Source: Zhaonella formicivorans
GTDB lineage: Bacteria; Bacillota; DUOV01; Zhaonellaceae
NCBI RefSeq assembly: GCF_004353525.1
Contig: NZ_CP085524.1
Span: 372,001-436,000, forward strand
DNA length: 64,000 nucleotides
Reading direction: 5' to 3'
Each line of letters starts with the position of its first letter. The first letter of the stretch is position 1. The translations under genes and the position numbers were made by a program. This document shows, one piece after another, positions 1 to 64,000 of this stretch. The notes beneath the pieces are model-generated. The model saw only the letters and a program-made list of their open reading frames with translations. It did no database searches and was not told where the DNA came from.

Positions 1-99
1 AACAATCTTTTGGAAGTTGTTAAAAACAAAGCAGCTTGCCAAGCCGGCTACAATAATGTGGTTATAGCTTCTGTAGCTTCATTGAAAGCTTCTGCGTAA
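1..99 (+). CDS. Oxalate oxidoreductase gamma subunit, C-terminal tail (partial)
   Basis: Only the last 32 codons are inside the window, ending in TAA at 97-99. The short tail (NNLLEVVKNKAACQAGYN...) has no diagnostic motif by itself. It is assigned from position: it lies 36 bases before a delta ferredoxin subunit and in the same direction as the alpha and beta subunits, the usual gamma-delta-alpha-beta order of 2-oxoacid:ferredoxin oxidoreductases. The gamma subunit would hold the CoA-binding or equivalent domain. Its start and most of the protein lie upstream. Confidence 0.6.
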   Translation, partial: NNLLEVVKNKAACQAGYNNVVIASVASLKASA

Positions 100-134
100 T
101 TAAAGCGAGATAAAATAGAGGAGGTGCCAAGAGA

Positions 135-431
135 ATGTCTGCTAAGCATTTTACTGTTGCCGATGTACCATTTGCCGGAACTGTACCCTCACCTAAAACC
201 GAAAATGAAGGGATGATAACCGGCCACTGGCGCGTAAGACGGCCGATCATCGACAGGGATAAGTGCACCGAGTGCTTAACCTGTTGGATTAGCTGCCCCG
301 ACGCTTGTATTGCACAAACTGACGACGGTCTGGTCTGGAATTTTAAATACTGTAAGGGATGTGGCCTGTGTACAGAAAATTGTCCCGTAGGGGCAATCAC
401 AAACGTTCCAGAACTGGAATTTAATGATTAA
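135..431 (+). CDS. Oxalate/2-oxoacid oxidoreductase delta subunit (2x[4Fe-4S] ferredoxin)
   Basis: A 98-residue protein with two complete 4Fe-4S motifs in its second half: CTECLTCWISCP (about residues 43-54) and CKGCGLCTENCP (about 75-86). In this enzyme family the delta subunit carries electrons from the internal cluster of the beta subunit to external ferredoxin. ATG start is preceded by AGAGGAGG. The alpha gene follows after 24 bases. In the characterised Moorella oxalate oxidoreductase gamma and delta are, as I recall, one fused chain; here delta is a separate gene. Confidence 0.9.
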   Translation: MSAKHFTVADVPFAGTVPSPKTENEGMITGHWRVRRPIIDRDKCTECLTCWISCPDACIAQTDDGLVWNFKYCKGCGLCTENCPVGAITNVPELEFND

Positions 432-455
432 CAGTATAATGGGGAGGTGAATTTC

Positions 456-2625
<2,170 letters not shown>

Positions 2626-2649
2626 TTATAGTAAAATCAGTAAAACAAC

Positions 2650-2686
2650 ACCCCGGGCGTCTCTAAGGAGACGCTTGGGGATTTTG
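2650..2686 (+). terminator. Rho-independent terminator of the oxalate oxidoreductase operon
   Basis: CCCCGGGCGTCTC-taag-GAGACGCTTGGGG forms a 13-bp GC-rich stem with a 4-base loop, followed by ATTTTG. It lies directly after the beta subunit stop codon. Confidence 0.85.
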
Positions 2687-2689
2687 TCG

Positions 2690-2992
2690 TGTCCATAACT
2701 TTAATATAGCCAACCCAAGGTAATTAATTATTGATAATACCAACAGCGCAGACAATTATCTAAAAATTTCGATTTATTATATGCTTTTGTGTTGTTACTA
2801 TATTTAGGCGAGAGAAATTTCTAGAAAGACTAGCGTTACTTCCTCATCATACCCGTCTACAGAGAATACCAAGCCGTAATAATAGTTTGTGATTAGGAGT
2901 ATTGACTAGCCTAAACATATGACAGCTTGTACGGCAAAAAAGACGGCAAAAGGTTGCGCTTCAACCTGAGTTTTTATGGAGGAGGATAACAA
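2690..2992. other. Intergenic region upstream of lctP, no gene seen
   Basis: About 300 AT-rich bases between the terminator and the first lactate permease. I see no coding frame, no convincing -35/-10 pair and no hairpin riboswitch. A GG/GC pair near 2950-2970 resembles a sigma-54 promoter but the spacing is 9, not 10, so I do not call it. The strong ribosome site GGAGGAGG at 2979-2986 belongs to lctP. Confidence 0.5.
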
Positions 2993-4585
2993 ATGCAAGG
3001 TTTACCGGACTTGACAATAGGGAGATGGCTCATCGCCTGGATACCCATCGTGTTAGTGCTGGTTCTGATGATGGGATTTCGCTGGAGTGGCGGAAAATCC
3101 GGCGCTGTAGCCTGGGTAGCGTCCTTAATTGTAGGTGCTTTATTTTTCGGTGGAGACATGGATATTTTAGCTTCAGGAACTATTAAAGGATTATGGACAA
3201 CAGTATTTGTATTGTACTTAATCTGGGGAGCCATGACGTTATATAACGTAGTTGACGTGACCGGTAGTTTTAAAGTGATAGCATCAACATTTACCCGACT
3301 TACCCACGGCAATAAGTTACTGCAGCTTTTGGTGCTGGGCTGGGCTTTTCCGTCTTTTGTTCAAGGTGTCTGCGGTTTTGGTGTACCTGTTGCTGTAGGA
3401 TCGCCACTATTAGTCGGTTTAGGATTTGACCCGATTGTAGCAGTTGTTACAGCTTTAATTGGGCACTCATGGTCAGTTACCTTTGGATCGCTTGGTTCCT
3501 CTTATTCAGTTTTGGTACGTTTGACAGATCTTGACCCCACCAGGCTAGCCACTTTTGGCGCATTGTTCTTAGGAATTGCCTGTTTAATGGTCGGCTTTTG
3601 CATCGCTCACTACTATAACGGTTGGAAGGGAATTAAAGACGGTTTGCCAGCTGTTTTACTAATTGGTGGTACCATGGCAATTGTGCTAAACATAATGGCC
3701 AATTTCGTCACCCCGTACGTTGCATCGTTTACCGCCGGTATTTGCGGGTTATTGGTAGGAGGGCTTGTAGTCACCAAGTTAAAAGCTTATAAACCAAAAG
3801 AAGAGGCAACAATTGAGTATGAGAAAGAACCGTTTAGTTTTGCTACAGCATTTTCTGCTTATTTTATCCTCATAGCCGTAGTTTTTGCAATTTACCTAAT
3901 CAAACCTGTGAAGGATTATTTAAGTGACTTATGGGTTTTAGGCTTGCCATTTCCCGAAACCCAAACAGTATTTGGTTTTACAAACGAATCGGCAAAAAAA
4001 TATTCATCTATCAAAATGTTTACCGCTCCAGGGACGTTGATCTTTACATCTGCTTTTTTGGCGTATTTGTACTATCGCTCCAGGAAGCTTTGGCCTGAGG
4101 GCGGAGGAAAAATGGTGCTGAACAGGGCCGTAAAACAAGCTATTGGAGCTACAGTTACTGTGCTCACTATGAGTATGATGGCCGTAGTAATGATGGAGAC
4201 AGGAATGACAACTTACCTGGCTCATGGTATGGCCAAATATACCGGTGCTGCTTACGCCGTAATCTCCCCCTTTATTGGAGTATTGGGGGCATTTATGACC
4301 GGAAGCAATACCAACTCCAACATATTATTTACCGGTTTACAGAGAGAAGTAGCTACTTTGCTGGCAATTAGCCCCTTTGTAATCTTGGGCTTACAAACTA
4401 CCGGCGGTGCTATTGGCAATATGTTCTGCCCGATGAACGTGGCACTTGGTACCGGGGTAACCAATACTGTGGGCCGTGAAGGGGAGTGCTTGAAAGCTAC
4501 AACAGTTTATACTATTATTCAGTGTTTGGTCGTTGGTGTTTTGGCTTGGTTAATGCTCTACGTATTCTTCCCGGGGATTAAGTAA
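2993..4585 (+). CDS. lctP: L-lactate/glycolate permease family protein (LctP), intact copy
   Basis: 530-residue polytopic membrane protein of the LctP family (TC 2.A.14), proton-coupled importers of lactate and glycolate. Family-typical segments include the N-terminal WLIAWIPI stretch, FPSFVQGVCGFGVPVA, GHSWSVTFGSLGSSYSVL and FMTGSNTNSNILF. Start ATG 2993 follows GGAGGAGG. It sits between an oxalate oxidoreductase operon and a carbonic anhydrase, so a C2 acid (glycolate, glyoxylate or oxalate) is a reasonable alternative to lactate; no lactate dehydrogenase is nearby. A second copy at 8126-11370 is broken by an insertion sequence. Confidence 0.85.
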   Translation: MQGLPDLTIGRWLIAWIPIVLVLVLMMGFRWSGGKSGAVAWVASLIVGALFFGGDMDILASGTIKGLWTTVFVLYLIWGAMTLYNVVDVTGSFKVIASTFTRLTHGNKLLQLLVLGWAFPSFVQGVCGFGVPVAVGSPLLVGLGFDPIVAVVTALIGHSWSVTFGSLGSSYSVLVRLTDLDPTRLATFGALFLGIACLMVGFCIAHYYNGWKGIKDGLPAVLLIGGTMAIVLNIMANFVTPYVASFTAGICGLLVGGLVVTKLKAYKPKEEATIEYEKEPFSFATAFSAYFILIAVVFAIYLIKPVKDYLSDLWVLGLPFPETQTVFGFTNESAKKYSSIKMFTAPGTLIFTSAFLAYLYYRSRKLWPEGGGKMVLNRAVKQAIGATVTVLTMSMMAVVMMETGMTTYLAHGMAKYTGAAYAVISPFIGVLGAFMTGSNTNSNILFTGLQREVATLLAISPFVILGLQTTGGAIGNMFCPMNVALGTGVTNTVGREGECLKATTVYTIIQCLVVGVLAWLMLYVFFPGIK

Positions 4586-4600
4586 GTGGGGGTGAAGGTA

Positions 4601-4819
4601 ATGAGTCAAACTCATGCGCAAACCGGTACATCGCAGGTTCAAAAAAGTGAGCCGTTTAAAAAGAAATATAAGCTGCAAGGCATGGTAGCTTCAGTTATAA
4701 TCATGTGGCTTGATTTTATTGTGATTTATCTTGGCTTGACCAACGGTAATTCCTCCTTAATGTCTTTTGGGATGTTTATCATGTTTGTAGCAGCGGCCAT
4801 TGCATACTATTTCGCTTAA
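4601..4819 (+). CDS. Small membrane protein paired with LctP (copy 1)
   Basis: 72 residues from ATG 4601 (GGGGGTGAAGG before it; a GTG at 4586 is less likely). A polar N-terminal 25 residues is followed by the segment PFKKKYKLQG and two hydrophobic helices, VIIMWLDFIVIYLGL and MFIMFVAAAIAYYF. Starts 15 bases after lctP. A close relative follows the second lctP copy at 11394, so gene pairing is conserved through the duplication. I do not recognise a named family; a small accessory subunit of the permease is the obvious inference, comparable to small subunits of other acid transporters. Confidence 0.75.
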   Translation: MSQTHAQTGTSQVQKSEPFKKKYKLQGMVASVIIMWLDFIVIYLGLTNGNSSLMSFGMFIMFVAAAIAYYFA

Positions 4820-4893
4820 CCAATGATCCGCATTTTGCAGGCAAGCAAGCGCGGTTAGACAGGACACGACTATCTTTTTACAGGAGGTAGCTA

Positions 4894-5421
4894 ATGCTTT
4901 TAGAGCAAATCCTGGCAGCAAATGTCAAATTTTGTGCCCAATATATTCCGCAACAATTATCGCCCAATCCTAGAAGGAGGCTAGCAGTCTTAACCTGTAT
5001 GGATTGCAGGTTAAGCGGAATACTGGAAGCTGCAATGGGGTTAGATACCGGTGATGCGATTTTTCTAAAAAATGCCGGTAACCGGGTGCTAAATAACGAA
5101 GATGTTGTTCGTAGTCTGGCAGCTGCCGTATATGAATTAGGAGTTGATGAGATAATTGTTGTTGGTCATACTAAGTGTGGCATGAAAAATATTGAAGGCA
5201 CTGCGATATTGCAGCAGATGGTTAAACGGGGGGTGGTAACTGGTTTAAAACCTGCTGAGATTGAAGAATGGCTCGGCAAAATACAAGATGAAGAAACAAA
5301 TATTAAAGAGGCAGTGCAACAGTTGCAGAGTTCTAAATGGTTGCCGAAAGATTTGTCTATCCATGGACTGCTTTTAGATATATCAACCTTCCGGTTAAAA
5401 AAGGTAGTCAGCGGTTACTAA
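4894..5421 (+). CDS. Beta-class carbonic anhydrase
   Basis: 175 residues. The Zn ligands and catalytic dyad of the beta class are all visible: Cys35-x-Asp37-x-Arg39 (TCMDCR), His92 and Cys95 (VVGHTKCGM). It interconverts CO2 and bicarbonate in the cytoplasm. ACAGGAGG lies before ATG 4894. Placed between the permease pair and a ClC channel, it may deal with CO2 released by oxalate cleavage upstream, though it is not in that operon. Short length is typical of the minimal beta carbonic anhydrases of clostridia and archaea. Confidence 0.9.
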   Translation: MLLEQILAANVKFCAQYIPQQLSPNPRRRLAVLTCMDCRLSGILEAAMGLDTGDAIFLKNAGNRVLNNEDVVRSLAAAVYELGVDEIIVVGHTKCGMKNIEGTAILQQMVKRGVVTGLKPAEIEEWLGKIQDEETNIKEAVQQLQSSKWLPKDLSIHGLLLDISTFRLKKVVSGY

Positions 5422-5433
5422 TTCCAAAGGGAG

Positions 5434-6759
5434 GTGGCAGGTATACTTAAGCATGGTACCTCCCTCAAAAACTCCTTTTGGGTCATAATGAGTATAATTT
5501 TGTTGGGGATCTTCACAGGACTCGCGGCAGTTCTATTTAAGCTCCTGATTAAGTTTTTTTCACAGCTGTTTTTTCAGCATCTTTACAATGCCGTTTTGTT
5601 TTTAAGCTCTTACGCTATCGTTTTATTGCCGGCAACAGGCGGATTAATCATTGGGATAGCTAAAAAAATTCTTGTTGGTGATTTCAAAAACGTTAGCGTA
5701 TCGGGGTTAATTGCCGGACTGGCCGAAGGCAAGAATTTCATTCCCCCAGAGGTAGTTTGGTGGCAGCTCTTGGCTGCTTCCATTACTATGGGCTCCGGGG
5801 GATCGGTTGGTCCGGAAGGTCCTGCGATTTTAATGGGTTGTGCCATTGGCTCGGTTTTTGCAAGCAGAATCAGTTGTTCTTCCCAAGAACAGCAGAGCCT
5901 GATTGCCGCAGGTGCGGCAGGAGGTATTGCGGCCAGTTTCAATGCGCCTTTAGCGGGCGCAATATTTGCTCAAGAAGTTATCTTAGGTGACTTTCGGAGA
6001 AAAAGTTTTTTAGCATGTGCGTTAAGTTCGGTGACTGCAACTTATATTGCCCACTTATTTTACACTACCGAACCGGTTTTTGATCTACCTTCAAATTTAT
6101 TGCTGCAGTTTTCGCACCTTTATCTTTTCCCTATCCTCGGTATTTTAGCAGGAATATATGGGGCTTTTTTTATAAGGTTCTTTCATTATGTAGGGCAATT
6201 GTGGCACGGGCGTTGTCCAATCCAGTCATGGTTAAAGCCAGCAGCTGGTGGTATAGCGGTAGGTATAATAGGTTTATTTTTGCCAGAAGCCTTAGGGGAG
6301 GGGCACGAAGTAATGCAGTTGGCATTGCTTGGCGGTTTATCCACATTAACACTTTTTGTCCTGACTCTTGGTAAAGCAGTCACCACCTCTCTCAGTTTGG
6401 GTTCGGGAGCAGTCGGCGGAATTTTTGCACCTACTTTATTTCTTGGGATAATGCTGGGAGGAGTTTTTGGGGCTGGTATTAAAATGGCTACCGGCGCAGA
6501 TCTAGTTGGGGGATTTGCTGTTGTCGGTATGGCGGCAGTTTTTGCCGCGGTTTTTAAAGCTCCCGTAACTGCCATTTTGATGACTTTTGAACTTACTAGA
6601 AATTACCATTTAATAATGCCTGTGATTTTGACTTCGATAATTGCAACTTATGTCAGCGCTGCTATTGAAACTGAGTCTATCTACACCTTTAAGTTGGCAA
6701 AAATGGGCATGGATCTCAGACACTATCATCCCTATCTGGGAAAAGTTCATAGCGGCTAA
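5434..6759 (+). CDS. ClC-family chloride channel / anion antiporter
   Basis: 441 residues, about 10-12 hydrophobic segments, no C-terminal CBS domains. Motifs of the ClC selectivity filter are present: GSGGSVGPEGPAILMG (in place of the classical GSGIP and GKEGP), AGAAGGIAASFNAPLAG and the later GAVGGIFAPTLFLG. Start is GTG 5434 overlapping its GGGAGG site, 12 bases after the carbonic anhydrase, so the two are probably cotranscribed. Linked with carbonic anhydrase, it could carry bicarbonate or another anion; the sequence cannot decide channel versus proton antiporter. Confidence 0.85.
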   Translation: MAGILKHGTSLKNSFWVIMSIILLGIFTGLAAVLFKLLIKFFSQLFFQHLYNAVLFLSSYAIVLLPATGGLIIGIAKKILVGDFKNVSVSGLIAGLAEGKNFIPPEVVWWQLLAASITMGSGGSVGPEGPAILMGCAIGSVFASRISCSSQEQQSLIAAGAAGGIAASFNAPLAGAIFAQEVILGDFRRKSFLACALSSVTATYIAHLFYTTEPVFDLPSNLLLQFSHLYLFPILGILAGIYGAFFIRFFHYVGQLWHGRCPIQSWLKPAAGGIAVGIIGLFLPEALGEGHEVMQLALLGGLSTLTLFVLTLGKAVTTSLSLGSGAVGGIFAPTLFLGIMLGGVFGAGIKMATGADLVGGFAVVGMAAVFAAVFKAPVTAILMTFELTRNYHLIMPVILTSIIATYVSAAIETESIYTFKLAKMGMDLRHYHPYLGKVHSG

Positions 6760-6849
6760 CCGGGTTTGTTTTAGCAGACGGCTTCCGCCGGTCCTAAAGA
6801 GGATTGGAATTGCTATGGTGCAAGCCATGTTTTTCAAGGAGTGTATAGA

Positions 6850-7773
6850 ATGAATATCTTAATAACCGGAGGCGGGGGTTCGGTAGGAACTTACCTGACC
6901 AGCCATTTTCTTGCAGAAGGTCATAACATTCGGGTGCTGGATCCACAACCGGAGAAACTACAGTCATTAAATAGCAAAAGTTTAGAAATAATTAAAGCCA
7001 GTACCTTGGAAAGAGCTGTTTTGACAAAAATCGTGACCGGTGTTGACGCAGTTATCCACTGTGCTTGGTCTTTTTCCGACAGTCCGGAAGATGTGTTTCA
7101 AAGGGACATCGGTGGATTAATCAATTTGTTAACAGTAACTGCAGAAGAAGGAGTAAAAACATTTTGCAACCTTAGTTCCGCCATAGTTTACGGGTTGCCT
7201 GTAACAGAAACCATAGCAGAGGAGCATCCTTGCTTGGTTGAGAGAGCAAGAAAACCGGTTTATGCCTTAGGGAAGCTCGCTTCTGAAAAATTATGTGCCA
7301 TCTACGCCCAAGCTAACAGCTTCTCCTGTTTCAGCATTCGTTTTTGGTGGGGGTTTGCGGAAGAAATTGGCGGAAAACATTTAAGGGAAATGATTAAGGC
7401 AGCGCGAGAGGGACAGAATTTAGAAGTTCCGGCAGGCGCCGGCGGTAGTTTTTTACATTTTATGGATTTGGCTGCTGTTCTAAGTGGGATGCTCCATGGG
7501 GGTACCAAACTGGACGGCGTTTATAACTTAGCTTCGTTTTATGTAACCTGGGAAGAAATTGCCGCCATGATCAGGGAGATAGTTGGCCGGAAGATTGAAG
7601 TAATAGCGGTGCCGCGAGAGTCATGGCAAGGAAGTACCTTCCTGGCGGACAGGTGGGAGCTGGCAACAGGTAAGGCCCAAACGGAGCTTGGCTTTAAAGA
7701 GAAATTAGCGCCGGAGGAATATAAAAACTTGTTGAGGCAGGCAATTAAGCGCTGTGCTGAAAACCTTGTGTAA
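6850..7773 (+). CDS. NAD-dependent epimerase/dehydratase (extended SDR)
   Basis: 307 residues from ATG 6850 (AAGGAG nine bases before). Begins with a Rossmann fold, MNILITGGGGSVGTYL, and ends like other extended short-chain reductases. The Tyr-x3-Lys catalytic pair is seen as YALGK near residue 138. Substrate cannot be told; sugar-nucleotide epimerases and nucleoside-diphosphate-sugar dehydratases are the commonest members. It stands alone, between the ClC gene and an RNA-like element, and has no sugar-metabolism neighbours. Confidence 0.75.
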   Translation: MNILITGGGGSVGTYLTSHFLAEGHNIRVLDPQPEKLQSLNSKSLEIIKASTLERAVLTKIVTGVDAVIHCAWSFSDSPEDVFQRDIGGLINLLTVTAEEGVKTFCNLSSAIVYGLPVTETIAEEHPCLVERARKPVYALGKLASEKLCAIYAQANSFSCFSIRFWWGFAEEIGGKHLREMIKAAREGQNLEVPAGAGGSFLHFMDLAAVLSGMLHGGTKLDGVYNLASFYVTWEEIAAMIREIVGRKIEVIAVPRESWQGSTFLADRWELATGKAQTELGFKEKLAPEEYKNLLRQAIKRCAENLV

Positions 7774-7800
7774 TTACGTAATACCTTGGGGAATTACCGG

Positions 7801-7946
7801 GGTTCAGATTGTCAACACACTTTAATAGGAGTCGAAAGTATTATGGAGGGGGACTGGTTTCGCTCTAGGCTGGCTGCTCTGCCGCCGCTAACGGCGTGCG
7901 AGCTTGTCCAGAGCGAAATAATACATTCGAGCTTTGGCTACAAGCT
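7801..7946 (+). ncRNA. Structured RNA-like element, short copy (copy 3)
   Basis: Shares the core TATTATGGAG-GGGACTGGTTT...CTAGGCTGGC and the closing stem with the reverse-strand elements near 39.6 and 52.5 kb. The stem is TCGAAAGTATTAT (about 7831-7843) against ATAATACATTCGA (about 7918-7930). It lacks the roughly 70-base arm containing GGGGACA...TGTCCCC found in the other copies. A perfect intrinsic terminator follows at once, as expected for an independent small RNA. No convincing protein is encoded. Family not recognised; the raiA-type RNAs of Firmicutes are one candidate, unverified. Confidence 0.6.
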
Positions 7947-7974
7947 AAACCTTGGGAATTCCCAAGGTTTTTTG
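7947..7974 (+). terminator. Terminator after RNA-like element copy 3
   Basis: AAACCTTGGGAA directly faces TTCCCAAGGTTT, a 12-bp perfect palindrome, followed by TTTG. It lies right behind the RNA-like element and before the second lctP. Confidence 0.85.
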
Positions 7975-9136
7975 TTTGAAAAAAACCATATAAGTACCAT
8001 CCTATCCGGATATTTTTTATATGGCGATAACATATATAATTAGTAAATTGCAAAGGGGGGTGGCAGTGGTGTAAGCGTTTTGAATGATTATAGTCGGCAA
8101 CCTAATTTAGAGGGGAGGCATCAAAGTGCAAGGTTTACCTGAATTGACTGTGGGTAGGTGGCTAATTGCTTGGATCCCTATTCTGGTTGTGCTGATTTTA
8201 ATGATGGGTTTTCGCTGGAGCGGTGGTAAATCAGGTGCTGTTTCCTGGGTGGCATCGATCATAATCGGCTATTTCTTCTTCGGTGGTGACTTGGATATTT
8301 TAGCTTCAGGGACTATTAAGGGATTGTGGACTACGGTGTGGGTATTGTACATCATTTGGGGTGCAATGACTTTATATAATGTGGTAGATGTTACGGGCAG
8401 TTTTAAAGTTATAGCTTCTACATTTACCCGGCTAACTCATGGTAACAAACTGTTGCAGCTATTAGTTTTAGGCTGGGCTTTTCCTTCTTTTATTCAAGGC
8501 GTTTGTGGATTTGGAGTTCCTGTAGCAGTAAGTTCTCCATTATTAGTAGGGTTAGGTTTTGATCCAATCTTGGCCGTAGTTACAGCGTTAATCGGGCACT
8601 CTTGGGCTGTGACATTCGGTTCTTTAGGTTCTTCCTACTCAGTATTAGTTCGTTTGACCGATCTCGATCCTACTAGACTGGCTACCTTTGGAGCTCTATT
8701 CTTAGGGATTTGCTGTTTAATGGTAGGGTGGAGCATCTCTCATTACTATGGCGGTTGGAAAGGAATTAAAGAGGGTACACCGGCTGTTCTTATAATTGGA
8801 ATAACTATGGCTGTCATACTAAACATTATGGCAAATTTCGTTACTCCCTATGTAGCTTCTTTTACAGCCGGAATCGCAGGCTTATTAGTTGGGGGACTTG
8901 TGGTAACAAAACTTGAAGTTTATAAACCTAAGGAAGGATTACTACTTGAGCAGGGCAATGAACCTTTTAAATTTACTACTGCTTTTTCCGCTTATTTTAG
9001 TACGAAAATAAATTTGAAATATTCTTTAACAACTGCATATGGCAACCAGGATAACCCGTAAAAAGGTAATAATTAACTAGCCAATGCAGATCTTGCATCA
9101 GTGAAATTAATTCTTTTGGAAAAACCATTGTAGCTG

Positions 9137-10384
9137 TTAAGCAACCTCGTGGGGTTCTATCACCTCCAGACCTAGTTTCTTAGCTTCAGCAATAATCCTT
9201 TTAACTCGGAACTTTTCCTGTTTTTGTTTGGCTTTTTCAAAGGATGTTTCATCGTAATCAGCATCATTTTTTAACAGGTTGTATATTATTACGAGAACTT
9301 TTCTGGCTAATGCAACAAGAGCTTTTTTGGCGCCACGGCGTTGTTTGATTTTCCAATACCAGGATGATAAGTAGCTTTGACGTATTCGGGTGATGCACCA
9401 AGCAACTTCACATAGGATCCGTTTTAAATAGGTGTTACCGTTGGTGGTACGAGTGGACTTTTTTTTTCCTGCACTTTCATTGTTACCGGGGCTTAAGCCC
9501 GCCCAGGAACAGATATGTTCAGCGGTTTTAAAACGACTCATATCAATTCCGATTTCCGCCAAAATGGCTGCTGCTGCAGTTTTATCAATGCCCGGTATGC
9601 CGTCTAGTTGCTCTAGTTGTCTTTGATACTGAGCCAGTTTTTCTTCTAAGTTTTGCTCTACTTGACGGAGATGCTCGTAATGCTGATCTAGCCAACCTAA
9701 CAATAGCTTTAGAAACTCTCTTTGATGAACATCCATTTTGCCATTGACAGCCTGTTTGATCTCATGGAGCTTATTCTTAGCACGCCCCTTTACAAAATTC
9801 TCTACTTCCCGGGCGGATATTTTCCCATGGTGGCTAAGATGATCCATAATCGCCCGGCCCGATACGCCGAAGATATCGGTCAGGAAGGTAGAGAGCTTAA
9901 AGCCGCAGCTTTGTAAGTGTTTTTCGATCCGGTTTTTCTGTGACGTAATTTCCTCGATGATACTTTTGCGGTACCGGGTCAGATTACGGAGTTCCCGGAT
10001 TGGTTTGGAGGGAACAAAACTTCCTTCTAATAATCCGGCACGCAAAAGGGTAGCTATCCATTCGGCGTCCTTCATGTCGGTCTTTTTACCGGGTACATTT
10101 TTCATATGCCGGGCATTGGCAACAATCAAAACCATACTGCCGTCAAAGGCTTCTTCCAACACGTTATATACAGGCTGCCAATAGATGCCGGTGCTTTCCA
10201 TTGCAACATGCCGACAGTTCTCATTTTCTAGCCAAACTTTCATTTCATCTAGCCCGGCAAGAAGGGTGGAAAAGGTGCGGATGGTTTTAACCGGTTCCCC
10301 GTCAACATTGCCTTTTAATAGGCAGGCTACAACCGTTTCTTTGTGGACATCAAGACCACAACATATTTCCAGGATGTCTTGCAT
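9137..10384 (-). CDS. IS110-family transposase (DEDD recombinase)
   Basis: 415 residues. The N-terminal RuvC-like DEDD domain opens with CGLDVHKETVVACL and includes AMESTGIYWQPVYNVLEE and DMKDAEWIATLLRAG; a coiled middle follows; the C-terminal Transposase_20 part contains LDGIPGIDKTAAAAILAEIG and WAGLSPGNNESAGKKK with the catalytic-serine region. ATG at 10384 is chosen because AGGAGTGAG precedes it on the minus strand; a longer frame up to 10510 has no ribosome site and no family similarity. It acts as an RNA-guided recombinase in characterised relatives. Confidence 0.92.
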   Translation of the reverse strand: MQDILEICCGLDVHKETVVACLLKGNVDGEPVKTIRTFSTLLAGLDEMKVWLENENCRHVAMESTGIYWQPVYNVLEEAFDGSMVLIVANARHMKNVPGKKTDMKDAEWIATLLRAGLLEGSFVPSKPIRELRNLTRYRKSIIEEITSQKNRIEKHLQSCGFKLSTFLTDIFGVSGRAIMDHLSHHGKISAREVENFVKGRAKNKLHEIKQAVNGKMDVHQREFLKLLLGWLDQHYEHLRQVEQNLEEKLAQYQRQLEQLDGIPGIDKTAAAAILAEIGIDMSRFKTAEHICSWAGLSPGNNESAGKKKSTRTTNGNTYLKRILCEVAWCITRIRQSYLSSWYWKIKQRRGAKKALVALARKVLVIIYNLLKNDADYDETSFEKAKQKQEKFRVKRIIAEAKKLGLEVIEPHEVA

Positions 10385-10650
10385 GTAACTCACTCCTGCT
10401 CCAAAGAATTTCAGGGATGATTGCTCGAGAAATAAAGATTTTAGTACCCGTGCTGTTCCCAAGTCCTTAAGAACAAGGGGCGACAATTGGCTGTGCTCAA
10501 AAGCAATCAAGTTAGGTTATTTAACGAGGTTATACCATCAAAATAAAATCAACCTTTGTCCCTGATAATTTCAATGTAGCAAAAAATCCAACCTTTGCAA
10601 TAACTTAGCTAATTTTCATGATTGGTTGTGCCTTCCAGGCATGGGTGGTT
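10385..10650 (-). ncRNA. Candidate bridge RNA region of the IS110 element
   Basis: Non-coding part of the element upstream of the transposase, the location of the bridge RNA in IS110-group elements. On the transposase strand it holds GATTTTATTTTGAT (complement of about 10537-10550), which matches the reconstructed insertion site TATTTTATTTTAAT at 12 of 14 positions. The match is AT-rich and could be chance, and I did not resolve the two guide loops. Boundaries of the RNA are unknown. Confidence 0.4.
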
Positions 10651-11393
10651 ATTTTAATTTTTGTAGTTTTTGTTATCTATTTAATTAAGCCATTGAAAGA
10701 TTTTCTGGGTGATCTCTGGTCACTGGGTTTGCCGTTTCCCGAAACACAAACAGCTTTCGGTTTTACCAACGAAGCGGCTAAAAAATACTCTTCAATTAAA
10801 ATGTTCACAGCACCAGGAACTTTAATCTTTTTGTCAGCTTTTCTTGCCTACCTCTTTTATCGTACTAAAAAGCTCTGGCCCGCTGGAGGTAGGGGGATGG
10901 TTGGCAATAGAGTGGTAAAACAGGCCATTGGGGCAACTGTGACTGTGCTCACTATGAGCATGATGGCCGTAGTGATGATGGAAACAGGAATGACAACTTA
11001 TTTGGCCCATGGCATGGCTAAATATACCGGCGCTCTTTATGCCGTTATTTCCCCGTTCATCGGTGTGCTAGGAGCTTTTATGACCGGCAGCAATACTAAC
11101 TCCAATATCCTATTTACCGGTCTGCAGCGCGAAGTGGCTACCTTGCTAGGCATTAGTCCCTTTGTGATCCTTGGCTTGCAGACGACCGGCGGGGCAATTG
11201 GCAATATGTTTTGCCCGATGAACGTTGCTTTGGGGACCGGGGTTACTGGTCAAGCCGGTCGGGAAGGTGATTGCTTAAAAGCCACTACGCTATATACTAT
11301 TGTGCAGTGCCTGGTTGTGGGTATTTTGGCGTGGCTAATGCTTTATGTCTTCTTCCCGGGTATCAAGTAACAACAAAAACTGGGGGTGGGTAC

Positions 11394-11570
11394 ATGGCTG
11401 AATCATTTAAAAAGAAATATAAACTCCAGGGTTTGGTTACTTCTGTGATTTTAATGTGGCTAGATTTTATAGTGATTTATTTGGGATTGATTAATGGAAA
11501 TTCCGCCCTAATGGCCGGCGGGATGGCTGTGATGCTTGGGGCAACAGCAATAGCATATTATTTTGGTTAG
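11394..11570 (+). CDS. Small membrane protein paired with LctP (copy 2)
   Basis: 58 residues from ATG 11394 (GGGGGTGGG before it). It repeats the layout of the protein at 4601: the segment SFKKKYKLQG, then VILMWLDFIVIYLGL and a second hydrophobic helix ending AIAYYFG. The polar N-terminal extension of copy 1 is missing. It starts 23 bases after the broken lctP, and its own frame is intact, so it may still be made or be decaying. Function as permease partner is inferred from pairing only. Confidence 0.7.
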   Translation: MAESFKKKYKLQGLVTSVILMWLDFIVIYLGLINGNSALMAGGMAVMLGATAIAYYFG

Positions 11571-11575
11571 GGGAC

Positions 11576-11600
11576 AACCGGGTTGTAAAACCCGGTTTGA
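11576..11600 (+). terminator. Probable terminator after the second lctP pair
   Basis: AACCGGG-ttgtaaaa-CCCGGTTT stem between two converging genes. The T-run behind it is weak (GATAATTTT), so it may serve either strand. Confidence 0.5.
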
Positions 11601-11605
11601 TAATT

Positions 11606-12781
11606 TTAAGCCACTTTTTCTGTAATAATGGCTTGAAATTTAAGAAATAATTCTTGGCTTAAATCATTATTCTCAACCATTTTTTCTATGATCTTTATTG
11701 CTTCCTCATGACTTAAACCAGCGCGGTAAGGTCGATCTTCTGTTAAAGCTGTATAGATGTCGGCAAATGCGATGATCTGATCTTCCTGGCTAAGGACAGT
11801 CAAACCTTCGGGGTACCCTGTGCCGTTTAATTTTTCATGGTGGTTGCCAGCCCAGTTTGCAATATCTTCCAAGCCTTTGACCTGCAATAAAATTTTTTTA
11901 GTGTAGTAAGTATGCTGTTTTATGATAGCAAATTCTTCGGATGAAAGCTTGCCTGGCTTTTCCAGAATTTCTCTAGGAACGATGAGCTTCCCTAAATCAT
12001 GCAGGTAGGCGGCTATGCCGATTTTTTTCAGCATTAATCCGTCATACCCCAACCCCGCTGCCAGTTTTTGTGCTACTTTAAAAAGCCCCAGTGAATGGTT
12101 GTGGGTGAATTTGCTCTTATTGTCAATAATACGGCTGAAAGCGTGAGCTATAACCTCAAATTCTTCAAAAGAAATATAAAGAGGCTGAGGTTGTATTTTG
12201 GATAAGCTGTAGTCCAGGTTGCGGTTCTCCAAATCCAGCCAAAACCTCTCCGTGGCGGCTAATACTAGGAATGCGTCTTTAAGCTCGGGGAAAACTGTTT
12301 TGCCGGAAAATTCTTGCACCCAGCCAATAATTTTCTCCCTGTTTATTGATTCCCCCAGATTTTCGCCTAACTGCAAGTCAATTTGGTCTGCCAGGTACAA
12401 AATTCGGGCACCTAAAGGAATTTCATTGCCGGAAAGTTTAAATGCGCCGGAACCGTTATAGTGTTCATGATGGTATTTAATCAGGGGGGAGATTTCCCCT
12501 AAAAAGGGTAGATCTTTAACTATTTCGGCCCCCAATTTGGCATGATCGTAGATCAAATGCCGCTGCGTGTGTACTTCTTTCAGACTATAAGCGTTAAGTT
12601 CCCCACTGGCGCCAATATCGTGTAATAGTCCGCCGTAGAAGCAGAGATGTTTTGGAAAGCCTACTGTTTCACCAAGTCGGGTGGCTATATAAGCAGTCCT
12701 TTTGGAATGTTCAAAGGTCCTTTCACCTGCCATGTCAAGGATTACAGAAAAAGCATTGCATATTTCGTTCAGCTGCAGCAT
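11606..12781 (-). CDS. HD-GYP domain protein, probable cyclic-di-GMP phosphodiesterase
   Basis: 391 residues with two HD-type domains. The N-terminal one has HSKRTAYIATRLGE and LLHDIGASGE; the C-terminal one has AAYLHDLGKL, the GYP-type stretch NHHEKLNGTGYP and FADIYTALTEDRPYR, which are the metal-binding and signature residues of HD-GYP phosphodiesterases. It would hydrolyse cyclic di-GMP in the cytoplasm. No sensor or membrane domain is seen. It converges on the small membrane protein gene and is not in an operon. Confidence 0.85.
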   Translation of the reverse strand: MLQLNEICNAFSVILDMAGERTFEHSKRTAYIATRLGETVGFPKHLCFYGGLLHDIGASGELNAYSLKEVHTQRHLIYDHAKLGAEIVKDLPFLGEISPLIKYHHEHYNGSGAFKLSGNEIPLGARILYLADQIDLQLGENLGESINREKIIGWVQEFSGKTVFPELKDAFLVLAATERFWLDLENRNLDYSLSKIQPQPLYISFEEFEVIAHAFSRIIDNKSKFTHNHSLGLFKVAQKLAAGLGYDGLMLKKIGIAAYLHDLGKLIVPREILEKPGKLSSEEFAIIKQHTYYTKKILLQVKGLEDIANWAGNHHEKLNGTGYPEGLTVLSQEDQIIAFADIYTALTEDRPYRAGLSHEEAIKIIEKMVENNDLSQELFLKFQAIITEKVA

Positions 12782-12993
12782 TTATTTTCACCTCATTTAT
12801 TATTTAACGAAGCTGCAGAAGTTACAGCAACAACCTGTCTTTATTATATCCCTAATAGAAAGCACGGCAACTCAAAATTTAGTAAATAATTGGCAACCAG
12901 AAAAAACTCTTGATTTTTGGTCGAACAGTGCAACAATAATAAATAAAATATTTAGCATTTGATAGTTAGAGGAAGGCGCGGAGGAAGGTGCCT

Positions 12994-13527
12994 ATGCTGA
13001 AGTTATGGCAGTTGTTTGTTGCTTTTTTCCGAGTAGGTATTTTAGGATTTGGAGGGGGACCGTCTTCCATCCCACTAGTTAAAATGGAAGTTGTAGATAA
13101 TTTTCAGTGGATGTCGCCAACTGAATTCTCTGAACTTCTTGCTCTGGCCAATGCGTTACCAGGTCCAATCGCCACTAAGTTGGCCGGTTACATTGGCTAT
13201 AAAGTAGCCGGTATATCCGGCTTGATCGTAGCCTTATCCGGTACTATTATGCCTTCATTACTAGCGTTGCTGCTAATTTTTAAATTTTGGGTCAAATATA
13301 AAAACCTGCCCGCCATAACCGGGATGACCAAGGCTATTTTACCGGTTGTAGGTGTCATGCTGGCCATTTTGGTCTATGAAACTTTTTTTAAATCCATATC
13401 AATTACCAGTCCATGGGTAAGTGCGGTCATTGGAATCATCAGCTTTATATTAATTAAAATTTTTAATGTCCATGATGTAATTGTGGTTATTCTGGCGTTA
13501 GCCTTTGGGGCAATAGCGCTTAAATAA
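12994..13527 (+). CDS. Chromate transporter, single CHR domain
   Basis: About 178 residues, hydrophobic, with the CHR-domain start FGGGPSSIPLVKMEVV and ALANALPGPIATKLAGYIGY. Short CHR proteins normally come as two adjacent genes of opposite membrane topology; here no partner is next to it. GAGGAAGG precedes; GTG 12988 is an alternative start. In anaerobes the natural substrate of such proteins is often unknown, so chromate efflux is only the family name. Confidence 0.8.
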   Translation: MLKLWQLFVAFFRVGILGFGGGPSSIPLVKMEVVDNFQWMSPTEFSELLALANALPGPIATKLAGYIGYKVAGISGLIVALSGTIMPSLLALLLIFKFWVKYKNLPAITGMTKAILPVVGVMLAILVYETFFKSISITSPWVSAVIGIISFILIKIFNVHDVIVVILALAFGAIALK

Positions 13528-13632
13528 GGCGGTTTAGCTTGAGCAGGATCAAAATGATTTTTCAAGAATGTACTATATAGGTTATAAATTAAGCTTGGCG
13601 CAAGCCAAGTTTTCTTCATGGAGGAGGCAGTT

Positions 13633-14808
13633 ATGACTAAGATTGACAGGGATAATTTAGTTCGCTTTTGCAGTGAATTGATTCAGCGTCCAAGCGTATC
13701 CGGGCAGGAACAAGAAGTGGCCCTGAGGGTGCAGACGGAAATGCGGCAGTTGGGTTTTGACGTGGTTTGGATTGACTCTTGGGGTAATGTTATCGGAAAA
13801 GTCTCAGGTAACGGGAATAAAAAAGTGCTTTTTAATGCCCACATGGATACTGTAGATGTTTCAAACCAGGAGCAGTGGTCTTACCCTCCCTTTGGCGGTG
13901 TGATTGAACAAGGCAGGATTTATGGACGGGGAGCATCAGACATGAAAGGAGCCCTGGCGGCAATGATTTATGCCGCCAAGGAGCTAATTAAAGATAAGCA
14001 TAAATTAAGCGGCGATGTGTATATAGCGGGCATTGTCTACGAGGAGATTTTTGAAGGAGTAGCTTTTGGCAACGTGCTGGACCAGGTGAATCCAGACTAT
14101 GTAATTATTGGTGAGGCTTCCGAGCTCAATTTGAAAATCGGGCAAAGGGGCAGAGCGGAAATTTCCTTGACTGCTTTTGGGAAAAATGCCCACTCGGCTA
14201 ATCCTAAAGTAGGATATAATGCGGTCTATGCTATGCTGAAGGCTGTGCAAAAGATAATGGAACTCAAGCTTCCAAAGCATCAATTTTTAGGTGAAGCAAT
14301 AATCGAATTAACCGATATCATCTCCTATCCTTTCCCGGGGGCCTCTGTTGTCCCTGATTTCTGTAAAGCAACCTTTGACCGCAGGTTATTGGTTGGGGAA
14401 AAGCCTGAGGGAGTGTTGGCGCAAATTGAGGCAATAATGGATGAACTGCGCCGGGAGGATATTCAATTTAAGGCAAAGGTGGAATACACCCGGGGTCGAG
14501 GAACTACTTATACCGGTAGTATCATTGAAAGCACCAGGTTTTTCCCCGCATGGCTCATGGAGGAGCATAGCGAAATTGTGCAGAAGTCGCTCCAAGCGTT
14601 GCGATCCGCAGGATTAAACCCGGAAATATCCAAATACTCTTTTTGCACCGACGGCAGTCAAAGCGCAGGGATCCGAAACATACCCACCGTTGGTTTCGGC
14701 CCTTCCAGGGAGGAACTGGCCCATGTAGTGGATGAATACATAGAAATCGATCAGATGGAGCAAGCTGCTTTAGGCTACTACTGGCTGGCACAAAAACTGC
14801 TTAGTTGA
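13633..14808 (+). CDS. M20 family metallohydrolase, YgeY-like
   Basis: 391 residues from ATG 13633 (GGAGGAGG before it). M20 motifs: NAHMDTVDV (metal His and Asp), GRGASDMKGALAA (bridging Asp), GIVYEEIFEG (catalytic and metal Glu), and late FCTDGSQSAG. The sequence is closest in feel to the YgeY group linked to selenium-dependent purine and amino acid metabolism, and to ArgE/DapE deacylases. The substrate may be an N-acyl or carbamoyl amino acid. It lies just before the lysine fermentation locus but converges on crotonase, so it is not cotranscribed with it. Confidence 0.8.
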   Translation: MTKIDRDNLVRFCSELIQRPSVSGQEQEVALRVQTEMRQLGFDVVWIDSWGNVIGKVSGNGNKKVLFNAHMDTVDVSNQEQWSYPPFGGVIEQGRIYGRGASDMKGALAAMIYAAKELIKDKHKLSGDVYIAGIVYEEIFEGVAFGNVLDQVNPDYVIIGEASELNLKIGQRGRAEISLTAFGKNAHSANPKVGYNAVYAMLKAVQKIMELKLPKHQFLGEAIIELTDIISYPFPGASVVPDFCKATFDRRLLVGEKPEGVLAQIEAIMDELRREDIQFKAKVEYTRGRGTTYTGSIIESTRFFPAWLMEEHSEIVQKSLQALRSAGLNPEISKYSFCTDGSQSAGIRNIPTVGFGPSREELAHVVDEYIEIDQMEQAALGYYWLAQKLLS

Positions 14809-14820
14809 AACAGCAATAAG

Positions 14821-15597
14821 CTATTTTCCGGTAAAAACGGGCTTGCGTTTGGCTAAAAAAGATTCCATGCCTTCCTTTTGATCCGCGGTAGCAAAACAAG
14901 CTGAAAAATATGATGCTTCGGCCTGCAAGCCCTGTTCCAGTAGAAGTTGTGCGTTGTAATTAATAGCTTGTTTGGCTTGGGTTAAGGCGAAAGGCGCCAG
15001 GTTAGCAAGATTCACGGCCCATTCATAGGCGGCACTCTGGGCTAGTCCGTAGGCTACAACCTTATGAACCAGACCTAATGAGTAAGCTTCATCGGCTGTT
15101 ATTTTTTTGCCTGTAAGAATTAGTTCTTTAGCTTTAGCTATACCTAAAAGCTGAGTTAGGCGTTGAGTTCCGCCAAAACCGGGAATAACGCCAAGGGAAA
15201 CTTCAGGTTGGCTGAAGACCGCGTTGGCTGAGGCTATGCGCAAATCACAAGCCAGTGCTAACTCACACCCACCTCCTAAAGCATACCCGTTGATAGCGGC
15301 AATCACCGGCTGAGGCAAATCTGTTAACTTTTGCAGTACATGTTGACCGTAACAGGAAAACTTAAAAGCTTCTTCGGGACTTAAGGGCAGCATTTCTTTA
15401 ATATCGGCGCCGGCAATAAAAGCTTTTTCTCCTGCACCTGTTACAATTACAACCCGCGTATTTGGATCTGTGGCTATAGTATCTAAAACGTTTTCCAACT
15501 CCAGCAGCATTTCCGTATTTATGGCATTTAGTGCCTCAGGCCTGTTAAAGGTTAAAGTTGTAACCTGTTCTTCTTTTTTCACTAAGATATAGGCCAT
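14821..15597 (-). CDS. crt: Enoyl-CoA hydratase (crotonase)
   Basis: 258 residues, the usual crotonase length. The oxyanion-hole stretches AFIAGADIKEM and GYALGGGCELALACDLRIAS are present with the catalytic Glu region VSLGVIPGFGGTQRL. It hydrates crotonyl-CoA to 3-hydroxybutyryl-CoA. It is divergent from the thiolase gene, and its 337-base upstream region is shared with the first sigma-54 promoter, which points the other way. Crotonyl-CoA is the product of Kal in the lysine pathway, so this enzyme would feed it to Hbd and thiolase. Confidence 0.9.
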   Translation of the reverse strand: MAYILVKKEEQVTTLTFNRPEALNAINTEMLLELENVLDTIATDPNTRVVIVTGAGEKAFIAGADIKEMLPLSPEEAFKFSCYGQHVLQKLTDLPQPVIAAINGYALGGGCELALACDLRIASANAVFSQPEVSLGVIPGFGGTQRLTQLLGIAKAKELILTGKKITADEAYSLGLVHKVVAYGLAQSAAYEWAVNLANLAPFALTQAKQAINYNAQLLLEQGLQAEASYFSACFATADQKEGMESFLAKRKPVFTGK

Positions 15598-15712
15598 TTC
15601 TTTCCCCCCGCTTTCAGCTTATCCATTAAATGGTATTGTGCTTTGTTTTTAAATATAACTGGAAAAAACTATCAGGTCAATTCCCCCGGTAAATTGTTTT
15701 GCCATGATTAAT

Positions 15713-15728
15713 TGCCTAATATTTGGCA
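15713..15728 (+). promoter_or_regulatory. Proposed activator site (TGCC-N8-GGCA) for the thiolase operon
   Basis: TGCCTAATATTTGGCA, a perfect match to a palindrome shared by all four sigma-54-type promoter regions of the lysine locus. It lies about 140 bases before the promoter element, a normal distance for an enhancer site. Confidence 0.6.
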
Positions 15729-15868
15729 TTATACTGCTCATTATTCGGCGTGGTTCCGATATGCCTTTGCAAATTTGCGGCAGCGAACTGCTGCTGAATT
15801 TTTGTCAGTATTAAGAAATTTTGTGATAGCAATTTAAATATAGCCGAGTACCTTGGGGAGATGCCGTA

Positions 15869-15884
15869 TGGTATGAATCTTGCA
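15869..15884 (+). promoter_or_regulatory. Sigma-54 promoter of the thl-hbd-kdd-kam operon
   Basis: TGGTATGAATCTTGCA: GG and GC separated by exactly 10 bases, with the preferred TTGCA at -12. It is 50 bases before the thiolase start. A sigma-54 activator is encoded in the operon. Confidence 0.75.
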
Positions 15885-15934
15885 TGGAAATTGGTTAAGA
15901 TTTTTTAAAAAATTAAGAGAATGGGGGAATGGGT

Positions 15935-17113
15935 ATGGCCAAGCCGGTTATTGTTAGTGCAGTGCGTACGGCAATTGGCGGGTACGGAGGCAGCCTCAAA
16001 GACATTGACGCTGTTGATTTGGGGGCAACAGTTATTGCTGAAGCCTGTGCGAGGGCTAATCTGTTGCCGGAAATGGTTGATGAGGTCATTTTGGGCAATG
16101 TACTGCAGGCAGGACTGGGGCAAAACGCAGCTCGTCAAGCGGCCATAAAGGCTAAACTGCCTGTGGAAGTCCCTGCCATGACGGTCAATAAGGTGTGCGC
16201 TTCAGGACTGAAAGCGGTGGCTTTAGCAGCTCAAGCTGTGCAAGCGGAAGAAGCGGAAATAGTGGTTGCCGGAGGCACTGAAAATATGAGCCGGGCTCCG
16301 TATTTGCTGCACACTGCCCGTTGGGGACAGCGAATGGGCGATGGATGGCTGGTTGACGGCATGATTAAAGACGGATTGTGGTGCGCCTTTGGTGACTATC
16401 ATATGGGGATGACGGCAGAAAAGGTGGCAGAGCGCTATAACATTTCCCGGGAAGAACAGGACGCATTTGCTTTGGAAAGCCAGCGTAAGGCTAAAATGGC
16501 CCGGCAAAAAGGTTTTTTTGCCGGAGAAATTGTGCCTGTTTCCATTCCCCAGAAGAAAGGGGAGCCGGTTATATTTTCGCAAGATGAATATCCCAGACCG
16601 GATTCATCGTTAGAAAAGCTGGCAAGTCTGAAACCCGCTTTTCTTAATGGAGGTACGGTAACTGCAGGGAATGCTTCCGGTATTAATGACGGGGCTGCAG
16701 CATTAGTCGTCATGTCTGAAGAACGGGCCCGGCAGTTGGGTTTAACACCTTTGGCCAGCATAGTCGCTTATGCATCCAGCGGGGTCGAGCCGGAGGTGAT
16801 GGGAGTGGGGCCTGTGCCGGCTGTCACAAAATGCCTGGCCAAAGCAGGCTGGACGCTGGAAGATGTGGACTATATAGAGGCTAACGAGGCCTTTGCTGCG
16901 CAAAGCATAGCAGTTGGCATGGAATTAGGATGGGACTGGCAAAAAGTTAACGTGTGGGGGGGCGCAATTGCCCTAGGGCATCCTATAGGCGCAAGTGGGG
17001 CCCGTATCCTGGTAACTCTGCTCAGTATCCTTAAGATTAAAGGAGGCAGCCGTGGTCTGGCAACACTTTGTGTAGGCGGCGGACAAGGGATGGCTTTACT
17101 GGTGGAGAGGTGA
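15935..17113 (+). CDS. Acetyl-CoA C-acetyltransferase (thiolase)
   Basis: 392 residues, the standard thiolase length, from ATG 15935 (GGGGG before; ATG 15929 is in frame). Active-site Cys in [11 protein letters not shown] (near 88), NEAFAAQ with the His-side region, and the C-terminal CVGGGQG carrying the second Cys. It splits acetoacetyl-CoA into two acetyl-CoA. First gene of the sigma-54-controlled operon; acetoacetyl-CoA comes from the CoA-transferase AtoDA acting on acetoacetate released by Kce, and from Hbd. Overlaps the alternative upstream start of hbd. Confidence 0.93.
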
Positions 17114-17118
17114 AAAAG

Positions 17119-17964
17119 TTGGCAGAGAGCGTTTTTATAGCAGGTGCGGGACAGATGGGCAGCGGCATCGCTCAGGTTACCGTTCAGGCTGGGTATTACG
17201 TTACGCTTTATGATGTTTCGCAAAAGGCTTTAGAGAAAGCCCGGGCCAAGATAGAGCAGAGCTGGGGGAAACTGCTTGCCAAAGAAAAAATAACCATACG
17301 GCAGGCAGAACAATTTGCCCAAAATATACAGTTCAGTGATACCCCGGTCAACGCGGCTTCTGCTTTTCTGGTAATTGAAGCAGTCAACGAAGATCAGCAG
17401 TTGAAAAGGCAAATTTTTCAAGAATTAGGGGGGATTTGTTCAGAGAAAACAATTATGGCCAGTAACACATCTTCATTTTCCATCACCTGTTTGGCAGCAG
17501 CTTATAAGCACAGTTGCAATTTGATCGGGCTGCACTTTATGAACCCTGTTCCGGTAATGGAACTTGTAGAAGTGATTAAAGGTGAAAGGACTGCCGATTG
17601 GGTTTATGAACGGGCTGTACAATTTGTACGGGAGCTGGGCAAAGAACCGGTAACTGTGCAGGATTATCCCGGCTTCGTCTTAAACAGACTTTTGCTTTTA
17701 ATGATCAATGAAGCCGTATATGGACTGATGGAAGGAGTTGCTGCGGCAGAAGATATTGATCGGGTGATGAAACTCGGGGCAAGGCACCCTATGGGGCCTC
17801 TGGCGCTGGCCGATTTAATCGGGTTGGATACTTGCCTGGCAATTCTTGAGACATTGTACAACGGCTTTGGGGATCCCAAATACCGGCCTTGTCCCCTCCT
17901 TAAACGCATGGTTAACGCCGGGTATCTCGGGCAGAAGAGCGGGCAAGGTTTTTTCAGCTATTAG
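17119..17964 (+). CDS. hbd: 3-hydroxybutyryl-CoA dehydrogenase
   Basis: 281 residues, as usual for Hbd, if TTG 17119 is the start (GGAGAGG eight bases before); GTG 17110 is an alternative. N-terminal NAD fold FIAGAGQMGSGIAQ, catalytic His in LIGLHFMNPVPVMELVEVI, and C-terminal helical domain with YPGFVLNRLLLLMINEA. It interconverts 3-hydroxybutyryl-CoA and acetoacetyl-CoA. Immediately after thiolase. With crotonase it makes an oxidative route from crotonyl-CoA to acetyl-CoA. TAG stop. Confidence 0.92.
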   Translation: MAESVFIAGAGQMGSGIAQVTVQAGYYVTLYDVSQKALEKARAKIEQSWGKLLAKEKITIRQAEQFAQNIQFSDTPVNAASAFLVIEAVNEDQQLKRQIFQELGGICSEKTIMASNTSSFSITCLAAAYKHSCNLIGLHFMNPVPVMELVEVIKGERTADWVYERAVQFVRELGKEPVTVQDYPGFVLNRLLLLMINEAVYGLMEGVAAAEDIDRVMKLGARHPMGPLALADLIGLDTCLAILETLYNGFGDPKYRPCPLLKRMVNAGYLGQKSGQGFFSY

Positions 17965-18030
17965 GCATGAATTTTATAGCAAGGCAGGATTATTATGGGA
18001 AAATGTGTAATATCTTAGGAGGTTGGGGAA

Positions 18031-19071
18031 GTGGCAAAAAACGGATGCCCTTATGGAACACACCGGGTCTTGGAACCTAAAGGGGTTTTACCGCAGCAAG
18101 CATGGAAAATAGATAATAACATGGAAATTTACGATAATGAACTGCTCATTGATGTTGATACACTTAACATAGATGCGGCCAGTTTCACGCAAATTAAAAA
18201 GCAAGCTAACAGCAAACCGGAAGTAATGGCACAGATGATGTTGGACATTGTAGCAAGGCGGGGAAAACACCATAACCCTGTAACAGGCTCCGGAGGAATG
18301 TTGATGGGGACTGTACGCCAAATCGGAACCGCTTGGGCAGGAAAAACTCCAGTTAAGGTAGGGGACAGAATAGCTACTTTGGTTTCCCTGTCTTTAACCC
18401 CATTGAAAATCGAAAAAATAAAAGCAATTCATCTGGAGAAAGAACAGGTAGAAGTAGATGCACAGGCGATTCTGTTCTCCAGCGGAATTTACGCCGTTTT
18501 ACCCCAGGACATGTCTCCTAACCTGGCACTGGCTATCTTAGATGTTGCGGGAGCGCCGGCCCAAACAGCCCATCTGGTAAAGCCTGGTCAAACAGTCCTG
18601 ATAATAGGCGGCGGAGGAAAGTCTGGAATGCTTTGCCTGTACGAAGCAAGGAAAAGGGCAGGAATTACCGGAAAAGTTATCGGTATGGGTTCAGGTGAAG
18701 CAAGTTGTGCCCGCATGCGGAGCTTAGGGTTGGCGGATGCTGTAATCCAAGCAGATGCCACTGATCCGCTGAAAGTCATGAGAGCGGTTGCAGAGCTGAC
18801 CGGTGGTCAGATGGCAGATGTTACAATCAACTGTGTCAACATCCCCGGTACGGAAATGGGTTCAATTATGGCAACCAAAGACGGAGGAACAGTTTATTTC
18901 TTTAGTATGGCAACAAGCTTTACTGCAGCAGCCCTGGGAGCTGAAGGGATAGGCAAGGATGTAACTATGTTGATTGGCAACGGGTATTGCAAGGATCATG
19001 CCGAAGTTGCTTTGCAAACCGTACGGGAGTGTGCGGCCCTCAGACAAATATTCCAGGAAATGTACGCTTAA
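18031..19071 (+). CDS. kdd: L-erythro-3,5-diaminohexanoate dehydrogenase
   Basis: 346 residues, GTG start after AGGAGG. MAKNGCPYGTHRVLEPKG at the N terminus and a central nucleotide-binding GGGGKSGMLCLYEARKR are typical of Kdd, which oxidatively deaminates 3,5-diaminohexanoate to 3-keto-5-aminohexanoate with NAD(P). The middle is related to zinc-free medium-chain dehydrogenases. Flanked by hbd and the KamB-like gene and followed by KamDE, so the assignment is supported by both sequence and context. Confidence 0.92.
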   Translation: MAKNGCPYGTHRVLEPKGVLPQQAWKIDNNMEIYDNELLIDVDTLNIDAASFTQIKKQANSKPEVMAQMMLDIVARRGKHHNPVTGSGGMLMGTVRQIGTAWAGKTPVKVGDRIATLVSLSLTPLKIEKIKAIHLEKEQVEVDAQAILFSSGIYAVLPQDMSPNLALAILDVAGAPAQTAHLVKPGQTVLIIGGGGKSGMLCLYEARKRAGITGKVIGMGSGEASCARMRSLGLADAVIQADATDPLKVMRAVAELTGGQMADVTINCVNIPGTEMGSIMATKDGGTVYFFSMATSFTAAALGAEGIGKDVTMLIGNGYCKDHAEVALQTVRECAALRQIFQEMYA

Positions 19072-19072
19072 A

Positions 19073-20095
19073 ATGTTTGAACCTCTCGAATTTTCCAGGG
19101 GAGGAAGCATTGCTGTTATTGGAATGGCCAAAAATACAGGTAAAACAGTTACATTAAACTTCCTCTTGAAAATTTTACAACAGCAGGGGCGGCGTGTAGG
19201 TTTAACATCCATTGGTCTTGACGGTGAACGTTACGATGTTTTAACTAAATTGCCAAAACCTTCTATTATTGTCCATCCGGGGACTTTAGTTGCGACAGCC
19301 GAACGTGCGTTAGAAAATATGGAATGCTGGGAAAAATTGCAACATACTGAAATTTTAACTCCTTTGGGAGAGGTGTTAATTGTCCGGGCAAAGGCTATAA
19401 CCTCAGTTGTTGCAGCCGGGCCCGGCACAAACCGGCAATTAAAAGTAGTGCTGAGTTTACTTGCCGCCTGGGGAGCGGAATGCATATTAATAGACGGTGC
19501 CTTTGACCGGCAATCTTCCGCCGATCCGCTTATTTGCAAGCAGGTTATTCTGGCTACCGGAGCATCCTATAGCACTGATTTGCAGCAGTTGATCAGTGTA
19601 ACCAAGTGCCGGGTTGAACAGCTACAACTGCCTGCATGCCAGAGCTTTTATCGCCAAATTATGCGGAGCAACACTTCCAAGCTGTCGTTTTTAGTTGATG
19701 CGGTTTTACGGGAGGTTCCCGTTGCTACTACTCTGCTTGGTAAAACCGAATGGTTACAGTTGATTACCCAAAAGGCGGAGGTATTACTGGTGAAAGGAGC
19801 GGTAGGGGACGGGTTGGGTGAAGCACTGCTCTGTACTAATCATCCTCCGGCGGTTATAGTTCAAGACGGCAGCAAAATATTTATCAATTGTGGATTATGG
19901 CGAGAGCTTAAAAGTAAAAAAATTATTTTTCAAGTTGAACAGCCAATTAATTTATTAGGAGTAACAGTTAACCCGGTTTTACCCGGCGGCAAAAGCTTGG
20001 ATCCTGATGAACTGCTTGCCGGGATGGGTAAAGCTTTATACCCATTACCTGTTGTGGATATAATGCGTGAAGTGCAGTATGAACAGACCAATTGA
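19073..20095 (+). CDS. kamB: KamB-like P-loop ATPase, lysine 5,6-aminomutase reactivation factor
   Basis: 340 residues from ATG 19073, one base after the kdd stop codon (a longer in-frame start inside kdd lacks a ribosome site). A P-loop, GMAKNTGKT, is near residue 18, and LIDGAFDRQ near residue 140 looks like a Walker B-type segment. In lysine-fermenting clostridia a gene named kamB lies beside kdd and kamDE and is thought, with the MutS-like KamC, to reactivate the B12 enzyme. No kamC is in this window. Function is inferred from family and position. Confidence 0.65.
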   Translation: MFEPLEFSRGGSIAVIGMAKNTGKTVTLNFLLKILQQQGRRVGLTSIGLDGERYDVLTKLPKPSIIVHPGTLVATAERALENMECWEKLQHTEILTPLGEVLIVRAKAITSVVAAGPGTNRQLKVVLSLLAAWGAECILIDGAFDRQSSADPLICKQVILATGASYSTDLQQLISVTKCRVEQLQLPACQSFYRQIMRSNTSKLSFLVDAVLREVPVATTLLGKTEWLQLITQKAEVLLVKGAVGDGLGEALLCTNHPPAVIVQDGSKIFINCGLWRELKSKKIIFQVEQPINLLGVTVNPVLPGGKSLDPDELLAGMGKALYPLPVVDIMREVQYEQTN

Positions 20096-20107
20096 GGGGG
20101 AATAGGT

Positions 20108-21550
20108 TTGCTTAGCCGGTTACAAGAAGGGGATACTTGTCTTGATTTGGTTTTAAACCATGTGGAAGAAGCAGTTCAAGTAGTTAACCGAGAAGGGATA
20201 ACAGTTTATTATAACCAAGTGGCAGCTGATATGGATGGTTTAAGCCAGGATGAGGTGCTGGGAAAACATATTTTGCAGGTATATCCTTCTTTGACACTGG
20301 AAACCAGCAGCCTGATGCGGGTTTTAGAAACAGGTAAGCCGGTGTTGAATCAGCAGCAGACTATCGTGACTAGCACCGGGAAAACAGTAACTATTTTGTA
20401 TTCCACTTTTCCGCTATACCGCAACGGAGTTTTAATCGGTGCGTGTGATATTTCCCGGGATATAACTAAGATAAAAGAATTATCAGAACGGGTAATGGAG
20501 CTACAAGCCGAACTATTGGACAGCAAAACAAGCGGCAGAAAAAAAACAAAAAATCAGGAAATGGGCAATTTTACCAGATATACATTCAATGATCTGATTG
20601 GCAGCCATGAACTGATGGTAAAGCTTAAGGTTTTAGGCCAAAGAGTAGCTGCCAGTTCTTCACCGGTTTTAGTGGTGGGAGAAACGGGCACTGGGAAAGA
20701 ATTGGTAGTACAGTCCATTCATAATGCTTCGCCACGTAAGCATGGCCCTTTTGTAGCCCAAAACTGTGCGGCTTTTCCCGCTACACTCCTGGAAAGTATT
20801 TTGTTTGGTACCGTCAAAGGAAGCTTTACGGGAGCAGAAGACAGGCCGGGGCTTTTTGAACTGGCAGATGGTGGTACTTTATTCTTAGATGAAATTAATT
20901 CTATGCCACTGGAACTGCAAAGTAAGCTCCTGAGGGTATTACAGGAAGGAGTTTTGCTTCGGGTTGGCGATACTAAGCTGCGGAAAGTGGATACCAGAGT
21001 GATTGCCTGTACAAATGTGGACCCCGAAGAGGCGGTGCGCAAAAAAGAGCTGCGAGTGGATTTATACTACCGGTTAAACGTTGTGTCTTTACGGGTCCCC
21101 CCTCTGCGGGAGCGCAAAAGTGATATTCCCGCTCTTACCAGCCATTTTATTAATATGTACAACCGGAAATTAGGCCGCCGCGTTACTCATGTAAGCGAAG
21201 AAACCGGCATGCTATTTTTTGCTTATTCCTGGCCTGGTAATGTTAGGGAACTGCAGCATGCTATTGAGCATGCCATGAATGTTACCTCTGGACAGGTTAT
21301 TGAATTGGAGCATTTACCAGCTCATTTACGTCAGTTGAATAATTCCGGTACAGATTCGGAATCAATGGTGGTTAAGGGCGAGCACAGTTTACCTGAGATT
21401 TTAAAAAACGTGGAAAAGAGGTGCTTGCTAGAGGCACTACAAAAATCCGGGGGCAATATATCTAAAGCAGCTGTTCAACTGGGTATTCCCCGCCAAACTC
21501 TACAGTACAGGTTAAAAATTTTAGGTTTATTACAGAAATATAACTCCTAA
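20108..21550 (+). CDS. Sigma-54-dependent transcriptional activator with PAS domain
   Basis: 480 residues, TTG start after GAGGGGG. A PAS sensor (about 15-125), a short coiled linker, an AAA+ domain with GETGTGKE (Walker A), GSFTGAEDRPGLFE, GGTLFLDEIN (Walker B) and the arginine-finger region, then a Fis-type helix-turn-helix ending NISKAAVQLGIPRQTLQYRLK. The sigma-54 contact loop reads GSFTGA, not GAFTGA. Located within the lysine operon, it is the natural activator of the four sigma-54 promoters found here. The PAS domain may sense lysine or a pathway intermediate; this is inference. Confidence 0.92.
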   Translation: MLSRLQEGDTCLDLVLNHVEEAVQVVNREGITVYYNQVAADMDGLSQDEVLGKHILQVYPSLTLETSSLMRVLETGKPVLNQQQTIVTSTGKTVTILYSTFPLYRNGVLIGACDISRDITKIKELSERVMELQAELLDSKTSGRKKTKNQEMGNFTRYTFNDLIGSHELMVKLKVLGQRVAASSSPVLVVGETGTGKELVVQSIHNASPRKHGPFVAQNCAAFPATLLESILFGTVKGSFTGAEDRPGLFELADGGTLFLDEINSMPLELQSKLLRVLQEGVLLRVGDTKLRKVDTRVIACTNVDPEEAVRKKELRVDLYYRLNVVSLRVPPLRERKSDIPALTSHFINMYNRKLGRRVTHVSEETGMLFFAYSWPGNVRELQHAIEHAMNVTSGQVIELEHLPAHLRQLNNSGTDSESMVVKGEHSLPEILKNVEKRCLLEALQKSGGNISKAAVQLGIPRQTLQYRLKILGLLQKYNS

Positions 21551-21566
21551 TGGGGAGGGCATTAAT

Positions 21567-23129
21567 TTGAATAAGTTGGATCTGGATCATGATTTGATCG
21601 CCCGGGGCAGGGAATTGGCGGCGCAAATCGTGGAGCAGGTGCAAACATATATAGATGAGCGTACTACGACAAGCATGGAAAGGGCTGTGTTGCGCCTGCT
21701 CGGTGTAGACGGAGTAAACGAGTTTGAAGTGCCACTGGTCAATGTGGTTGTAGAAGGTTTGCGGGAAGCCGGCGTGTTGGGTAAAGGAGTTATGTACTGG
21801 GTAGTTAATGCTATGCTGAATTTGCATTTAACCCCCCAACAAGTTGCGGAAGAGGTTGTGTACGGTAAGTTAAGGCTAACGGATCTACCATTGAAACATA
21901 GAAATGAGATCGAGAATTTAGCCGTAGAACTGGCAGAAAACGCTTTAGCCCAAATCCAAGCCCGGCGTCGGGAAAGGGATGAATTACAAGAGCTTTTGGG
22001 AAAAGGTCAAGAACCATTGCTTTATGTTATTGTAGCTACAGGCAACGTCTATGAGGATGCCCTTCAAGCCCAGGCTGCAGCCAGACAGGGTGCTGATATT
22101 ATTGCCGTTATTCGGACTACAGGACAAAGCCTTTTGGATTATGTACCTTACGGGCCTACTACTACCGGTTTCGGCGGAACTTATGCCACCCAGGCAAATT
22201 TTCGGATTTTGCGGCAGGCTTTGGACGAAGTTAGCCGTGAAGTCAAAAGGTACATTTACCTGACCAACTATTGTTCAGGACTTTGTATGCCCGAAATTGC
22301 GGTTATGGGAGCTTTGGAACGGTTGGATGTAATGCTTAACGATTCCATGTACGGTATTATTTTCAGGGACATTAACATGCAGCGTACCTTTGTCGACCAG
22401 TTTTTTTCCCGCTTGATTAACGGTTACGCAGGGATCATCATTAATACCGGTGAAGATAACTACTTGACAACTGCCGATGCCATAGAAAGTGCCCATACTG
22501 TTTTAGCCTCCCAGCTAATCAATGAGCAATTCGCATTTCGCTCGGGAATGCTTCCCGAACAGTTGGGTCTGGGCCACGCTTTTGAAATTGACCCGCAGCA
22601 GTCAAACGGCTTTTTGTATGAGCTTGCCCATGCTCAGCTGGTAAGAGAAGTATTTCCGAACTCACCCATCAAATACATGCCTCCTACCAAATTCATGACA
22701 GGAAACATCTTTCAGGGACATGTCCAGGACGCCTTATTTGACGTCTGCTCTATTCTAACCGGTCAAAGCATTCATCTGCTGGGGATGCTGACCGAAGCAA
22801 TCCATACGCCTTTTATCCAGGACCGTTACCTTAGTATCCAAGCAGCAAAGTACATTTTCTCCAATATGCATGGATTAAATGAAGAAATCAGCTTTCGTAC
22901 CGACGGTTTTATCAGGCAACGAGCCGGAGAAGTACTGCATAAAGCAGTGGAATTCTTGGAAAAAGTAGCAAAAACGGGGTTGATGCAAGCCCTGGCTCAA
23001 GGTTGGTTTGCCGATATAGCCCGTTCACCCGAAGGCGGGAAAGGTCTTGACGGGGTTATTATACGTGAAGCTGACTACCTTAACCCTTTTATTGCGCTGA
23101 TGTTGCAAGGAGGCCAGCGAAATGGATAA
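21567..23129 (+). CDS. kamD: D-lysine 5,6-aminomutase alpha subunit
   Basis: 520 residues, TTG start after GGGGAGGG. Full length for KamD, the large TIM-barrel subunit which binds PLP and part of adenosylcobalamin and moves the terminal amino group of lysine or beta-lysine to C5. Recognised by overall sequence such as YVPYGPTTTGFGGTYATQANF and YLTNYCSGLCMPEIAVM. It overlaps kamE by eight bases, so the subunits are translationally coupled. Confidence 0.95.
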   Translation: MNKLDLDHDLIARGRELAAQIVEQVQTYIDERTTTSMERAVLRLLGVDGVNEFEVPLVNVVVEGLREAGVLGKGVMYWVVNAMLNLHLTPQQVAEEVVYGKLRLTDLPLKHRNEIENLAVELAENALAQIQARRRERDELQELLGKGQEPLLYVIVATGNVYEDALQAQAAARQGADIIAVIRTTGQSLLDYVPYGPTTTGFGGTYATQANFRILRQALDEVSREVKRYIYLTNYCSGLCMPEIAVMGALERLDVMLNDSMYGIIFRDINMQRTFVDQFFSRLINGYAGIIINTGEDNYLTTADAIESAHTVLASQLINEQFAFRSGMLPEQLGLGHAFEIDPQQSNGFLYELAHAQLVREVFPNSPIKYMPPTKFMTGNIFQGHVQDALFDVCSILTGQSIHLLGMLTEAIHTPFIQDRYLSIQAAKYIFSNMHGLNEEISFRTDGFIRQRAGEVLHKAVEFLEKVAKTGLMQALAQGWFADIARSPEGGKGLDGVIIREADYLNPFIALMLQGGQRNG

Positions 23130-23889
23130 GCTTTCAAATGTGAGGCCCTACGGGGATACTTTAGATGATGGTATGGTGCAGTTATCCTTTACCTTGCCTG
23201 TCCCTCTGTCCAACGTGGCTAAAGAGGGGGCTAGGCAATTGGTACTTTCCATGGGATTGGAAGAACCGGCTGTTGTTTGTGCTGAGAGTTTAAGTGATAA
23301 ATTCAGTTTCTACATTATTTATGCAAAATGCACAAAGACTGTTGATTTAACAAAAATTTTTGTGCCCGAAGTGCAAGTGCAGCTGCTGGATAAAAAACAT
23401 ATTAATGAACGCATTAGGCAAATACTTGGCCGTAAATTGAATGTGCTGGGGGCCTGCATTGAAAGTGATGCACACACGGTAGGAATCGATGCTATTATGA
23501 ATCTTAAAGGTTTTAACGGGCATAAAGGTTTGGAAAGTTATCATGAAATAAATGCGTTAAACCTTGGAGCACAGGTCAATTGTGAGGAAGTAATCCGTAA
23601 AGCTTACGAGACCCAGGCTGATGCTATTTTGGTATCCCAGGTGGTGACACAGAAAAACATTCATATCACTAATCTTACCAAGTTGGTAGACATGCTGGAA
23701 GCGGAAGGCTTACGGGAGAAATTAATTTTAATAGTCGGGGGGCCGAGAATAACCCACGAACTGGCAAAGGAACTGGGTTATGATGCAGGGTTTGGTCCTA
23801 ACACTTATGCTGAACATGTTGCTTCTTTTATGGTTCAAGAGTTGGAAAGGAAAACCCCTGGGATAAAGTTTCGTGAGTCGGTAAGGTAG
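23122..23889 (+). CDS. kamE: D-lysine 5,6-aminomutase beta subunit (B12-binding)
   Basis: 255 residues. Cobalamin-binding motif SDAHTVGID has the cobalt-ligating His118; Lys129, eleven residues later in NLKGFNGHKG, has the same spacing from the histidine as the PLP-binding lysine of the characterised clostridial enzyme. The C-terminal half is a Rossmann-type B12 domain with LILIVGGPRITHELAKELGYDAGFG. Start ATG 23122 follows AAGGAGG inside kamD. TAG stop, six bases before kal. Confidence 0.95.
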   Translation: MDKLSNVRPYGDTLDDGMVQLSFTLPVPLSNVAKEGARQLVLSMGLEEPAVVCAESLSDKFSFYIIYAKCTKTVDLTKIFVPEVQVQLLDKKHINERIRQILGRKLNVLGACIESDAHTVGIDAIMNLKGFNGHKGLESYHEINALNLGAQVNCEEVIRKAYETQADAILVSQVVTQKNIHITNLTKLVDMLEAEGLREKLILIVGGPRITHELAKELGYDAGFGPNTYAEHVASFMVQELERKTPGIKFRESVR

Positions 23890-23895
23890 GGAGGG

Positions 23896-24300
23896 ATGAC
23901 TGTGGAGGAAGCACTGATTCGGGTCCGGATGAGCAGCTGCGATGCCCATTATGCCGGAGGATTGGTTAATGGTGCAAAAATTTTGGACTTGTTTGGTGAC
24001 GTGGCGACCGAGCTTTTAATTCGTTTAGACGGCGATGAGGGCCTTTTTGTCGCTTATGATCAAGTGGAATTTAAAGCTCCTGTCTACGCCGGTGATTATA
24101 TAGAGGCCAGAGGTAGAATTACCAGGATTGGTGATACATCCCGGCAAATGGAATTTATAGCCACTAAAGTAATTGCCTTGGATAAGAACCATGCTCTTCC
24201 ATCTGCTGCTAAAGTTTTGGAAGAGCCAGTGATTGTGGGCAAAGCAAGGGGGACTTGTGTTGTTCCCAAAGAACGGCAAAGAGGTGTCAAGATTGGATAA
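23896..24300 (+). CDS. kal: 3-aminobutyryl-CoA ammonia-lyase
   Basis: 134 residues, hotdog fold, as expected for Kal. ATG 23896 follows AGGGAGG. The sequence [19 protein letters not shown] is characteristic. It removes ammonia from 3-aminobutyryl-CoA to give crotonyl-CoA. Between KamE and Kce, the order seen in other lysine fermenters. The next gene starts within its last codons. Confidence 0.92.
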
Positions 24301-25210
24301 ATTGATAATTACTGTTGCTCCGGTGGGAGCTGAAACTACTAGAAAAGATAACCCCAACCTGCCTCTGACACCTTTAGAAATAGCCGAGGAAACAGCGCGT
24401 TGTGCGGAAAAAGGAGCTTCCATGGTACACCTGCATGTAAGGGATGAACAGGGCAATGCAACCCAATCCAGGGATGTTTTTGCAGAAACCATTGCTCTGA
24501 TTCAAGAAAGATGTAACCTTATAATCCAGGTTTCTACCGGGGGAGCTTCCTGGATGGAGCCGGAAGAACGTTTACAGCCCGTTGCTTTACGGCCGGAAAT
24601 GGCAACCTTGACAACGGGGACGGTGAACTTCGGGGATGAGATTTTTTCTAACCCCATGCCGATGGTTGAACGGTTTGCCAGGGAAATGAGAGCCTATGGC
24701 GTCAAGCCGGAAATTGAAATATTTGATGTAGGGATGGTTAGTAACGCACTTAGCTTAGTAAAGAAAGAAATTTTGCAATTGCCTTTGCATTTTGATTTTG
24801 TGATGGGAGTGCCTGGGGGAATCCCGGGAGAACCACGCCATCTATTACACCTGGTAGAATCTATACCTGGTGGATGTACCTGGAGTGTTGCCGGGATTGG
24901 TCGCAATGAACTTCCCTTGGCTGTCATGGCTATTCTTTTAGGGGGCCATGTCCGGGTTGGCTTTGAGGATAACATTTATTACTCTAAGGGTGTTTTGGCC
25001 GACAGCAACGCCCAATTAGTGGAACGTATTGCCAGAGTAGCCGGAGAATTGGGCAGGCAAGTGGCTACGCCTGATGAGGCACGACAAATCCTGGGCTTGC
25101 AAAAAATAAGATCTGCCAGGCAAGGCCAGCCAGAAAGTACTTGCTGCAAGCATGATAATGGGGGTGAAAAAGAATGGCCATGTTTACTTTCGAAGGACAA
25201 CCGGGGTTAA
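24284..25210 (+). CDS. kce: 3-keto-5-aminohexanoate cleavage enzyme
   Basis: About 308 residues from GTG 24284 (AAAGAG close upstream; TTG 24293 is also possible). Kce (DUF849/BKACE family) is a zinc TIM-barrel enzyme: MVHLHVRD carries the two metal histidines, and [29 protein letters not shown] is the family C-terminal signature read in parts. It condenses 3-keto-5-aminohexanoate with acetyl-CoA to yield acetoacetate and 3-aminobutyryl-CoA. The last 30 or so residues exceed the usual length and overlap the next gene by 37 bases. Confidence 0.92.
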
Positions 25211-26658
25211 GGCTGCTAACCAATGAGCAAATAGAGGAGATGCATGAGAAGGCTCTGCAAATATTGGAAACAACTGGCGTGTTCTTTGATTCCGAGGATG
25301 CATTACAGATATTAAAAGATCACGGGGCAAAAGTAAACTTTGAACAAAAAATTGCCAAACTTCCTCCCGAAATGGTTTTAGATGCTCTCAAGCAAGTTCC
25401 GGGTTCAATACAGCTTTATGATACAGACGGTCAGCCGGCGGCTTTGCTGGGAGGAAATAACGTACATTTTGATCCCGGTTCAGCGGCGCTAAATTTTCTG
25501 GCTTCGGATGGATTAACAGTTCATCCCAGCAGGGCTGAAGATCTGCAAAATGTGGCCAGAGTAACGGCTGTACTGGACAATTTAGCGTTGCAGTCTACTG
25601 CCTTAACGCTCAGCGACGTACCCAAATTAATCGGTGACTCTTACCGAGTATACCTTTTGTTGAAAAATTGCCGAAAACCGATAATTACCGGAGCATTTTC
25701 AATCCATGGCATTACCCATATGCATGAACTGTTGGCAGCCGTTGCCGGAGGATATGATGAACTGAGGGAAAAACCCAGGGCCGTGTTTGACGTCTGTTCG
25801 TCTCCGGCTTTAAAATGGACCGAAATCAGTTGCCGAAACATTATAGACTGTGCCAGGTACGGGCTCCCCATAGAAACTATTTCAGTGCCGATGCTGGGAG
25901 CAGCTTCACCCGCTACCCTGGCCGGTTCAATCCTTTTACACACAGCGGAAACGCTAAGCGGAATTACACTGGCTCAATGTGTGAGCCCTGGAACACCCAT
26001 GGTTTACGGGGGAGCTCCTATGTATTTTGATATGCGCTACAGTACGACTTCTCTCAATGCCATGGAAGCCACAATGATCAGTGCAGCTTATGCCCAGTTG
26101 GGCAAGTACTATGGCTTGCCAACTCATACTTATGCATGTTTAAGCGATTCGAAACTGGTTGACAGCCAAGCTGGTCTGGAAAGCAGCGCCAGCGGTATAG
26201 TGGCCCTTTTAGCCGGCATTAATGTGATTTCCGGGCCTGGGATGCTCGATTTTTGCAATACCTTTAGCCTGGAGAAACTGGTTATTGATAATGAGATCTG
26301 CGGAATGGCCCTCCGGTTGGCAAAGGGCATTGACTGTTCGGAGGAGGCATTGGCCATGGAACTAATGTGCCGTCTGGGACCGGGCGGCGACTATCTCTCT
26401 ACAGAACACACTTTTAATTGGTTTAAAAGAGAACCCTATATACCTTCAGCGGTTATAGACCGTAGAAGCCGGACTAACTGGGAGGGACAAGGAGCTGAAG
26501 ATGCTTTTGTCAGAGCGAAAAAGCTGGTTAAGGATATTTTGGAAAAGCGTGATGGGCAGCCGCTGGCTGCTGATAAGGGCGAACTGCTGGATCAAAGGTT
26601 GGTCAAAATAATGCAGGAATTAAACGTTACAAGTTTGCCTATAGGACCTAAACTATAG
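25174..26658 (+). CDS. Non-pyrrolysine MttB-family methyltransferase
   Basis: 494 residues, ATG 25174 after GGGGGTGAA. Clear member of the trimethylamine methyltransferase (MttB) superfamily, but its frame is open throughout: aligned to the pyrrolysine MttB at 34077 (TDSKLGDEQAG), SDSKLVDSQAG lines up and the pyrrolysine position is Leu. Such relatives demethylate quaternary amines such as glycine betaine, proline betaine, carnitine or gamma-butyrobetaine, moving methyl to a corrinoid protein. It lies between kce and the antiporter in the lysine operon, so a methylated lysine derivative is an attractive but untested substrate. TAG stop. Confidence 0.85.
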   Translation: MAMFTFEGQPGLRLLTNEQIEEMHEKALQILETTGVFFDSEDALQILKDHGAKVNFEQKIAKLPPEMVLDALKQVPGSIQLYDTDGQPAALLGGNNVHFDPGSAALNFLASDGLTVHPSRAEDLQNVARVTAVLDNLALQSTALTLSDVPKLIGDSYRVYLLLKNCRKPIITGAFSIHGITHMHELLAAVAGGYDELREKPRAVFDVCSSPALKWTEISCRNIIDCARYGLPIETISVPMLGAASPATLAGSILLHTAETLSGITLAQCVSPGTPMVYGGAPMYFDMRYSTTSLNAMEATMISAAYAQLGKYYGLPTHTYACLSDSKLVDSQAGLESSASGIVALLAGINVISGPGMLDFCNTFSLEKLVIDNEICGMALRLAKGIDCSEEALAMELMCRLGPGGDYLSTEHTFNWFKREPYIPSAVIDRRSRTNWEGQGAEDAFVRAKKLVKDILEKRDGQPLAADKGELLDQRLVKIMQELNVTSLPIGPKL

Positions 26659-26704
26659 AGCAGTATCTTTGCAAAAGCTTTGCCGCAGGTGACTATCATG
26701 CTAA

Positions 26705-26739
26705 TGCCGGAGATTGGGCAAAATGCTGGATTTCCGGCA
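26705..26739 (+). promoter_or_regulatory. Tandem proposed activator sites for the nhaC promoter
   Basis: TGCCGGAGATTGGGCA (26705-26720) matches TGCC-N8-GGCA exactly; TGCTGGATTTCCGGCA (26724-26739) has one mismatch. Their centres are 19 bases apart, near two helical turns. They lie about 170-200 bases before the sigma-54 element. Confidence 0.6.
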
Positions 26740-26906
26740 AGGAGTTTTTTACAAATTTTCAGTATATTCAGCAGGTCCGGTGCTGAAAATTTGGCTACGG
26801 CGGATGTATAGTTATATATAATATGCATAATGTATAACTTCCATTTCTTAAAAAAGGTAAACAAAATGCAAAATCTTTTAAATTAGCAATAAATTTCTAA
26901 ATATTA

Positions 26907-26922
26907 AGGCATGAGACTTGCA
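26907..26922 (+). promoter_or_regulatory. Sigma-54 promoter of nhaC
   Basis: AGGCATGAGACTTGCA has GG-N10-GC spacing and TTGCA at -12. It lies 95 bases before the antiporter start. Confidence 0.72.
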
Positions 26923-27017
26923 TAAAGATCTATTAGAGAGCAGAGGAGGTGAGATGGATTGGCGGAATTTTTAGCTGGTTTATAGATCTATAAAAAATGG
27001 AGGTGAGGAATACTTTT

Positions 27018-28598
27018 ATGGAAAACTACGGGTTAGTGTCTGTTTTACCGCCGCTGGTTGCAATTGTTCTTGCTATTGTTACCAGAGAAGTGTATTTGTC
27101 TTTGTTGTTGGGGATTTTAGTCGGGACCTTTATCTTAAATGAGGGAAATATTCTTTTAATGTTTACCAAGGCTTTCGATATAATGTTTGAAAAAGTGGGA
27201 GATCCTGTTTGGAACATTAGAACTATCATTTATACCTTGATGCTTGGGAGCATAATTGGTCTAGCTGTTAAATCGGGAGGCTCGGAGGCATTCGCCAGGT
27301 GGGCCGGTAACAAGATTAAATCCCGCCGCAGCGGCCAGGCTGTAACATTTTTGTCGGGTATAATTATCTTTTTAGACGATTATTTCAACTGTTTAATTGT
27401 CGGTTCCGTTTTGCGCCCTGTTTGCGACCGCTTTAAGATTTCAAGGGAAAAGCTGGCCTATATAACCGACTCCACCGCCGCGCCTGTAGTAATTTTAATG
27501 CCGATTTCTTCGTGGGTTGCATACATTATCGGTCTTTTAGGAGATCAATTCAAGCAGTTAAACATAACTTCGGTTACACCTTTTATGCAATTTGTCTATA
27601 CCATTCCTTATAACTTATATGCTTGGCTGACATTGATTATGGTAGGGGTCATCATCTTTACCAATTTGGAATATGGACCAATGGCTAAAGCTGAGAAAAG
27701 GGCCATTGTCACCGGTAAAATGTATGAGGAAACTTCTACTGCCCCGCCGGGTGATGATTTCAACAACATCAAGGTTTCATCCAAAGGCAAAGCTGTAGAC
27801 ATGTTTTTCCCAATAATCGCTTTGGTAGCGACAGTAGCAATTTTTATGCTTTATACTGGCAAATATTTCGATGGTGGTATTACAATTGGGCAAGCTTTTC
27901 AGCAGACGGATTCGGTTACAGCCCTGGTATATGGAACTTTTGCAACCTTGGTGCTTACCGTTCTTTTTTACCAGGTTAGAGGCGTTGTAAGCATTATTGA
28001 CTCCATGGAAGGGGTTATACAGGGCATGAAGGCTATGATGGGCGGTTTGGTGATTCTGGCCCTTGCTTGGACAATAGGTGGGGTTACCAGCGAACTGGGT
28101 ACCGGGGCATATGTAGCAGAAGTAGTAAGCAAAAATCTTCCCGTAGACATAATTCCAGCAACGATTTTTATCGTGGCATGTTTTATGGCTTTTTCCACAG
28201 GGACATCCTGGGGAACTTTTGCCATCATGATCCCTATTGCAGTTCCCCTGGCTTTAGCCTCCGGTGCCAGTATGACTATGTGCTTGGCAGCCCTTTTCAG
28301 CGGAGCTATTTTCGGGGATCACTGTTCGCCGCTGTCTGATACCACCATCCTGTCCTCTACCGGCGCCGGTTGTCCCCACGTTGACCACGTGCGCACTCAG
28401 TTGCCCTACGCTTTAACAGTGGCCGCCTGTGCCTTTGTAGGATTTTTAATTGCCGGCTGGGGATTCACTGGTGAAGGATTCATTCTGCCGTTTCTGGTGG
28501 CTTTAGGTTTATTGATTGGGGCCATGTATGTACTGCACCGCTTAAATAAAGACACGATTTTGGAACTTGATCGGCATATTGAAAAAGCGGATCTGTAA
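27018..28598 (+). CDS. nhaC: NhaC-family Na+/H+ antiporter-like transporter
   Basis: 526 residues with about 12 membrane helices. ATG 27018 is chosen because GGAGGTGAGG lies nine bases before it. Family features include LFLDDYFNCLIVGSVLRP-like FLDDYFN, STAAPVVILMPISSW, FMAFSTGTSWGTFAIMIP and GDHCSPLSDTTILSS. NhaC relatives exchange sodium for protons, or sodium-couple amino acid uptake. Its own sigma-54 promoter and position between lysine catabolic genes suggest lysine uptake or ion balance during lysine fermentation. Confidence 0.85.
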   Translation: MENYGLVSVLPPLVAIVLAIVTREVYLSLLLGILVGTFILNEGNILLMFTKAFDIMFEKVGDPVWNIRTIIYTLMLGSIIGLAVKSGGSEAFARWAGNKIKSRRSGQAVTFLSGIIIFLDDYFNCLIVGSVLRPVCDRFKISREKLAYITDSTAAPVVILMPISSWVAYIIGLLGDQFKQLNITSVTPFMQFVYTIPYNLYAWLTLIMVGVIIFTNLEYGPMAKAEKRAIVTGKMYEETSTAPPGDDFNNIKVSSKGKAVDMFFPIIALVATVAIFMLYTGKYFDGGITIGQAFQQTDSVTALVYGTFATLVLTVLFYQVRGVVSIIDSMEGVIQGMKAMMGGLVILALAWTIGGVTSELGTGAYVAEVVSKNLPVDIIPATIFIVACFMAFSTGTSWGTFAIMIPIAVPLALASGASMTMCLAALFSGAIFGDHCSPLSDTTILSSTGAGCPHVDHVRTQLPYALTVAACAFVGFLIAGWGFTGEGFILPFLVALGLLIGAMYVLHRLNKDTILELDRHIEKADL

Positions 28599-28705
28599 TT
28601 ACGAGAACGGGCGTTGTCACTATAAGGCAGCGCCTAAAATTTTGCACTTCCGGAAGCCGGTAGAAATACTTGATACCTTATATCTCTTTTTACAGGTTGA
28701 GGAAA

Positions 28706-28721
28706 GGCCCAAAAATGGGCA
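28706..28721 (+). promoter_or_regulatory. Proposed activator site for the kamA promoter
   Basis: GGCCCAAAAATGGGCA matches TGCC-N8-GGCA with one mismatch (first base). About 130 bases before the sigma-54 element. Confidence 0.5.
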
Positions 28722-28846
28722 TTTTCGCCGAATTTTAGCGCCCAATTTTTACGCAGAAGGACATATAGCTTGCCGCACACGCTGGGCAGTGGCTTTCATT
28801 AAAGCTACTGCAAACATCTCATTTGACCGGTGCTGGATGAAAACTG

Positions 28847-28862
28847 TGGCATAAGTTTTGCA
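28847..28862 (+). promoter_or_regulatory. Sigma-54 promoter of kamA
   Basis: TGGCATAAGTTTTGCA: GG-N10-GC with near-consensus TGGCA and TTGCA. It lies 40 bases before the kamA start codon. Confidence 0.8.
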
Positions 28863-28902
28863 TTGATATTTTTAGCAAATATTCAGTTAAGGAGCTGGTC
28901 AA

Positions 28903-30180
28903 ATGCGTGATTACCGTGATATACCCTTATGGGCGGGGGTCAAAGAAGAAGAGTGGCAGGATTGGCATTGGCAGGTTGCAAACAGGATCACTTCATTGGA
29001 AGCATTGAAGCACGTATTGCCTTTAACAGCTGAAGAGGAGGACGGGGTTAAAAATTGTTTAAAAAGCTTGCGGATGGCTATAACACCCTATTACGCTACT
29101 TTAATAGATCCTGAAAACCCTATATGTCCCATCCGCAAACAGGCGGTGCCTACTTCCGCAGAACTCCATAAAAGTCGTTTTGACTTGGCAGATCCATTAC
29201 ATGAAGACGCAGATGCACCGGTTGAGGGGTTGACCCACAGATATCCGGACAGGGTATTGCTGCTTCTGACTGATCAATGTTCCACTTATTGCCGTCATTG
29301 CACCAGGAGACGTTTAGCCGGTGTGTATGATCATGCCCGCACAAAAGAAGAATTAGAGCGCTGTCTGCATTATGTCAGGGAAACTCCCATTGTTAGAGAC
29401 GTAGTGCTTTCGGGTGGTGATCCCCTTTTAGTTAGCGACGGTATGCTCGAATACGTCTTGCAAGAACTGCGTAAAATCAAACATGTGGAAATTATTCGCA
29501 TCGGAACCCGCACGCCGGTGGTTTTACCCCAGCGCATAACCGCTGCTCTGTGTACCATGCTTAAAAAATATCACCCCGTTTATATAAATACTCATTTTAA
29601 CCATCCCCGGGAGATTACTCCTCAGGCAGCCGAAGCTTGCGCCCGCCTGGCGGAAGCAGGTATTCCACTTGGTAATCAGTCAGTTCTACTAAAAGGAGTA
29701 AATGATTGTCCCGAGTTGTTTAAGAAACTTGTTCAGGAACTGCTAAAAATAAGAGTACGTCCATACTATGTCTACCAGTGCGATTTGTCCCAAGGAATTG
29801 AGCATTTTAGAACGCCGGTAAGTGCAGGTATTCAAATTATTGAATACTTGCGGGGACATACTTCCGGATTGGCAGTGCCAACCTATGTAGTTGATGCTCC
29901 CGGCGGTGGAGGGAAAATTCCTGTAGCGCCACAGTATCTCATTTCGCAAGGTCCCGGGAAAGTTGTGCTGCGCAATTACGAAGGGGTTTTTACCAGTTAT
30001 ACTGAGCCAAAACATGTCATTGATCCCGAGTCTCCTTGCAGTATCTGCGGAGGGTACCACCACCGGACAAAAGTTGGGCTTACTTCCTTGCTCAGCGGCC
30101 AGACACTGTCCCTTGAGCCTGTAAACCATGAAGCACATTCTACTGGTGAATTTAGCATGGCTTTGCCTGAGGCGAAATAA
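28903..30180 (+). CDS. kamA: L-lysine 2,3-aminomutase
   Basis: 425 residues, ATG after AAGGAG. Radical-SAM motif CSTYCRHC with Cys126, Cys130 and Cys133, one residue from the positions in the clostridial enzyme; VVDAPGGGGKIPV carries the PLP lysine; C-terminal CSICGG supplies the zinc-binding cysteines. It converts L-lysine to L-beta-lysine, the first step of the pathway. It has its own sigma-54 promoter. A family relative, glutamate 2,3-aminomutase, is less likely given the neighbouring genes and length. Confidence 0.93.
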   Translation: MRDYRDIPLWAGVKEEEWQDWHWQVANRITSLEALKHVLPLTAEEEDGVKNCLKSLRMAITPYYATLIDPENPICPIRKQAVPTSAELHKSRFDLADPLHEDADAPVEGLTHRYPDRVLLLLTDQCSTYCRHCTRRRLAGVYDHARTKEELERCLHYVRETPIVRDVVLSGGDPLLVSDGMLEYVLQELRKIKHVEIIRIGTRTPVVLPQRITAALCTMLKKYHPVYINTHFNHPREITPQAAEACARLAEAGIPLGNQSVLLKGVNDCPELFKKLVQELLKIRVRPYYVYQCDLSQGIEHFRTPVSAGIQIIEYLRGHTSGLAVPTYVVDAPGGGGKIPVAPQYLISQGPGKVVLRNYEGVFTSYTEPKHVIDPESPCSICGGYHHRTKVGLTSLLSGQTLSLEPVNHEAHSTGEFSMALPEAK

Positions 30181-30185
30181 AATAC

Positions 30186-30201
30186 TGCCTGAATTTTGGC
30201 A
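30186..30201 (+). promoter_or_regulatory. Proposed distal activator site for atoDA
   Basis: TGCCTGAATTTTGGCA, perfect TGCC-N8-GGCA, directly behind the kamA stop codon and about 225 bases before the promoter element. Confidence 0.55.
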
Positions 30202-30275
30202 AAAGTGCAGCTTAAAATTCAGCAATAGTATATTCTTGCGCTAAATATATTAAGAATATTTTTGAAAATAGATTA

Positions 30276-30291
30276 TGCCCAAAATTAGGCA
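30276..30291 (+). promoter_or_regulatory. Proposed proximal activator site for atoDA
   Basis: TGCCCAAAATTAGGCA, perfect TGCC-N8-GGCA, 90 bases after the distal site and about 135 before the sigma-54 element. Confidence 0.6.
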
Positions 30292-30418
30292 CGCGTTTTT
30301 GACTATTTAGATTTGTGCAAAGTGTTACCATGCAGCTATCGTTTAGTTGCGCTATGCAGAGCCATGCTTTCTTTATGATGCCTTGCTGAAATATTTGCCA
30401 GGAATTCCTTGCCAATGT

Positions 30419-30434
30419 TGGCATAAAAATTGCA
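30419..30434 (+). promoter_or_regulatory. Sigma-54 promoter of atoDA
   Basis: TGGCATAAAAATTGCA: GG-N10-GC, closest of the four to the consensus. It is 73 bases before atoD. The methylamine genes that follow may also be read from it. Confidence 0.8.
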
Positions 30435-30507
30435 ATGCCAATTAGTATGGCAACAAACTGGCTGAACCGGCTCGCATTTTTGGGCATCTTAAGGAAGGGG
30501 GAATAGG

Positions 30508-31224
30508 ATGAAACCTGTGCTGACATCCAAAGAAGCAGTAAAAATAATTACAGATGGAATGTCGGTGATGATTGGAGGCTTTTTAAATATCGGAACTCCG
30601 CTAACATTGGTTGATGCGTTGGCAGAGCAAGGCAGCAAAGACTTGACACTGATAAGCTGTACTATGGCTTATCCGGGGCAAGGGGTGGGGAAGCTTCAGG
30701 ACAGGAGACAGTTTTCAAAATTAATTGCTTCTTGGATTGGAGGCCACCCTGATACCGGCAAACTAATGGAGACAGGAGAACTGGAGGTTGTATTGACTCC
30801 GCAAGGGACGCTGGCCGAGCAGATCCGGGCGGGAGGTGCGGGACTTGGCGGCTTTTTGACTCCCACTGGGGTAGGGACGGTGGTTGCCAAAGGAAAGCAA
30901 GAGTATACCATTCATGGTAAGACGTACCTGCTGGAGTATCCCTTAACTGCCGATGTAGCATTGGTTAAAGCATATAAAGCGGATACCGACGGCAATTTGC
31001 TCTATCGTTTGTCAGCCCGTAATTTTAATCCTTTGATGGCTATGGCAGCAACAATTGTAATTGCAGAAGTGGAGGAAGTGGTTCCCGTAGGAACCTTTGA
31101 TCCTGATCAGGTTGTTACCCCTGGAATTTTTGTAGATATTCTGGTGAAGGAGGGGAACGAGGATGACTGTCGATCATCGGGCGCGAATAGCGCAAAGGGT
31201 GGCAAGGGAGCTGCGGGACGGTGA
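30508..31224 (+). CDS. atoD: Acetoacetate CoA-transferase alpha subunit
   Basis: 238 residues, ATG after AAGGGGG. Glycine-rich CoA-binding start [22 protein letters not shown] and the domain end [15 protein letters not shown] identify the alpha subunit of the two-subunit 3-oxoacid CoA-transferases. The last 20 residues are basic and low in similarity and overlap the beta gene by 62 bases. Moves CoA from a donor such as acetyl- or butyryl-CoA to acetoacetate made by Kce. Confidence 0.9.
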
Positions 31225-31819
31225 CGTTGTGAACCTGGGGATTGGTTTGCCAACCCTGGTTGCCAATTATCTTCCCCAAGGTGTTTCAATTGTACTTCAC
31301 TCCGAAAATGGTTTTTTGGGTATAGGGCCTGAACCGGCAGCGGGCCAAGAAGATAGGGATTTGGTAAATGCCGGAGGAAAACCGGTAACAATTTTACCCG
31401 GCGGATCTTGTTTCGACATCGCTACCTCATTTGCCATCATTCGCGGAGGACATTTAGATGTAACAGTGTTAGGTGCATTGCAAGTAGATGCGCAGGGCAA
31501 CCTGGCAAACTGGATGGTGCCGGGCAAAATGGTCCCCGGGATGGGGGGAGCTATGGACCTGGTCGTAGGTGCCAAAAAAGTGATTATCGCCATGGAGCAT
31601 GTCAGCAAGGACGGTTCCCCCAAAATCGTTAAACAGTGTTCTTTACCTCTTACGGCCATCGGAGAAGTGGATCTAATAGTGACCGACTGGGCAGTTATTA
31701 AGGTAGGATTTGACGGTTTGCATCTCTTGGAAATAGCGGAAAGTACAACTTTAAAGGCTGTTTTGGCTGCCACAGGTGCGCCCTTAATCCTGCCGCAGGG
31801 GACAATTCCCACTTTTTAA
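31163..31819 (+). CDS. atoA: Acetoacetate CoA-transferase beta subunit
   Basis: 218 residues, ATG 31163 after GGAGGGG inside atoD. The catalytic glutamate is in [12 protein letters not shown], the usual SENG motif. The remainder ([11 protein letters not shown]-like and [12 protein letters not shown]) fits the family. Forms a dimer of heterodimers with AtoD. Completes conversion of acetoacetate to acetoacetyl-CoA for thiolase. A 105-base gap separates it from mtbB, with no terminator seen. Confidence 0.92.
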
Positions 31820-31924
31820 TTAAATTGGGCAGGTTGAAGAAATTATAATGCTTATGTCCGAGAGCAACAGTGCGTCAGTATTTTTAATATCTATAACGTT
31901 CGGTGCATGTTAGGAGGGAACAGC

Positions 31925-33316
31925 GTGAGCAAATATTTTACCCGGATGGGTGACGGTTCCGGCGTTTATTTAAGCGCCGAAGATATAAGGTTTGATTTGG
32001 AGGAAGGAACCAGAGACGCTGCGGAACGAGGTAAAATACCTGAACTGACTAAAGAAGAATTAGACCATTTGTTTGAAATTATTACTATGCCCGGAAATGT
32101 GGTGGGTGTGGAAAGAGGTAATGAAGTGGTAACCACTTCCGATTCGGGAGGCTGTAAAATTACATACCACGCTAATATTGCCATCGACAGATCCGCTGCA
32201 GTTCTGATTCATGAAAAAGTGTTGGGGGCAGATTCCCTTGATCTGGGGCATATCGATTACAGCTACAAAGCTGTTAAACCGGTTCTTCATGATGAAGCTG
32301 CGCTAATGGAGCTCACTCAGCTCAATTCCGTTATGCCTGTGCTATATGGTTCCATGCCCAATTTGGGGTTATACACCAAGCCTGACGGACCTGTAGATAA
32401 CTGGTCCGAGCTCTTGCCTATGGGAAAAATTGCTGAGGCCAGGGCTGCACAGGAGGAGGCCGTGGAATATGCAGTCAAGGATATAGTCTATGTAGCCGGT
32501 GGGATGCACGCAGCGGGCGCTGACGGCATGAATATTGATACATGCGGTGCTTCGGGGGACGCTGATGTGCTGGCAGCCTTAAAGGCCATAGAAATTATTA
32601 AACAAAAATATCCTGACTTGGGAATTGAAATGGGCATGGCCGGAGAATTTATCATCGGTATGCATGGTCAACTGGAGTACGACGGTGTGCGTTTAGCCGG
32701 TTTATATCCCCATATGCAGGTTAAGCTTGCTGAAAAGGCAGGCGCTAATATTTTCGGAGCTGTAATTAATACCAACAGCAATATGTCATTCCCTTGGAAC
32801 CTGGCCAGGACGGTGACTTTTATCAAAGCTTGTACGGAAGCGGCCAGCATACCCGTTCATGTAAATGTGGGCATGGGTGTAGGCGCAATCCCAATGAATG
32901 AAGTACCTCCTGTAGATGCAGTTACCAGAGCGGATAAAGCTCTGGTGGAAATAGGCAAAGCGGACGGGTTGTAGATTGGCGTAGGCGATCCTTTCGGTTT
33001 AGAAGTTGCTCATGAGCTTGCCGCAGGCATGGGCGGAATTCGCACTGCCGGAGATCTGGTATTGCGTATGCAACTGTCTAAAGGCATGAAGATTCATGAG
33101 GCTAAAAAATATGTGGCTGAAAAATTGGGTGTGACCCCTATGGACTTAAGCGACTGCGCCATCATGAGAGAGATAAGGGAGGATCTTAATCTTGGGCGTC
33201 CTATGCCCCCTGATGGCGCTGCTAAAGGTATAGAAGCGAAATGTCGCATTGCCCACGTCCTTAATATCAAGATTAATTCCGTCGAGCGTTTTTTAGTAAA
33301 AGCAGGTCTAAAATAA
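31925..33316 (+). CDS. mtbB: Dimethylamine methyltransferase MtbB with in-frame amber (pyrrolysine)
   Basis: 463 residues if TAG at 32972-32974 is read through. GTG 31925 follows TTAGGAGGG. Codon 350 is TAG in ADGL-TAG-IGVGDPFGLEVA; the frame continues for 113 sense codons that keep family sequence (GMGGIRTAGDLVLRMQL) up to TAA. In archaeal MtbB (about 467 residues) the pyrrolysine codon lies at 356. The enzyme moves a methyl from dimethylamine to a corrinoid protein, and the pyrrolysine ring activates the substrate. Without pyrrolysine the product would be a 349-residue fragment. pylTSBCD is not in this window. Confidence 0.92.
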
Positions 33317-33354
33317 GTCGGGCCTATGAAAAATTGACAGGGAGGTCGTGCCAG

Positions 33355-34002
33355 GTGAATAAAGACCGGATTTTGGAAGAAGCGAAAGAAGCTATCCTAA
33401 AATGTGATGCTCAAAAAGCTGTGGCTGTTGCCAGGGAGGCCCTCTCCATAGGAATGGACCCGGTGGAAGTCTTAAGTAACGGCTTTAGCGTAGGCATCAG
33501 GATTATAGGGGACCTTTTCGGCAGAGGAGAGGTTTTTTTGCCGGAGCTAATACTCTCTTCACAGGTGATGAAAGAAGCTACTGCTATCTTGGAGGCAGCT
33601 ATTGAAACTAAAGATACCAAAAAGAAGGGAAAAATGCTCATTGCTACCGTGGAAGGTGATGTGCACGACATCGGAAAAGGCATAGTGGTTTCACTGGTCA
33701 AAACCCAAGGTATTGAGGTTATTGATTTGGGGCGGGAGGTGCCGGCGCACACCATCATTGAGAAAGCAGTGGAAAATGATGTAGATATTATCGGCACCAG
33801 CGCTTTGCTCACTACAACAATTATGGAACAGAAAAAGCTGGAAGAGGAACTCCGCAGGCATGGTCTGCGTGACAGGTTTAAAACTATGGTAGGCGGAGCC
33901 CCTTGTACCCAGCGCTGGGCTGACAGGATCGGGGCGGACGCTTATGCGGAAGATGCTGCTGAGGCAGTCAAAAAAGCATTGGCTCTGCTGGATGCCAGTT
34001 AA
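33355..34002 (+). CDS. mtbC: Methylamine corrinoid protein (MtbC/MttC type)
   Basis: 215 residues from GTG 33355 (AGGGAGG before; a longer frame from 33334 is less likely). N-terminal helical B12-cap domain (about 1-85), then the cobalamin domain with EGDVHDIGKGIV holding the His ligand and the C-terminal VGGAPCTQRWADRIGADAYAEDA. It accepts methyl groups from MtbB and/or MttB and donates them to a second methyltransferase not present here. Lying between the two methyltransferase genes, it may serve both; sequence does not tell MtbC from MttC. Confidence 0.9.
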   Translation: MNKDRILEEAKEAILKCDAQKAVAVAREALSIGMDPVEVLSNGFSVGIRIIGDLFGRGEVFLPELILSSQVMKEATAILEAAIETKDTKKKGKMLIATVEGDVHDIGKGIVVSLVKTQGIEVIDLGREVPAHTIIEKAVENDVDIIGTSALLTTTIMEQKKLEEELRRHGLRDRFKTMVGGAPCTQRWADRIGADAYAEDAAEAVKKALALLDAS

Positions 34003-34076
34003 TATTTAGCTCTTCACAATCTAGTATAGGTTACGGTATACATCCGGCGTTTTTTTCGGAAGGAGAGGTGCTAGTA

Positions 34077-35564
34077 TTGAGCAGAAGGAACGTATCAGCG
34101 GGAAACGGCATATGTGATGGATTTGGTTTGAGTATCTTCTCCACGGATGCGTTAGACAGAATTCACTGTGCTACGCTGGAGGTTTTGTGGTACGAAGGGA
34201 TAAAAGTATACAGCGACTTGGCCTTGGAAATCTATCACGGCGGGGGATGTACGGTAGACAAAACAAAGCAAAAAGTGTTCATACCGCCCCACGTGGTGGA
34301 GGACTGCATTCGCTCAGCCCCTTCCACCGTGCTTTTAGCTGCCAGGGATCCAGCCAACGATGTAGTTTTGGATGGTACCAGGGTAAATTTTTGTAACTTT
34401 AGCAAAGGCGTTATGGTAGTTGACCCGTATACCGGTGAAATAAGGAAATCTACCAAGCAGGATGAAGCAAATGTAGCCGTACTGGTAGATTATTTAGACC
34501 AGTATGATGTTTTGGATGTGGCTGTTGAAGCCAGGGATACAGACCCCAAAACTGCTAACCTGGAATGTTACGAAGCAATGGTTTCCAATTCGACGAAGCA
34601 CTGCACCCAATCACCCCACAGTATAGCGGAGGCAGAAAAGCTCATCCAATTGGCTGCTATTGTGGCTGGTGGCAGGGAAAAGCTTAGGCAAAGACCGATC
34701 ACTTCTGCCACTGTTTGCCCTCAAAGCCCTTTGTCTCTGGCGGAGGAAACATGCGAACCTATTATCGCTTACGCGAGAAACGGCATACCGATGAATGTGC
34801 TGTCCATGGCTATGGCTGGCGGCACCTCACCGGTTACTTTAGCCGGTACTTTGGTCACCCATAATGCGGAAGTACTGAGCGGCATTGTTCTAGCTCAATT
34901 GACAAACAGGGGGACTCCCAATATGTATGGCAGTTCCACCACCATTATGGATTTGAAATTGGCTTCTGCTTCTATTGGATGCCCTGAGTTAGGGATGATC
35001 AGTGCTGCCGTTTGTAAGCTGGCGCAATACTATAAAATCCCCAGTTATGTAGCGGGAACCTAGACTGACAGTAAATTAGGCGATGAGCAGGCGGGTCACG
35101 AAAAAACGCTGACTATGCTCTTGGCCGCGTTAGCAGGCGCTAATATGATTTACGGCCTAGGCATGATTGAGTTGGGGATGACCCTGGATTTTGGGCAGTT
35201 GGTGGTTGACAATGAGATTGCCCGGATGGTGCGAAAGGTGCTTGCGGGGATTCCTGTAAACGATGAGACTCTGGCAGTGGATGTAATCCGCAGGGTAGGT
35301 ACCGGCGGACACTTCCTGATGGAGGAACATACTTTAAAACACATGAAAACAGTACAGTCCCAAAGCACCCTGTTTGACCGCCAAACCAGGCAAAATTGGA
35401 TTGCTAAAGGGGGAAAAGACTTAGCAGCCAGAGCTAATGAAACAGCTAGGTATATTTTGGAAAATCATGAGCCGCAGCCTCTACCGATTGAAGTAGCTAA
35501 AAAAATAAGGGAAAGCATTGAAGAAACCGAGCGGGAATGGGGAATCAGGAAGGGGGAAAAATGA
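34077..35564 (+). CDS. mttB: Trimethylamine methyltransferase MttB with in-frame amber (pyrrolysine)
   Basis: 495 residues with read-through, the length of archaeal MttB. TTG 34077 follows AGGAGAGG (GTG 34068 is an alternative). Codon 329 is TAG at 35061-35063, in YVAGT-TAG-TDSKLGDEQAG, against 334 in the archaeal enzyme. The frame stays open for 166 codons after it, with family sequence such as LTMLLAALAGANMIYG. Demethylates trimethylamine and passes the methyl to the adjacent corrinoid protein. It is clearly homologous to the non-pyrrolysine copy at 25174. Confidence 0.92.
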
Positions 35565-36818
35565 TTGGACAGTGCGCCCAAACTTAACTTACAAAAATCA
35601 ATGGAATTGTACACGGAAGCACAAAAACTTTCACCGGGAGGTATGATGGGCATCCGCCGACCGTATAACTTTGTTCCCGGAGAATATCCAATTTTTATTA
35701 CGAAAGGATATGGCGGTCATATTGTCGATGTGGATGGCAACGATTACATCGACATGCTCTGTGGTTACGGCCCTATTATCTTAGGCTATAATGAGCCGGA
35801 AATTAATCGGGCAGTAATTGAACAAATGGAATCGGGTTTTTGCTTTTCACTGGTACAACCTATTCAAAACCAACTGGAAAAGAGATTGCTTGAGCTTATA
35901 CCTTCTGCCGAAATGGCTATTCTTGTCAAGACCGGTTCTGACGCCACGGGAGTTGCTGTCCGTATTGCCCGGGGTTATACCGAAAAAGACAAAATTCTGC
36001 GCTGCGGCTATCATGGCTGGCATGATTGGTGCGTGGAAGTTCACGGTGGTGTACCCGAGGCAGTCCAGGAATTAACGGAAGAATTTCCTTACGGCGATTT
36101 GGATGCCTTAGAGCAGTCACTGGAAAGGAATAAAGGTCAGGTGGCTGCCATTATCATTACGCCCGTAGGCCATCCGTTGGCCCAGCCAGTTATGGCCCCT
36201 CCTCCAGGGTATTTACAGGGAGTCAGGAATTTGGCGGACACATACGGGGCAGTGCTGATCTTTGATGAAATCAGGACGGGATTCCGAGTCGCATTGGGCG
36301 GCGCTCAAGAACGGTACGGCGTAACGCCTGATCTTTCCACCTTTGGTAAGGCAATGGCCAACGGCTACGCTATCAGCGCCTGTGTAGGCAAGGCGGAGAT
36401 TATGCAAGTGGCTGAGAAGAAAGTGTTTATCAGTTCTACCTTTTTCCCTAACAGCCTGGAAATGGCAGCTGCCATGAAGTGCATAGATATACTGGAACGG
36501 GAGCGGGTGTTGGAGGATATCTGGCAGCGCGGCGAAATTTTTTTGAACAGGGCAGAGCAAATTTTTGCCGATTCAGGTGTCCCTGCCACTGTTTCCGGGA
36601 TTCCCCCTATGCCGTTCTTTACATTTGATAAGGTGGATGATCTGTATAAAGAACGCCGCCAGTGTTTTTACACTGAGACCATCCGGCGGAAGTTGTTTAT
36701 TCAGCCATATCATCATTACTACATTTGCTATCGCCACACTGATGAAGATTTAGAATATGCTTTGAACGCAATTTATGAAGCTCTGGAAGTTACCAAGAAA
36801 AAATATCCTGTAAAGTAA
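35565..36818 (+). CDS. Class III aminotransferase (glutamate-1-semialdehyde aminomutase-like)
   Basis: 417 residues, TTG start directly after the mttB stop codon with GGGGGAAAA before it. PLP-enzyme features: KTGSDATGVAVRIARGYT, LIFDEIRTGFR (Asp contacting PLP) and STFGKAMANGY with the Schiff-base lysine. Similar to HemL and to class III transaminases of unknown substrate; the heme enzyme is unlikely in this context because no heme genes are near. Cotranscription with methylamine methyltransferases suggests amine or amino acid processing linked to them. Substrate unknown. Confidence 0.8.
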   Translation: MDSAPKLNLQKSMELYTEAQKLSPGGMMGIRRPYNFVPGEYPIFITKGYGGHIVDVDGNDYIDMLCGYGPIILGYNEPEINRAVIEQMESGFCFSLVQPIQNQLEKRLLELIPSAEMAILVKTGSDATGVAVRIARGYTEKDKILRCGYHGWHDWCVEVHGGVPEAVQELTEEFPYGDLDALEQSLERNKGQVAAIIITPVGHPLAQPVMAPPPGYLQGVRNLADTYGAVLIFDEIRTGFRVALGGAQERYGVTPDLSTFGKAMANGYAISACVGKAEIMQVAEKKVFISSTFFPNSLEMAAAMKCIDILERERVLEDIWQRGEIFLNRAEQIFADSGVPATVSGIPPMPFFTFDKVDDLYKERRQCFYTETIRRKLFIQPYHHYYICYRHTDEDLEYALNAIYEALEVTKKKYPVK

Positions 36819-36845
36819 AATATTATTCTAAATGCTATACCAAAG

Positions 36846-36878
36846 AAACCACTGCTTGTAACTGCTGTGGTTTTTTGT
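36846..36878 (+). terminator. Terminator of the methylamine gene group
   Basis: AAACCACTGC...GCTGTGGTTTTTTG stem-loop 28 bases after the aminotransferase stop codon, followed by a run of Ts. Confidence 0.75.
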
Positions 36879-37043
36879 TTGCTTACCCCTCATTCGGCAA
36901 GACTGCTAAATCTGCTAGCTGCATACTTTGCTTTTGCCCGGACTGGTGTTAGAATAGAATAAAATGTCTGGTTAAAAGATAAAACAATTGTTTTTAGGTA
37001 AGACAAGCATGTTCCAGGCCGCATGCGCAAGGAGGAAGTAGAT

Positions 37044-38543
37044 ATGCTGTACGCAAGCACCAGGGGCGGGTGTGCCACTGTTACATCCGCCCAAGCAATA
37101 TTAGCAGGTATTGCACCTGACGGAGGCTTATTTGTGCCTACTCATGAAGACTGTTTGGGAGAAGCGGAGATAAACTCTTTATTAAAGATGTCGTACCAGC
37201 AAAGAGCCGCTTTCATCTTGAAGCGTTTTTTAGCCGACTTCAGCGCTGAGGAAATTGCTGCCTGTGTGGAGCAGGCTTATCATGTTCCCAAGTTTGCTTC
37301 GCCCGCTATCGCTCCACTAAAAGTAATATCTGAGCGACTGGCCGTACTGGAGTTGTGGCATGGCCCCACATCTGCATTTAAAGATATGGCATTGCAAATG
37401 TTGCCCCGGCTTTTGGTAACCAGCGCCAGGAAAGAGGGTGACGGGTCGGATTATGCAATTCTGGTAGCCACTTCCGGCGATACCGGCAAAGCGGCCTTAG
37501 AAGGGTTTAAGGATGTGACAAAAACCAGAATTCTTGTTTTCTACCCCAAACATGGAGTCAGTGAAATTCAAAGACTGCAAATGGTGACTCAGGAAGGCAG
37601 CAACGTGGGAGTAGTAGCTGTAGAGGGCAACTTTGACGATACCCAAAACGGCGTCAAAACTATTTTTAATGATCAGGAATTTAAGTTACAGCTGTCCCAG
37701 GCTAGTTTCAAACTATCTTCTGCCAACTCTATTAACTGGGGACGTCTTGTTCCTCAGGTAGTCTATTATTTTTCTGCCTATGCTGATTTAGTTACTACCG
37801 GCAAGATTAGGCTGGGTGATCAAATTAATTTTGTGGTGCCTACCGGCAACTTCGGTAATATTCTGGCGGGATATTACGCCAAAACACTCGGTTTACCCGT
37901 ACGCAAGCTAATCTGCGCTTCAAACCGGAACAATGTTTTGACTGATTTTATCCAAACAGGGGTTTATGACCGTAACAGGCCCTTTAATAAGACTATTTCA
38001 CCTTCGATGGATATTTTAATTTCCAGTAACCTGGAACGTTTGCTCTATCATTTGTCCGACCGTGATGCCGTTAGAGTTTCTTCCTGGATGCGCGCTTTGC
38101 AGGAAGAGGGGAAATACCAGGTGGATAGGGAGACTAAAGAAAAGGTTCAAGAGCTGTTTTGGTCTGATTTTTGTCAAGATAACGAAACCATGGATACCAT
38201 CAAGCAAGTTTACCAGTCCTATGGTTACGTGCTTGATCCCCATACGGCTGTGGCATGGAATGTTTACCAAAAATATGTACAGGTAACAGGCGATCAAACT
38301 CTCAGCGTTATTGTATCCACAGCCAGTCCCTTCAAATTTAACGCCAGCGTAGTCCAGGCTATTTTAGGCGCAGCGGCTTTAGAAGGCAAAACTGAATTTG
38401 AACTGCTTGATTTACTGGCAAGTGAAACGGGGCTTGTTGTTCCCGAAGGTTTGAACAACTTAGCCGAAAAAGAGGTTAGACATACTAAAAGCTGTGCCCG
38501 GGATGAAATGCTTGGGGCCGTCAGGGAGTTTTTAGGGCTGTAG
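37044..38543 (+). CDS. thrC: Threonine synthase
   Basis: 499 residues from ATG 37044 (CAAGGAGG before it). This is the long form of the enzyme. N-terminal YASTRGG, PLP lysine in TSAFKDMALQ, and VATSGDTGKAALEGF for phosphate binding; NFGNILAGYYAKTLG further on. Converts O-phosphohomoserine to threonine. Stands alone with no thrB or hom beside it. Regulatory element not seen in the 165 bases upstream. Confidence 0.93.
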   Translation: MLYASTRGGCATVTSAQAILAGIAPDGGLFVPTHEDCLGEAEINSLLKMSYQQRAAFILKRFLADFSAEEIAACVEQAYHVPKFASPAIAPLKVISERLAVLELWHGPTSAFKDMALQMLPRLLVTSARKEGDGSDYAILVATSGDTGKAALEGFKDVTKTRILVFYPKHGVSEIQRLQMVTQEGSNVGVVAVEGNFDDTQNGVKTIFNDQEFKLQLSQASFKLSSANSINWGRLVPQVVYYFSAYADLVTTGKIRLGDQINFVVPTGNFGNILAGYYAKTLGLPVRKLICASNRNNVLTDFIQTGVYDRNRPFNKTISPSMDILISSNLERLLYHLSDRDAVRVSSWMRALQEEGKYQVDRETKEKVQELFWSDFCQDNETMDTIKQVYQSYGYVLDPHTAVAWNVYQKYVQVTGDQTLSVIVSTASPFKFNASVVQAILGAAALEGKTEFELLDLLASETGLVVPEGLNNLAEKEVRHTKSCARDEMLGAVREFLGL

Positions 38544-38598
38544 TATATTTGGTCGGCTAGACCTTTGAATTATGTCCCAATCAGGAAGGCAGGACAGA

Positions 38599-39519
38599 AT
38601 GCGGAAATTATACGGTACTTATACGATGATGGTAGCAACAGCATTTTTTTGGGGCAGTAATTTTGTGGCTGGCAAATATCTGGTAGGCTTAGTTCAGCCA
38701 TTTACAATAGCTGTTTTGCGCTTTAGCATTGCGTCGTTGTGTTTGGCTGTTTACGCTGTGGTTAAACAGGGGTGGCCCCGGAATTTAGGGGTTAAACCCC
38801 TCTTATTGTTAGCCGTTCTGGGGCTGGTCGGGACCTTTCTGGCTAATGGCCTGGTTTTTCCCGCTTTGCAGTACTCGACTGCGATCAACGGTTCTTTGAT
38901 AATGGCCCTGATTCCCGCCGCCACTGCTTTAATGGCATTTGTTCTGCTCCGGGAACCTTTAAGGCTTGGCAATATTTTGAGCATAATTGTAAGCTTTAGC
39001 GGGGTAGTCCTGGTTTTGCTCCAAGGCCAGGACTTGGGCCATTTGAAACTGAATTTGGGCGATTGGTTGTTTTTACTGGCCATGTTGTGCGGAGCCTTGA
39101 ATTATATCCTGGTAAAAGTTGCTTTAAAGTATTTTACGCCCCTGTTTATCACTGCCGGGTCGCTTTTTTTCGGGTCTTTGTTAATGCTGCCCTTTGCGTT
39201 GCAGGAGATAGGACAAGGTCAGACGTTGAACCTGCCTTTTAAAGTTTGGGTCTTAATTCTCTACATGGCCCTGGTGACTACCAGCTTGGGATTTTATTTT
39301 TGGAATTCCGGCATTGGCCGCCTGGGGCCTGCCAGGGCCTCCATTTTCTTTAACTTAATCCCGGTGTTTGCAGTGATTTTATCGGCGGCCTTTTTAGATG
39401 AAACTGTAACTTCCGGTCATTTGGCAGGTTTATCTTTCATTATAGGAGGCATCGCCGGCAACCAATGGTTTTCAAGCCAAGCAAAGCAGGGGAGAGAGCC
39501 ATTTTCTTATAGAGGGTGA
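38599..39519 (+). CDS. DMT-superfamily transporter (EamA domains)
   Basis: 306 residues, ten predicted membrane helices in two EamA repeats. Typical FFWGSNFVAGKYLV near the start and FNLIPVFAVILSAAFLDETVT near the end. ATG 38599 is preferred (GGCAGGA before it); ATG 38572 has no ribosome site. Members export amino acids or other metabolites. It follows thrC by 55 bases, so threonine or homoserine efflux is possible but not shown. Confidence 0.82.
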   Translation: MRKLYGTYTMMVATAFFWGSNFVAGKYLVGLVQPFTIAVLRFSIASLCLAVYAVVKQGWPRNLGVKPLLLLAVLGLVGTFLANGLVFPALQYSTAINGSLIMALIPAATALMAFVLLREPLRLGNILSIIVSFSGVVLVLLQGQDLGHLKLNLGDWLFLLAMLCGALNYILVKVALKYFTPLFITAGSLFFGSLLMLPFALQEIGQGQTLNLPFKVWVLILYMALVTTSLGFYFWNSGIGRLGPARASIFFNLIPVFAVILSAAFLDETVTSGHLAGLSFIIGGIAGNQWFSSQAKQGREPFSYRG

Positions 39520-39557
39520 ACATGTACAGCGCAAAAAAAAGTTTCTAAATGCTTCAC

Positions 39558-39576
39558 AAGCCGGTTATGCCGGCTT
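39558..39576 (-). terminator. Hairpin at the 3' end of RNA-like copy 1
   Basis: AAGCCGG-ttatg-CCGGCTT. Read on the minus strand it follows the RNA-like element; a run of Ts comes about 17 bases later, so terminator strength is uncertain. The same 19 bases are repeated at 39779-39797. Confidence 0.5.
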
Positions 39577-39579
39577 CAG

Positions 39580-39780
39580 TTTGTAGACAAAGCCCGCATG
39601 TATTATTTTGTGCAGCGGTCAGGGGACACGCCTCTTATGCATGTTGTTCACTTTTGCTGAGGAATGTCCCCAATTATTAAGCTCCAACGCCGTTGACCTT
39701 TGACAAAGCCGCCAGCCTAGAGGAAACCAGTCCCACTCCATAATACATGCAGGCTGATAATAGTTTATCGACGGTCTGAA
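39580..39780 (-). ncRNA. Structured RNA-like element, long copy 1
   Basis: About 200 bases, minus strand, alone in a 342-base gap. Closing stem GCCTGCATGTATTAT pairs with ATAATACATGCGGGC; an inner arm has GGGGACA...TGTCCCC. The core TATTATGGAG-GGGACTGGTTTCC and GGAGCTTA are shared with copy 2 (52.5 kb). Differences between copies in the closing stem keep base pairing, which argues for an RNA rather than a transposon-like repeat. No open frame is conserved between copies. Identity unknown. Confidence 0.65.
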
Positions 39781-39803
39781 GCCGGTTATGCCGGCTTTAT
39801 TTT
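39779..39803 (+). terminator. Hairpin with T-run beside RNA-like copy 1
   Basis: AAGCCGG-ttatg-CCGGCTT followed by TATTTTTG on the plus strand. It could end transcription from the thrC/EamA side before the metallo-hydrolase gene. Identical in sequence to the hairpin on the other side of the element. Confidence 0.55.
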
Positions 39804-39861
39804 TGCTTTCCAGCACATTATAAGTATTGTGCCAGAGTAACAGACAGAAGGAGGAATTATA

Positions 39862-40818
39862 TTGCTTCAAAAAAGGCAGCTGCCGGCTCTGTTAGTAATA
39901 TTGTTTTTATTCCTGGTATCCTTGGGTTGCAGCATAACTCCCGATGCACCTTACCATGTTGAGCATCCTGCAAATAGCCCGGTGGCGGAAGGGTATGATG
40001 GAACACAAAAGACCGGGCACCCTTCAGAGCTAAAAGCGGGAAATTTAAAAGTTCATTTTATCGATGTCGGTCAGGCAGATGCAATTTTAGTACAAACACC
40101 GGCGGGTAAAAACATGCTGGTTGATGCAGGAAATAACAGTGACAGTACCATTTTGCTGAATTATTTGCGCCAAGCGGGCGTTAAGAAACTTGATGCAGTC
40201 ATAGGCACCCATCCCCACGAGGACCATATAGGAGCTTTGGATGTCGTCCTTTTGCATATCCCTGTGCAAAAAATATACCTGCCTGACGCAGTTCATACCT
40301 CGCAAAGTTTTGAAGATTTACTTAATGCTATCAAAAAGAAAAAACTGAAAATTAACCAGGCTAAAGCCGGACTTAACCTATCAATTGATCCGTGGCTGAA
40401 GGTGGAGGTGCTTGCCCCTAATAGGACGGAGTATGAAGAATTGAATAATTACAGCGTTGTTTTGAAGATTAGTTATGGGAATACTTCTTTTTTGCTGACC
40501 GGGGATGCGGAAAGTTTATCCGAGTCAGAAATGTTGGCCAAAGGATACGATCTCCAAGCAGATGTTTTAAAGGTAGGGCATCATGGCTCGAATAGCTCCA
40601 GTTCATTGGATTTTCTGCGGGCTGTAAAACCCCGTTACGCGGTGATAACAGTCGGCAAGGACAATGAGTACGGGCACCCCCATCGTCAGACCCTGTCAAG
40701 GTTGAAAAAAGTAGGTGCGAGAATTCTGCGTACCGATGAAGTCGGCCATATAGTATTTACCAGCGACGGTGCAAAAATTAGCGTCACAACACAAAAAGCG
40801 CGACTAGGAGGGAGATAA
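39862..40818 (+). CDS. Lipoprotein metallo-beta-lactamase hydrolase, ComEC C-terminal type
   Basis: 318 residues, TTG start after GGAGGAATT. A signal peptide with lipobox (LLVILFLFLVSLGCS, Cys near 23) predicts an outer-face lipoprotein. The metallo-beta-lactamase fold follows, IDVGQADAILVQTPAGKN, GTHPHEDHIGALD (metal HxHxDH) and LKVGHHGSNSSSSLDFL. It resembles the C-terminal domain of the DNA-uptake protein ComEC, whose nuclease activity degrades one DNA strand. Overlaps the next gene by one base, so the pair is translationally coupled. Confidence 0.88.
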   Translation: MLQKRQLPALLVILFLFLVSLGCSITPDAPYHVEHPANSPVAEGYDGTQKTGHPSELKAGNLKVHFIDVGQADAILVQTPAGKNMLVDAGNNSDSTILLNYLRQAGVKKLDAVIGTHPHEDHIGALDVVLLHIPVQKIYLPDAVHTSQSFEDLLNAIKKKKLKINQAKAGLNLSIDPWLKVEVLAPNRTEYEELNNYSVVLKISYGNTSFLLTGDAESLSESEMLAKGYDLQADVLKVGHHGSNSSSSLDFLRAVKPRYAVITVGKDNEYGHPHRQTLSRLKKVGARILRTDEVGHIVFTSDGAKISVTTQKARLGGR

Positions 40819-41015
40819 TGTACGTTGTAGACCGGTTTGAAGGTGAATTTGCGGTGGTAAGTTTCGAAGGCGGCACCTTTAATTTGCCCAGTGAGCTTTT
40901 GCCGCCGGGAAGTAAGGAAGGGGATGTGCTGCGGATTGAAGTAAGTAGAGATGTGGAGAAAACCTCGGAAAGAGCCGGTAAATTGTACAATTTAATGCGT
41001 GAGTTAAAGAGGTAA
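40818..41015 (+). CDS. DUF3006 domain protein
   Basis: 65 residues. MYVVDRFEGEFAVVSFEGG and FNLPSELLPPG are the DUF3006 pattern. The start ATG shares a base with the previous stop codon, and AGGAGGGAG lies within the end of the hydrolase gene. DUF3006 genes commonly follow ComEC-like hydrolases; function unknown. Confidence 0.8.
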   Translation: MYVVDRFEGEFAVVSFEGGTFNLPSELLPPGSKEGDVLRIEVSRDVEKTSERAGKLYNLMRELKR

Positions 41016-41044
41016 ATGGAATTTGAAATTGAGAGCATCGCCAA

Positions 41045-41080
41045 AAAATGAGCCCCGGGCAAATACCTGGGGCTCATTTT
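41045..41080. terminator. Bidirectional terminator between DUF3006 and trpB
   Basis: AAAATGAGCCCC-gggcaaatacct-GGGGCTCATTTT, with A-run and T-run on either side, lies between converging genes and can serve both. Confidence 0.88.
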
Positions 41081-41090
41081 GCAAATTACT

Positions 41091-42284
41091 TTATTTATTA
41101 AGCATTTCGAAAACCTGCTGTACGTCTTTATCGCCTCTCCCAGAAAGGTTGACAATGATGATCTCATCTTTGGACATAGCGGGGGCGACTTTTGCCGCAT
41201 AAGCAACTGCATGGGAACTTTCCAAAGCGGGAATGATGCCTTCGATCTTGGACAGAAGCTTAAATGCCTCCAGGGCCTCGGCATCGGTAACTGCCACATA
41301 TTCTGCACGGCCAATATCTTTCAGATAGCTGTGTTCGGGACCTACGCCGGGATAATCTAAGCCAGCCGCTATGGAATGGGTGGGTAGCACTTCTCCGTTT
41401 GCATCGGCAACTACGTAGCATTTAAAGCCGTGAATTATGCCTGGTTTGCCGGCGGTTAAAGGGGCAGCGTGACGACCTGTTTCAATGCCGTCCCCTCCCG
41501 GCTCTACGCCTACGATTTTAACTTCCTGGTCAGCAATAAAGGGTGCGAACAAGCCGATAGCGTTGCTGCCGCCGCCTACACAGGCGGTAATTAAATCGGG
41601 TAACCGACCTTCTTTCTCTAAAATCTGGGCTCTTGCTTCCCGGCCCACAACAGATTGAAAATGCTTTACAATGGAAGGGAAAGGATGCGGACCCACTGCT
41701 GAACCAAGCATATAGTAGGTATGATCATAGTTTTCCATCAGGTCGTTTAAAGCCTCATCAACCGCATCTTTTAAAGTTCGGGTGCCGCTGGTAACCGGAA
41801 CTACTTTGGCCCCCAGAAGCTCCATGCGGAAAACGTTTAAAGCCTGGCGCTTAGTATCCTCTTCGCCCATGTAAATTACGCAATCCATGCCGAAAAGTGC
41901 ACAGGCTGTAGCCGTGGCAACTCCATGCTGGCCGGCTCCGGTTTCAGCAATTACTCGGCGGGCCCCCATTCTTTTAGCCAGCAGTGCCTGGCCCAAAACG
42001 TTATTGATCTTATGGGAACCGGTGTGGTTAAGCTCTTCCCGCTTTAAATAGATCTTGGCACCCCCCAGATGTTGGGTAAGGCGCTCGGCGTAGTAGAGAG
42101 GACTGGGGCGACCTACATAATCCTTGAAATAATACTCCAGTTCCGCGTTGAAATCAGGGTCGTCTTTATAGGTTAAAAAAGCCTGTTCCAACTGTTGTAA
42201 GACCGGTTGAAGATTTTCCGGTACGAAACTACCCCCGAATTCTCCAAAATAACCTTTGTCTAACTCTTTTGCCGCTAGACTCAT
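41091..42284 (-). CDS. trpB: Tryptophan synthase beta chain
   Basis: 397 residues, the TrpB1 length, from ATG 42284 (TTAGGAGGT before it on the minus strand). Motifs: [27 protein letters not shown] with the PLP lysine, [13 protein letters not shown], and [12 protein letters not shown] for phosphate binding. Condenses indole with serine. trpA and other trp genes are not adjacent, and no T-box leader is seen upstream, so it may use free indole or work with a distant trpA. Confidence 0.93.
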
Positions 42285-42597
42285 CTCATAACCTCCTAAA
42301 CTCAACTCAGTAATTAAAGTTAATAGCCCTTCGATAATTGTATACCACACGCAAGAAGGCTGACAACATAAATTTTATAGGATTTTTTTTAAAAGGTGCA
42401 GCAGCACAGTTTAAACAGCCATACAGTATTTGTTAGGTTCCGCAGGATGTATAAATTGCAGCGCCATAAGGCAACTCGGATTCCTCGGTCACCTTAAGGT
42501 TGGCACGCCAATTTTTTTATTTCCATTATGTAAATTGCTTGAGCTAATAATTGGTTTAATAGTACAATAGAGTACAACTGGTAAAGGAGTGATGCTA
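42285..42597. other. Divergent region between trpB and the nucleotidase gene
   Basis: About 310 bases. I looked for a T-box antiterminator (AGGGTGG-type) upstream of trpB and did not find one. A loose inverted repeat with a T-run, ACCTTAAGGTTGGC...TTTTTTT near 42490-42520, may be a terminator. No gene seen. Confidence 0.4.
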
Positions 42598-43173
42598 ATG
42601 CACAAGGCATTGGATATCGGCATCGATTTAGATGGGGTTGTTTTTCGCACTCTGGACGAGGTTGTAAGGAGATATAACCTGGAGTTTAACCAAAATATTA
42701 CAGTGGAGCAAATCAAAGGCTGGGATACTCATAACTGGATAAATGGGGACCAGCGGATTTACAAGTATTTTCAAGATCCCGAATTTTACCGCGATTTACC
42801 GGTGGCAGAGGGGGCGGTGGAGGTTTTGAGGGAGCTGGATGAGCAGCATAATATTTTTCTGATAACCGATACTCCCTTTATTGGTCTTTCCAACCGTATT
42901 AGCCAGATCCAACGGGTTTTTCCCGAAGAGTGCTTCCGATTCATGGCCAAAAAGAATATATTCATCACAGGTAAAAAAGAAAAAGTGATGTTGGATATAT
43001 TACTGGATGATCGACCGGATAATATAGTTAACTTTGCTGCTGCAGGTTACGGCATACCTGTGGTTTTTGATTGGCCTTTAAACCGGCACCTGGACAATTT
43101 TTTCCGGGTCAAGAACTGGTTTGAATTCAAAGGCCTTATAGCTGATTTAATTCTGCTGAAACAGGCTAAATAA
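42598..43173 (+). CDS. HAD-superfamily 5'-nucleotidase-like protein
   Basis: 191 residues from ATG 42598 (AAAGGAG eight bases before; two earlier in-frame starts exist). HAD motif I reads GIDLDGVVF, with the second Asp at +2; motif II region FLITDTPF; motif III Lys in KKEKVMLDILLDDRPDN, which also carries motif IV. Resembles the 5'(3')-deoxyribonucleotidase/YqfW group. Likely dephosphorylates a nucleotide; substrate not determinable. Single gene closed by a terminator. Confidence 0.8.
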   Translation: MHKALDIGIDLDGVVFRTLDEVVRRYNLEFNQNITVEQIKGWDTHNWINGDQRIYKYFQDPEFYRDLPVAEGAVEVLRELDEQHNIFLITDTPFIGLSNRISQIQRVFPEECFRFMAKKNIFITGKKEKVMLDILLDDRPDNIVNFAAAGYGIPVVFDWPLNRHLDNFFRVKNWFEFKGLIADLILLKQAK

Positions 43174-43177
43174 GAAG

Positions 43178-43212
43178 GACCTCCATCATGAAACCCTGAT
43201 GGAGGTCGTTTG
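43178..43212 (+). terminator. Terminator after the nucleotidase gene
   Basis: GACCTCCATCA-tgaaaccc-TGATGGAGGTC, an 11-bp perfect stem, followed by GTTTGG. It lies between converging genes. Confidence 0.8.
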
Positions 43213-43223
43213 GTATTTATGCA

Positions 43224-43928
43224 CTAAGCTGAGCCGTTTTTAAGGTCTTTGGCAATCCAGTCCACACAATTATTTAAAAATTTCCGGAAATGAGGGGTGA
43301 TGAGCTCCTGGGATTTTGCAATCAAAGCCAAACACTTTTCGGCAGAAAGTCCTAAGCGGTAAATATTATTCAGCTTCCTGGCATAGTCAGCTGCCAGGCA
43401 TTCCTTTTTGCCGCGGATTTCCAAAAACCTCTGTAAGATCAAATCTACTATCCCAGGCTTGTGCAAATTGCAACCGGCAATGATACTATAAACTTCCGAT
43501 TTGAGCTCCTGTTGATGAAAGGCTTTTTCAAGTTCGCACCAGAGATAACTGTTAGTTTCATTCAGCATTGTTTCGATGGCCATTTCAATAAAGTTGTGAC
43601 CACGCCATAAGGCGTGCTCTTGCGGGATACCCAACCTTACTAAATCAGTACATAAGTGGACGGCGTTTTGGAAAGCGTATCCTTCCTTGTCTTCGTAAGC
43701 GCAGTCACTATAATAATCCAAACCAGGAAGAAATGAACCGTGGATTAGGTCCCCCAGGATTAAGTCCCGGTTGGTGTCAGGGAGTTTTTTAAAGCTGTGG
43801 TTGTGGGCTTCTTTCCAAGTAAGGCCTGCACCCACAAGAATATCCGGTAAGATACTGCCTAAAGCAAGAGCTGGGTTGAGGGATCCCAATACTTGTTCCG
43901 TTACATAAAGATGAGTTAATGGGTACAT
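43224..43928 (-). CDS. Uncharacterised protein, His/Asp-rich N terminus
   Basis: 234 residues. The N terminus MYPLTHLYVTEQVLG with GSILPDILVGAGLTWKEAHNHS places His and Asp residues as in zinc-dependent phospholipase C-like proteins, so a metal-dependent hydrolase is possible. No signal peptide. Start ATG 43928; the upstream minus-strand sequence GATGGCAGCAAA has only a weak ribosome site. Single gene, and I do not recognise a named family. Confidence 0.6.
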   Translation of the reverse strand: MYPLTHLYVTEQVLGSLNPALALGSILPDILVGAGLTWKEAHNHSFKKLPDTNRDLILGDLIHGSFLPGLDYYSDCAYEDKEGYAFQNAVHLCTDLVRLGIPQEHALWRGHNFIEMAIETMLNETNSYLWCELEKAFHQQELKSEVYSIIAGCNLHKPGIVDLILQRFLEIRGKKECLAADYARKLNNIYRLGLSAEKCLALIAKSQELITPHFRKFLNNCVDWIAKDLKNGSA

Positions 43929-44029
43929 TTTGCTGCCATCCTTATCAGAGTTTTATTATTTATGCTGAGGTTTAAAGTGTTCTTGGCTATATGATATCAT
44001 AATCTTCTTGAAAAAGGCATTATGTTTAT

Positions 44030-44260
44030 CTAGCCGATATTTCTAAGTTCTTGCAAAGCTTCCCTCGCGTCTTCCAAAGCGGTATACGACAGTTCGTATT
44101 TTTTCTTTTCCAGCATATAATTCAACTCTTCGAAAATCAGATCTATGTCACGCACAGTATTCCTTCCGGAAACAATGGCTTCAATGCTGTGGTGCAAATC
44201 CTTATTATTTCCTAATAACTCTCGAATTATTGCCAGGGATCGGTTGGTGATAAATGCCAT
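44030..44260 (-). CDS. Uncharacterised small protein
   Basis: 76 residues, ATG 44260 after AAGGAGAAAC on the minus strand. Mostly predicted helical and charged, with no cysteines and no membrane segment: MAFITNRSLAIIRELLGNN and a coiled C-terminal half. Good ribosome site and a coding-like composition support a real gene. Function unknown. Confidence 0.55.
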   Translation of the reverse strand: MAFITNRSLAIIRELLGNNKDLHHSIEAIVSGRNTVRDIDLIFEELNYMLEKKKYELSYTALEDAREALQELRNIG

Positions 44261-44433
44261 GGTGTTTCTCCTTTAGAATCTGAATTTAATAATATAATTT
44301 TAGCATTAATTTTACTAAAAAGTTGCCTAATTCAGAGGAAAAATTATCTTGTCAGGCTGGAAAATATATTATAGAATATTAGTTAAAATATCTAAAAAGA
44401 AAAAATTTTCAGAAAAAAAGGAGGGCGAGCCTG

Positions 44434-44724
44434 TTGCAGATAATTAAAGGTGAGGCTGCTCAACTGCTGATTAGGAGGGGGGCCTTGGCTATTTCTTTTC
44501 ATACTTTTGAGGAACTGCATAAATCTTCAGATTATGTTGTAACTTTCTATTACGGTCGTAACGATTTATATGCCCTTTCCATAGAATACAAAAATTCAGA
44601 CAGCGTAATTATTTTTGGGACCAGGCAAGAAATCGAATTGTTTATCAAAGATTTACTTGCTCAGTTTATTCCTGATTATATTCGTTTAGTACTGGATAAA
44701 TACTATGCCTTGACGGTAAGCTAG
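44434..44724 (+). CDS. Uncharacterised small protein
   Basis: 96 residues, TTG 44434 after AAAGGAGGG. Soluble alpha/beta composition, with VVTFYYGRNDLYALSIEYK in the middle; no known motif seen. Followed by a terminator, so it is a single-gene unit. Function unknown. Confidence 0.6.
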   Translation: MQIIKGEAAQLLIRRGALAISFHTFEELHKSSDYVVTFYYGRNDLYALSIEYKNSDSVIIFGTRQEIELFIKDLLAQFIPDYIRLVLDKYYALTVS

Positions 44725-44726
44725 CA

Positions 44727-44755
44727 AAAGCCGGATACAAATGCCGGTTTTTTCT
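44727..44755 (+). terminator. Terminator after the 96-residue protein
   Basis: AAGCCGG-atacaaat-CCGG stem (AAAGCCGG/CCGGTTTTTT) with a run of Ts, directly after the stop codon. Confidence 0.75.
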
Positions 44756-44882
44756 TTTTAGGTAATAGCACAAAGAAACTAAAAAATTTATACCATCTTC
44801 TTTATTCTGCAAGTTATAATATAAACAAAAATTACCAATGAAGCATTGTAATTTTTTATTATCTTTATGTCAGGGGATAAAA

Positions 44883-46244
44883 ATGAAAATAATCATTATC
44901 GGCGCCGGAAAGGTTGGTTTCAGTTTGGCGCAGCGCCTCTCTGAGGAAAAACACGATATAGTTTTAATAGAAAGGGACAGGGAACGCCGCGAAATTGTTG
45001 ATAATTACCTTGATGTAATGACTATTGTCGGACATGGAGCCAGCCCGCGGGTCCTGGAAGCAGCAGGGGTTAAGAACAGCGATTTGGTTATTGCTGTTAC
45101 TGATATTGATGAAGTAAATATGATAGCTTGCATGACCGCAAAACATTTCGGGGCACGGAAAACCATAGCCAGGGTTAGGGACCCTGAGTATGCGGAGTAT
45201 AGCAAAAGCTTTTTTAAACAGTTGGCAGGGATTGATCTAATAATAAACCCGGAGCTGGTTACTGCCATTGAAATCAGCAAAGTGTTAAAAACACCGGCAG
45301 CGCTGGATGTTGAAGACTATGCCGAGGGAAAGGTCCAACTGGTTGAATTAAGAGTAGACCCAGGTTCACCTGTCATTGGCAGGACACTAAAGGAAGCTGT
45401 TTTACCGCCGGCAGTTTTAATAGCGGCTATTTTAAGGGACGATAAAATTATTATCCCCAGGGGACACGATACTATCAAGAAGGATGATATCGTTTTCATT
45501 GTGGGACAAACGGAAAGCATGGAAGAGGCAGAAATTATTATTGGCACTGTCCGTCCCCCGGTTCAAAAAGTAATGATTCTGGGCGGCGGCAGGATAGGGT
45601 TATATTTGGCAAAAATTCTTGAAAGTTATAATATGGATGTAAAGCTTATTGAAAACAACCGTGAGCAATGTGAATACCTGGCAACCCAATTAAAAAGCAC
45701 GCTGGTTTTACATGGAGACGGAACCGATTTGGATTTGCTGAAAGAAGAAGGCGCCGGCGATGTGGACGCTTTTATTGCTTTGACCAGCGACGATAAAACT
45801 AATTTTCTGATTGCGCAGCTTGCAAAGCAGTTAGGGGCGCAAAAAACTGTAGTTCAAGTGAAGCGCTCCGACTATATTCCCATTATGGAACATGTGGGAA
45901 TTGATGTAGCCATATCTCCAAGGATAATTACAGCGGGCGTTATCCTCCGTTTGGTCCGCCGCGGGGAAATCGTTTCAATTTCTTTGCTGGAGGGAGATAA
46001 AGCGGAAGTTATAGAAATGGAATTGACTACACCCGGGCCTTTTTTGGATGTTCCCTTGCAAAAAGCCAATTTTCCGGCGGGTACTCTGGTCGGGGCTATT
46101 GTCAGGGAAGGAAAAGTGATTATACCAAACGGCAGGGATGTGTTCAAATTGGGGGACAAGATTGTTGTCTTTAGTTTACCCCAACAGGTAAGCAAAATTG
46201 AAAGTTTTTTTGCTCAGAAAGCAAAGCGGAGGAAAAAACGGTGA
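44883..46244 (+). CDS. trkA: Trk potassium uptake regulatory subunit TrkA
   Basis: 453 residues from ATG 44883 (CAGGGGAT before it). Two tandem RCK units: IIGAGKVGFSLAQRL at the N terminus and MILGGGRIGLYLAKIL near residue 233, each followed by a TrkA-C ligand domain. Binds NAD(H)/ATP and gates TrkH on the inner face of the membrane. Its last four bases overlap trkH (GTGA), so the two are coupled. Confidence 0.92.
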   Translation: MKIIIIGAGKVGFSLAQRLSEEKHDIVLIERDRERREIVDNYLDVMTIVGHGASPRVLEAAGVKNSDLVIAVTDIDEVNMIACMTAKHFGARKTIARVRDPEYAEYSKSFFKQLAGIDLIINPELVTAIEISKVLKTPAALDVEDYAEGKVQLVELRVDPGSPVIGRTLKEAVLPPAVLIAAILRDDKIIIPRGHDTIKKDDIVFIVGQTESMEEAEIIIGTVRPPVQKVMILGGGRIGLYLAKILESYNMDVKLIENNREQCEYLATQLKSTLVLHGDGTDLDLLKEEGAGDVDAFIALTSDDKTNFLIAQLAKQLGAQKTVVQVKRSDYIPIMEHVGIDVAISPRIITAGVILRLVRRGEIVSISLLEGDKAEVIEMELTTPGPFLDVPLQKANFPAGTLVGAIVREGKVIIPNGRDVFKLGDKIVVFSLPQQVSKIESFFAQKAKRRKKR

Positions 46245-47755
46245 GCTGGCAAATTATAGGCAACATGCTGGGTAGGTTGTTAATTGTTATTGCCGGTACG
46301 ATGCTTATTCCTCTTGTTCTGGCAGTATATTATCAGGAGCAAGTTATATGGGCTTTTACAGGTTCTATATTTTTAACTTTAGCTGCAGGTTTGATCTTGC
46401 TCCTGGTAATGGGCAAGGGAGGGAGTTTCGGTTTTAAAGAAAGTTGTGCGGTTGTTACGCTAGGTTGGTTATGTGCGGCGTTTTTTGGCTCCCTTCCCTA
46501 TATTTTTTCAGGCGTAACCTCCTCTTTTTTGGATGCTTTCTTTGAGACCATGTCTGGTTTTACTACTACTGGGGCCAGTATTTTTACGGATTTACATAAT
46601 TTGCCCCAAAGTATTTTGTTTTGGCGCAGTTTGACCCATTGGTTAGGCGGCATGGGCATCATTGTGCTTTTTATCGCTGTACTGCCCAGTACAGGCAACA
46701 CTTCTTTTCAACTATTTAAAGCGGAAGTGCCGGGTCCGGTTGCTGAAAGGGTTAAACCAAGAATCCAAGATACAGCCAGGATACTTTGGCTGACTTATGT
46801 AGCTATTACAGCAGCTGAAATAGTTTTGCTGGTTATTTTTGGCTTACCTCTATTGGAAGCTGTTAACCACGCTTTTGCTACACTGGCCACAGGCGGTTTT
46901 TCAACTAAAAACGCCAGTGTAGGTCATTATACTAATCCAGCTGTACAATATACAATAGCTTTATTTATGATTTTGGCAGGTGTTAACTTTGCCCTGTATT
47001 ATTTCGTGTTGAAAAATGGTTGGAAGCATTTTTTGAAAGACTCGGAATTTAAATTATACCTTACCATTTTAGCTGTATTTACCCTTTTGATAACCTCAAA
47101 TTTATACACGCAACAACAGTATGGGCTGGAAGCTGCTTTTCGTTACGCTCTTTTTCAGGTTGCGTCAATTATGACTACTACAGGTTTTGCCACAGCTGAT
47201 TTTGACAAATGGCCTGATTTTTCCAAATACCTCCTCTTTGTGCTGATGTTCATAGGAGGCAGTGCCGGTTCAACTGCCGGCGGTATAAAGATAGCAAGAA
47301 TACTAATTTTATTTAAAAACTCAATTCTGGCTTTAAAACAAATTTTACATCCTAAAGCAGTCTACAGCATCCGCTTAAACGGGCAGCCTTTTTCCAGCAA
47401 AATCAGCAATACAGTGTTGCAATTTTTCTTTTTCTATATCTTTATTTTTGTAGTAGCCACCATTTATATGAGTTCGTTGGGTTTAAACCTGGTAGAGGCC
47501 ATGAGCTCTGTAGCAGCTACTTTAGGCAATGTTGGGCCTGGTTTCGGGGCTATTGGCCCGGCAGGAAACTACGCCGGCGTTGCGGCCCCAGGCAAAGTAG
47601 TTTTGACATTTTTGATGCTGCTTGGCAGGTTAGAACTTTTTACAGTATTGGTACTTTTTCTGCCTGAATTTTGGGAGCTTAAACTAACCAAGAACAGGAG
47701 ATGTGCCGGCTTTGGCGATTACTCTTGGCTCGAGCAAAAAACATATAAAACTTAA
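46241..47755 (+). CDS. trkH: Trk potassium transporter membrane subunit TrkH
   Basis: 504 residues with four pseudo-repeats of the potassium-channel type. Filter-like segments are seen in TMSGFTTTGASIF, ATLATGGFSTKNAS, IMTTTGFATADF and AATLGNVGPGFG, each with a glycine at the filter. HWLGGMGIIVL follows the first filter as in TrkH/KtrB. Starts with GTG overlapping trkA. Imports potassium, coupled to proton or sodium gradient. Confidence 0.93.
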   Translation: MSWQIIGNMLGRLLIVIAGTMLIPLVLAVYYQEQVIWAFTGSIFLTLAAGLILLLVMGKGGSFGFKESCAVVTLGWLCAAFFGSLPYIFSGVTSSFLDAFFETMSGFTTTGASIFTDLHNLPQSILFWRSLTHWLGGMGIIVLFIAVLPSTGNTSFQLFKAEVPGPVAERVKPRIQDTARILWLTYVAITAAEIVLLVIFGLPLLEAVNHAFATLATGGFSTKNASVGHYTNPAVQYTIALFMILAGVNFALYYFVLKNGWKHFLKDSEFKLYLTILAVFTLLITSNLYTQQQYGLEAAFRYALFQVASIMTTTGFATADFDKWPDFSKYLLFVLMFIGGSAGSTAGGIKIARILILFKNSILALKQILHPKAVYSIRLNGQPFSSKISNTVLQFFFFYIFIFVVATIYMSSLGLNLVEAMSSVAATLGNVGPGFGAIGPAGNYAGVAAPGKVVLTFLMLLGRLELFTVLVLFLPEFWELKLTKNRRCAGFGDYSWLEQKTYKT

Positions 47756-47782
47756 GCCCTGCCTTTAACAGGCAGGGCTTTA
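47754..47782. terminator. Bidirectional terminator between trkH and cytosine deaminase
   Basis: AAGCCCTGCC-tttaaca-GGCAGGGCTTT, a 10-bp GC-rich stem between converging genes. Confidence 0.85.
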
Positions 47783-47789
47783 ATGATGG

Positions 47790-49013
47790 CTAGAAGTGTG
47801 CCAATACTTCTTTTTTGGTTTGAACCAATATTTTACCGTTTTTAATCACGAAAGCTTTAGTTGCCTGGGTGACAATGGCTTCGCTGGGAGATGCGGCATC
47901 AAAGATAACTAAGTCAGCTTTACAGCCCGCTTCGATGCCGTACCTTTCCAATCTCAAAGCCTTTGCAGGGTTATAAGTACCCATTTCAAAAACTTTGTTA
48001 AGCTCAGAAGTAGTACCCATTTGCAATACCTGGGCGGTAATCAGGGCTTCCTCCAGCATATCAGCGTTGCCGAAAGGACGGAAAGGATCTCTGATATTGT
48101 CGGAAGCGTAAGCTACGTTTACACCTGCCGTTAACAGTTCCCGGACGCGGGTGACGCCACGGCGAATAGGTTGCTTATCGGAACGGCCCATCAGGTATAG
48201 ATTGCAGGAGGGAAGGGTGATGATATGCATGCCGGCATCTCTAACCTTGGCTATAACCCGGGCCGCTATTTCATCGGAAACAGCGGATAATGAGCAACAA
48301 TGGCCGGCGGTCACTTTGCCTTCCATGCCTTCCCGCATAGTTTTCTCTGCCACATATTCAAGTGTGGCTACGGTAGGTTCGTCTGTTTCATCCACATGCA
48401 GGTCGATCAGCAGATTGTTCTGTTTTGCTAAGGCGAAGATGCTGTCCACCATTCCTTTTGAGTTTTCACACAAGGTAGGAGCGCCTCCGTATAGGCTAGC
48501 GCCATGCAGAGGGGCTTGTTCCAACAGTTTGAGGTTTGTTTCATCTAGCGCTTGGCCTTCGATTGTAGCCATAGCAACGATTTGCAGGTCAACTAAATGT
48601 GCTACCTCTTTTTTAAGCTCACCTAGCGCTTCAATTGCCATCAAGCCAATTTTATCATCCACGGAAATATGAGTGCGAATAGCAGTGGTTCCATTTTGCA
48701 CAGCCATTTCCACTACTTTTTTTGCTCTGTTTTTAATATCATCTTTCGTAATGCGGGAATAACGGCTTTTAAAAGTCATGATGGCTTCTTCCAAAGTACA
48801 AACTTCAGTACCTTCCAGAGTCAAAACCTTTTCCAGGTGGGTATGGGCATCTACAAAGCCCGGAGATACCAACCTGCCGTTGGCTTCGATTACTTGCGCA
48901 GCTTCAGCGTTAATACAGGGTTTAACCTCGCTGATGTTGCCCCCTTGAATGGCAATGTCCACTAGTTCCGACCGATCGGGTAGTTTTGCCTGTCGAATAA
49001 TTAAATCCAGCAT
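47790..49013 (-). CDS. codA: Cytosine deaminase / amidohydrolase
   Basis: 407 residues from ATG 49013 (GGGGGGAAAA before it on the minus strand). Amidohydrolase motifs: GFVDAHTHLEK (metal HxH), LHVDETDEPT, VTAGHCCSLSAV and VAYASDNIRDPFRP (metal Asp), matching the CodA order. It deaminates cytosine, or related pyrimidines and pterins in some members; isocytosine and pterin deaminase activity is known in this family. Stands alone, but a nucleoside-type transporter operon lies 8 kb on, so salvage of a related base is conceivable. Confidence 0.85.
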   Translation of the reverse strand: MLDLIIRQAKLPDRSELVDIAIQGGNISEVKPCINAEAAQVIEANGRLVSPGFVDAHTHLEKVLTLEGTEVCTLEEAIMTFKSRYSRITKDDIKNRAKKVVEMAVQNGTTAIRTHISVDDKIGLMAIEALGELKKEVAHLVDLQIVAMATIEGQALDETNLKLLEQAPLHGASLYGGAPTLCENSKGMVDSIFALAKQNNLLIDLHVDETDEPTVATLEYVAEKTMREGMEGKVTAGHCCSLSAVSDEIAARVIAKVRDAGMHIITLPSCNLYLMGRSDKQPIRRGVTRVRELLTAGVNVAYASDNIRDPFRPFGNADMLEEALITAQVLQMGTTSELNKVFEMGTYNPAKALRLERYGIEAGCKADLVIFDAASPSEAIVTQATKAFVIKNGKILVQTKKEVLAHF

Positions 49014-49214
49014 AGTTTTTCCCCCCGTCTGTAAATGTAGATTAATCCTAATTTTTAGCTTAAACTGAAGTTGGAGTTTTGTCAAAAATTTTTATTAATA
49101 TCAAAAATAGACAGAGTTCATGGCTTTTACGCTGCTCGCCCGGAATCATCCTGTACATTGATACAGTTTTAAAAAGACATACTACCAATAGCATTCAAAA
49201 GGAGGAAAGGCAAA

Positions 49215-49343
49215 ATGAAAAAAGAAAAAAAGTTTACTAAGGAACAGGTGCATAAAGCCAGGGACTACCAACTAACTTATTCTGAAACCTATGTAGAACC
49301 CCGCGGCATGAAGGATAACCCCATGCCAGAAAAAGAGGAATAA
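49215..49343 (+). CDS. Small charged protein, 42 residues
   Basis: ATG 49215 is preceded by AAAGGAGGAAAGG, one of the best ribosome sites in the window, and the frame ends in TAA just before a terminator. The peptide is lysine- and glutamate-rich: MKKEKKFTKEQVHKARDYQL, then TYSETYVEPRGMKDNPMPEKEE in the rest (split here for length only). It has no membrane segment. Looks like a small soluble protein of the sort found in spore-formers; function unknown. Confidence 0.65.
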   Translation: MKKEKKFTKEQVHKARDYQLTYSETYVEPRGMKDNPMPEKEE

Positions 49344-49359
49344 AAGGTCAATTTTGCAG

Positions 49360-49387
49360 GCCAGCCGTCAAAGGTTGGCTTTTTTCT
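49360..49387 (+). terminator. Terminator after the 42-residue protein
   Basis: GCCAGCC-gtcaaa-GGTTGGC followed by TTTTTTC, 16 bases after the stop codon. It supports an independent transcript for the small gene. Confidence 0.8.
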
Positions 49388-49420
49388 TATTAATTTTTTT
49401 CGTCCCATGATCATAGAAAT

Positions 49421-50092
49421 GTGATAATAAATCTTTTTCAAGGGGAGAGGACAATTAAGAAAAATTGGTTATTATATATTCCCCTGAGTTTTGGCATTTG
49501 CTGGTTAATCAGCATGTACCTGCAAGTTTTGACCCCGCAAAACCAGGGTAGTTTTTGGGACGATTTACTCTACTATAGTTTAATGGGTTTGACAGTATGG
49601 GGGTTATTACGCACTCTTGTTATCTTTTATTATCAGTCAATGCTGGCCCGAAGTTTAAAAGAATATGCGCTGGAATATATCATTTATACTCTGGTAATAA
49701 TCACTTGCTTTGCTTGGAACTACAGCAGTCTGAATGCAGCCGCTGAAAAGCATTTGCAACAAGCATTATCGGCTGCCGTGGCTGCTGATGAGCAGTTTTT
49801 AGCTGAATATTTTAACCGCTACGGATTCATTTCTGAGAAGCAGAGTTCTGAGATTGCTTTAAGTCTAAATAACAAACAGGGTCAGGCAATTTTGATGGAT
49901 TTACAACAAGAAAATCGCATGTTCAATATGTTCTATTTTTCAACTATTTCTTACCTGACCATAGGCTACGGGGACTTTTTGCCCATTGGCTTGTTTGCCA
50001 GATTTTTAGTTCTGGTAGAGGTATTTTTAGGCCATATTTCCACTGCTGTTGTGCTGGTTGTGGGTATAGCCAAACTGATCAAAGGCAGCTGA
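49421..50092 (+). CDS. Two-pore-domain-like potassium channel protein
   Basis: About 223 residues with three N-terminal hydrophobic segments, a long loop (about 110-160), then pore sequence STISYLTIGYGDFLP, the potassium filter TIGYGDF, and a last helix. No RCK domain. GTG 49421 has no ribosome site; an ATT at 49454, in frame and four bases after GGGGAGAGG, could be the true start. Passive potassium channel in the cell membrane; functional pairing with Trk nearby is possible. Confidence 0.8.
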   Translation: MIINLFQGERTIKKNWLLYIPLSFGICWLISMYLQVLTPQNQGSFWDDLLYYSLMGLTVWGLLRTLVIFYYQSMLARSLKEYALEYIIYTLVIITCFAWNYSSLNAAAEKHLQQALSAAVAADEQFLAEYFNRYGFISEKQSSEIALSLNNKQGQAILMDLQQENRMFNMFYFSTISYLTIGYGDFLPIGLFARFLVLVEVFLGHISTAVVLVVGIAKLIKGS

Positions 50093-50110
50093 AGACAGTT
50101 CCCTTTGAAA

Positions 50111-51064
50111 TTAGCTGCGAGAAGGGAATTTGTTTGCCAAATCCATAAGCAGCGGCGCTTTGGCTAACTGGGATTGGTCCACGTTTCCAAATGCTTCCTG
50201 GGCGAGATTCACTAAGGTGCGCTTGGTGAGATCTTCATTGAACATCCGGCCTAAAAATACATCCACGTCTACCAGTTCCTTACCGCAAACCGCTATGCCT
50301 AAATTATCAATCACATCAAAACGGCTCCACGGGGTAGAGTACTGCCCGCCTTCCCAGAAAATAACCGCTTGTTTAATGCCTTCGCAGAGGCCAACTACGT
50401 TGAAAAGGGCCCTGTAAACCTTATTAATATCCACAATGCTTTGCGGCAGGTTATCATGGTATTTCATTCTGGAAGGCTGTGGCAGTAGTCCGAAAAGGTT
50501 TTTCATCGTCAAGCTGAAATCACGGCATGAAGGGGAAGACATTTTTACTTTAGCCAGATCAATTAAAGTCTTCCCTTTCAGCGCAAACAGTTTTTCCGGT
50601 ATGAATCCGTAGAACTCCCGGTGATTGACGGGAGTAAATTTGCTTTCCACAATGCCTTGAATAGTTTCTGCGGGTACGGTACGACCGGCCCACCATTCTT
50701 CGGTAACGTTCAAATATTCTGCGTCGTGCTTCTCCAGAACTTGACGGATGCCCAGTTTTTCAAAGTACAGCTTTTCATGTTCCCGAATCCAGTCCCGCTT
50801 TGCGTCCATATTGTCAGGCGTAATTTTAATTGATAAGTCATTGCGGGAATGGGAATGGCCTTCTACTACAATTTTTTTTCCTTTTAGCGACGATAAGACT
50901 ATGTCGAGGGTTTCGGCATCGGTGAAACTTCCGGGTCTGGCATCAAACCAGTTAGGCTTGATAATGTAATAATCGTCTTCCGGAATAAAGTCGGCAATGA
51001 AACTGGCAAATTCACCCGGTGTGGTAATTTGCCGGTAATTGACGGCGTTGTTGGCTGTTTTCAC
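50111..51064 (-). CDS. DUF362 domain protein
   Basis: 317 residues, ATG 51064 after AAGGAGAGAC on the minus strand. Shows the DUF362 pattern: YYIIKPNWFDARPGSFTDAETL, IVVEGHSHSRND and LIDLAKVKMSSPSCRDFSLTMKNLFGLLP, the latter with the conserved K and C region. Some DUF362 proteins have a 4Fe-4S domain; none is seen here. Function unknown. Single gene. Confidence 0.75.
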   Translation of the reverse strand: MKTANNAVNYRQITTPGEFASFIADFIPEDDYYIIKPNWFDARPGSFTDAETLDIVLSSLKGKKIVVEGHSHSRNDLSIKITPDNMDAKRDWIREHEKLYFEKLGIRQVLEKHDAEYLNVTEEWWAGRTVPAETIQGIVESKFTPVNHREFYGFIPEKLFALKGKTLIDLAKVKMSSPSCRDFSLTMKNLFGLLPQPSRMKYHDNLPQSIVDINKVYRALFNVVGLCEGIKQAVIFWEGGQYSTPWSRFDVIDNLGIAVCGKELVDVDVFLGRMFNEDLTKRTLVNLAQEAFGNVDQSQLAKAPLLMDLANKFPSRS

Positions 51065-51188
51065 TGCAGTCTCTCCTTGTCCTTGTGTTATTCTCTATAT
51101 TACGTCATAAAAAACCTATAGTTTAATTTAAACAGTTTGGGGAGGGTTTTGGCAAGACCTTATTAGGTCAATGTAAAGAGCTAATATT

Positions 51189-51217
51189 CCCCCGAGTTTA
51201 ACCGGGGTTTTTTTATT
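51189..51217 (+). terminator. Intrinsic terminator in the 51.1-51.3 kb gap
   Basis: CCCCC-gagtttaa-CCGGGG hairpin (CCCCGagtttaaCCGGGG core) followed by seven Ts on the plus strand. No annotated plus-strand gene precedes it closely, so it may end an unseen short transcript or a read-through one. Confidence 0.6.
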
Positions 51218-51326
51218 GCAATCCGCTAATCGGGTGCTATGCGCCAGTTTGAAAATTTAACAAGTGATGGAATATTGTCAAAGTATTAGCAATATAAAAT
51301 AGTAAAAACAGTAAGGGGGTCAAATT

Positions 51327-51731
51327 ATGCGGCTCATTCGGCTTAATACCAGGTGGGTAAGATTCATTTGTTTTGCATTTGGTTTAGTTTTGGCCTACGG
51401 TGGTTATCGCCAATTCCCGTTAGCCTCTGAACCAACCTTAGGGGTTGTGGCTGAAACCATGGGGGACGGGCTGGATCAAATCTTAGGTACTGCCATGCTG
51501 ATCATAGGCAGTTTTTTGGCCAGTATTTCAACTGCTGTAGAGGGAGTATACGCCTACCAAGGTTGGAACAGAGGAAAGCATTGGTCTAATATGGTAAATT
51601 TAATTTTTGCAATACTCCTTTTCGCCTTTGTTGCTTACCTGACTTGGCCTGGTTTCCAGTGGGCCCTGGCGATAGCGGCAATTACTGCTATTGCTATCAT
51701 AGCAAATAAGTTAGTGAAAAGGAGAAAATAA
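51327..51731 (+). CDS. Uncharacterised membrane protein
   Basis: 134 residues with four hydrophobic segments (about 10-28, 50-75, 88-105 and 108-126) and a lysine/arginine-rich C-terminal end, KLVKRRK. ATG 51327 follows GTAAGGGGGTC. No recognised motif. Single-gene unit with its own terminator. Function unknown. Confidence 0.7.
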   Translation: MRLIRLNTRWVRFICFAFGLVLAYGGYRQFPLASEPTLGVVAETMGDGLDQILGTAMLIIGSFLASISTAVEGVYAYQGWNRGKHWSNMVNLIFAILLFAFVAYLTWPGFQWALAIAAITAIAIIANKLVKRRK

Positions 51732-51739
51732 AGCGTCTC

Positions 51740-51774
51740 AAAAAAGCTTCCATGTAATGTGGAAGTTTTTTTTC
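51740..51774 (+). terminator. Terminator of the 134-residue membrane protein gene
   Basis: AAGCTTCCA-tgtaatg-TGGAAGTTTTTTTT: stem plus a long T-run, just after the stop codon. Confidence 0.8.
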
Positions 51775-51885
51775 ACCTCTCTTGTTACCAATAATTACCT
51801 TTTTATATTCCTTTTGACAATACATGAAAACTATAAAACCTAGCCATATTAAAAAATACAACAGACAAAAAAGGAGGCACCTTTG

Positions 51886-52386
51886 ATGAAAGCCGCTGGC
51901 ATAGTGCGAAGAATAGATGATCTAGGAAGAATTGTGATTCCCAAGGAAGTAAGAAATAATTTGCGCCTCCGGGAAGGAGAGCCGGTAGAAATCTTTGTGG
52001 ATCGGCAAGGAGAAGTTATTTTAAAAAAATATTCGCCCATTGAGCAGTTAAGGCAATTTTCCCAAGAATATGCCGACGTTTTGCATGCAACCACTAAACA
52101 CACAGTAATTATTACAGACAGGGATTTTGTAATTGCCATGGCGGGTACGTCCAAAGAATACAGCTTGGGAGATCCTATTAAAGCCGATGTGGAGGACGTC
52201 ACCACCAACCGGAGAACCACTACCGTCGCTGATAATAAGACAAAAGTGATTGCACCCATTATTGCCCAGGGCGATGTAATGGGTACGGTAATTCTCATTT
52301 CCCAGGAAGGGACAACCGTTAATGAGACTGAAATCAAATTAGCTGATACGGCGGCTAGATTTTTGGCTAAAAATATAGAGGAATAG
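51886..52386 (+). CDS. spoVT: AbrB/SpoVT-type transcriptional regulator
   Basis: 166 residues from ATG 51886 (AAAAGGAGG before it). N-terminal swapped-hairpin DNA-binding domain AGIVRRIDDLGRIVIPKEVRN, then a GAF-like domain (about 55-166), the layout of SpoVT, a stage V sporulation regulator acting in the forespore. Length is slightly below the 178 of B. subtilis. It supports a spore-forming host. The RNA-like copy 2 follows on the opposite strand. Confidence 0.88.
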   Translation: MKAAGIVRRIDDLGRIVIPKEVRNNLRLREGEPVEIFVDRQGEVILKKYSPIEQLRQFSQEYADVLHATTKHTVIITDRDFVIAMAGTSKEYSLGDPIKADVEDVTTNRRTTTVADNKTKVIAPIIAQGDVMGTVILISQEGTTVNETEIKLADTAARFLAKNIEE

Positions 52387-52459
52387 CTAGGGAATTATTA
52401 AATAAAAATGATTATTTATACAGCAAAGATCGGAAAACAGGTAGTTGCTGTTACCTATT

Positions 52460-52670
52460 CAGCTTTTGGACAAAGCCAGCATGTATTATTTCGAGCAGCG
52501 GTCAGGGGACACACCTCTTATGCATGTTGTTCGCGTTAGCTGAGGAATGTCCCCAATTAATAAGCTCCTACGCCGTAACCGGCAGCATAGCTGCCGACTG
52601 CTGTGGAAACCAGTCCCGCTCCATAATACATGCTGGCTGTTAATAGTTTGTCGACAGGGTAGTCTGAACA
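52460..52670 (-). ncRNA. Structured RNA-like element, long copy 2
   Basis: About 210 bases, minus strand, in the gap between spoVT and the LacI gene. Closing stem is a perfect 15-bp pair: GCCAGCATGTATTAT and ATAATACATGCTGGC. Inner arm GGGGACATTCCTCAG...GTGTCCCC; another hairpin CGGCAGCATAGCTGCCG-like (CGGCAG/CTGCCG) replaces a different loop in copy 1. The single-stranded core GGGACTGGTTTCC is kept in all three copies. No terminator as clear as that of copy 3 is seen. Family not recognised. Confidence 0.65.
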
Positions 52671-52771
52671 GGTATGTTTTACTGCTTGTCTAGAAAATTA
52701 TACTCGCCTAAATATTAGATAAATATCCTGGGCGTGGTGTTGTTGGCATAAAATGCTTTTGTTTTGACTTA

Positions 52772-53764
52772 TTAGCAGGAACCACGCAGCACCAGCTCTA
52801 CCGGGAGAAGGACTTTCCGAATTGGTGCAGTTGGATTGTTGATTTGCTCCAGAAGTATGGTAGCTGCAGTTTTACCGATCTGGAAATTTGGCGCCCGCAG
52901 GGTAGTTAGTCCGGGGGTAGTATATTCGCTCATAGGAATATCATCGAAGCCGACAATAGCCACATCTTCCGGGATCTTCAAGCCCCTGTCCTGCGCGCAC
53001 TTCATGGCGCCGATGGCCATGATATCATTAAAGGCAAATACTGCTGTAGGCACTTTTTCTGCAGCTAATATTTCTGTCATAGCCAAGCGCCCGCTTTCCA
53101 GTGAATCGTAAGAACCGTGGCAGATCAATTTTTTATCCAGCTCTAAATCATATTCAGCCAAAATATTTTTGATTGCTTTTAAGCGCCTGATTGTAACCAG
53201 CATTTTGGGGTTTCCCGGAATTACCCCGATGCGCTTATGACCTTGATGAATAAGATGTTCGATGGCCATCCTGACTCCGGTGATGTCGTCCACGTAAATA
53301 CAGTTGAAAGTATCCTGCCCCGGAATGTATTCTATAGCAGCGATAGGTATTTTAATTTTGTTTAATGCTTTTTCATAACCTTCCTGGAAGGCGCCGGAGC
53401 CGGCAAGGATCAATCCATCAACCCGCCTTTTCAGTATGTTTTCAATAATGCTTTCCTGGCGGGAAATACTTTCGTAAGAGCTGGAAATAGTTAGATTGTA
53501 ACCGTTTCCGGCTAAAACGCTTTCGGCACCTTCAGCCAATTGGCCGAAATAGGGGTTGCGCAGAGTAGGAACTACCAAAGCGATGGTATTTGTCCTTCCT
53601 GTGAGTAAGCCTTGGGCAATGGGGTTTGGGGCATAATTCATTTCCCGTACTATTTTTAGCACTTTTTCGCGGGTAGACGGGCGAACCAGGTGGGGTTGAT
53701 TGATAGCCCTGGAGACCGTAGCGATAGATACCCCTGCCTTTTCCGCTATCTGCTTAATGTCCAC
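52772..53764 (-). CDS. LacI-family transcriptional repressor
   Basis: 330 residues, ATG 53764. N-terminal helix-turn-helix IKQIAEKAGVSIATVSRAIN and hinge PNPIAQGLLTGRTNTIALVVP, then a periplasmic-binding-protein-like sensor domain with IPEDVAIVGFDDIPMSEYTTPGLTTL. It is divergent from the operon at 53975, and a palindrome of LacI type lies in the shared region and again inside the operon. The ligand is probably the substrate or product of that operon. Confidence 0.9.
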   Translation of the reverse strand: MDIKQIAEKAGVSIATVSRAINQPHLVRPSTREKVLKIVREMNYAPNPIAQGLLTGRTNTIALVVPTLRNPYFGQLAEGAESVLAGNGYNLTISSSYESISRQESIIENILKRRVDGLILAGSGAFQEGYEKALNKIKIPIAAIEYIPGQDTFNCIYVDDITGVRMAIEHLIHQGHKRIGVIPGNPKMLVTIRRLKAIKNILAEYDLELDKKLICHGSYDSLESGRLAMTEILAAEKVPTAVFAFNDIMAIGAMKCAQDRGLKIPEDVAIVGFDDIPMSEYTTPGLTTLRAPNFQIGKTAATILLEQINNPTAPIRKVLLPVELVLRGSC

Positions 53765-53809
53765 AAAATCACTTCCCGTCGCTTGTCTTCAGTTCAAATT
53801 ATACCAGGA

Positions 53810-53825
53810 GCGAATACGTTTTCAT
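53810..53825. promoter_or_regulatory. Weak LacI-type operator candidate near the repressor start
   Basis: On the minus strand ATGAAAACGTATTCGC. Its left half equals that of the operator at 53937, and its centre is CG as usual for LacI operators; the right half is poor. It would allow autoregulation. Confidence 0.35.
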
Positions 53826-53936
53826 AGTCGCAGTTCGTTACGGCGTTAAATTGAGGCATAAAAATAAATATTTTTAAAAAATTTAGGCGAATAGGAGGTT
53901 TTTTTTGAATAACGGAGAATACCTATAGCAAACAAA

Positions 53937-53952
53937 ATGAAAAGGTTTACAT
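53937..53952. promoter_or_regulatory. LacI-type operator candidate upstream of the Mch-like operon
   Basis: ATGAAAAGGTTTACAT, an imperfect 16-bp palindrome with GG centre that matches the 55742 site at 13 of 16 positions. It is 23 bases before the first gene's start. Confidence 0.55.
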
Positions 53953-53974
53953 GTTAGCAAAAGGGGAGTGGGAC

Positions 53975-54952
53975 TTGAAAACCGCCAGTTACAATTTCAG
54001 TTTGAATAGAAATGCGGTACGGCTGCTTAAAGAGAAAGTTATACCCCATGCTCAGGCGTTGGACGTGGGAGTAATTAAGCTGGCCAATGGTTCTACTGTT
54101 TTGGATATGGGGATTAATTTCCCCGGAGGTTGGCTGGCAGGCAAGTATTTTGTCGAGGTAGGACTGGGGGGATTAGGACAGCTCTCATTTGGTAAAATGC
54201 AGCTTAAAAACTATATGGTACCTTCAGTGCGGGTACAGGTTACTTATCCTGCTGTTGCCGAAATGGCAGCCCATGTGGCTTATTGGAAAATACGCTACAA
54301 AGGGCAAAACGTAGTTATTTCAGGGCCAATTCGTTCCATTACGGGGACTGATATTTTCGCCCGGGCGGTAGACTACAGGGATACCGCTGCCGGGGAGGCA
54401 GTGGCCTTATTGCAGACTACAGAACTCCCGGATGAAGGGTTAGCTGATTATTTGGCTAAAGAAGCGGGAATTTTGCCTGAAAACTTATACATTTTGGCGG
54501 CTAAAACAGCTACCATTGTTGGGGCCATTCAGGTTTGTGCCCGCAATGTGGAGCAAACTTTGCCAACTTTGTATGACCGGGGTTTCCCCATGGAATATGT
54601 GGTGCAGGCAAATGCGGTAGCTCCGGTTGTCTCTGTTGTAGATGACGAAGAGATTGCATATGGTCGCGTTAACGACTGCTTAATTTATGGCCAGGAGACC
54701 AATGTTTTTGTGCGCTGCAGCGATGAAGAGATTATCCGGATGTTGAAAGATATACCTTTCAGCAAAAATGAAGATGTCTACGGAACACAGTTCCAGGAAT
54801 TATTTGCTTTATGTAACAAGGACTGGGCGCAAGTGCCCAGGGATTGGGATGCACCATGCAAGGTAAATTTCTATAACTTGGTTACGGGAAACACCTTTAG
54901 CACCGGTAAAATCGGCTATGAAGTTTTGGAAAAATCCTTCTTGGGCAATTAG
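53975..54952 (+). CDS. Methenyltetrahydromethanopterin cyclohydrolase-like protein (full length)
   Basis: 325 residues from TTG 53975 (AAGGGGAG six bases before; ATG 53951 overlaps the operator). It follows Mch along its length: GSTVLDMGINFPGGWLAGK, VEVGLGGLGQLSFG, VISGPIRSITG, LYILAAKTATIVGAIQVCAR, and VQANAVAPVVSVVDDEEIAYGRVNDCLIYG, ending TTG-like NLVTGNTFSTGKIGYEVL. Mch opens the methenyl ring of a tetrahydropterin C1 carrier in methanogens and methylotrophs. No other tetrahydromethanopterin genes are here, so the carrier or reaction may differ. First gene of an operon with a paralogue. Confidence 0.8.
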   Translation: MKTASYNFSLNRNAVRLLKEKVIPHAQALDVGVIKLANGSTVLDMGINFPGGWLAGKYFVEVGLGGLGQLSFGKMQLKNYMVPSVRVQVTYPAVAEMAAHVAYWKIRYKGQNVVISGPIRSITGTDIFARAVDYRDTAAGEAVALLQTTELPDEGLADYLAKEAGILPENLYILAAKTATIVGAIQVCARNVEQTLPTLYDRGFPMEYVVQANAVAPVVSVVDDEEIAYGRVNDCLIYGQETNVFVRCSDEEIIRMLKDIPFSKNEDVYGTQFQELFALCNKDWAQVPRDWDAPCKVNFYNLVTGNTFSTGKIGYEVLEKSFLGN

Positions 54953-54963
54953 GAGGTGGTAGA

Positions 54964-55722
54964 ATGTCGACGATTTTGCTTAAAGCTTTAGAGCAGTCTC
55001 ATTGTCAAGGTTTTAACGTTATTCATTTTGCGCAAGATTTTAAGGTGCTTGATATGGGGGTAGAGGCGCAGGGGGGTTGGTCTGCCGGTAAAGTTTTAGT
55101 CGAAGCCGGCATTGAAGGGTTAGGCTATGTAAACTACGGCGAATTTTATTTAAATGGTTTTGCCTTACCAACGGTGGATGTATATTATGATAATCCAACT
55201 TTGACAGGATTGCCCTTGACCTGCCAGTTGGAGGGGCAAGTCCTGTTTACCTTTAAAAATAGCAATTTTAGTTATGCTGAAGTGAATCAGCTGCCGGATA
55301 AGGATCTGCTAGAGAAAATGGTGGAATTTGCGCAGGCAGGAGGACAGCAGTCCTTTTTAGTAATAACAAAACCGACTTGCTTGGTAGCTGCTGTTTACAG
55401 CGCTGCCCGGGCGGTGCCGCTGGTTTTGGAAGAGCTCTTGGGCAACGGTCTGAAAAGAGAGGAAATTATGTGGGCCTGGGGGACCAGTCCCCTCCCCCCT
55501 ATCACCGATGACTTAAACGTTATGGCAATTCGGAAAAGTGCAGCACTGCAATATGGAGCAGTCACCAGTTTTTGGGTTAGAGCTGAGGAGTGGAGGATTA
55601 GGGAAACGTTAGATAAAGCAGTACCTTATGGTGAAATTCGTATCCACAGTTTAAGTGATGCCAAGACTTTGGTTAAAGGCTCCGTGGACAAAGCAAGGCT
55701 ACGGGAACTTTTACTAAGCTGA
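54964..55722 (+). CDS. Mch-like paralogue, shortened
   Basis: 252 residues, ATG 54964 after TTAGGAGGTGG, 11 bases behind the first Mch-like gene. Shared features: FKVLDMGVEAQGGWSAGKV, VEAGIEGLGYVNYGEF, LVITKPTCLVAAVYSAARAV and WAWGTSPLPPITDDLNV. Residues that would follow in Mch are partly missing between about 85 and 100 and at the C-terminal end. Adjacent long and short copies suggest a heteromeric enzyme. No function can be assigned from sequence alone. Confidence 0.7.
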   Translation: MSTILLKALEQSHCQGFNVIHFAQDFKVLDMGVEAQGGWSAGKVLVEAGIEGLGYVNYGEFYLNGFALPTVDVYYDNPTLTGLPLTCQLEGQVLFTFKNSNFSYAEVNQLPDKDLLEKMVEFAQAGGQQSFLVITKPTCLVAAVYSAARAVPLVLEELLGNGLKREEIMWAWGTSPLPPITDDLNVMAIRKSAALQYGAVTSFWVRAEEWRIRETLDKAVPYGEIRIHSLSDAKTLVKGSVDKARLRELLLS

Positions 55723-55741
55723 TTTTATTTTTTTCTTTAAT

Positions 55742-55757
55742 TTGTAAAGGTTTACAA
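55742..55757. promoter_or_regulatory. LacI-type operator candidate inside the operon
   Basis: TTGTAAAGGTTTACAA: perfect inverted 7-base arms around GG, 22 bases before the flavoprotein start. It may control an internal promoter for the second half of the operon. Confidence 0.6.
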
Positions 55758-55779
55758 GCAGCATTAGGGAGGGCAGTCA

Positions 55780-56430
55780 ATGGTAAAAATTCTTGGCGTA
55801 AGCGGCAGCCCCAGAAAAGCCGCTACAGAATACGCCTTAAAACAAGCCCTGGAAGCAGCGGAAGAAGTGCCGGGGGTAACTACGGAATTTATTTCTTTAG
55901 GGGGCAAAAAAATTAACTTTTGTATTCACTGTGACCGTTGCATCAAGGAAGGGGCTATCTCTTGCGTAATTCATAAGGATGATATGAGCAATTTATACCA
56001 GCCTTTTTATGACGCGGATGGTTATATTTTTGCATCTCCTGTTTACGACATGGGCATTACCGGCCAGTTAGCAACGTATTTTAATCGCTTTCGTCCGGTT
56101 TACACCTTGTTAAAACAAAATCCCAGGTATTTTAGTTCCAAAGTTGGCGGCGCCATTGCTGTGGGAGGGACTCGTAACGGGGGCCAGGAATGCACCTTAA
56201 ACAACATCTTGGGTTTTTACTACACTAACGGCATACTGGCGGTCAGCGGCGGAATGGGAGTATACCACGGGGCTTGCGTTTGGAGTCAGGATAGAAAGGC
56301 CCAAGGGGCGGAAGAAGATCTGTTGGGCATTAAAAATGTGCGCTTTATCGGCAAGAGAGTGGCAGAAACAGCAGTTATGGTTAAAGCCGGGGTTATGGCC
56401 CTGCAAAGTGAAACTAACCGGGCTGGATAG
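55780..56430 (+). CDS. Iron-sulfur flavoprotein (NADPH-dependent FMN reductase fold)
   Basis: 216 residues, ATG 55780 after GGGAGGG. Flavodoxin-like start ILGVSGSPRKAATEYALKQA (FMN phosphate loop) and a compact cysteine cluster C-x2-C-x2-C-x7-C in CIHCDRCIKEGAISC (about residues 50-64), the pattern of the 4Fe-4S iron-sulfur flavoproteins of anaerobes. It would pass electrons one or two at a time between ferredoxin and a substrate. In this operon it may reduce or oxidise the compound handled by the Mch-like proteins. Confidence 0.82.
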   Translation: MVKILGVSGSPRKAATEYALKQALEAAEEVPGVTTEFISLGGKKINFCIHCDRCIKEGAISCVIHKDDMSNLYQPFYDADGYIFASPVYDMGITGQLATYFNRFRPVYTLLKQNPRYFSSKVGGAIAVGGTRNGGQECTLNNILGFYYTNGILAVSGGMGVYHGACVWSQDRKAQGAEEDLLGIKNVRFIGKRVAETAVMVKAGVMALQSETNRAG

Positions 56431-56493
56431 CTTGGTTAAGCGGGCTGAAACAGAGCAAGAGTTAATTACATTACCATAAATGGAGGGAAAAAC

Positions 56494-56859
56494 ATGATTA
56501 AAGAGGATTTGCTGTTAATAAAAAATATGCAGTTTTGGGGAACCCACGGGCATTGGCCTGAGGAAAACAAGTTGGGGCAGAGATTTGTGGTAGATGTAGA
56601 AGTTTCCGTTGATATGCAAAAGATGTGTGAAACCGATGACCTCTCCACTGGACTAAGTTACGTAACAGTCTATGAAATTGTGAAAAAAGTTGTCACGACA
56701 GAAGAGCATAAGCTGGTGCAAAGAATTGCCCAGCGCATTGCTGATGAAGTAATTGCCGCTTACCCCATTAAGCAGATCAGGGTTACAGTTAAAAAACCCT
56801 CGGTGGCGATTGGCGGTATTGTTGATTATGCCGGTTGTTCAATAGTTAGAGAACCTTAA
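56494..56859 (+). CDS. folB: Dihydroneopterin aldolase-like protein (FolB)
   Basis: 121 residues, ATG 56494 after GGAGGG. FolB features: GTHGHWPEENKLGQRFVVDVEV with the active-site Glu, LSYVTVYEIVKKVV, and the catalytic Lys in VTVKKPSVAIGG. FolB cleaves or epimerises 7,8-dihydroneopterin. No folP or folK lies beside it, unlike folate operons, so here it may act on an imported pterin or be a paralogue with another substrate. It is in the same direction as the Mch-like genes. Confidence 0.85.
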   Translation: MIKEDLLLIKNMQFWGTHGHWPEENKLGQRFVVDVEVSVDMQKMCETDDLSTGLSYVTVYEIVKKVVTTEEHKLVQRIAQRIADEVIAAYPIKQIRVTVKKPSVAIGGIVDYAGCSIVREP

Positions 56860-56944
56860 ATAAGATCTGGAGGTGATGGCAGACAGGAATCCCGGTTAAA
56901 AACCAAGAGTATCTTTACAAACCCATTTAAAGGAGGACCTTAAA

Positions 56945-57964
56945 ATGCGAACTTGGCACAAAGTGTTGGCTGTCATGGTGGTTGTGGTGTTCACAATGGG
57001 CTTGGTTGTTGGCTGTGGAAGTAAGGCTGAGACTGGTCAGAAAAACGAGGGCACAGCAACCGGTCAGGAAACTAAATTTAAAGTTGCTCTGTTAACGGAA
57101 GGTGCCGTGAACGATGGCGGTTGGAATGCTGGCGCTTTAAAGAGCCTGAAAATGATTGAAGAACAGTTAGGTGCAGAAATAGCCTATACCGAAAAGGTTC
57201 CCCGGGCGCAGCAGGAACAAGTTCTGCGGACTTACGCCCGTCAAGGTTTTAATGTAATTTTTGGTCATGGGTTCCAGTTCAGCGAGCCAATGCAAACAGT
57301 AGCTAAAGAATTCCCGGAAGTAATATTTATCCCTGTTAATGGCTACGTAAACGGTGACAACTTATTTTCCACCAATTTCAAGTTTGGTGAGTTGGGATAT
57401 TTTACAGGAATGACTGCCGGGCTGATGACTAAATCCAATAAAATTGGCGTTGTGGCAGCTATGGATGCCCCAACTGTTAATGCTGACATTGATACCTTTA
57501 AAGAAGGCGTTAAAAAAGTCAATGAACAGGCAGAAGTAATTGTATCTTATGTTGGCAGTTGGGAGGATATACCTAAAGCTAAAGAAGCTGCCAGGGCTCA
57601 GCTGTCCAAAAATGTAGATGTGGTCTTAGTAATCGGGAATGCTTTCAGCATTGGTGTTTTCCAGGCAGCCCAGGATGCCGGTGCCTATGCAATAGGCTGG
57701 GTTGATGACCAGAGCTCTATGGCTCCTGATACTGTAATCACCAGCGGAATGCAGGATGTCTCCAGTTTATACCTGCAAATGGCCCAGCTGGCCAAAGATG
57801 GGAAGTTAGAGCCAGGTAAAACTTATACATTCGGCATGAAGGATAATAATGCCCAGTCGTTAGCTCCTTTTAGCAGCAAGGTTCCCAAAGAGGTACAAGA
57901 CCAAGTACAGCAAGCCATTCAGGATTACAAGGATGGCAAGCTTGTCTTAAATTTGAAATATTAG
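56945..57964 (+). CDS. BMP-family lipoprotein, nucleoside ABC transporter binding protein
   Basis: 339 residues, ATG 56945 after AAAGGAGGACC. Signal peptide with lipobox VVGCG (Cys near 24). BMP/PnrA features: VALLTEGAVNDGGWNAGALKS, IFGHGFQFSEPM, NGYVNGDNLFSTNFKFGE, AIGWVDDQSSMAPDTVITSG. Members bind purine nucleosides. First gene of a complete transporter set; the hairpin after it would raise its level above that of the permeases. Confidence 0.9.
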   Translation: MRTWHKVLAVMVVVVFTMGLVVGCGSKAETGQKNEGTATGQETKFKVALLTEGAVNDGGWNAGALKSLKMIEEQLGAEIAYTEKVPRAQQEQVLRTYARQGFNVIFGHGFQFSEPMQTVAKEFPEVIFIPVNGYVNGDNLFSTNFKFGELGYFTGMTAGLMTKSNKIGVVAAMDAPTVNADIDTFKEGVKKVNEQAEVIVSYVGSWEDIPKAKEAARAQLSKNVDVVLVIGNAFSIGVFQAAQDAGAYAIGWVDDQSSMAPDTVITSGMQDVSSLYLQMAQLAKDGKLEPGKTYTFGMKDNNAQSLAPFSSKVPKEVQDQVQQAIQDYKDGKLVLNLKY

Positions 57965-57980
57965 GCATGTGCGGTTGAAT

Positions 57981-58011
57981 GAGGAGTAACCTCTTCATGA
58001 GGTTGCTCCTC
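57981..58011 (+). promoter_or_regulatory. Intercistronic hairpin between binding protein and permease genes
   Basis: GAGGAG-t-AACCTC-ttca-TGAGGTT-g-CTCCTC forms a long stem with one bulge and no T-run. Such hairpins stabilise upstream mRNA or limit read-through, giving excess binding protein. Confidence 0.6.
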
Positions 58012-58075
58012 ACTTCTAAGTATATAAACGGCTCTGTGCTCAAGACGATTAATTGCCGAAGTTAGGAGGGGCAGG

Positions 58076-59179
58076 GTGAAAGCGCGGTTGGACATAAAAA
58101 AGTTTGAAGTAGTTCTCGGATACGTGATCTCCTCAGTTATATCAATAGTGGTTTCCCTGGTGATTTCCGCTGGTGTGCTTTTAGCACAGGGTACCGACCC
58201 TATTAGCGCTTTTACTTATTTATTTCAAGGCGCTTTTGGGGATATAGGTGGTTTTAGCGCCAGCTTGGTCAGCGCTACTCCTCTCATGCTGGCCGGGCTG
58301 GGGATTGCGTTTGCTTTCCGTGCGGGAATTTTTAATATCGGAGCTGAAGGACAGCTATACCTTGGAGCCATGCTGGCTACCTGGGTAGCTACTTTGCCAT
58401 TAGGTTTACCAAAAGTTGTCCATCTTCCCTTAGCCCTTTTAGCAGGTATGGCAGCCGGAGCATTTTGGGCGTTCATACCGAGCTATTTAAAAGTGGCCAA
58501 AGGTTTTAATGAAGTGATCACTACTATTTTAATGAACTATATTGGAGTTTATTTTGTCAACTACAGCGTACATGGATTTTTACAAGAACCGGGCGGGTAT
58601 TTGCCCCAGTCGGCTCCGATAGTTGAAACTGCCCGGTTGCCCAAATTGGTGGCAAATACTGAACTTCATGCCGGGTTGCTGGTCGGGTTAGTAGGAGCGG
58701 TGGTTCTTTACATCCTTTTACAAAAAACCGATTTTGGGTATCAACTGCGCTGTGTGGGCTCTAACCCCGAAGCAGCCCGGACCTCAGGAATGAATGCTAA
58801 ACTAACGCTGATTATAGCTATGCTGGTAAGCGGCGCTTTTGCAGGTTTAGCTGGCACTGCAGAAATTCTTGGTTATCAAAATCTACTGCTGGAGAATTTT
58901 TCACCCAATACAGGTTACGATGCTATTGCCGTCGCTTTACTGGGCAGGTTAAATCCGATGGGTGTGGTCCTGGCTGCAATTTTTTTCGGAGCTCTTCGCA
59001 ATGGAGCCAACATCATGCAGATTATGACGGGAGTTCCGGTAACCATTGTCTATATAATTCAGGCAGTGATTATCTTAAGTGTTTTAGGTTTCTCCACGTG
59101 TAAAATTAAGCTGGGTTTCCTGCTCGAAAGGGGGAATAAAGTTGCTCTCCACAGTGTTAAAAATGTTAATCGAGCCTGA
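58076..59179 (+). CDS. Nucleoside ABC transporter permease 1
   Basis: 367 residues, GTG 58076 after TTAGGAGGGG. BPD_transp_2-type permease with eight or more hydrophobic segments; AFRAGIFNIGAEGQLYLGAM and NPEAARTSGMNAK are family-typical. Pairs with the next gene, whose start lies 38 bases inside its 3' end. Forms the membrane channel of the BMP transporter. Confidence 0.9.
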   Translation: MKARLDIKKFEVVLGYVISSVISIVVSLVISAGVLLAQGTDPISAFTYLFQGAFGDIGGFSASLVSATPLMLAGLGIAFAFRAGIFNIGAEGQLYLGAMLATWVATLPLGLPKVVHLPLALLAGMAAGAFWAFIPSYLKVAKGFNEVITTILMNYIGVYFVNYSVHGFLQEPGGYLPQSAPIVETARLPKLVANTELHAGLLVGLVGAVVLYILLQKTDFGYQLRCVGSNPEAARTSGMNAKLTLIIAMLVSGAFAGLAGTAEILGYQNLLLENFSPNTGYDAIAVALLGRLNPMGVVLAAIFFGALRNGANIMQIMTGVPVTIVYIIQAVIILSVLGFSTCKIKLGFLLERGNKVALHSVKNVNRA

Positions 59180-60140
59180 TTTCCTGGCTGCGGCTATACG
59201 CTTAACAACTCCTCTGCTTCTAGCTGCCTTGGGAGGTTTGTTCAGCGAAAGATCGGGAGTGCTCAATCTTGGCTTAGAAGGCATGATGCTAATGGGTGCT
59301 TTTTTTGGTTATCTTGGGGCGCTTTACACCCAGAATGTGGTAGTGGGTTTGGTAATTGCAGCTCTTGCAGGAATGGTTTTGGCTTTAATCCACGCCATTA
59401 TGAGCGTCACTGTGAAGGTAGACCAAATTGTAACTGCTGTGGGCATCAATATGCTGGCTTTAGGCATCACTAGTACTGCTTTCAGGGTGATTTTTGGCAA
59501 TGACTTGCAGCAGATTGAAAGCCCCGGATTAAGAACCGTGAACTTTGGGCCGCTAAGTGAATTGCCTTTTGTGGGTCCCATTCTTTTTAACCAGATGTCT
59601 ATTGTTTATTTTGCTTTCCTTTTAATCCCGGTTGTACATTTTATCCTGTTTCACACCCACTGGGGACTAAAAATCCGCGCAACAGGCGAACATCCTAAGG
59701 CTGTGGATACTGTCGGGACTAGTGTTTACACAGTTCGCTACTGGTCTGTAATCATTAGCGGGTTACTGGCCGGGCTAGGCGGCGCTGCAGTTACCTTGAC
59801 CGGAATAAACACCTTTTATGACAATATTACCGCTGGCCGGGGTTTTATAGCCTTTGCCGCTATTGTTTTTGGAAAGTGGAATCCGGTTGGAACCGCATTG
59901 GCGACTCTGTTATTCGGAGCGGGGGATGCTTTTCAACTGCGTTTACAGGCCCTGGGATTCAAGCTGCCCTACCAGTTCTTCCTCATGCTTCCTTATGTGT
60001 TGACACTGCTTGTCCTAGTCTTCTTTATGGGTCCCTCCAAAGGTCCGGTCGCCAGTGGCCAGGCTTATGTTAAAGGCGGTTCCAAATCCAAGGTGAGACA
60101 GTCTAAATTAAAGCTGCTCAAGCGGGAGGTGAACCCCTAG
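59142..60140 (+). CDS. Nucleoside ABC transporter permease 2
   Basis: 332 residues, TTG 59142 after AAAGGGGGAA. Characteristic GLFSERSGVLNLGLEGMMLMGAF and GEHPKAVDTVGTSVY. Overlaps permease 1 by 38 bases and the ATPase gene by one base, so the three are translationally coupled. Confidence 0.9.
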   Translation: MLSTVLKMLIEPDFLAAAIRLTTPLLLAALGGLFSERSGVLNLGLEGMMLMGAFFGYLGALYTQNVVVGLVIAALAGMVLALIHAIMSVTVKVDQIVTAVGINMLALGITSTAFRVIFGNDLQQIESPGLRTVNFGPLSELPFVGPILFNQMSIVYFAFLLIPVVHFILFHTHWGLKIRATGEHPKAVDTVGTSVYTVRYWSVIISGLLAGLGGAAVTLTGINTFYDNITAGRGFIAFAAIVFGKWNPVGTALATLLFGAGDAFQLRLQALGFKLPYQFFLMLPYVLTLLVLVFFMGPSKGPVASGQAYVKGGSKSKVRQSKLKLLKREVNP

Positions 60141-61654
60141 TGTCTGAGTTTATCTTGGAAATGAAAGGTGTGCGCAAGGAGTTCCCTGGTTTGGTGGCTA
60201 ATGACAATGTCAATTTGCAGGTAAAAAAGGGAGAGATCCATGCCCTGCTCGGAGAAAACGGTGCTGGCAAGTCAACCTTGATGAATATCCTCTACGGCCT
60301 TTATCAGGCTGATGCAGGCCAGATCCTGTATAAAGGGCAGCAGGTAGAGGTTTCCAGCCCAAGGAAAGCAATTGAAATGGGTATAGGAATGGTACACCAG
60401 CACTTTATGCTTATTCCGGCGCTTACCGTTGCCGAAAATATGATTCTAGGCATGCAGGAGGGAAAAAACCCTCTGCTCAATCTCAAAGAAGCTGAAAAGC
60501 GCATCCGGGAATTAGGAAAAAAATTCGGTTTGGTGGTTGATCCCACGGCAGTAGTTTGGCAGCTTTCAGTGGGGGAACAGCAGCGGGTGGAAATTCTGAA
60601 AGCGCTGTACCGGGGAGCAGAAATTTTAATCTTGGATGAACCTACCGCAGTATTGACTCCCCAGGAAACCGATGAGCTGTTTGCTATTTTACGCTCTTTG
60701 ACCCAGCAAGGTTTAACAATCATTTTTATTAGCCATAAGCTGAATGAAGTTAAAGCGATCAGTGACCGGGTAACCATTTTGCAGCGGGGAAGAGTGGTTA
60801 AAACCGTTAATACTAAAGACACGGATCAGCAGGAATTAGCCCGGATGATGGTTGGCAGGGAGGTGCTTTTAAAAGCGGAAAAGGCCCCCGCCAAGCCGGG
60901 TGACAAGGTCTTGGAGGTCAAGGATCTGGAAGTAAAAAACGACAAGAACATATCAGCTGTCAAGGGAGTATCCTTTGAGATTAAAGCTGGTGAAATTTTT
61001 GGCCTCGCCGGAGTGGATGGCAATGGGCAATCGGAACTGATCGAGGCTTTAACGGGTTTAAGACAGGCTGTCTCGGGTCAGGTGTATTACGCCGGGGAAA
61101 ACGTAACTAATAAACCCCCGCGGTATTTGATAGAGAAAGGCATGGCTCATATTCCGGAAGACCGGCATTTAAGGGGAATTATACTGAATATGTCCATAAA
61201 AGAAAATATGATCATGGAGACTTTTTACCAGGAGCCTTTCAGCAAGCACCATATTTTGCAGCAACATGTTATCGCCGACTTCAGTAATTCTTTAATTGAG
61301 GAATATGATATTCGCACTACCTCCAATGAACTTCCGGTGGGCAACCTGTCGGGTGGAAACCAACAAAAGGTTGTCTTGGCCAGGATGTTACAACGTTCTC
61401 CCAACCTACTTATCCTGGTCCATCCTACCAGAGGACTGGATGTGGGGGCTTCAGAATATATCCATAAGCGGATTATAGCAGAACGGGATAAAGGATGTGC
61501 CGTTTTGTTGGTATCCACAGAGCTAGATGAGATTTTATCTTTAAGTGACCGGATTGGTGTCATTTACGAAGGTGTAATGATGGGCATTATCAGGCAGGAA
61601 GAAGCTGATGTGAATGAAATTGGCCTAATGATGGCCGGGGCAAAAAGACTATAA
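60140..61654 (+). CDS. Nucleoside ABC transporter ATPase (two fused domains)
   Basis: 504 residues with two ABC cassettes. First: GENGAGKSTL, LSVGEQQRVEIL, LILDEPTAVLTP. Second: degenerate Walker A LAGVDGNGQSEL, signature LSGGNQQKVVLA, LLILVHPTRGLD. The degenerate second site is normal for sugar/nucleoside importers of this type. GTG start overlaps the preceding stop codon. Last gene of the operon before a terminator. Confidence 0.93.
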   Translation: MSEFILEMKGVRKEFPGLVANDNVNLQVKKGEIHALLGENGAGKSTLMNILYGLYQADAGQILYKGQQVEVSSPRKAIEMGIGMVHQHFMLIPALTVAENMILGMQEGKNPLLNLKEAEKRIRELGKKFGLVVDPTAVVWQLSVGEQQRVEILKALYRGAEILILDEPTAVLTPQETDELFAILRSLTQQGLTIIFISHKLNEVKAISDRVTILQRGRVVKTVNTKDTDQQELARMMVGREVLLKAEKAPAKPGDKVLEVKDLEVKNDKNISAVKGVSFEIKAGEIFGLAGVDGNGQSELIEALTGLRQAVSGQVYYAGENVTNKPPRYLIEKGMAHIPEDRHLRGIILNMSIKENMIMETFYQEPFSKHHILQQHVIADFSNSLIEEYDIRTTSNELPVGNLSGGNQQKVVLARMLQRSPNLLILVHPTRGLDVGASEYIHKRIIAERDKGCAVLLVSTELDEILSLSDRIGVIYEGVMMGIIRQEEADVNEIGLMMAGAKRL

Positions 61655-61672
61655 GAGTAATTGCTTGTTTTT

Positions 61673-61704
61673 GCACTCTGAGGTTCTTCAGGGTGCTCTT
61701 TTAA
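61673..61704 (+). terminator. Terminator of the Mch-like/transporter operon
   Basis: GCACTCTGA-ggttct-TCAGGGTGC followed by TCTTTTAATTTTT, 18 bases after the ATPase stop codon. Confidence 0.75.
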
Positions 61705-61770
61705 TTTTTACCTATTTATGTTAAAATTACTGCTAGGTCCTAAGACTAACTGTTATTTTAGGAGGAAAAG

Positions 61771-62595
61771 GTGTTTAATCCATTTAAGAAAACACAATAT
61801 GTAGAAGTCAACTTGGCCAATACTGTAAGTGAAAGGCCTTTTGAAAAGTGTCCGGCATGCAAAGAGATTTTGATTAAAAAAGAACTGATTAACAATGCCA
61901 AGGTTTGCCCGAAATGCGGGTATCATTTTCGTTTAAGCGCTTGGGAAAGAATCGAACAAATCGTAGACGAAAATACTTTTGTAGAATTAAATGGGGACTG
62001 GGTATCCACTAATCTCCTCAATTTTCCTATGTATGAGGAAAAGTTGGCGGAAGCAATGCAAAACAGCAAGTTAAATGAAGCTGTTGTAACCGGCGAGGGT
62101 TGTATTTATGGCAAGAAGGTTATAATCTGTGTCATGGACAGCAATTTTATGATGGGCAGTATGGGCACAGTGGTGGGAGAAAAAATTTCACAAGCTGTCG
62201 AGCGTGCCATAGAACTGCGCATACCTTTGATCATTTTTACCGCCTCCGGTGGAGCCAGGATGCAGGAAGGAATTTTGTCTTTGATGCAGATGGCTAAAAC
62301 CTCAGCTTTGATTAAAAAAATGGACCGGGAAAAGTTGCTGTATATCGCCGTACTTACTGACCCCACAACGGGGGGAGTTACGGCCAGTTTTGCTTCCCTG
62401 GGTGATATTATTATTGCTGAGCCCAATGCTTTGATCGGTTTTACGGGTCCCCGGGTAATTGAACAGACTATTGGGCAAAAGCTGCCGGAAGGGTTTCAAA
62501 AGTCTGAATTCCTTTTGGAAAAGGGATTTATTGATCTGATTGTACACAGAAAAGAGTTGAAATCCAAATTGGCAGAACTTATAGCGATGCATTAA
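61771..62595 (+). CDS. accD: Acetyl-CoA carboxylase carboxyltransferase beta subunit
   Basis: 274 residues, GTG 61771 after AGGAGGAAAA. Zinc ribbon CPACKEILI...CPKCGYHF (about 29-51) is typical of AccD; the carboxylase fold follows with [21 protein letters not shown] and [16 protein letters not shown]. With AccA it transfers CO2 from biotin to acetyl-CoA, giving malonyl-CoA for fatty acid synthesis. accB/accC are not adjacent. Confidence 0.94.
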
Positions 62596-62610
62596 GGAAG
62601 GCGGCGAAAG

Positions 62611-63549
62611 ATGTTACCTTTTGAACAGGAACTGGAAGCGTTACTGGCTAAAATAAAAGACCTGGAGGATTTTTCTGCCAAATATAACATCGACTTGGAA
62701 CAGGAAATCAGTGCTTTAAAAGCCAAGGAGCAGGAAATTCGCAGGAAAATATACAGTGATCTCAGTCCTTATGAGCGGGTCCAGCTGGCACGGATGAGCG
62801 AACGTCCTAATGCAATGGATTATATTAAACATATCTTTACAAACTTTATTGAGCTTCATGGAGACAGGGCTTTCCGGGATGACCTCAGCATAGTGGGAGG
62901 CTTAGCCCGTTTGGAAGGTCTGCCTGTGACCGTGATTGGACATCGCAAAGGCAGAGATACCAAGGACAATTTGAAATTTAATTTCGGAATGCCCCATCCG
63001 GAAGGTTACCGCAAAGCATTGCGCCTGATGAAGCAGGCGGAGAAATTTAAACGTCCCATAATTACTTTCATTGATACTCCGGGCGCTTATCCCGGCATAG
63101 GCGCTGAAGAGCGGGGTCAAGGAGAAGCTATAGCTCGCAATCTGGCAGAGATTTCCGCTTTAGAGGTGCCCATAATCGCTGTGCTAATTGGAGAGGGTGG
63201 CAGCGGTGGAGCCTTGGCATTGCAGGTTTCTGACAGGTTTATCATGCTTGAGAACGCAGTGTTCAGCGTAATTACCGCAGAGGGGTGTGCCAGTATTTTA
63301 TTTAAAGATGCCGGAAGGGCTAAAGAGGCTGCTGAAGCATTGAAGCTTACAGCCAAAGACCTGGTTGGTTTTGGTATAGCTGATGAAGTTGTACCAGAGC
63401 CTCCGGGCGGAGCCCATTACGACCCGGAAACCACTATACAAAGGGTTAAAGCTACTATCCTCAAACACCTGGGAGAGATAGTCAATTTACCAACGGAGCA
63501 GCTTTTACAGGAAAGGTTTAATAGATATCGCAGGATTGGTGCTATATAA
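62611..63549 (+). CDS. accA: Acetyl-CoA carboxylase carboxyltransferase alpha subunit
   Basis: 312 residues, ATG 62611 after AAGGAAGGCGG. Helical N terminus, then NFGMPHPEGYRKALRLM, FIDTPGAYPGIGAEERGQGEA and IGEGGSGGALAL, the AccA signature with CoA and biotin contacts. Starts 15 bases after accD; forms the alpha2beta2 transferase. Followed by a strong terminator. Confidence 0.94.
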   Translation: MLPFEQELEALLAKIKDLEDFSAKYNIDLEQEISALKAKEQEIRRKIYSDLSPYERVQLARMSERPNAMDYIKHIFTNFIELHGDRAFRDDLSIVGGLARLEGLPVTVIGHRKGRDTKDNLKFNFGMPHPEGYRKALRLMKQAEKFKRPIITFIDTPGAYPGIGAEERGQGEAIARNLAEISALEVPIIAVLIGEGGSGGALALQVSDRFIMLENAVFSVITAEGCASILFKDAGRAKEAAEALKLTAKDLVGFGIADEVVPEPPGGAHYDPETTIQRVKATILKHLGEIVNLPTEQLLQERFNRYRRIGAI

Positions 63550-63557
63550 ACTATATA

Positions 63558-63606
63558 AAAAAGCAAATTACCGGCTGGATTGGACAGCCGGTAATTTGCT
63601 TTTTAG
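63558..63606 (+). terminator. Terminator of accDA
   Basis: AAAAGCAAATTACCGGCTG-gattgga-CAGCCGGTAATTTGCTTTTT, about 19 bp of stem, directly after accA. Confidence 0.92.
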
Positions 63607-63687
63607 TGCAATTAAAGCGCTGAAAAGAATAGCAAAAAAACAATGGTGAGAAGCTAAGCAATAACTTTATGCAATTGAGGTGGTTTC

Positions 63688-64000
63688 GTGCCATACGTCA
63701 TAAAAATTCTGCTTGTTTTGCTTATTACCATTGCTGCAATGCGCTTGATGGGCAAGTCGACAATTGTGCAATTGACACCATATGATCTGGTATCCATCAT
63801 TATTGTCGGAACCATAGTGGCTGAACCACTGGTTACTACCGATTTTATTAAAGCGGTCTACGGTACGGCAGTGGTTGTGGGCCTCCACATCTTGTTTTCG
63901 AAATTAACCTTAAATCAGGCAGCTAACAAGTTTTTTCTGGGAGAGCCGACTATTCTGATCAAGCATGGCAAGATAGACGCCAAGAAGCTGGAAAAGTCTC
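63688..64000 (+). CDS. DUF421/YetF-family membrane protein (partial)
   Basis: First 104 codons; the gene runs off the window. GTG 63688 follows GAGGTGG. Two or three membrane helices (KILLVLLITIAAMRLMG, LVSIIIVGTIVAEPLV, AVYGTAVVVGLHILFS), then the start of the soluble domain FLGEPTILIKHGKID, as in YetF/YrbG proteins of spore-formers. Function unknown. Confidence 0.85.
   Translation, partial: MPYVIKILLVLLITIAAMRLMGKSTIVQLTPYDLVSIIIVGTIVAEPLVTTDFIKAVYGTAVVVGLHILFSKLTLNQAANKFFLGEPTILIKHGKIDAKKLEKS

Follow-up and report, generated by a model that had tools for sequence, protein, structure and literature searches.

A gene cluster of Zhaonella formicivorans is, in our view, probably a regulon under LacI control that imports a pteridine and degrades it anaerobically; this pteridine would be a lumazine or a pterin derived from neopterin, biopterin or folate. 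No biochemical data are available on any member of the cluster. It lies in a window (the whole stretch of DNA analyzed) of 64,000 nucleotides. That the substrate is a pteridine is inferred, the reaction assigned to the Mch proteins is a hypothesis, and neither the exact substrate nor the chemistry of the individual steps is proven. Only tentatively do we suggest that the Mch fold has been recruited to a new task, a catalytic protein and its dead partner together opening the pyrazine ring in deaminated dihydropteridines. This would occur in an undescribed anaerobic pteridine pathway found widely among Bacillota, gut bacteria among them, together with a Gln-retuned FolB and a pteridine-adapted BMP importer.

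Pterin is the ring system of folic acid, and pterins, in the form of folates, biopterin and neopterin, are produced ubiquitously, by hosts as well as by microbes. To our knowledge, the Mch fold has so far been known only in methane-related one-carbon metabolism. Almost no bacterial genes for pterin breakdown are known, and those found in the literature searched cover only first steps in aerobes (PMC9513972). In Variovorax sp. F1, folic acid is degraded aerobically by carboxypeptidase G and pterin deaminase; that work dealt with these two enzymes only and left the later steps open (PMC9513972). Apart from this paper, our literature searches, which covered Mch in Firmicutes and genes of pterin catabolism, returned nothing relevant.

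Gene layout, putative operators and related loci

The features are listed in Table 1. The genes from mch1 through the ATPase gene are separated by intergenic gaps of -38 to +111 bp. An operator-like palindromic 14-mer is present in two perfect copies, at 53938 and 55743, and the 16-mer at 53937 is the sole perfect match to ATGWAAAVSTTTWCAT in the 3.31-Mb genome. The annotated start of Mch1 (53951) overlaps Operator 1; we infer that translation more probably begins near 53975 (TTG behind GGGGAG). The Operator 1 motif is likewise located upstream in three related loci (L033, L034 and L035). Close homologues of the LacI protein occur in these loci (352-384 bits) and in L104 (378 bits), and all four carry the same operator motif. 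Because the same palindrome precedes both the Mch pair and the block of flavoprotein, FolB and importer genes, the two are predicted to be co-regulated, with a single repressor acting at both operators.

Table 1. Features of the cluster and the unlinked amidohydrolase gene (window positions)
Feature	Position	Strand	Evidence
COG0402 amidohydrolase, "cytosine deaminase"-like	47790..49085	-	PF07969/PF01979
LacI-family repressor, divergent from cluster	52772..53764	-	PF00356 + PF13377
Operator 1, ATGAAAAGGTTTACAT, upstream of mch1	53937..53952		motif search
Mch1, Mch-family enzyme, proposed catalytic subunit	53951..54952	+	PF02289/TIGR03120
Mch2, shortened Mch paralogue, proposed partner subunit	54964..55722	+	PF02289, 85 bits
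Operator 2, TTGTAAAGGTTTACAA, upstream of flavoprotein gene	55742..55757		motif search
Fe-S flavoprotein, FMN_red family, CxxCxxCx7C	55780..56430	+	PF03358
FolB-Q, second FolB of genome	56494..56859	+	TIGR00525
Bmp lipoprotein, substrate-binding protein of importer	56945..57964	+	PF02608
Importer permease A	58076..59179	+	PF02653
Importer permease B	59142..60140	+	PF02653
Importer ATPase, two ABC domains	60140..61654	+	PF00005, two stretches
Terminator-like hairpin, ends unit ahead of accD	61673..61696	+	hairpin

Related gene sets were found in other genomes. In L034 and L035, the Mch1-Mch2 pair is accompanied by flavoprotein, FolB, Bmp, permeases, ATPase and an amidohydrolase, and L033 matches this set as far as the fetched stretch reaches. 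In many Bacillota, Mch1 relatives have this importer, the flavoprotein, FolB and COG0402 deaminases as neighbors, and their surroundings also include a RibD_C-type reductase, molybdenum hydroxylases, dihydropyrimidinase/YgeY-type hydrolases and aldehyde enzymes. Genes for AOR, Fe-ADH or aldehyde dehydrogenase are present in related clusters, PDH-like E1/E2 genes lie between Mch pairs in some genomes, and a member of the pterin-binding family PF00809 adjoins Mch in L112. The linkage is also conserved at loci of Marasmitruncus, Oscillibacter and Lachnospiraceae, where genes of the Xdh, UbiD, PreA-like, dihydropyrimidinase-like and YgeY kinds are present as well. No importer was found near the Mch pair in L057-L060, and the window cluster itself does not have the Mo-hydroxylase, deaminase, RibD_C-type reductase or pyrimidine-degrading genes of its relatives. 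As judged by gene content, the set is common to many oxygen-avoiding bacteria, gut species included, and its linkage is well supported.

The initial annotation had regarded nine genes, a regulator and eight genes on one strand, as a single regulon. All nine were found where it had placed them, with strong family matches in profile searches, and the mch1-to-ATPase genes do share a strand, LacI being divergent. The shared operators argue for joint regulation of the transporter and Mch-like genes, and the co-occurrence of these genes in other genomes removes a ground on which the proposal was to be given up.

FolB-Q, the importer and the nature of the substrate

FolB-Q exceeds the equivalog cutoff for dihydroneopterin aldolase (TIGR00525, 106.7 bits; cutoff 72) and, in an alignment, keeps the catalytic residues Glu22, Tyr54 and Lys100 of this enzyme. 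However, the pterin-anchoring Glu74 is replaced by Gln, without exception in the six cluster FolBs aligned, and Gln in this position was observed in nine genomes, all carrying Mch of the non-canonical clade described below. In E. coli FolB the corresponding residue, Glu73, matters more for binding than any other and holds both N3-H and the 2-amino group (PMC4176595). Since the aldolase residues are kept but Glu is swapped for Gln, the predicted substrate of FolB-Q is a deaminated (2-oxo, lumazine-type) dihydropteridine; this residue-based inference was made from alignments, without ligand-bound structures. FolB-Q is an extra copy in the genome. A folate-pathway FolB-FolK fusion, which keeps the Glu, is encoded elsewhere, beside folP and folE, and this rules out folate synthesis as the main role of FolB-Q.

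The importer is complete, with a Bmp lipoprotein, two BPD_transp_2 permeases and a double-ABC ATPase. It shares this four-part make-up, a PF02608 lipoprotein (219.6 bits) and the first stacking aromatic residue (Trp at the position of BmpA Phe27) with nucleoside ABC importers of the BMP/PnrA type. In contrast, the two residues that contact ribose in BmpA, Asp225 and Lys242 (PMC13325309), are replaced by Val and Gln, respectively, and the Lys is missing in all importer-linked lipoproteins aligned (13/13). The loss of both ribose contacts weakens the assignment as an ordinary nucleoside importer.

Compared with iron-sulfur flavoproteins of the Isf type, and on sequence alone, the cluster flavoprotein has an FMN_red domain and a compact four-cysteine motif, whose spacing varies slightly among relatives. 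The motif is present in all aligned sequences, and identity to 11 cluster copies is 44-67%. The RibD_C-type reductase was detected in 13 of 399 genomes; 10 of the 13 contain non-canonical Mch (P about 3e-14 for the association), and it was found in none of ten genomes with canonical Mch only. The host genome yielded no RibD_C-type relative of the L048 protein.

The Glu-to-Gln swap in FolB, the lost ribose contacts of the lipoprotein and the tracking of non-canonical Mch by the RibD_C-type reductase favor a pterin-type substrate over standard nucleosides, in agreement with the initial suggestion of a pterin- or purine-derived compound. The accompanying guess, that a cytosine deaminase encoded at 47.8 kb is a possible partner of the cluster, is backed by gene neighborhoods. 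Homologues of this amidohydrolase adjoin Mch in two genomes (L044, 48% identity; L054, 45%), but no operator was found in the region searched upstream of its own gene. As it misses every NCBIfam cytosine deaminase cutoff (332.8 versus 438, 283 versus 403), it is not a true cytosine deaminase (CodA). We propose that it is a 2-amino-pteridine deaminase and, as gene neighborhoods suggest, a probable unlinked partner of the cluster.

It is possible, although we think it unlikely, that the substrate is instead a purine or purine-like heterocycle (of the xanthine, urate or 7-alkyl purine type), with Mch1/Mch2 opening the five-membered imidazole ring and the pyrimidine part entering a YgeY-type route. 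The imidazole N-CH=N unit resembles the N5-CH-N10 bridge hydrolyzed by Mch, purines are often what BMP importers and COG0402 deaminases handle, and the FolB Gln would also fit a 2-oxo purine such as xanthine. Moreover, XdhABC is encoded in gut loci along with a PreA-like gene, a dihydropyrimidinase-like gene and a YgeY-family hydrolase that scores above its curated cutoff; these are shared with anaerobic purine/urate catabolism (YgeY, SsnA, Xdh, dihydropyrimidinase), and a purine-like substrate is possible because the YgeY and Xdh genes belong to that catabolism as well. The YgeY/SsnA/Xdh set is absent from the window cluster, which lacks YgeY and SsnA, and partly present in the gut relatives L055/L056. 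We know of no Mch, FolB or RibD_C-type proteins in purine/urate systems. Against a purine, FolB-Q keeps the residues that cleave a pterin side chain, a reaction that would make no sense with such a substrate; pteridines are indicated by FolB, the RibD_C-type reductase, Mch and the PF00809 protein alike, and the Bmp proteins have lost the contacts to ribose.

Two further readings keep a pteridine-like or flavin-like substrate. One is salvage, in which an imported pterin is trimmed by FolB to 6-hydroxymethyl-dihydropterin for folate synthesis. The standard-pathway FolB does make a folate precursor, and the host has folE, folP and the FolB-FolK fusion; yet these same genes give the host its own folate pathway, canonical FolB included, Glu-to-Gln should weaken binding of the 2-amino pterins required for folate, and the deaminases, Mo-hydroxylases, aldehyde enzymes and pyrimidine hydrolases of related clusters are degradative, which makes salvage improbable. 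Quite improbable, too, is that the importer works like the BMP-family systems for riboflavin and brings in a flavin, deazaflavin or 8-ribityllumazine, whose ring is 2-oxo from the outset, for degradation. A PDB relative of the lipoprotein, TpN38(b) (4iil), is one that we take to be the riboflavin-binding RfuA, and 2,4-dioxo rings would suit the FolB Gln, but the deaminases that recur in the clusters would be unneeded, and FolB chemistry concerns a carbon side chain attached to C6 rather than N-ribityl groups.

The Mch pair

Mch1 scores 263 bits against PF02289 (cutoff 25) and 234.7 bits against TIGR03120 (cutoff 228.8). Its R198 and E201 align with the catalytic R183 and E186 of Archaeoglobus fulgidus Mch, and its predicted structure (pLDDT 92.6) matches 1qlm and 4gvq in Foldseek (TMt 0.94; 36% identity to 1qlm). 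Mch1 has, then, the fold and the catalytic Arg and Glu of methenyl-H4MPT cyclohydrolase (1qlm, 4gvq, 4fio). It differs in that its relatives form a clade separate from archaeal and fhc-operon Mch (support 100/100), which holds 14 of the 15 importer-linked rows of the tree, and in being paired with a dead paralogue and linked to importer, FolB and deaminases. The paralogue, Mch2, is divergent and short and passes the cutoff for PF02289 only; structure matches of its predicted model (pLDDT 90.9) are to Mch only. The catalytic R/E pair and the GPxR motif are gone from Mch2, and the R/E pair is lost in every Mch2 aligned. Mch2 is predicted to be a catalytically dead, Mch-fold partner of Mch1; the partnership itself is a proposal.

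Profile searches of the host genome gave no match to Ftr (PF01913), and no Mch copies beyond Mch1 and Mch2, i.e., no canonical Mch, were found there. The absence of both rules out an H4MPT one-carbon pathway in the host, and the cluster is thus not part of H4MPT metabolism. That the pair is an ordinary methenyl-H4MPT or methenyl-H4F cyclohydrolase with importer and FolB as chance neighbors is very improbable in spite of the kept catalytic residues and the TIGR03120 score, which is over the equivalog cutoff by a small margin, given the lack of Ftr, the separate clade, a genome (G237) that holds both a canonical fhc-linked Mch and a cluster of the window type, and an importer/FolB linkage that recurs across many families.

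A proposed route for pteridine breakdown

In the pteridine pathway that we favor, the Bmp importer would take up the substrate, the Fe-S flavoprotein (elsewhere also the RibD_C-type reductase) would set the dihydro state of the ring, and a COG0402 amidohydrolase would strip the 2-amino group. FolB-Q may cleave the C6 polyhydroxyalkyl side chain from the resulting dihydrolumazine, and the small aldehyde freed in this step would pass to the AOR, Fe-ADH or aldehyde dehydrogenase of related clusters. By hypothesis, Mch1/Mch2 would act as a hydrolase on the pyrazine ring, opening it through the addition of water and the cleavage of a C-N bond that Mch carries out with methenyl-H4MPT. Before the Mch step, C7 may in several relatives be oxidized by a xanthine-dehydrogenase-type enzyme, and hydrolysis of the 7-oxo-lumazine would yield a 2-oxo acid and 5,6-diaminouracil. 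Such products would account for the PDH-like E1/E2 genes between Mch pairs and for the PreA-like, dihydropyrimidinase-like and YgeY genes elsewhere. The route would have in common with Variovorax sp. F1 (PMC9513972) a cyclic-amidine, cytosine-deaminase-like deaminase acting on pterin, with 2-oxo products; it differs by the importer, aldolase, Mch pair and flavoprotein, by its anaerobic hosts and by the lack of carboxypeptidase G in the window cluster.

If this proposal is true, it would name genes with which anaerobic breakdown of pterins can be tested, also in gut bacteria that are in culture, and would give Mch, a well-known family of C1 enzymes, a second function. Automatic annotations that assign the genes to H4MPT metabolism, to folate synthesis and to the uptake of nucleosides would then need correcting.

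Gene cluster and its putative operators

Profile searches assigned the products of the cluster, in order, to the families LacI, MCH, MCH, FMN_red, FolB, Bmp, BPD_transp_2 (two permeases) and a double ABC ATPase. The eight genes on the same strand run up to position 61654, and intergenic distances within the cluster range from -38 to +111 bp. Two operator-like palindromes were found in it; across the entire host genome, only the first matches the consensus perfectly. The same motif lies near lacI in relatives with a related LacI, perfectly in loci L033, L034 and L035 and with one mismatch in L104. Because the palindrome is present in two copies and recurs in such relatives, the Mch pair and the flavoprotein/FolB/importer block probably form one regulon, which supports, as a probable reading, the proposal of the initial annotation that one regulator governs eight same-strand genes. 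Outside the cluster, the window probably encodes pyrrolysine-containing methylamine methyltransferases, as judged from two Rfam elements.

Features of the window and their coordinates
Feature	Position	Strand	Sequence or remark
PYLIS_2 (mtbB)	32972-33071		Rfam pyrrolysine insertion element
PYLIS_3 (mttB)	35061-35160		Rfam pyrrolysine insertion element
lacI	52772-53764	minus	divergent from cluster genes
Operator-like palindrome 1	53937-53952		ATGAAAAGGTTTACAT
Operator-like palindrome 2	55742-55757		TTGTAAAGGTTTACAA; between mch2 and the flavoprotein gene
Terminator-like hairpin	61673-61696		follows the cluster

Residue changes in Mch, FolB and Bmp

Mch1 is ~36% identical to Methanopyrus kandleri Mch and contains the Arg and Glu equivalent to R183 and E186, the catalytic residues of A. 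fulgidus Mch; the Glu was located by comparing the 4gvq and 4gvr sequences, which differ at this position (Glu versus Gln). The structure predicted for Mch1 (pLDDT 92.6) matched Mch structures only. Mch2 is likewise predicted to have the Mch fold (pLDDT 90.9) and matched only Mch structures (TMq ~0.83), but every copy has lost the catalytic Arg/Glu pair along with other motifs. Mch2 is thus probably a non-catalytic partner, and formation of a complex is inferred.

No other Mch and no Ftr were found in the host genome. A tree of 42 Mch proteins split at 100/100 support into a group of archaeal, fhc-operon and related Mch and a group of 30 non-canonical rows that includes Mch1; 14 of the 15 rows near a BMP-type importer fall in the latter. 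The exception is L045 (G155), where a canonical-clade Mch adjoins a divergent BMP importer. One genome, G237, carries both a canonical fhc-linked Mch and the present cluster, and therefore the two are not redundant. By these comparisons, the cluster is not part of H4MPT metabolism. Canonical-clade Mch also occurs in operon-like arrays in several Bacillota families (L040, L041, L042, L050 and L052), which are read as fhc/H4MPT operons from layout; the name "fhc operon" was assigned from the arrangement and sizes of the genes surrounding Mch, without family scans of neighbours. Bacterial H4MPT metabolism in Bacillota merits separate study.

The cluster FolB is the second in the host genome; the first is fused to FolK and encoded next to folP and folE. 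Residues equivalent to catalytic Glu22, Tyr54 and Lys100 are retained in cluster FolBs, and Glu74 is replaced by Gln (residue set from PMC11328599). The equivalent Glu73 of E. coli FolB, which binds the pterin N3-H and 2-amino group, matters more for binding than any other residue (PMC4176595). Gln at this position (FolB-Q) would fit a 2-oxo ring with N3-H, i.e., a deaminated pteridine. Urate oxidase, a related T-fold enzyme, likewise holds a 2-oxo ring through Gln. Among 30 genomes with FolB loci retrieved, FolB-Q occurred in nine, each of which also has non-canonical Mch; of the 21 genomes with the Glu form alone, 20 had no Mch.

Nucleoside-binding relatives of Bmp contact ribose through Asp225 and Lys242 (BmpA numbering; PMC13325309). 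The aligned residues in the window Bmp, placed via the Lbp alignment and a 17-residue spacing, are Val and Gln. The Lys242 equivalent was missing in all 13 importer-linked lipoproteins aligned, and the stacking aromatic was mostly retained as Trp.

Related loci and co-occurrence

Comparison of genomes indicates that the gene set is conserved across relatives, with fewer genes in the window cluster than in theirs. The importer and Mch-like genes, whose co-occurrence elsewhere remained to be checked, do occur together (L034, L035, L054, L055 and L056).

Gene content of related loci
Locus	Genes
L034 (G237)	LacI, Mch1, Mch2, flavoprotein, FolB, Bmp, permeases, ATPase, COG0402 amidohydrolase (in this order)
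L035 (G371)	as L034, plus Fe-ADH
L033 (G047)	LacI, Mch1, Mch2, flavoprotein, FolB, Bmp, an amidohydrolase, AOR, Fe-ADH
L054 (Marasmitruncus massiliensis)	adds UbiD, molybdenum hydroxylase, aldehyde dehydrogenase
L055 (Oscillibacter, gut MAG)	importer, deaminase, flavoprotein, Mch1-Mch2, XdhABC, PreA-like, dihydropyrimidinase-like; also RibD_C-type reductase, YgeY-family hydrolase
L056 (Lachnospiraceae, gut MAG)	importer, deaminase, flavoprotein, Mch1-Mch2, XdhABC, PreA-like, dihydropyrimidinase-like; also FolB

The deaminase at 47.8 kb, suggested earlier as a possible partner, finds support in L054, where its homologue adjoins Mch1; upstream of the window gene, no operator-like palindrome was seen.

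Genome G076, from the window's own family, has two loci on different contigs. L104 contains a related LacI, a flavoprotein, an importer and a FolB-FolB double-domain protein (L104:6997-7725), both halves of which carry Gln where the pterin is anchored. Beside it lie the BMP importer and the flavoprotein, as well as a gene resembling aldehyde ferredoxin oxidoreductase. L109 combines Mch and an importer with E1/E2, deaminases and RibD_C-type reductases. In L038, L046, L047 and L113, PDH-like E1/E2 genes accompanied by an SDR are flanked by Mch of a sister non-canonical type, and a PF00809 pterin-binding protein is encoded in a non-window Mch locus (L112). Four pteridine-linked families converge on the system, a further clue to its substrate: Mch, FolB, RibD_C-type reductase and, in L112, the PF00809 protein.

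Loci L057-L060 (Pseudoflavonifractor and relatives) have Mch1 and Mch2 together, in most cases next to a UTRA regulator, and no importer, FolB or deaminase nearby; judged by gene content, only the pair makes up the conserved core of these loci. In L051 (G060), Mch, Bmp, permease and RibD_C-type genes are fragmentary and some contain internal stops; by its sequence, this locus is a decaying copy of the system.

Among 399 sampled genomes of the phylum, 25 had any Mch, of which 15 were classed as non-canonical, mostly by tree (the exceptions G163, G060 and G286 were placed by similarity of sequence or by context), and ten were canonical-only. RibD_C-type reductase was found in 13 of the 399, including 10 of the 15 non-canonical and none of the ten canonical-only genomes (P ~3e-14, hypergeometric test, non-canonical Mch), and the co-occurrence extends over families f1, f15, f47 and f79. 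The test assumes independent genomes; since several share a family, true significance is lower than computed. The host genome yielded no RibD_C-type protein.

A possible route of pteridine breakdown

Gene linkage and residue changes, which are directly observed, suggest a route whose order of steps is inferred without activity data. A pteridine would be imported, the flavoprotein would adjust the redox state of the ring (its reductive role is inferred), a COG0402 enzyme would deaminate the ring, and FolB-Q would cleave the side chain with release of an aldehyde, the aldolase substrate also being inferred. Mch1/Mch2 would then open the ring, possibly after C7 oxidation, and pyrimidine breakdown would follow. 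Ring opening is a hypothesis, likewise without activity data, drawn from known Mch chemistry, i.e., hydrolysis of a C-N bond within a ring carried by a pterin. By general chemistry, opening the ring of a 7-oxo-lumazine would give a 2-oxo acid plus 5,6-diaminouracil, products that would account for the E1/E2 and pyrimidine-degrading genes in relatives.

A purine instead of a pteridine as the substrate cannot be ruled out, chiefly since some genes of the gut loci also belong to purine catabolism. As for pteridine breakdown, the literature searched, which left out many subscription papers, contained no description of genes for anaerobic pterin catabolism.

The host genome (3.31 Mb, single contig), whose GTDB class offered only three genomes for comparison, encodes at least eight molybdenum hydroxylases of the xanthine dehydrogenase type and ~10 COG0402 amidohydrolases, several of them within ~300 kb of the window. 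Because of these enzyme sets, the host looks, from its gene content, like an N-heterocycle specialist.
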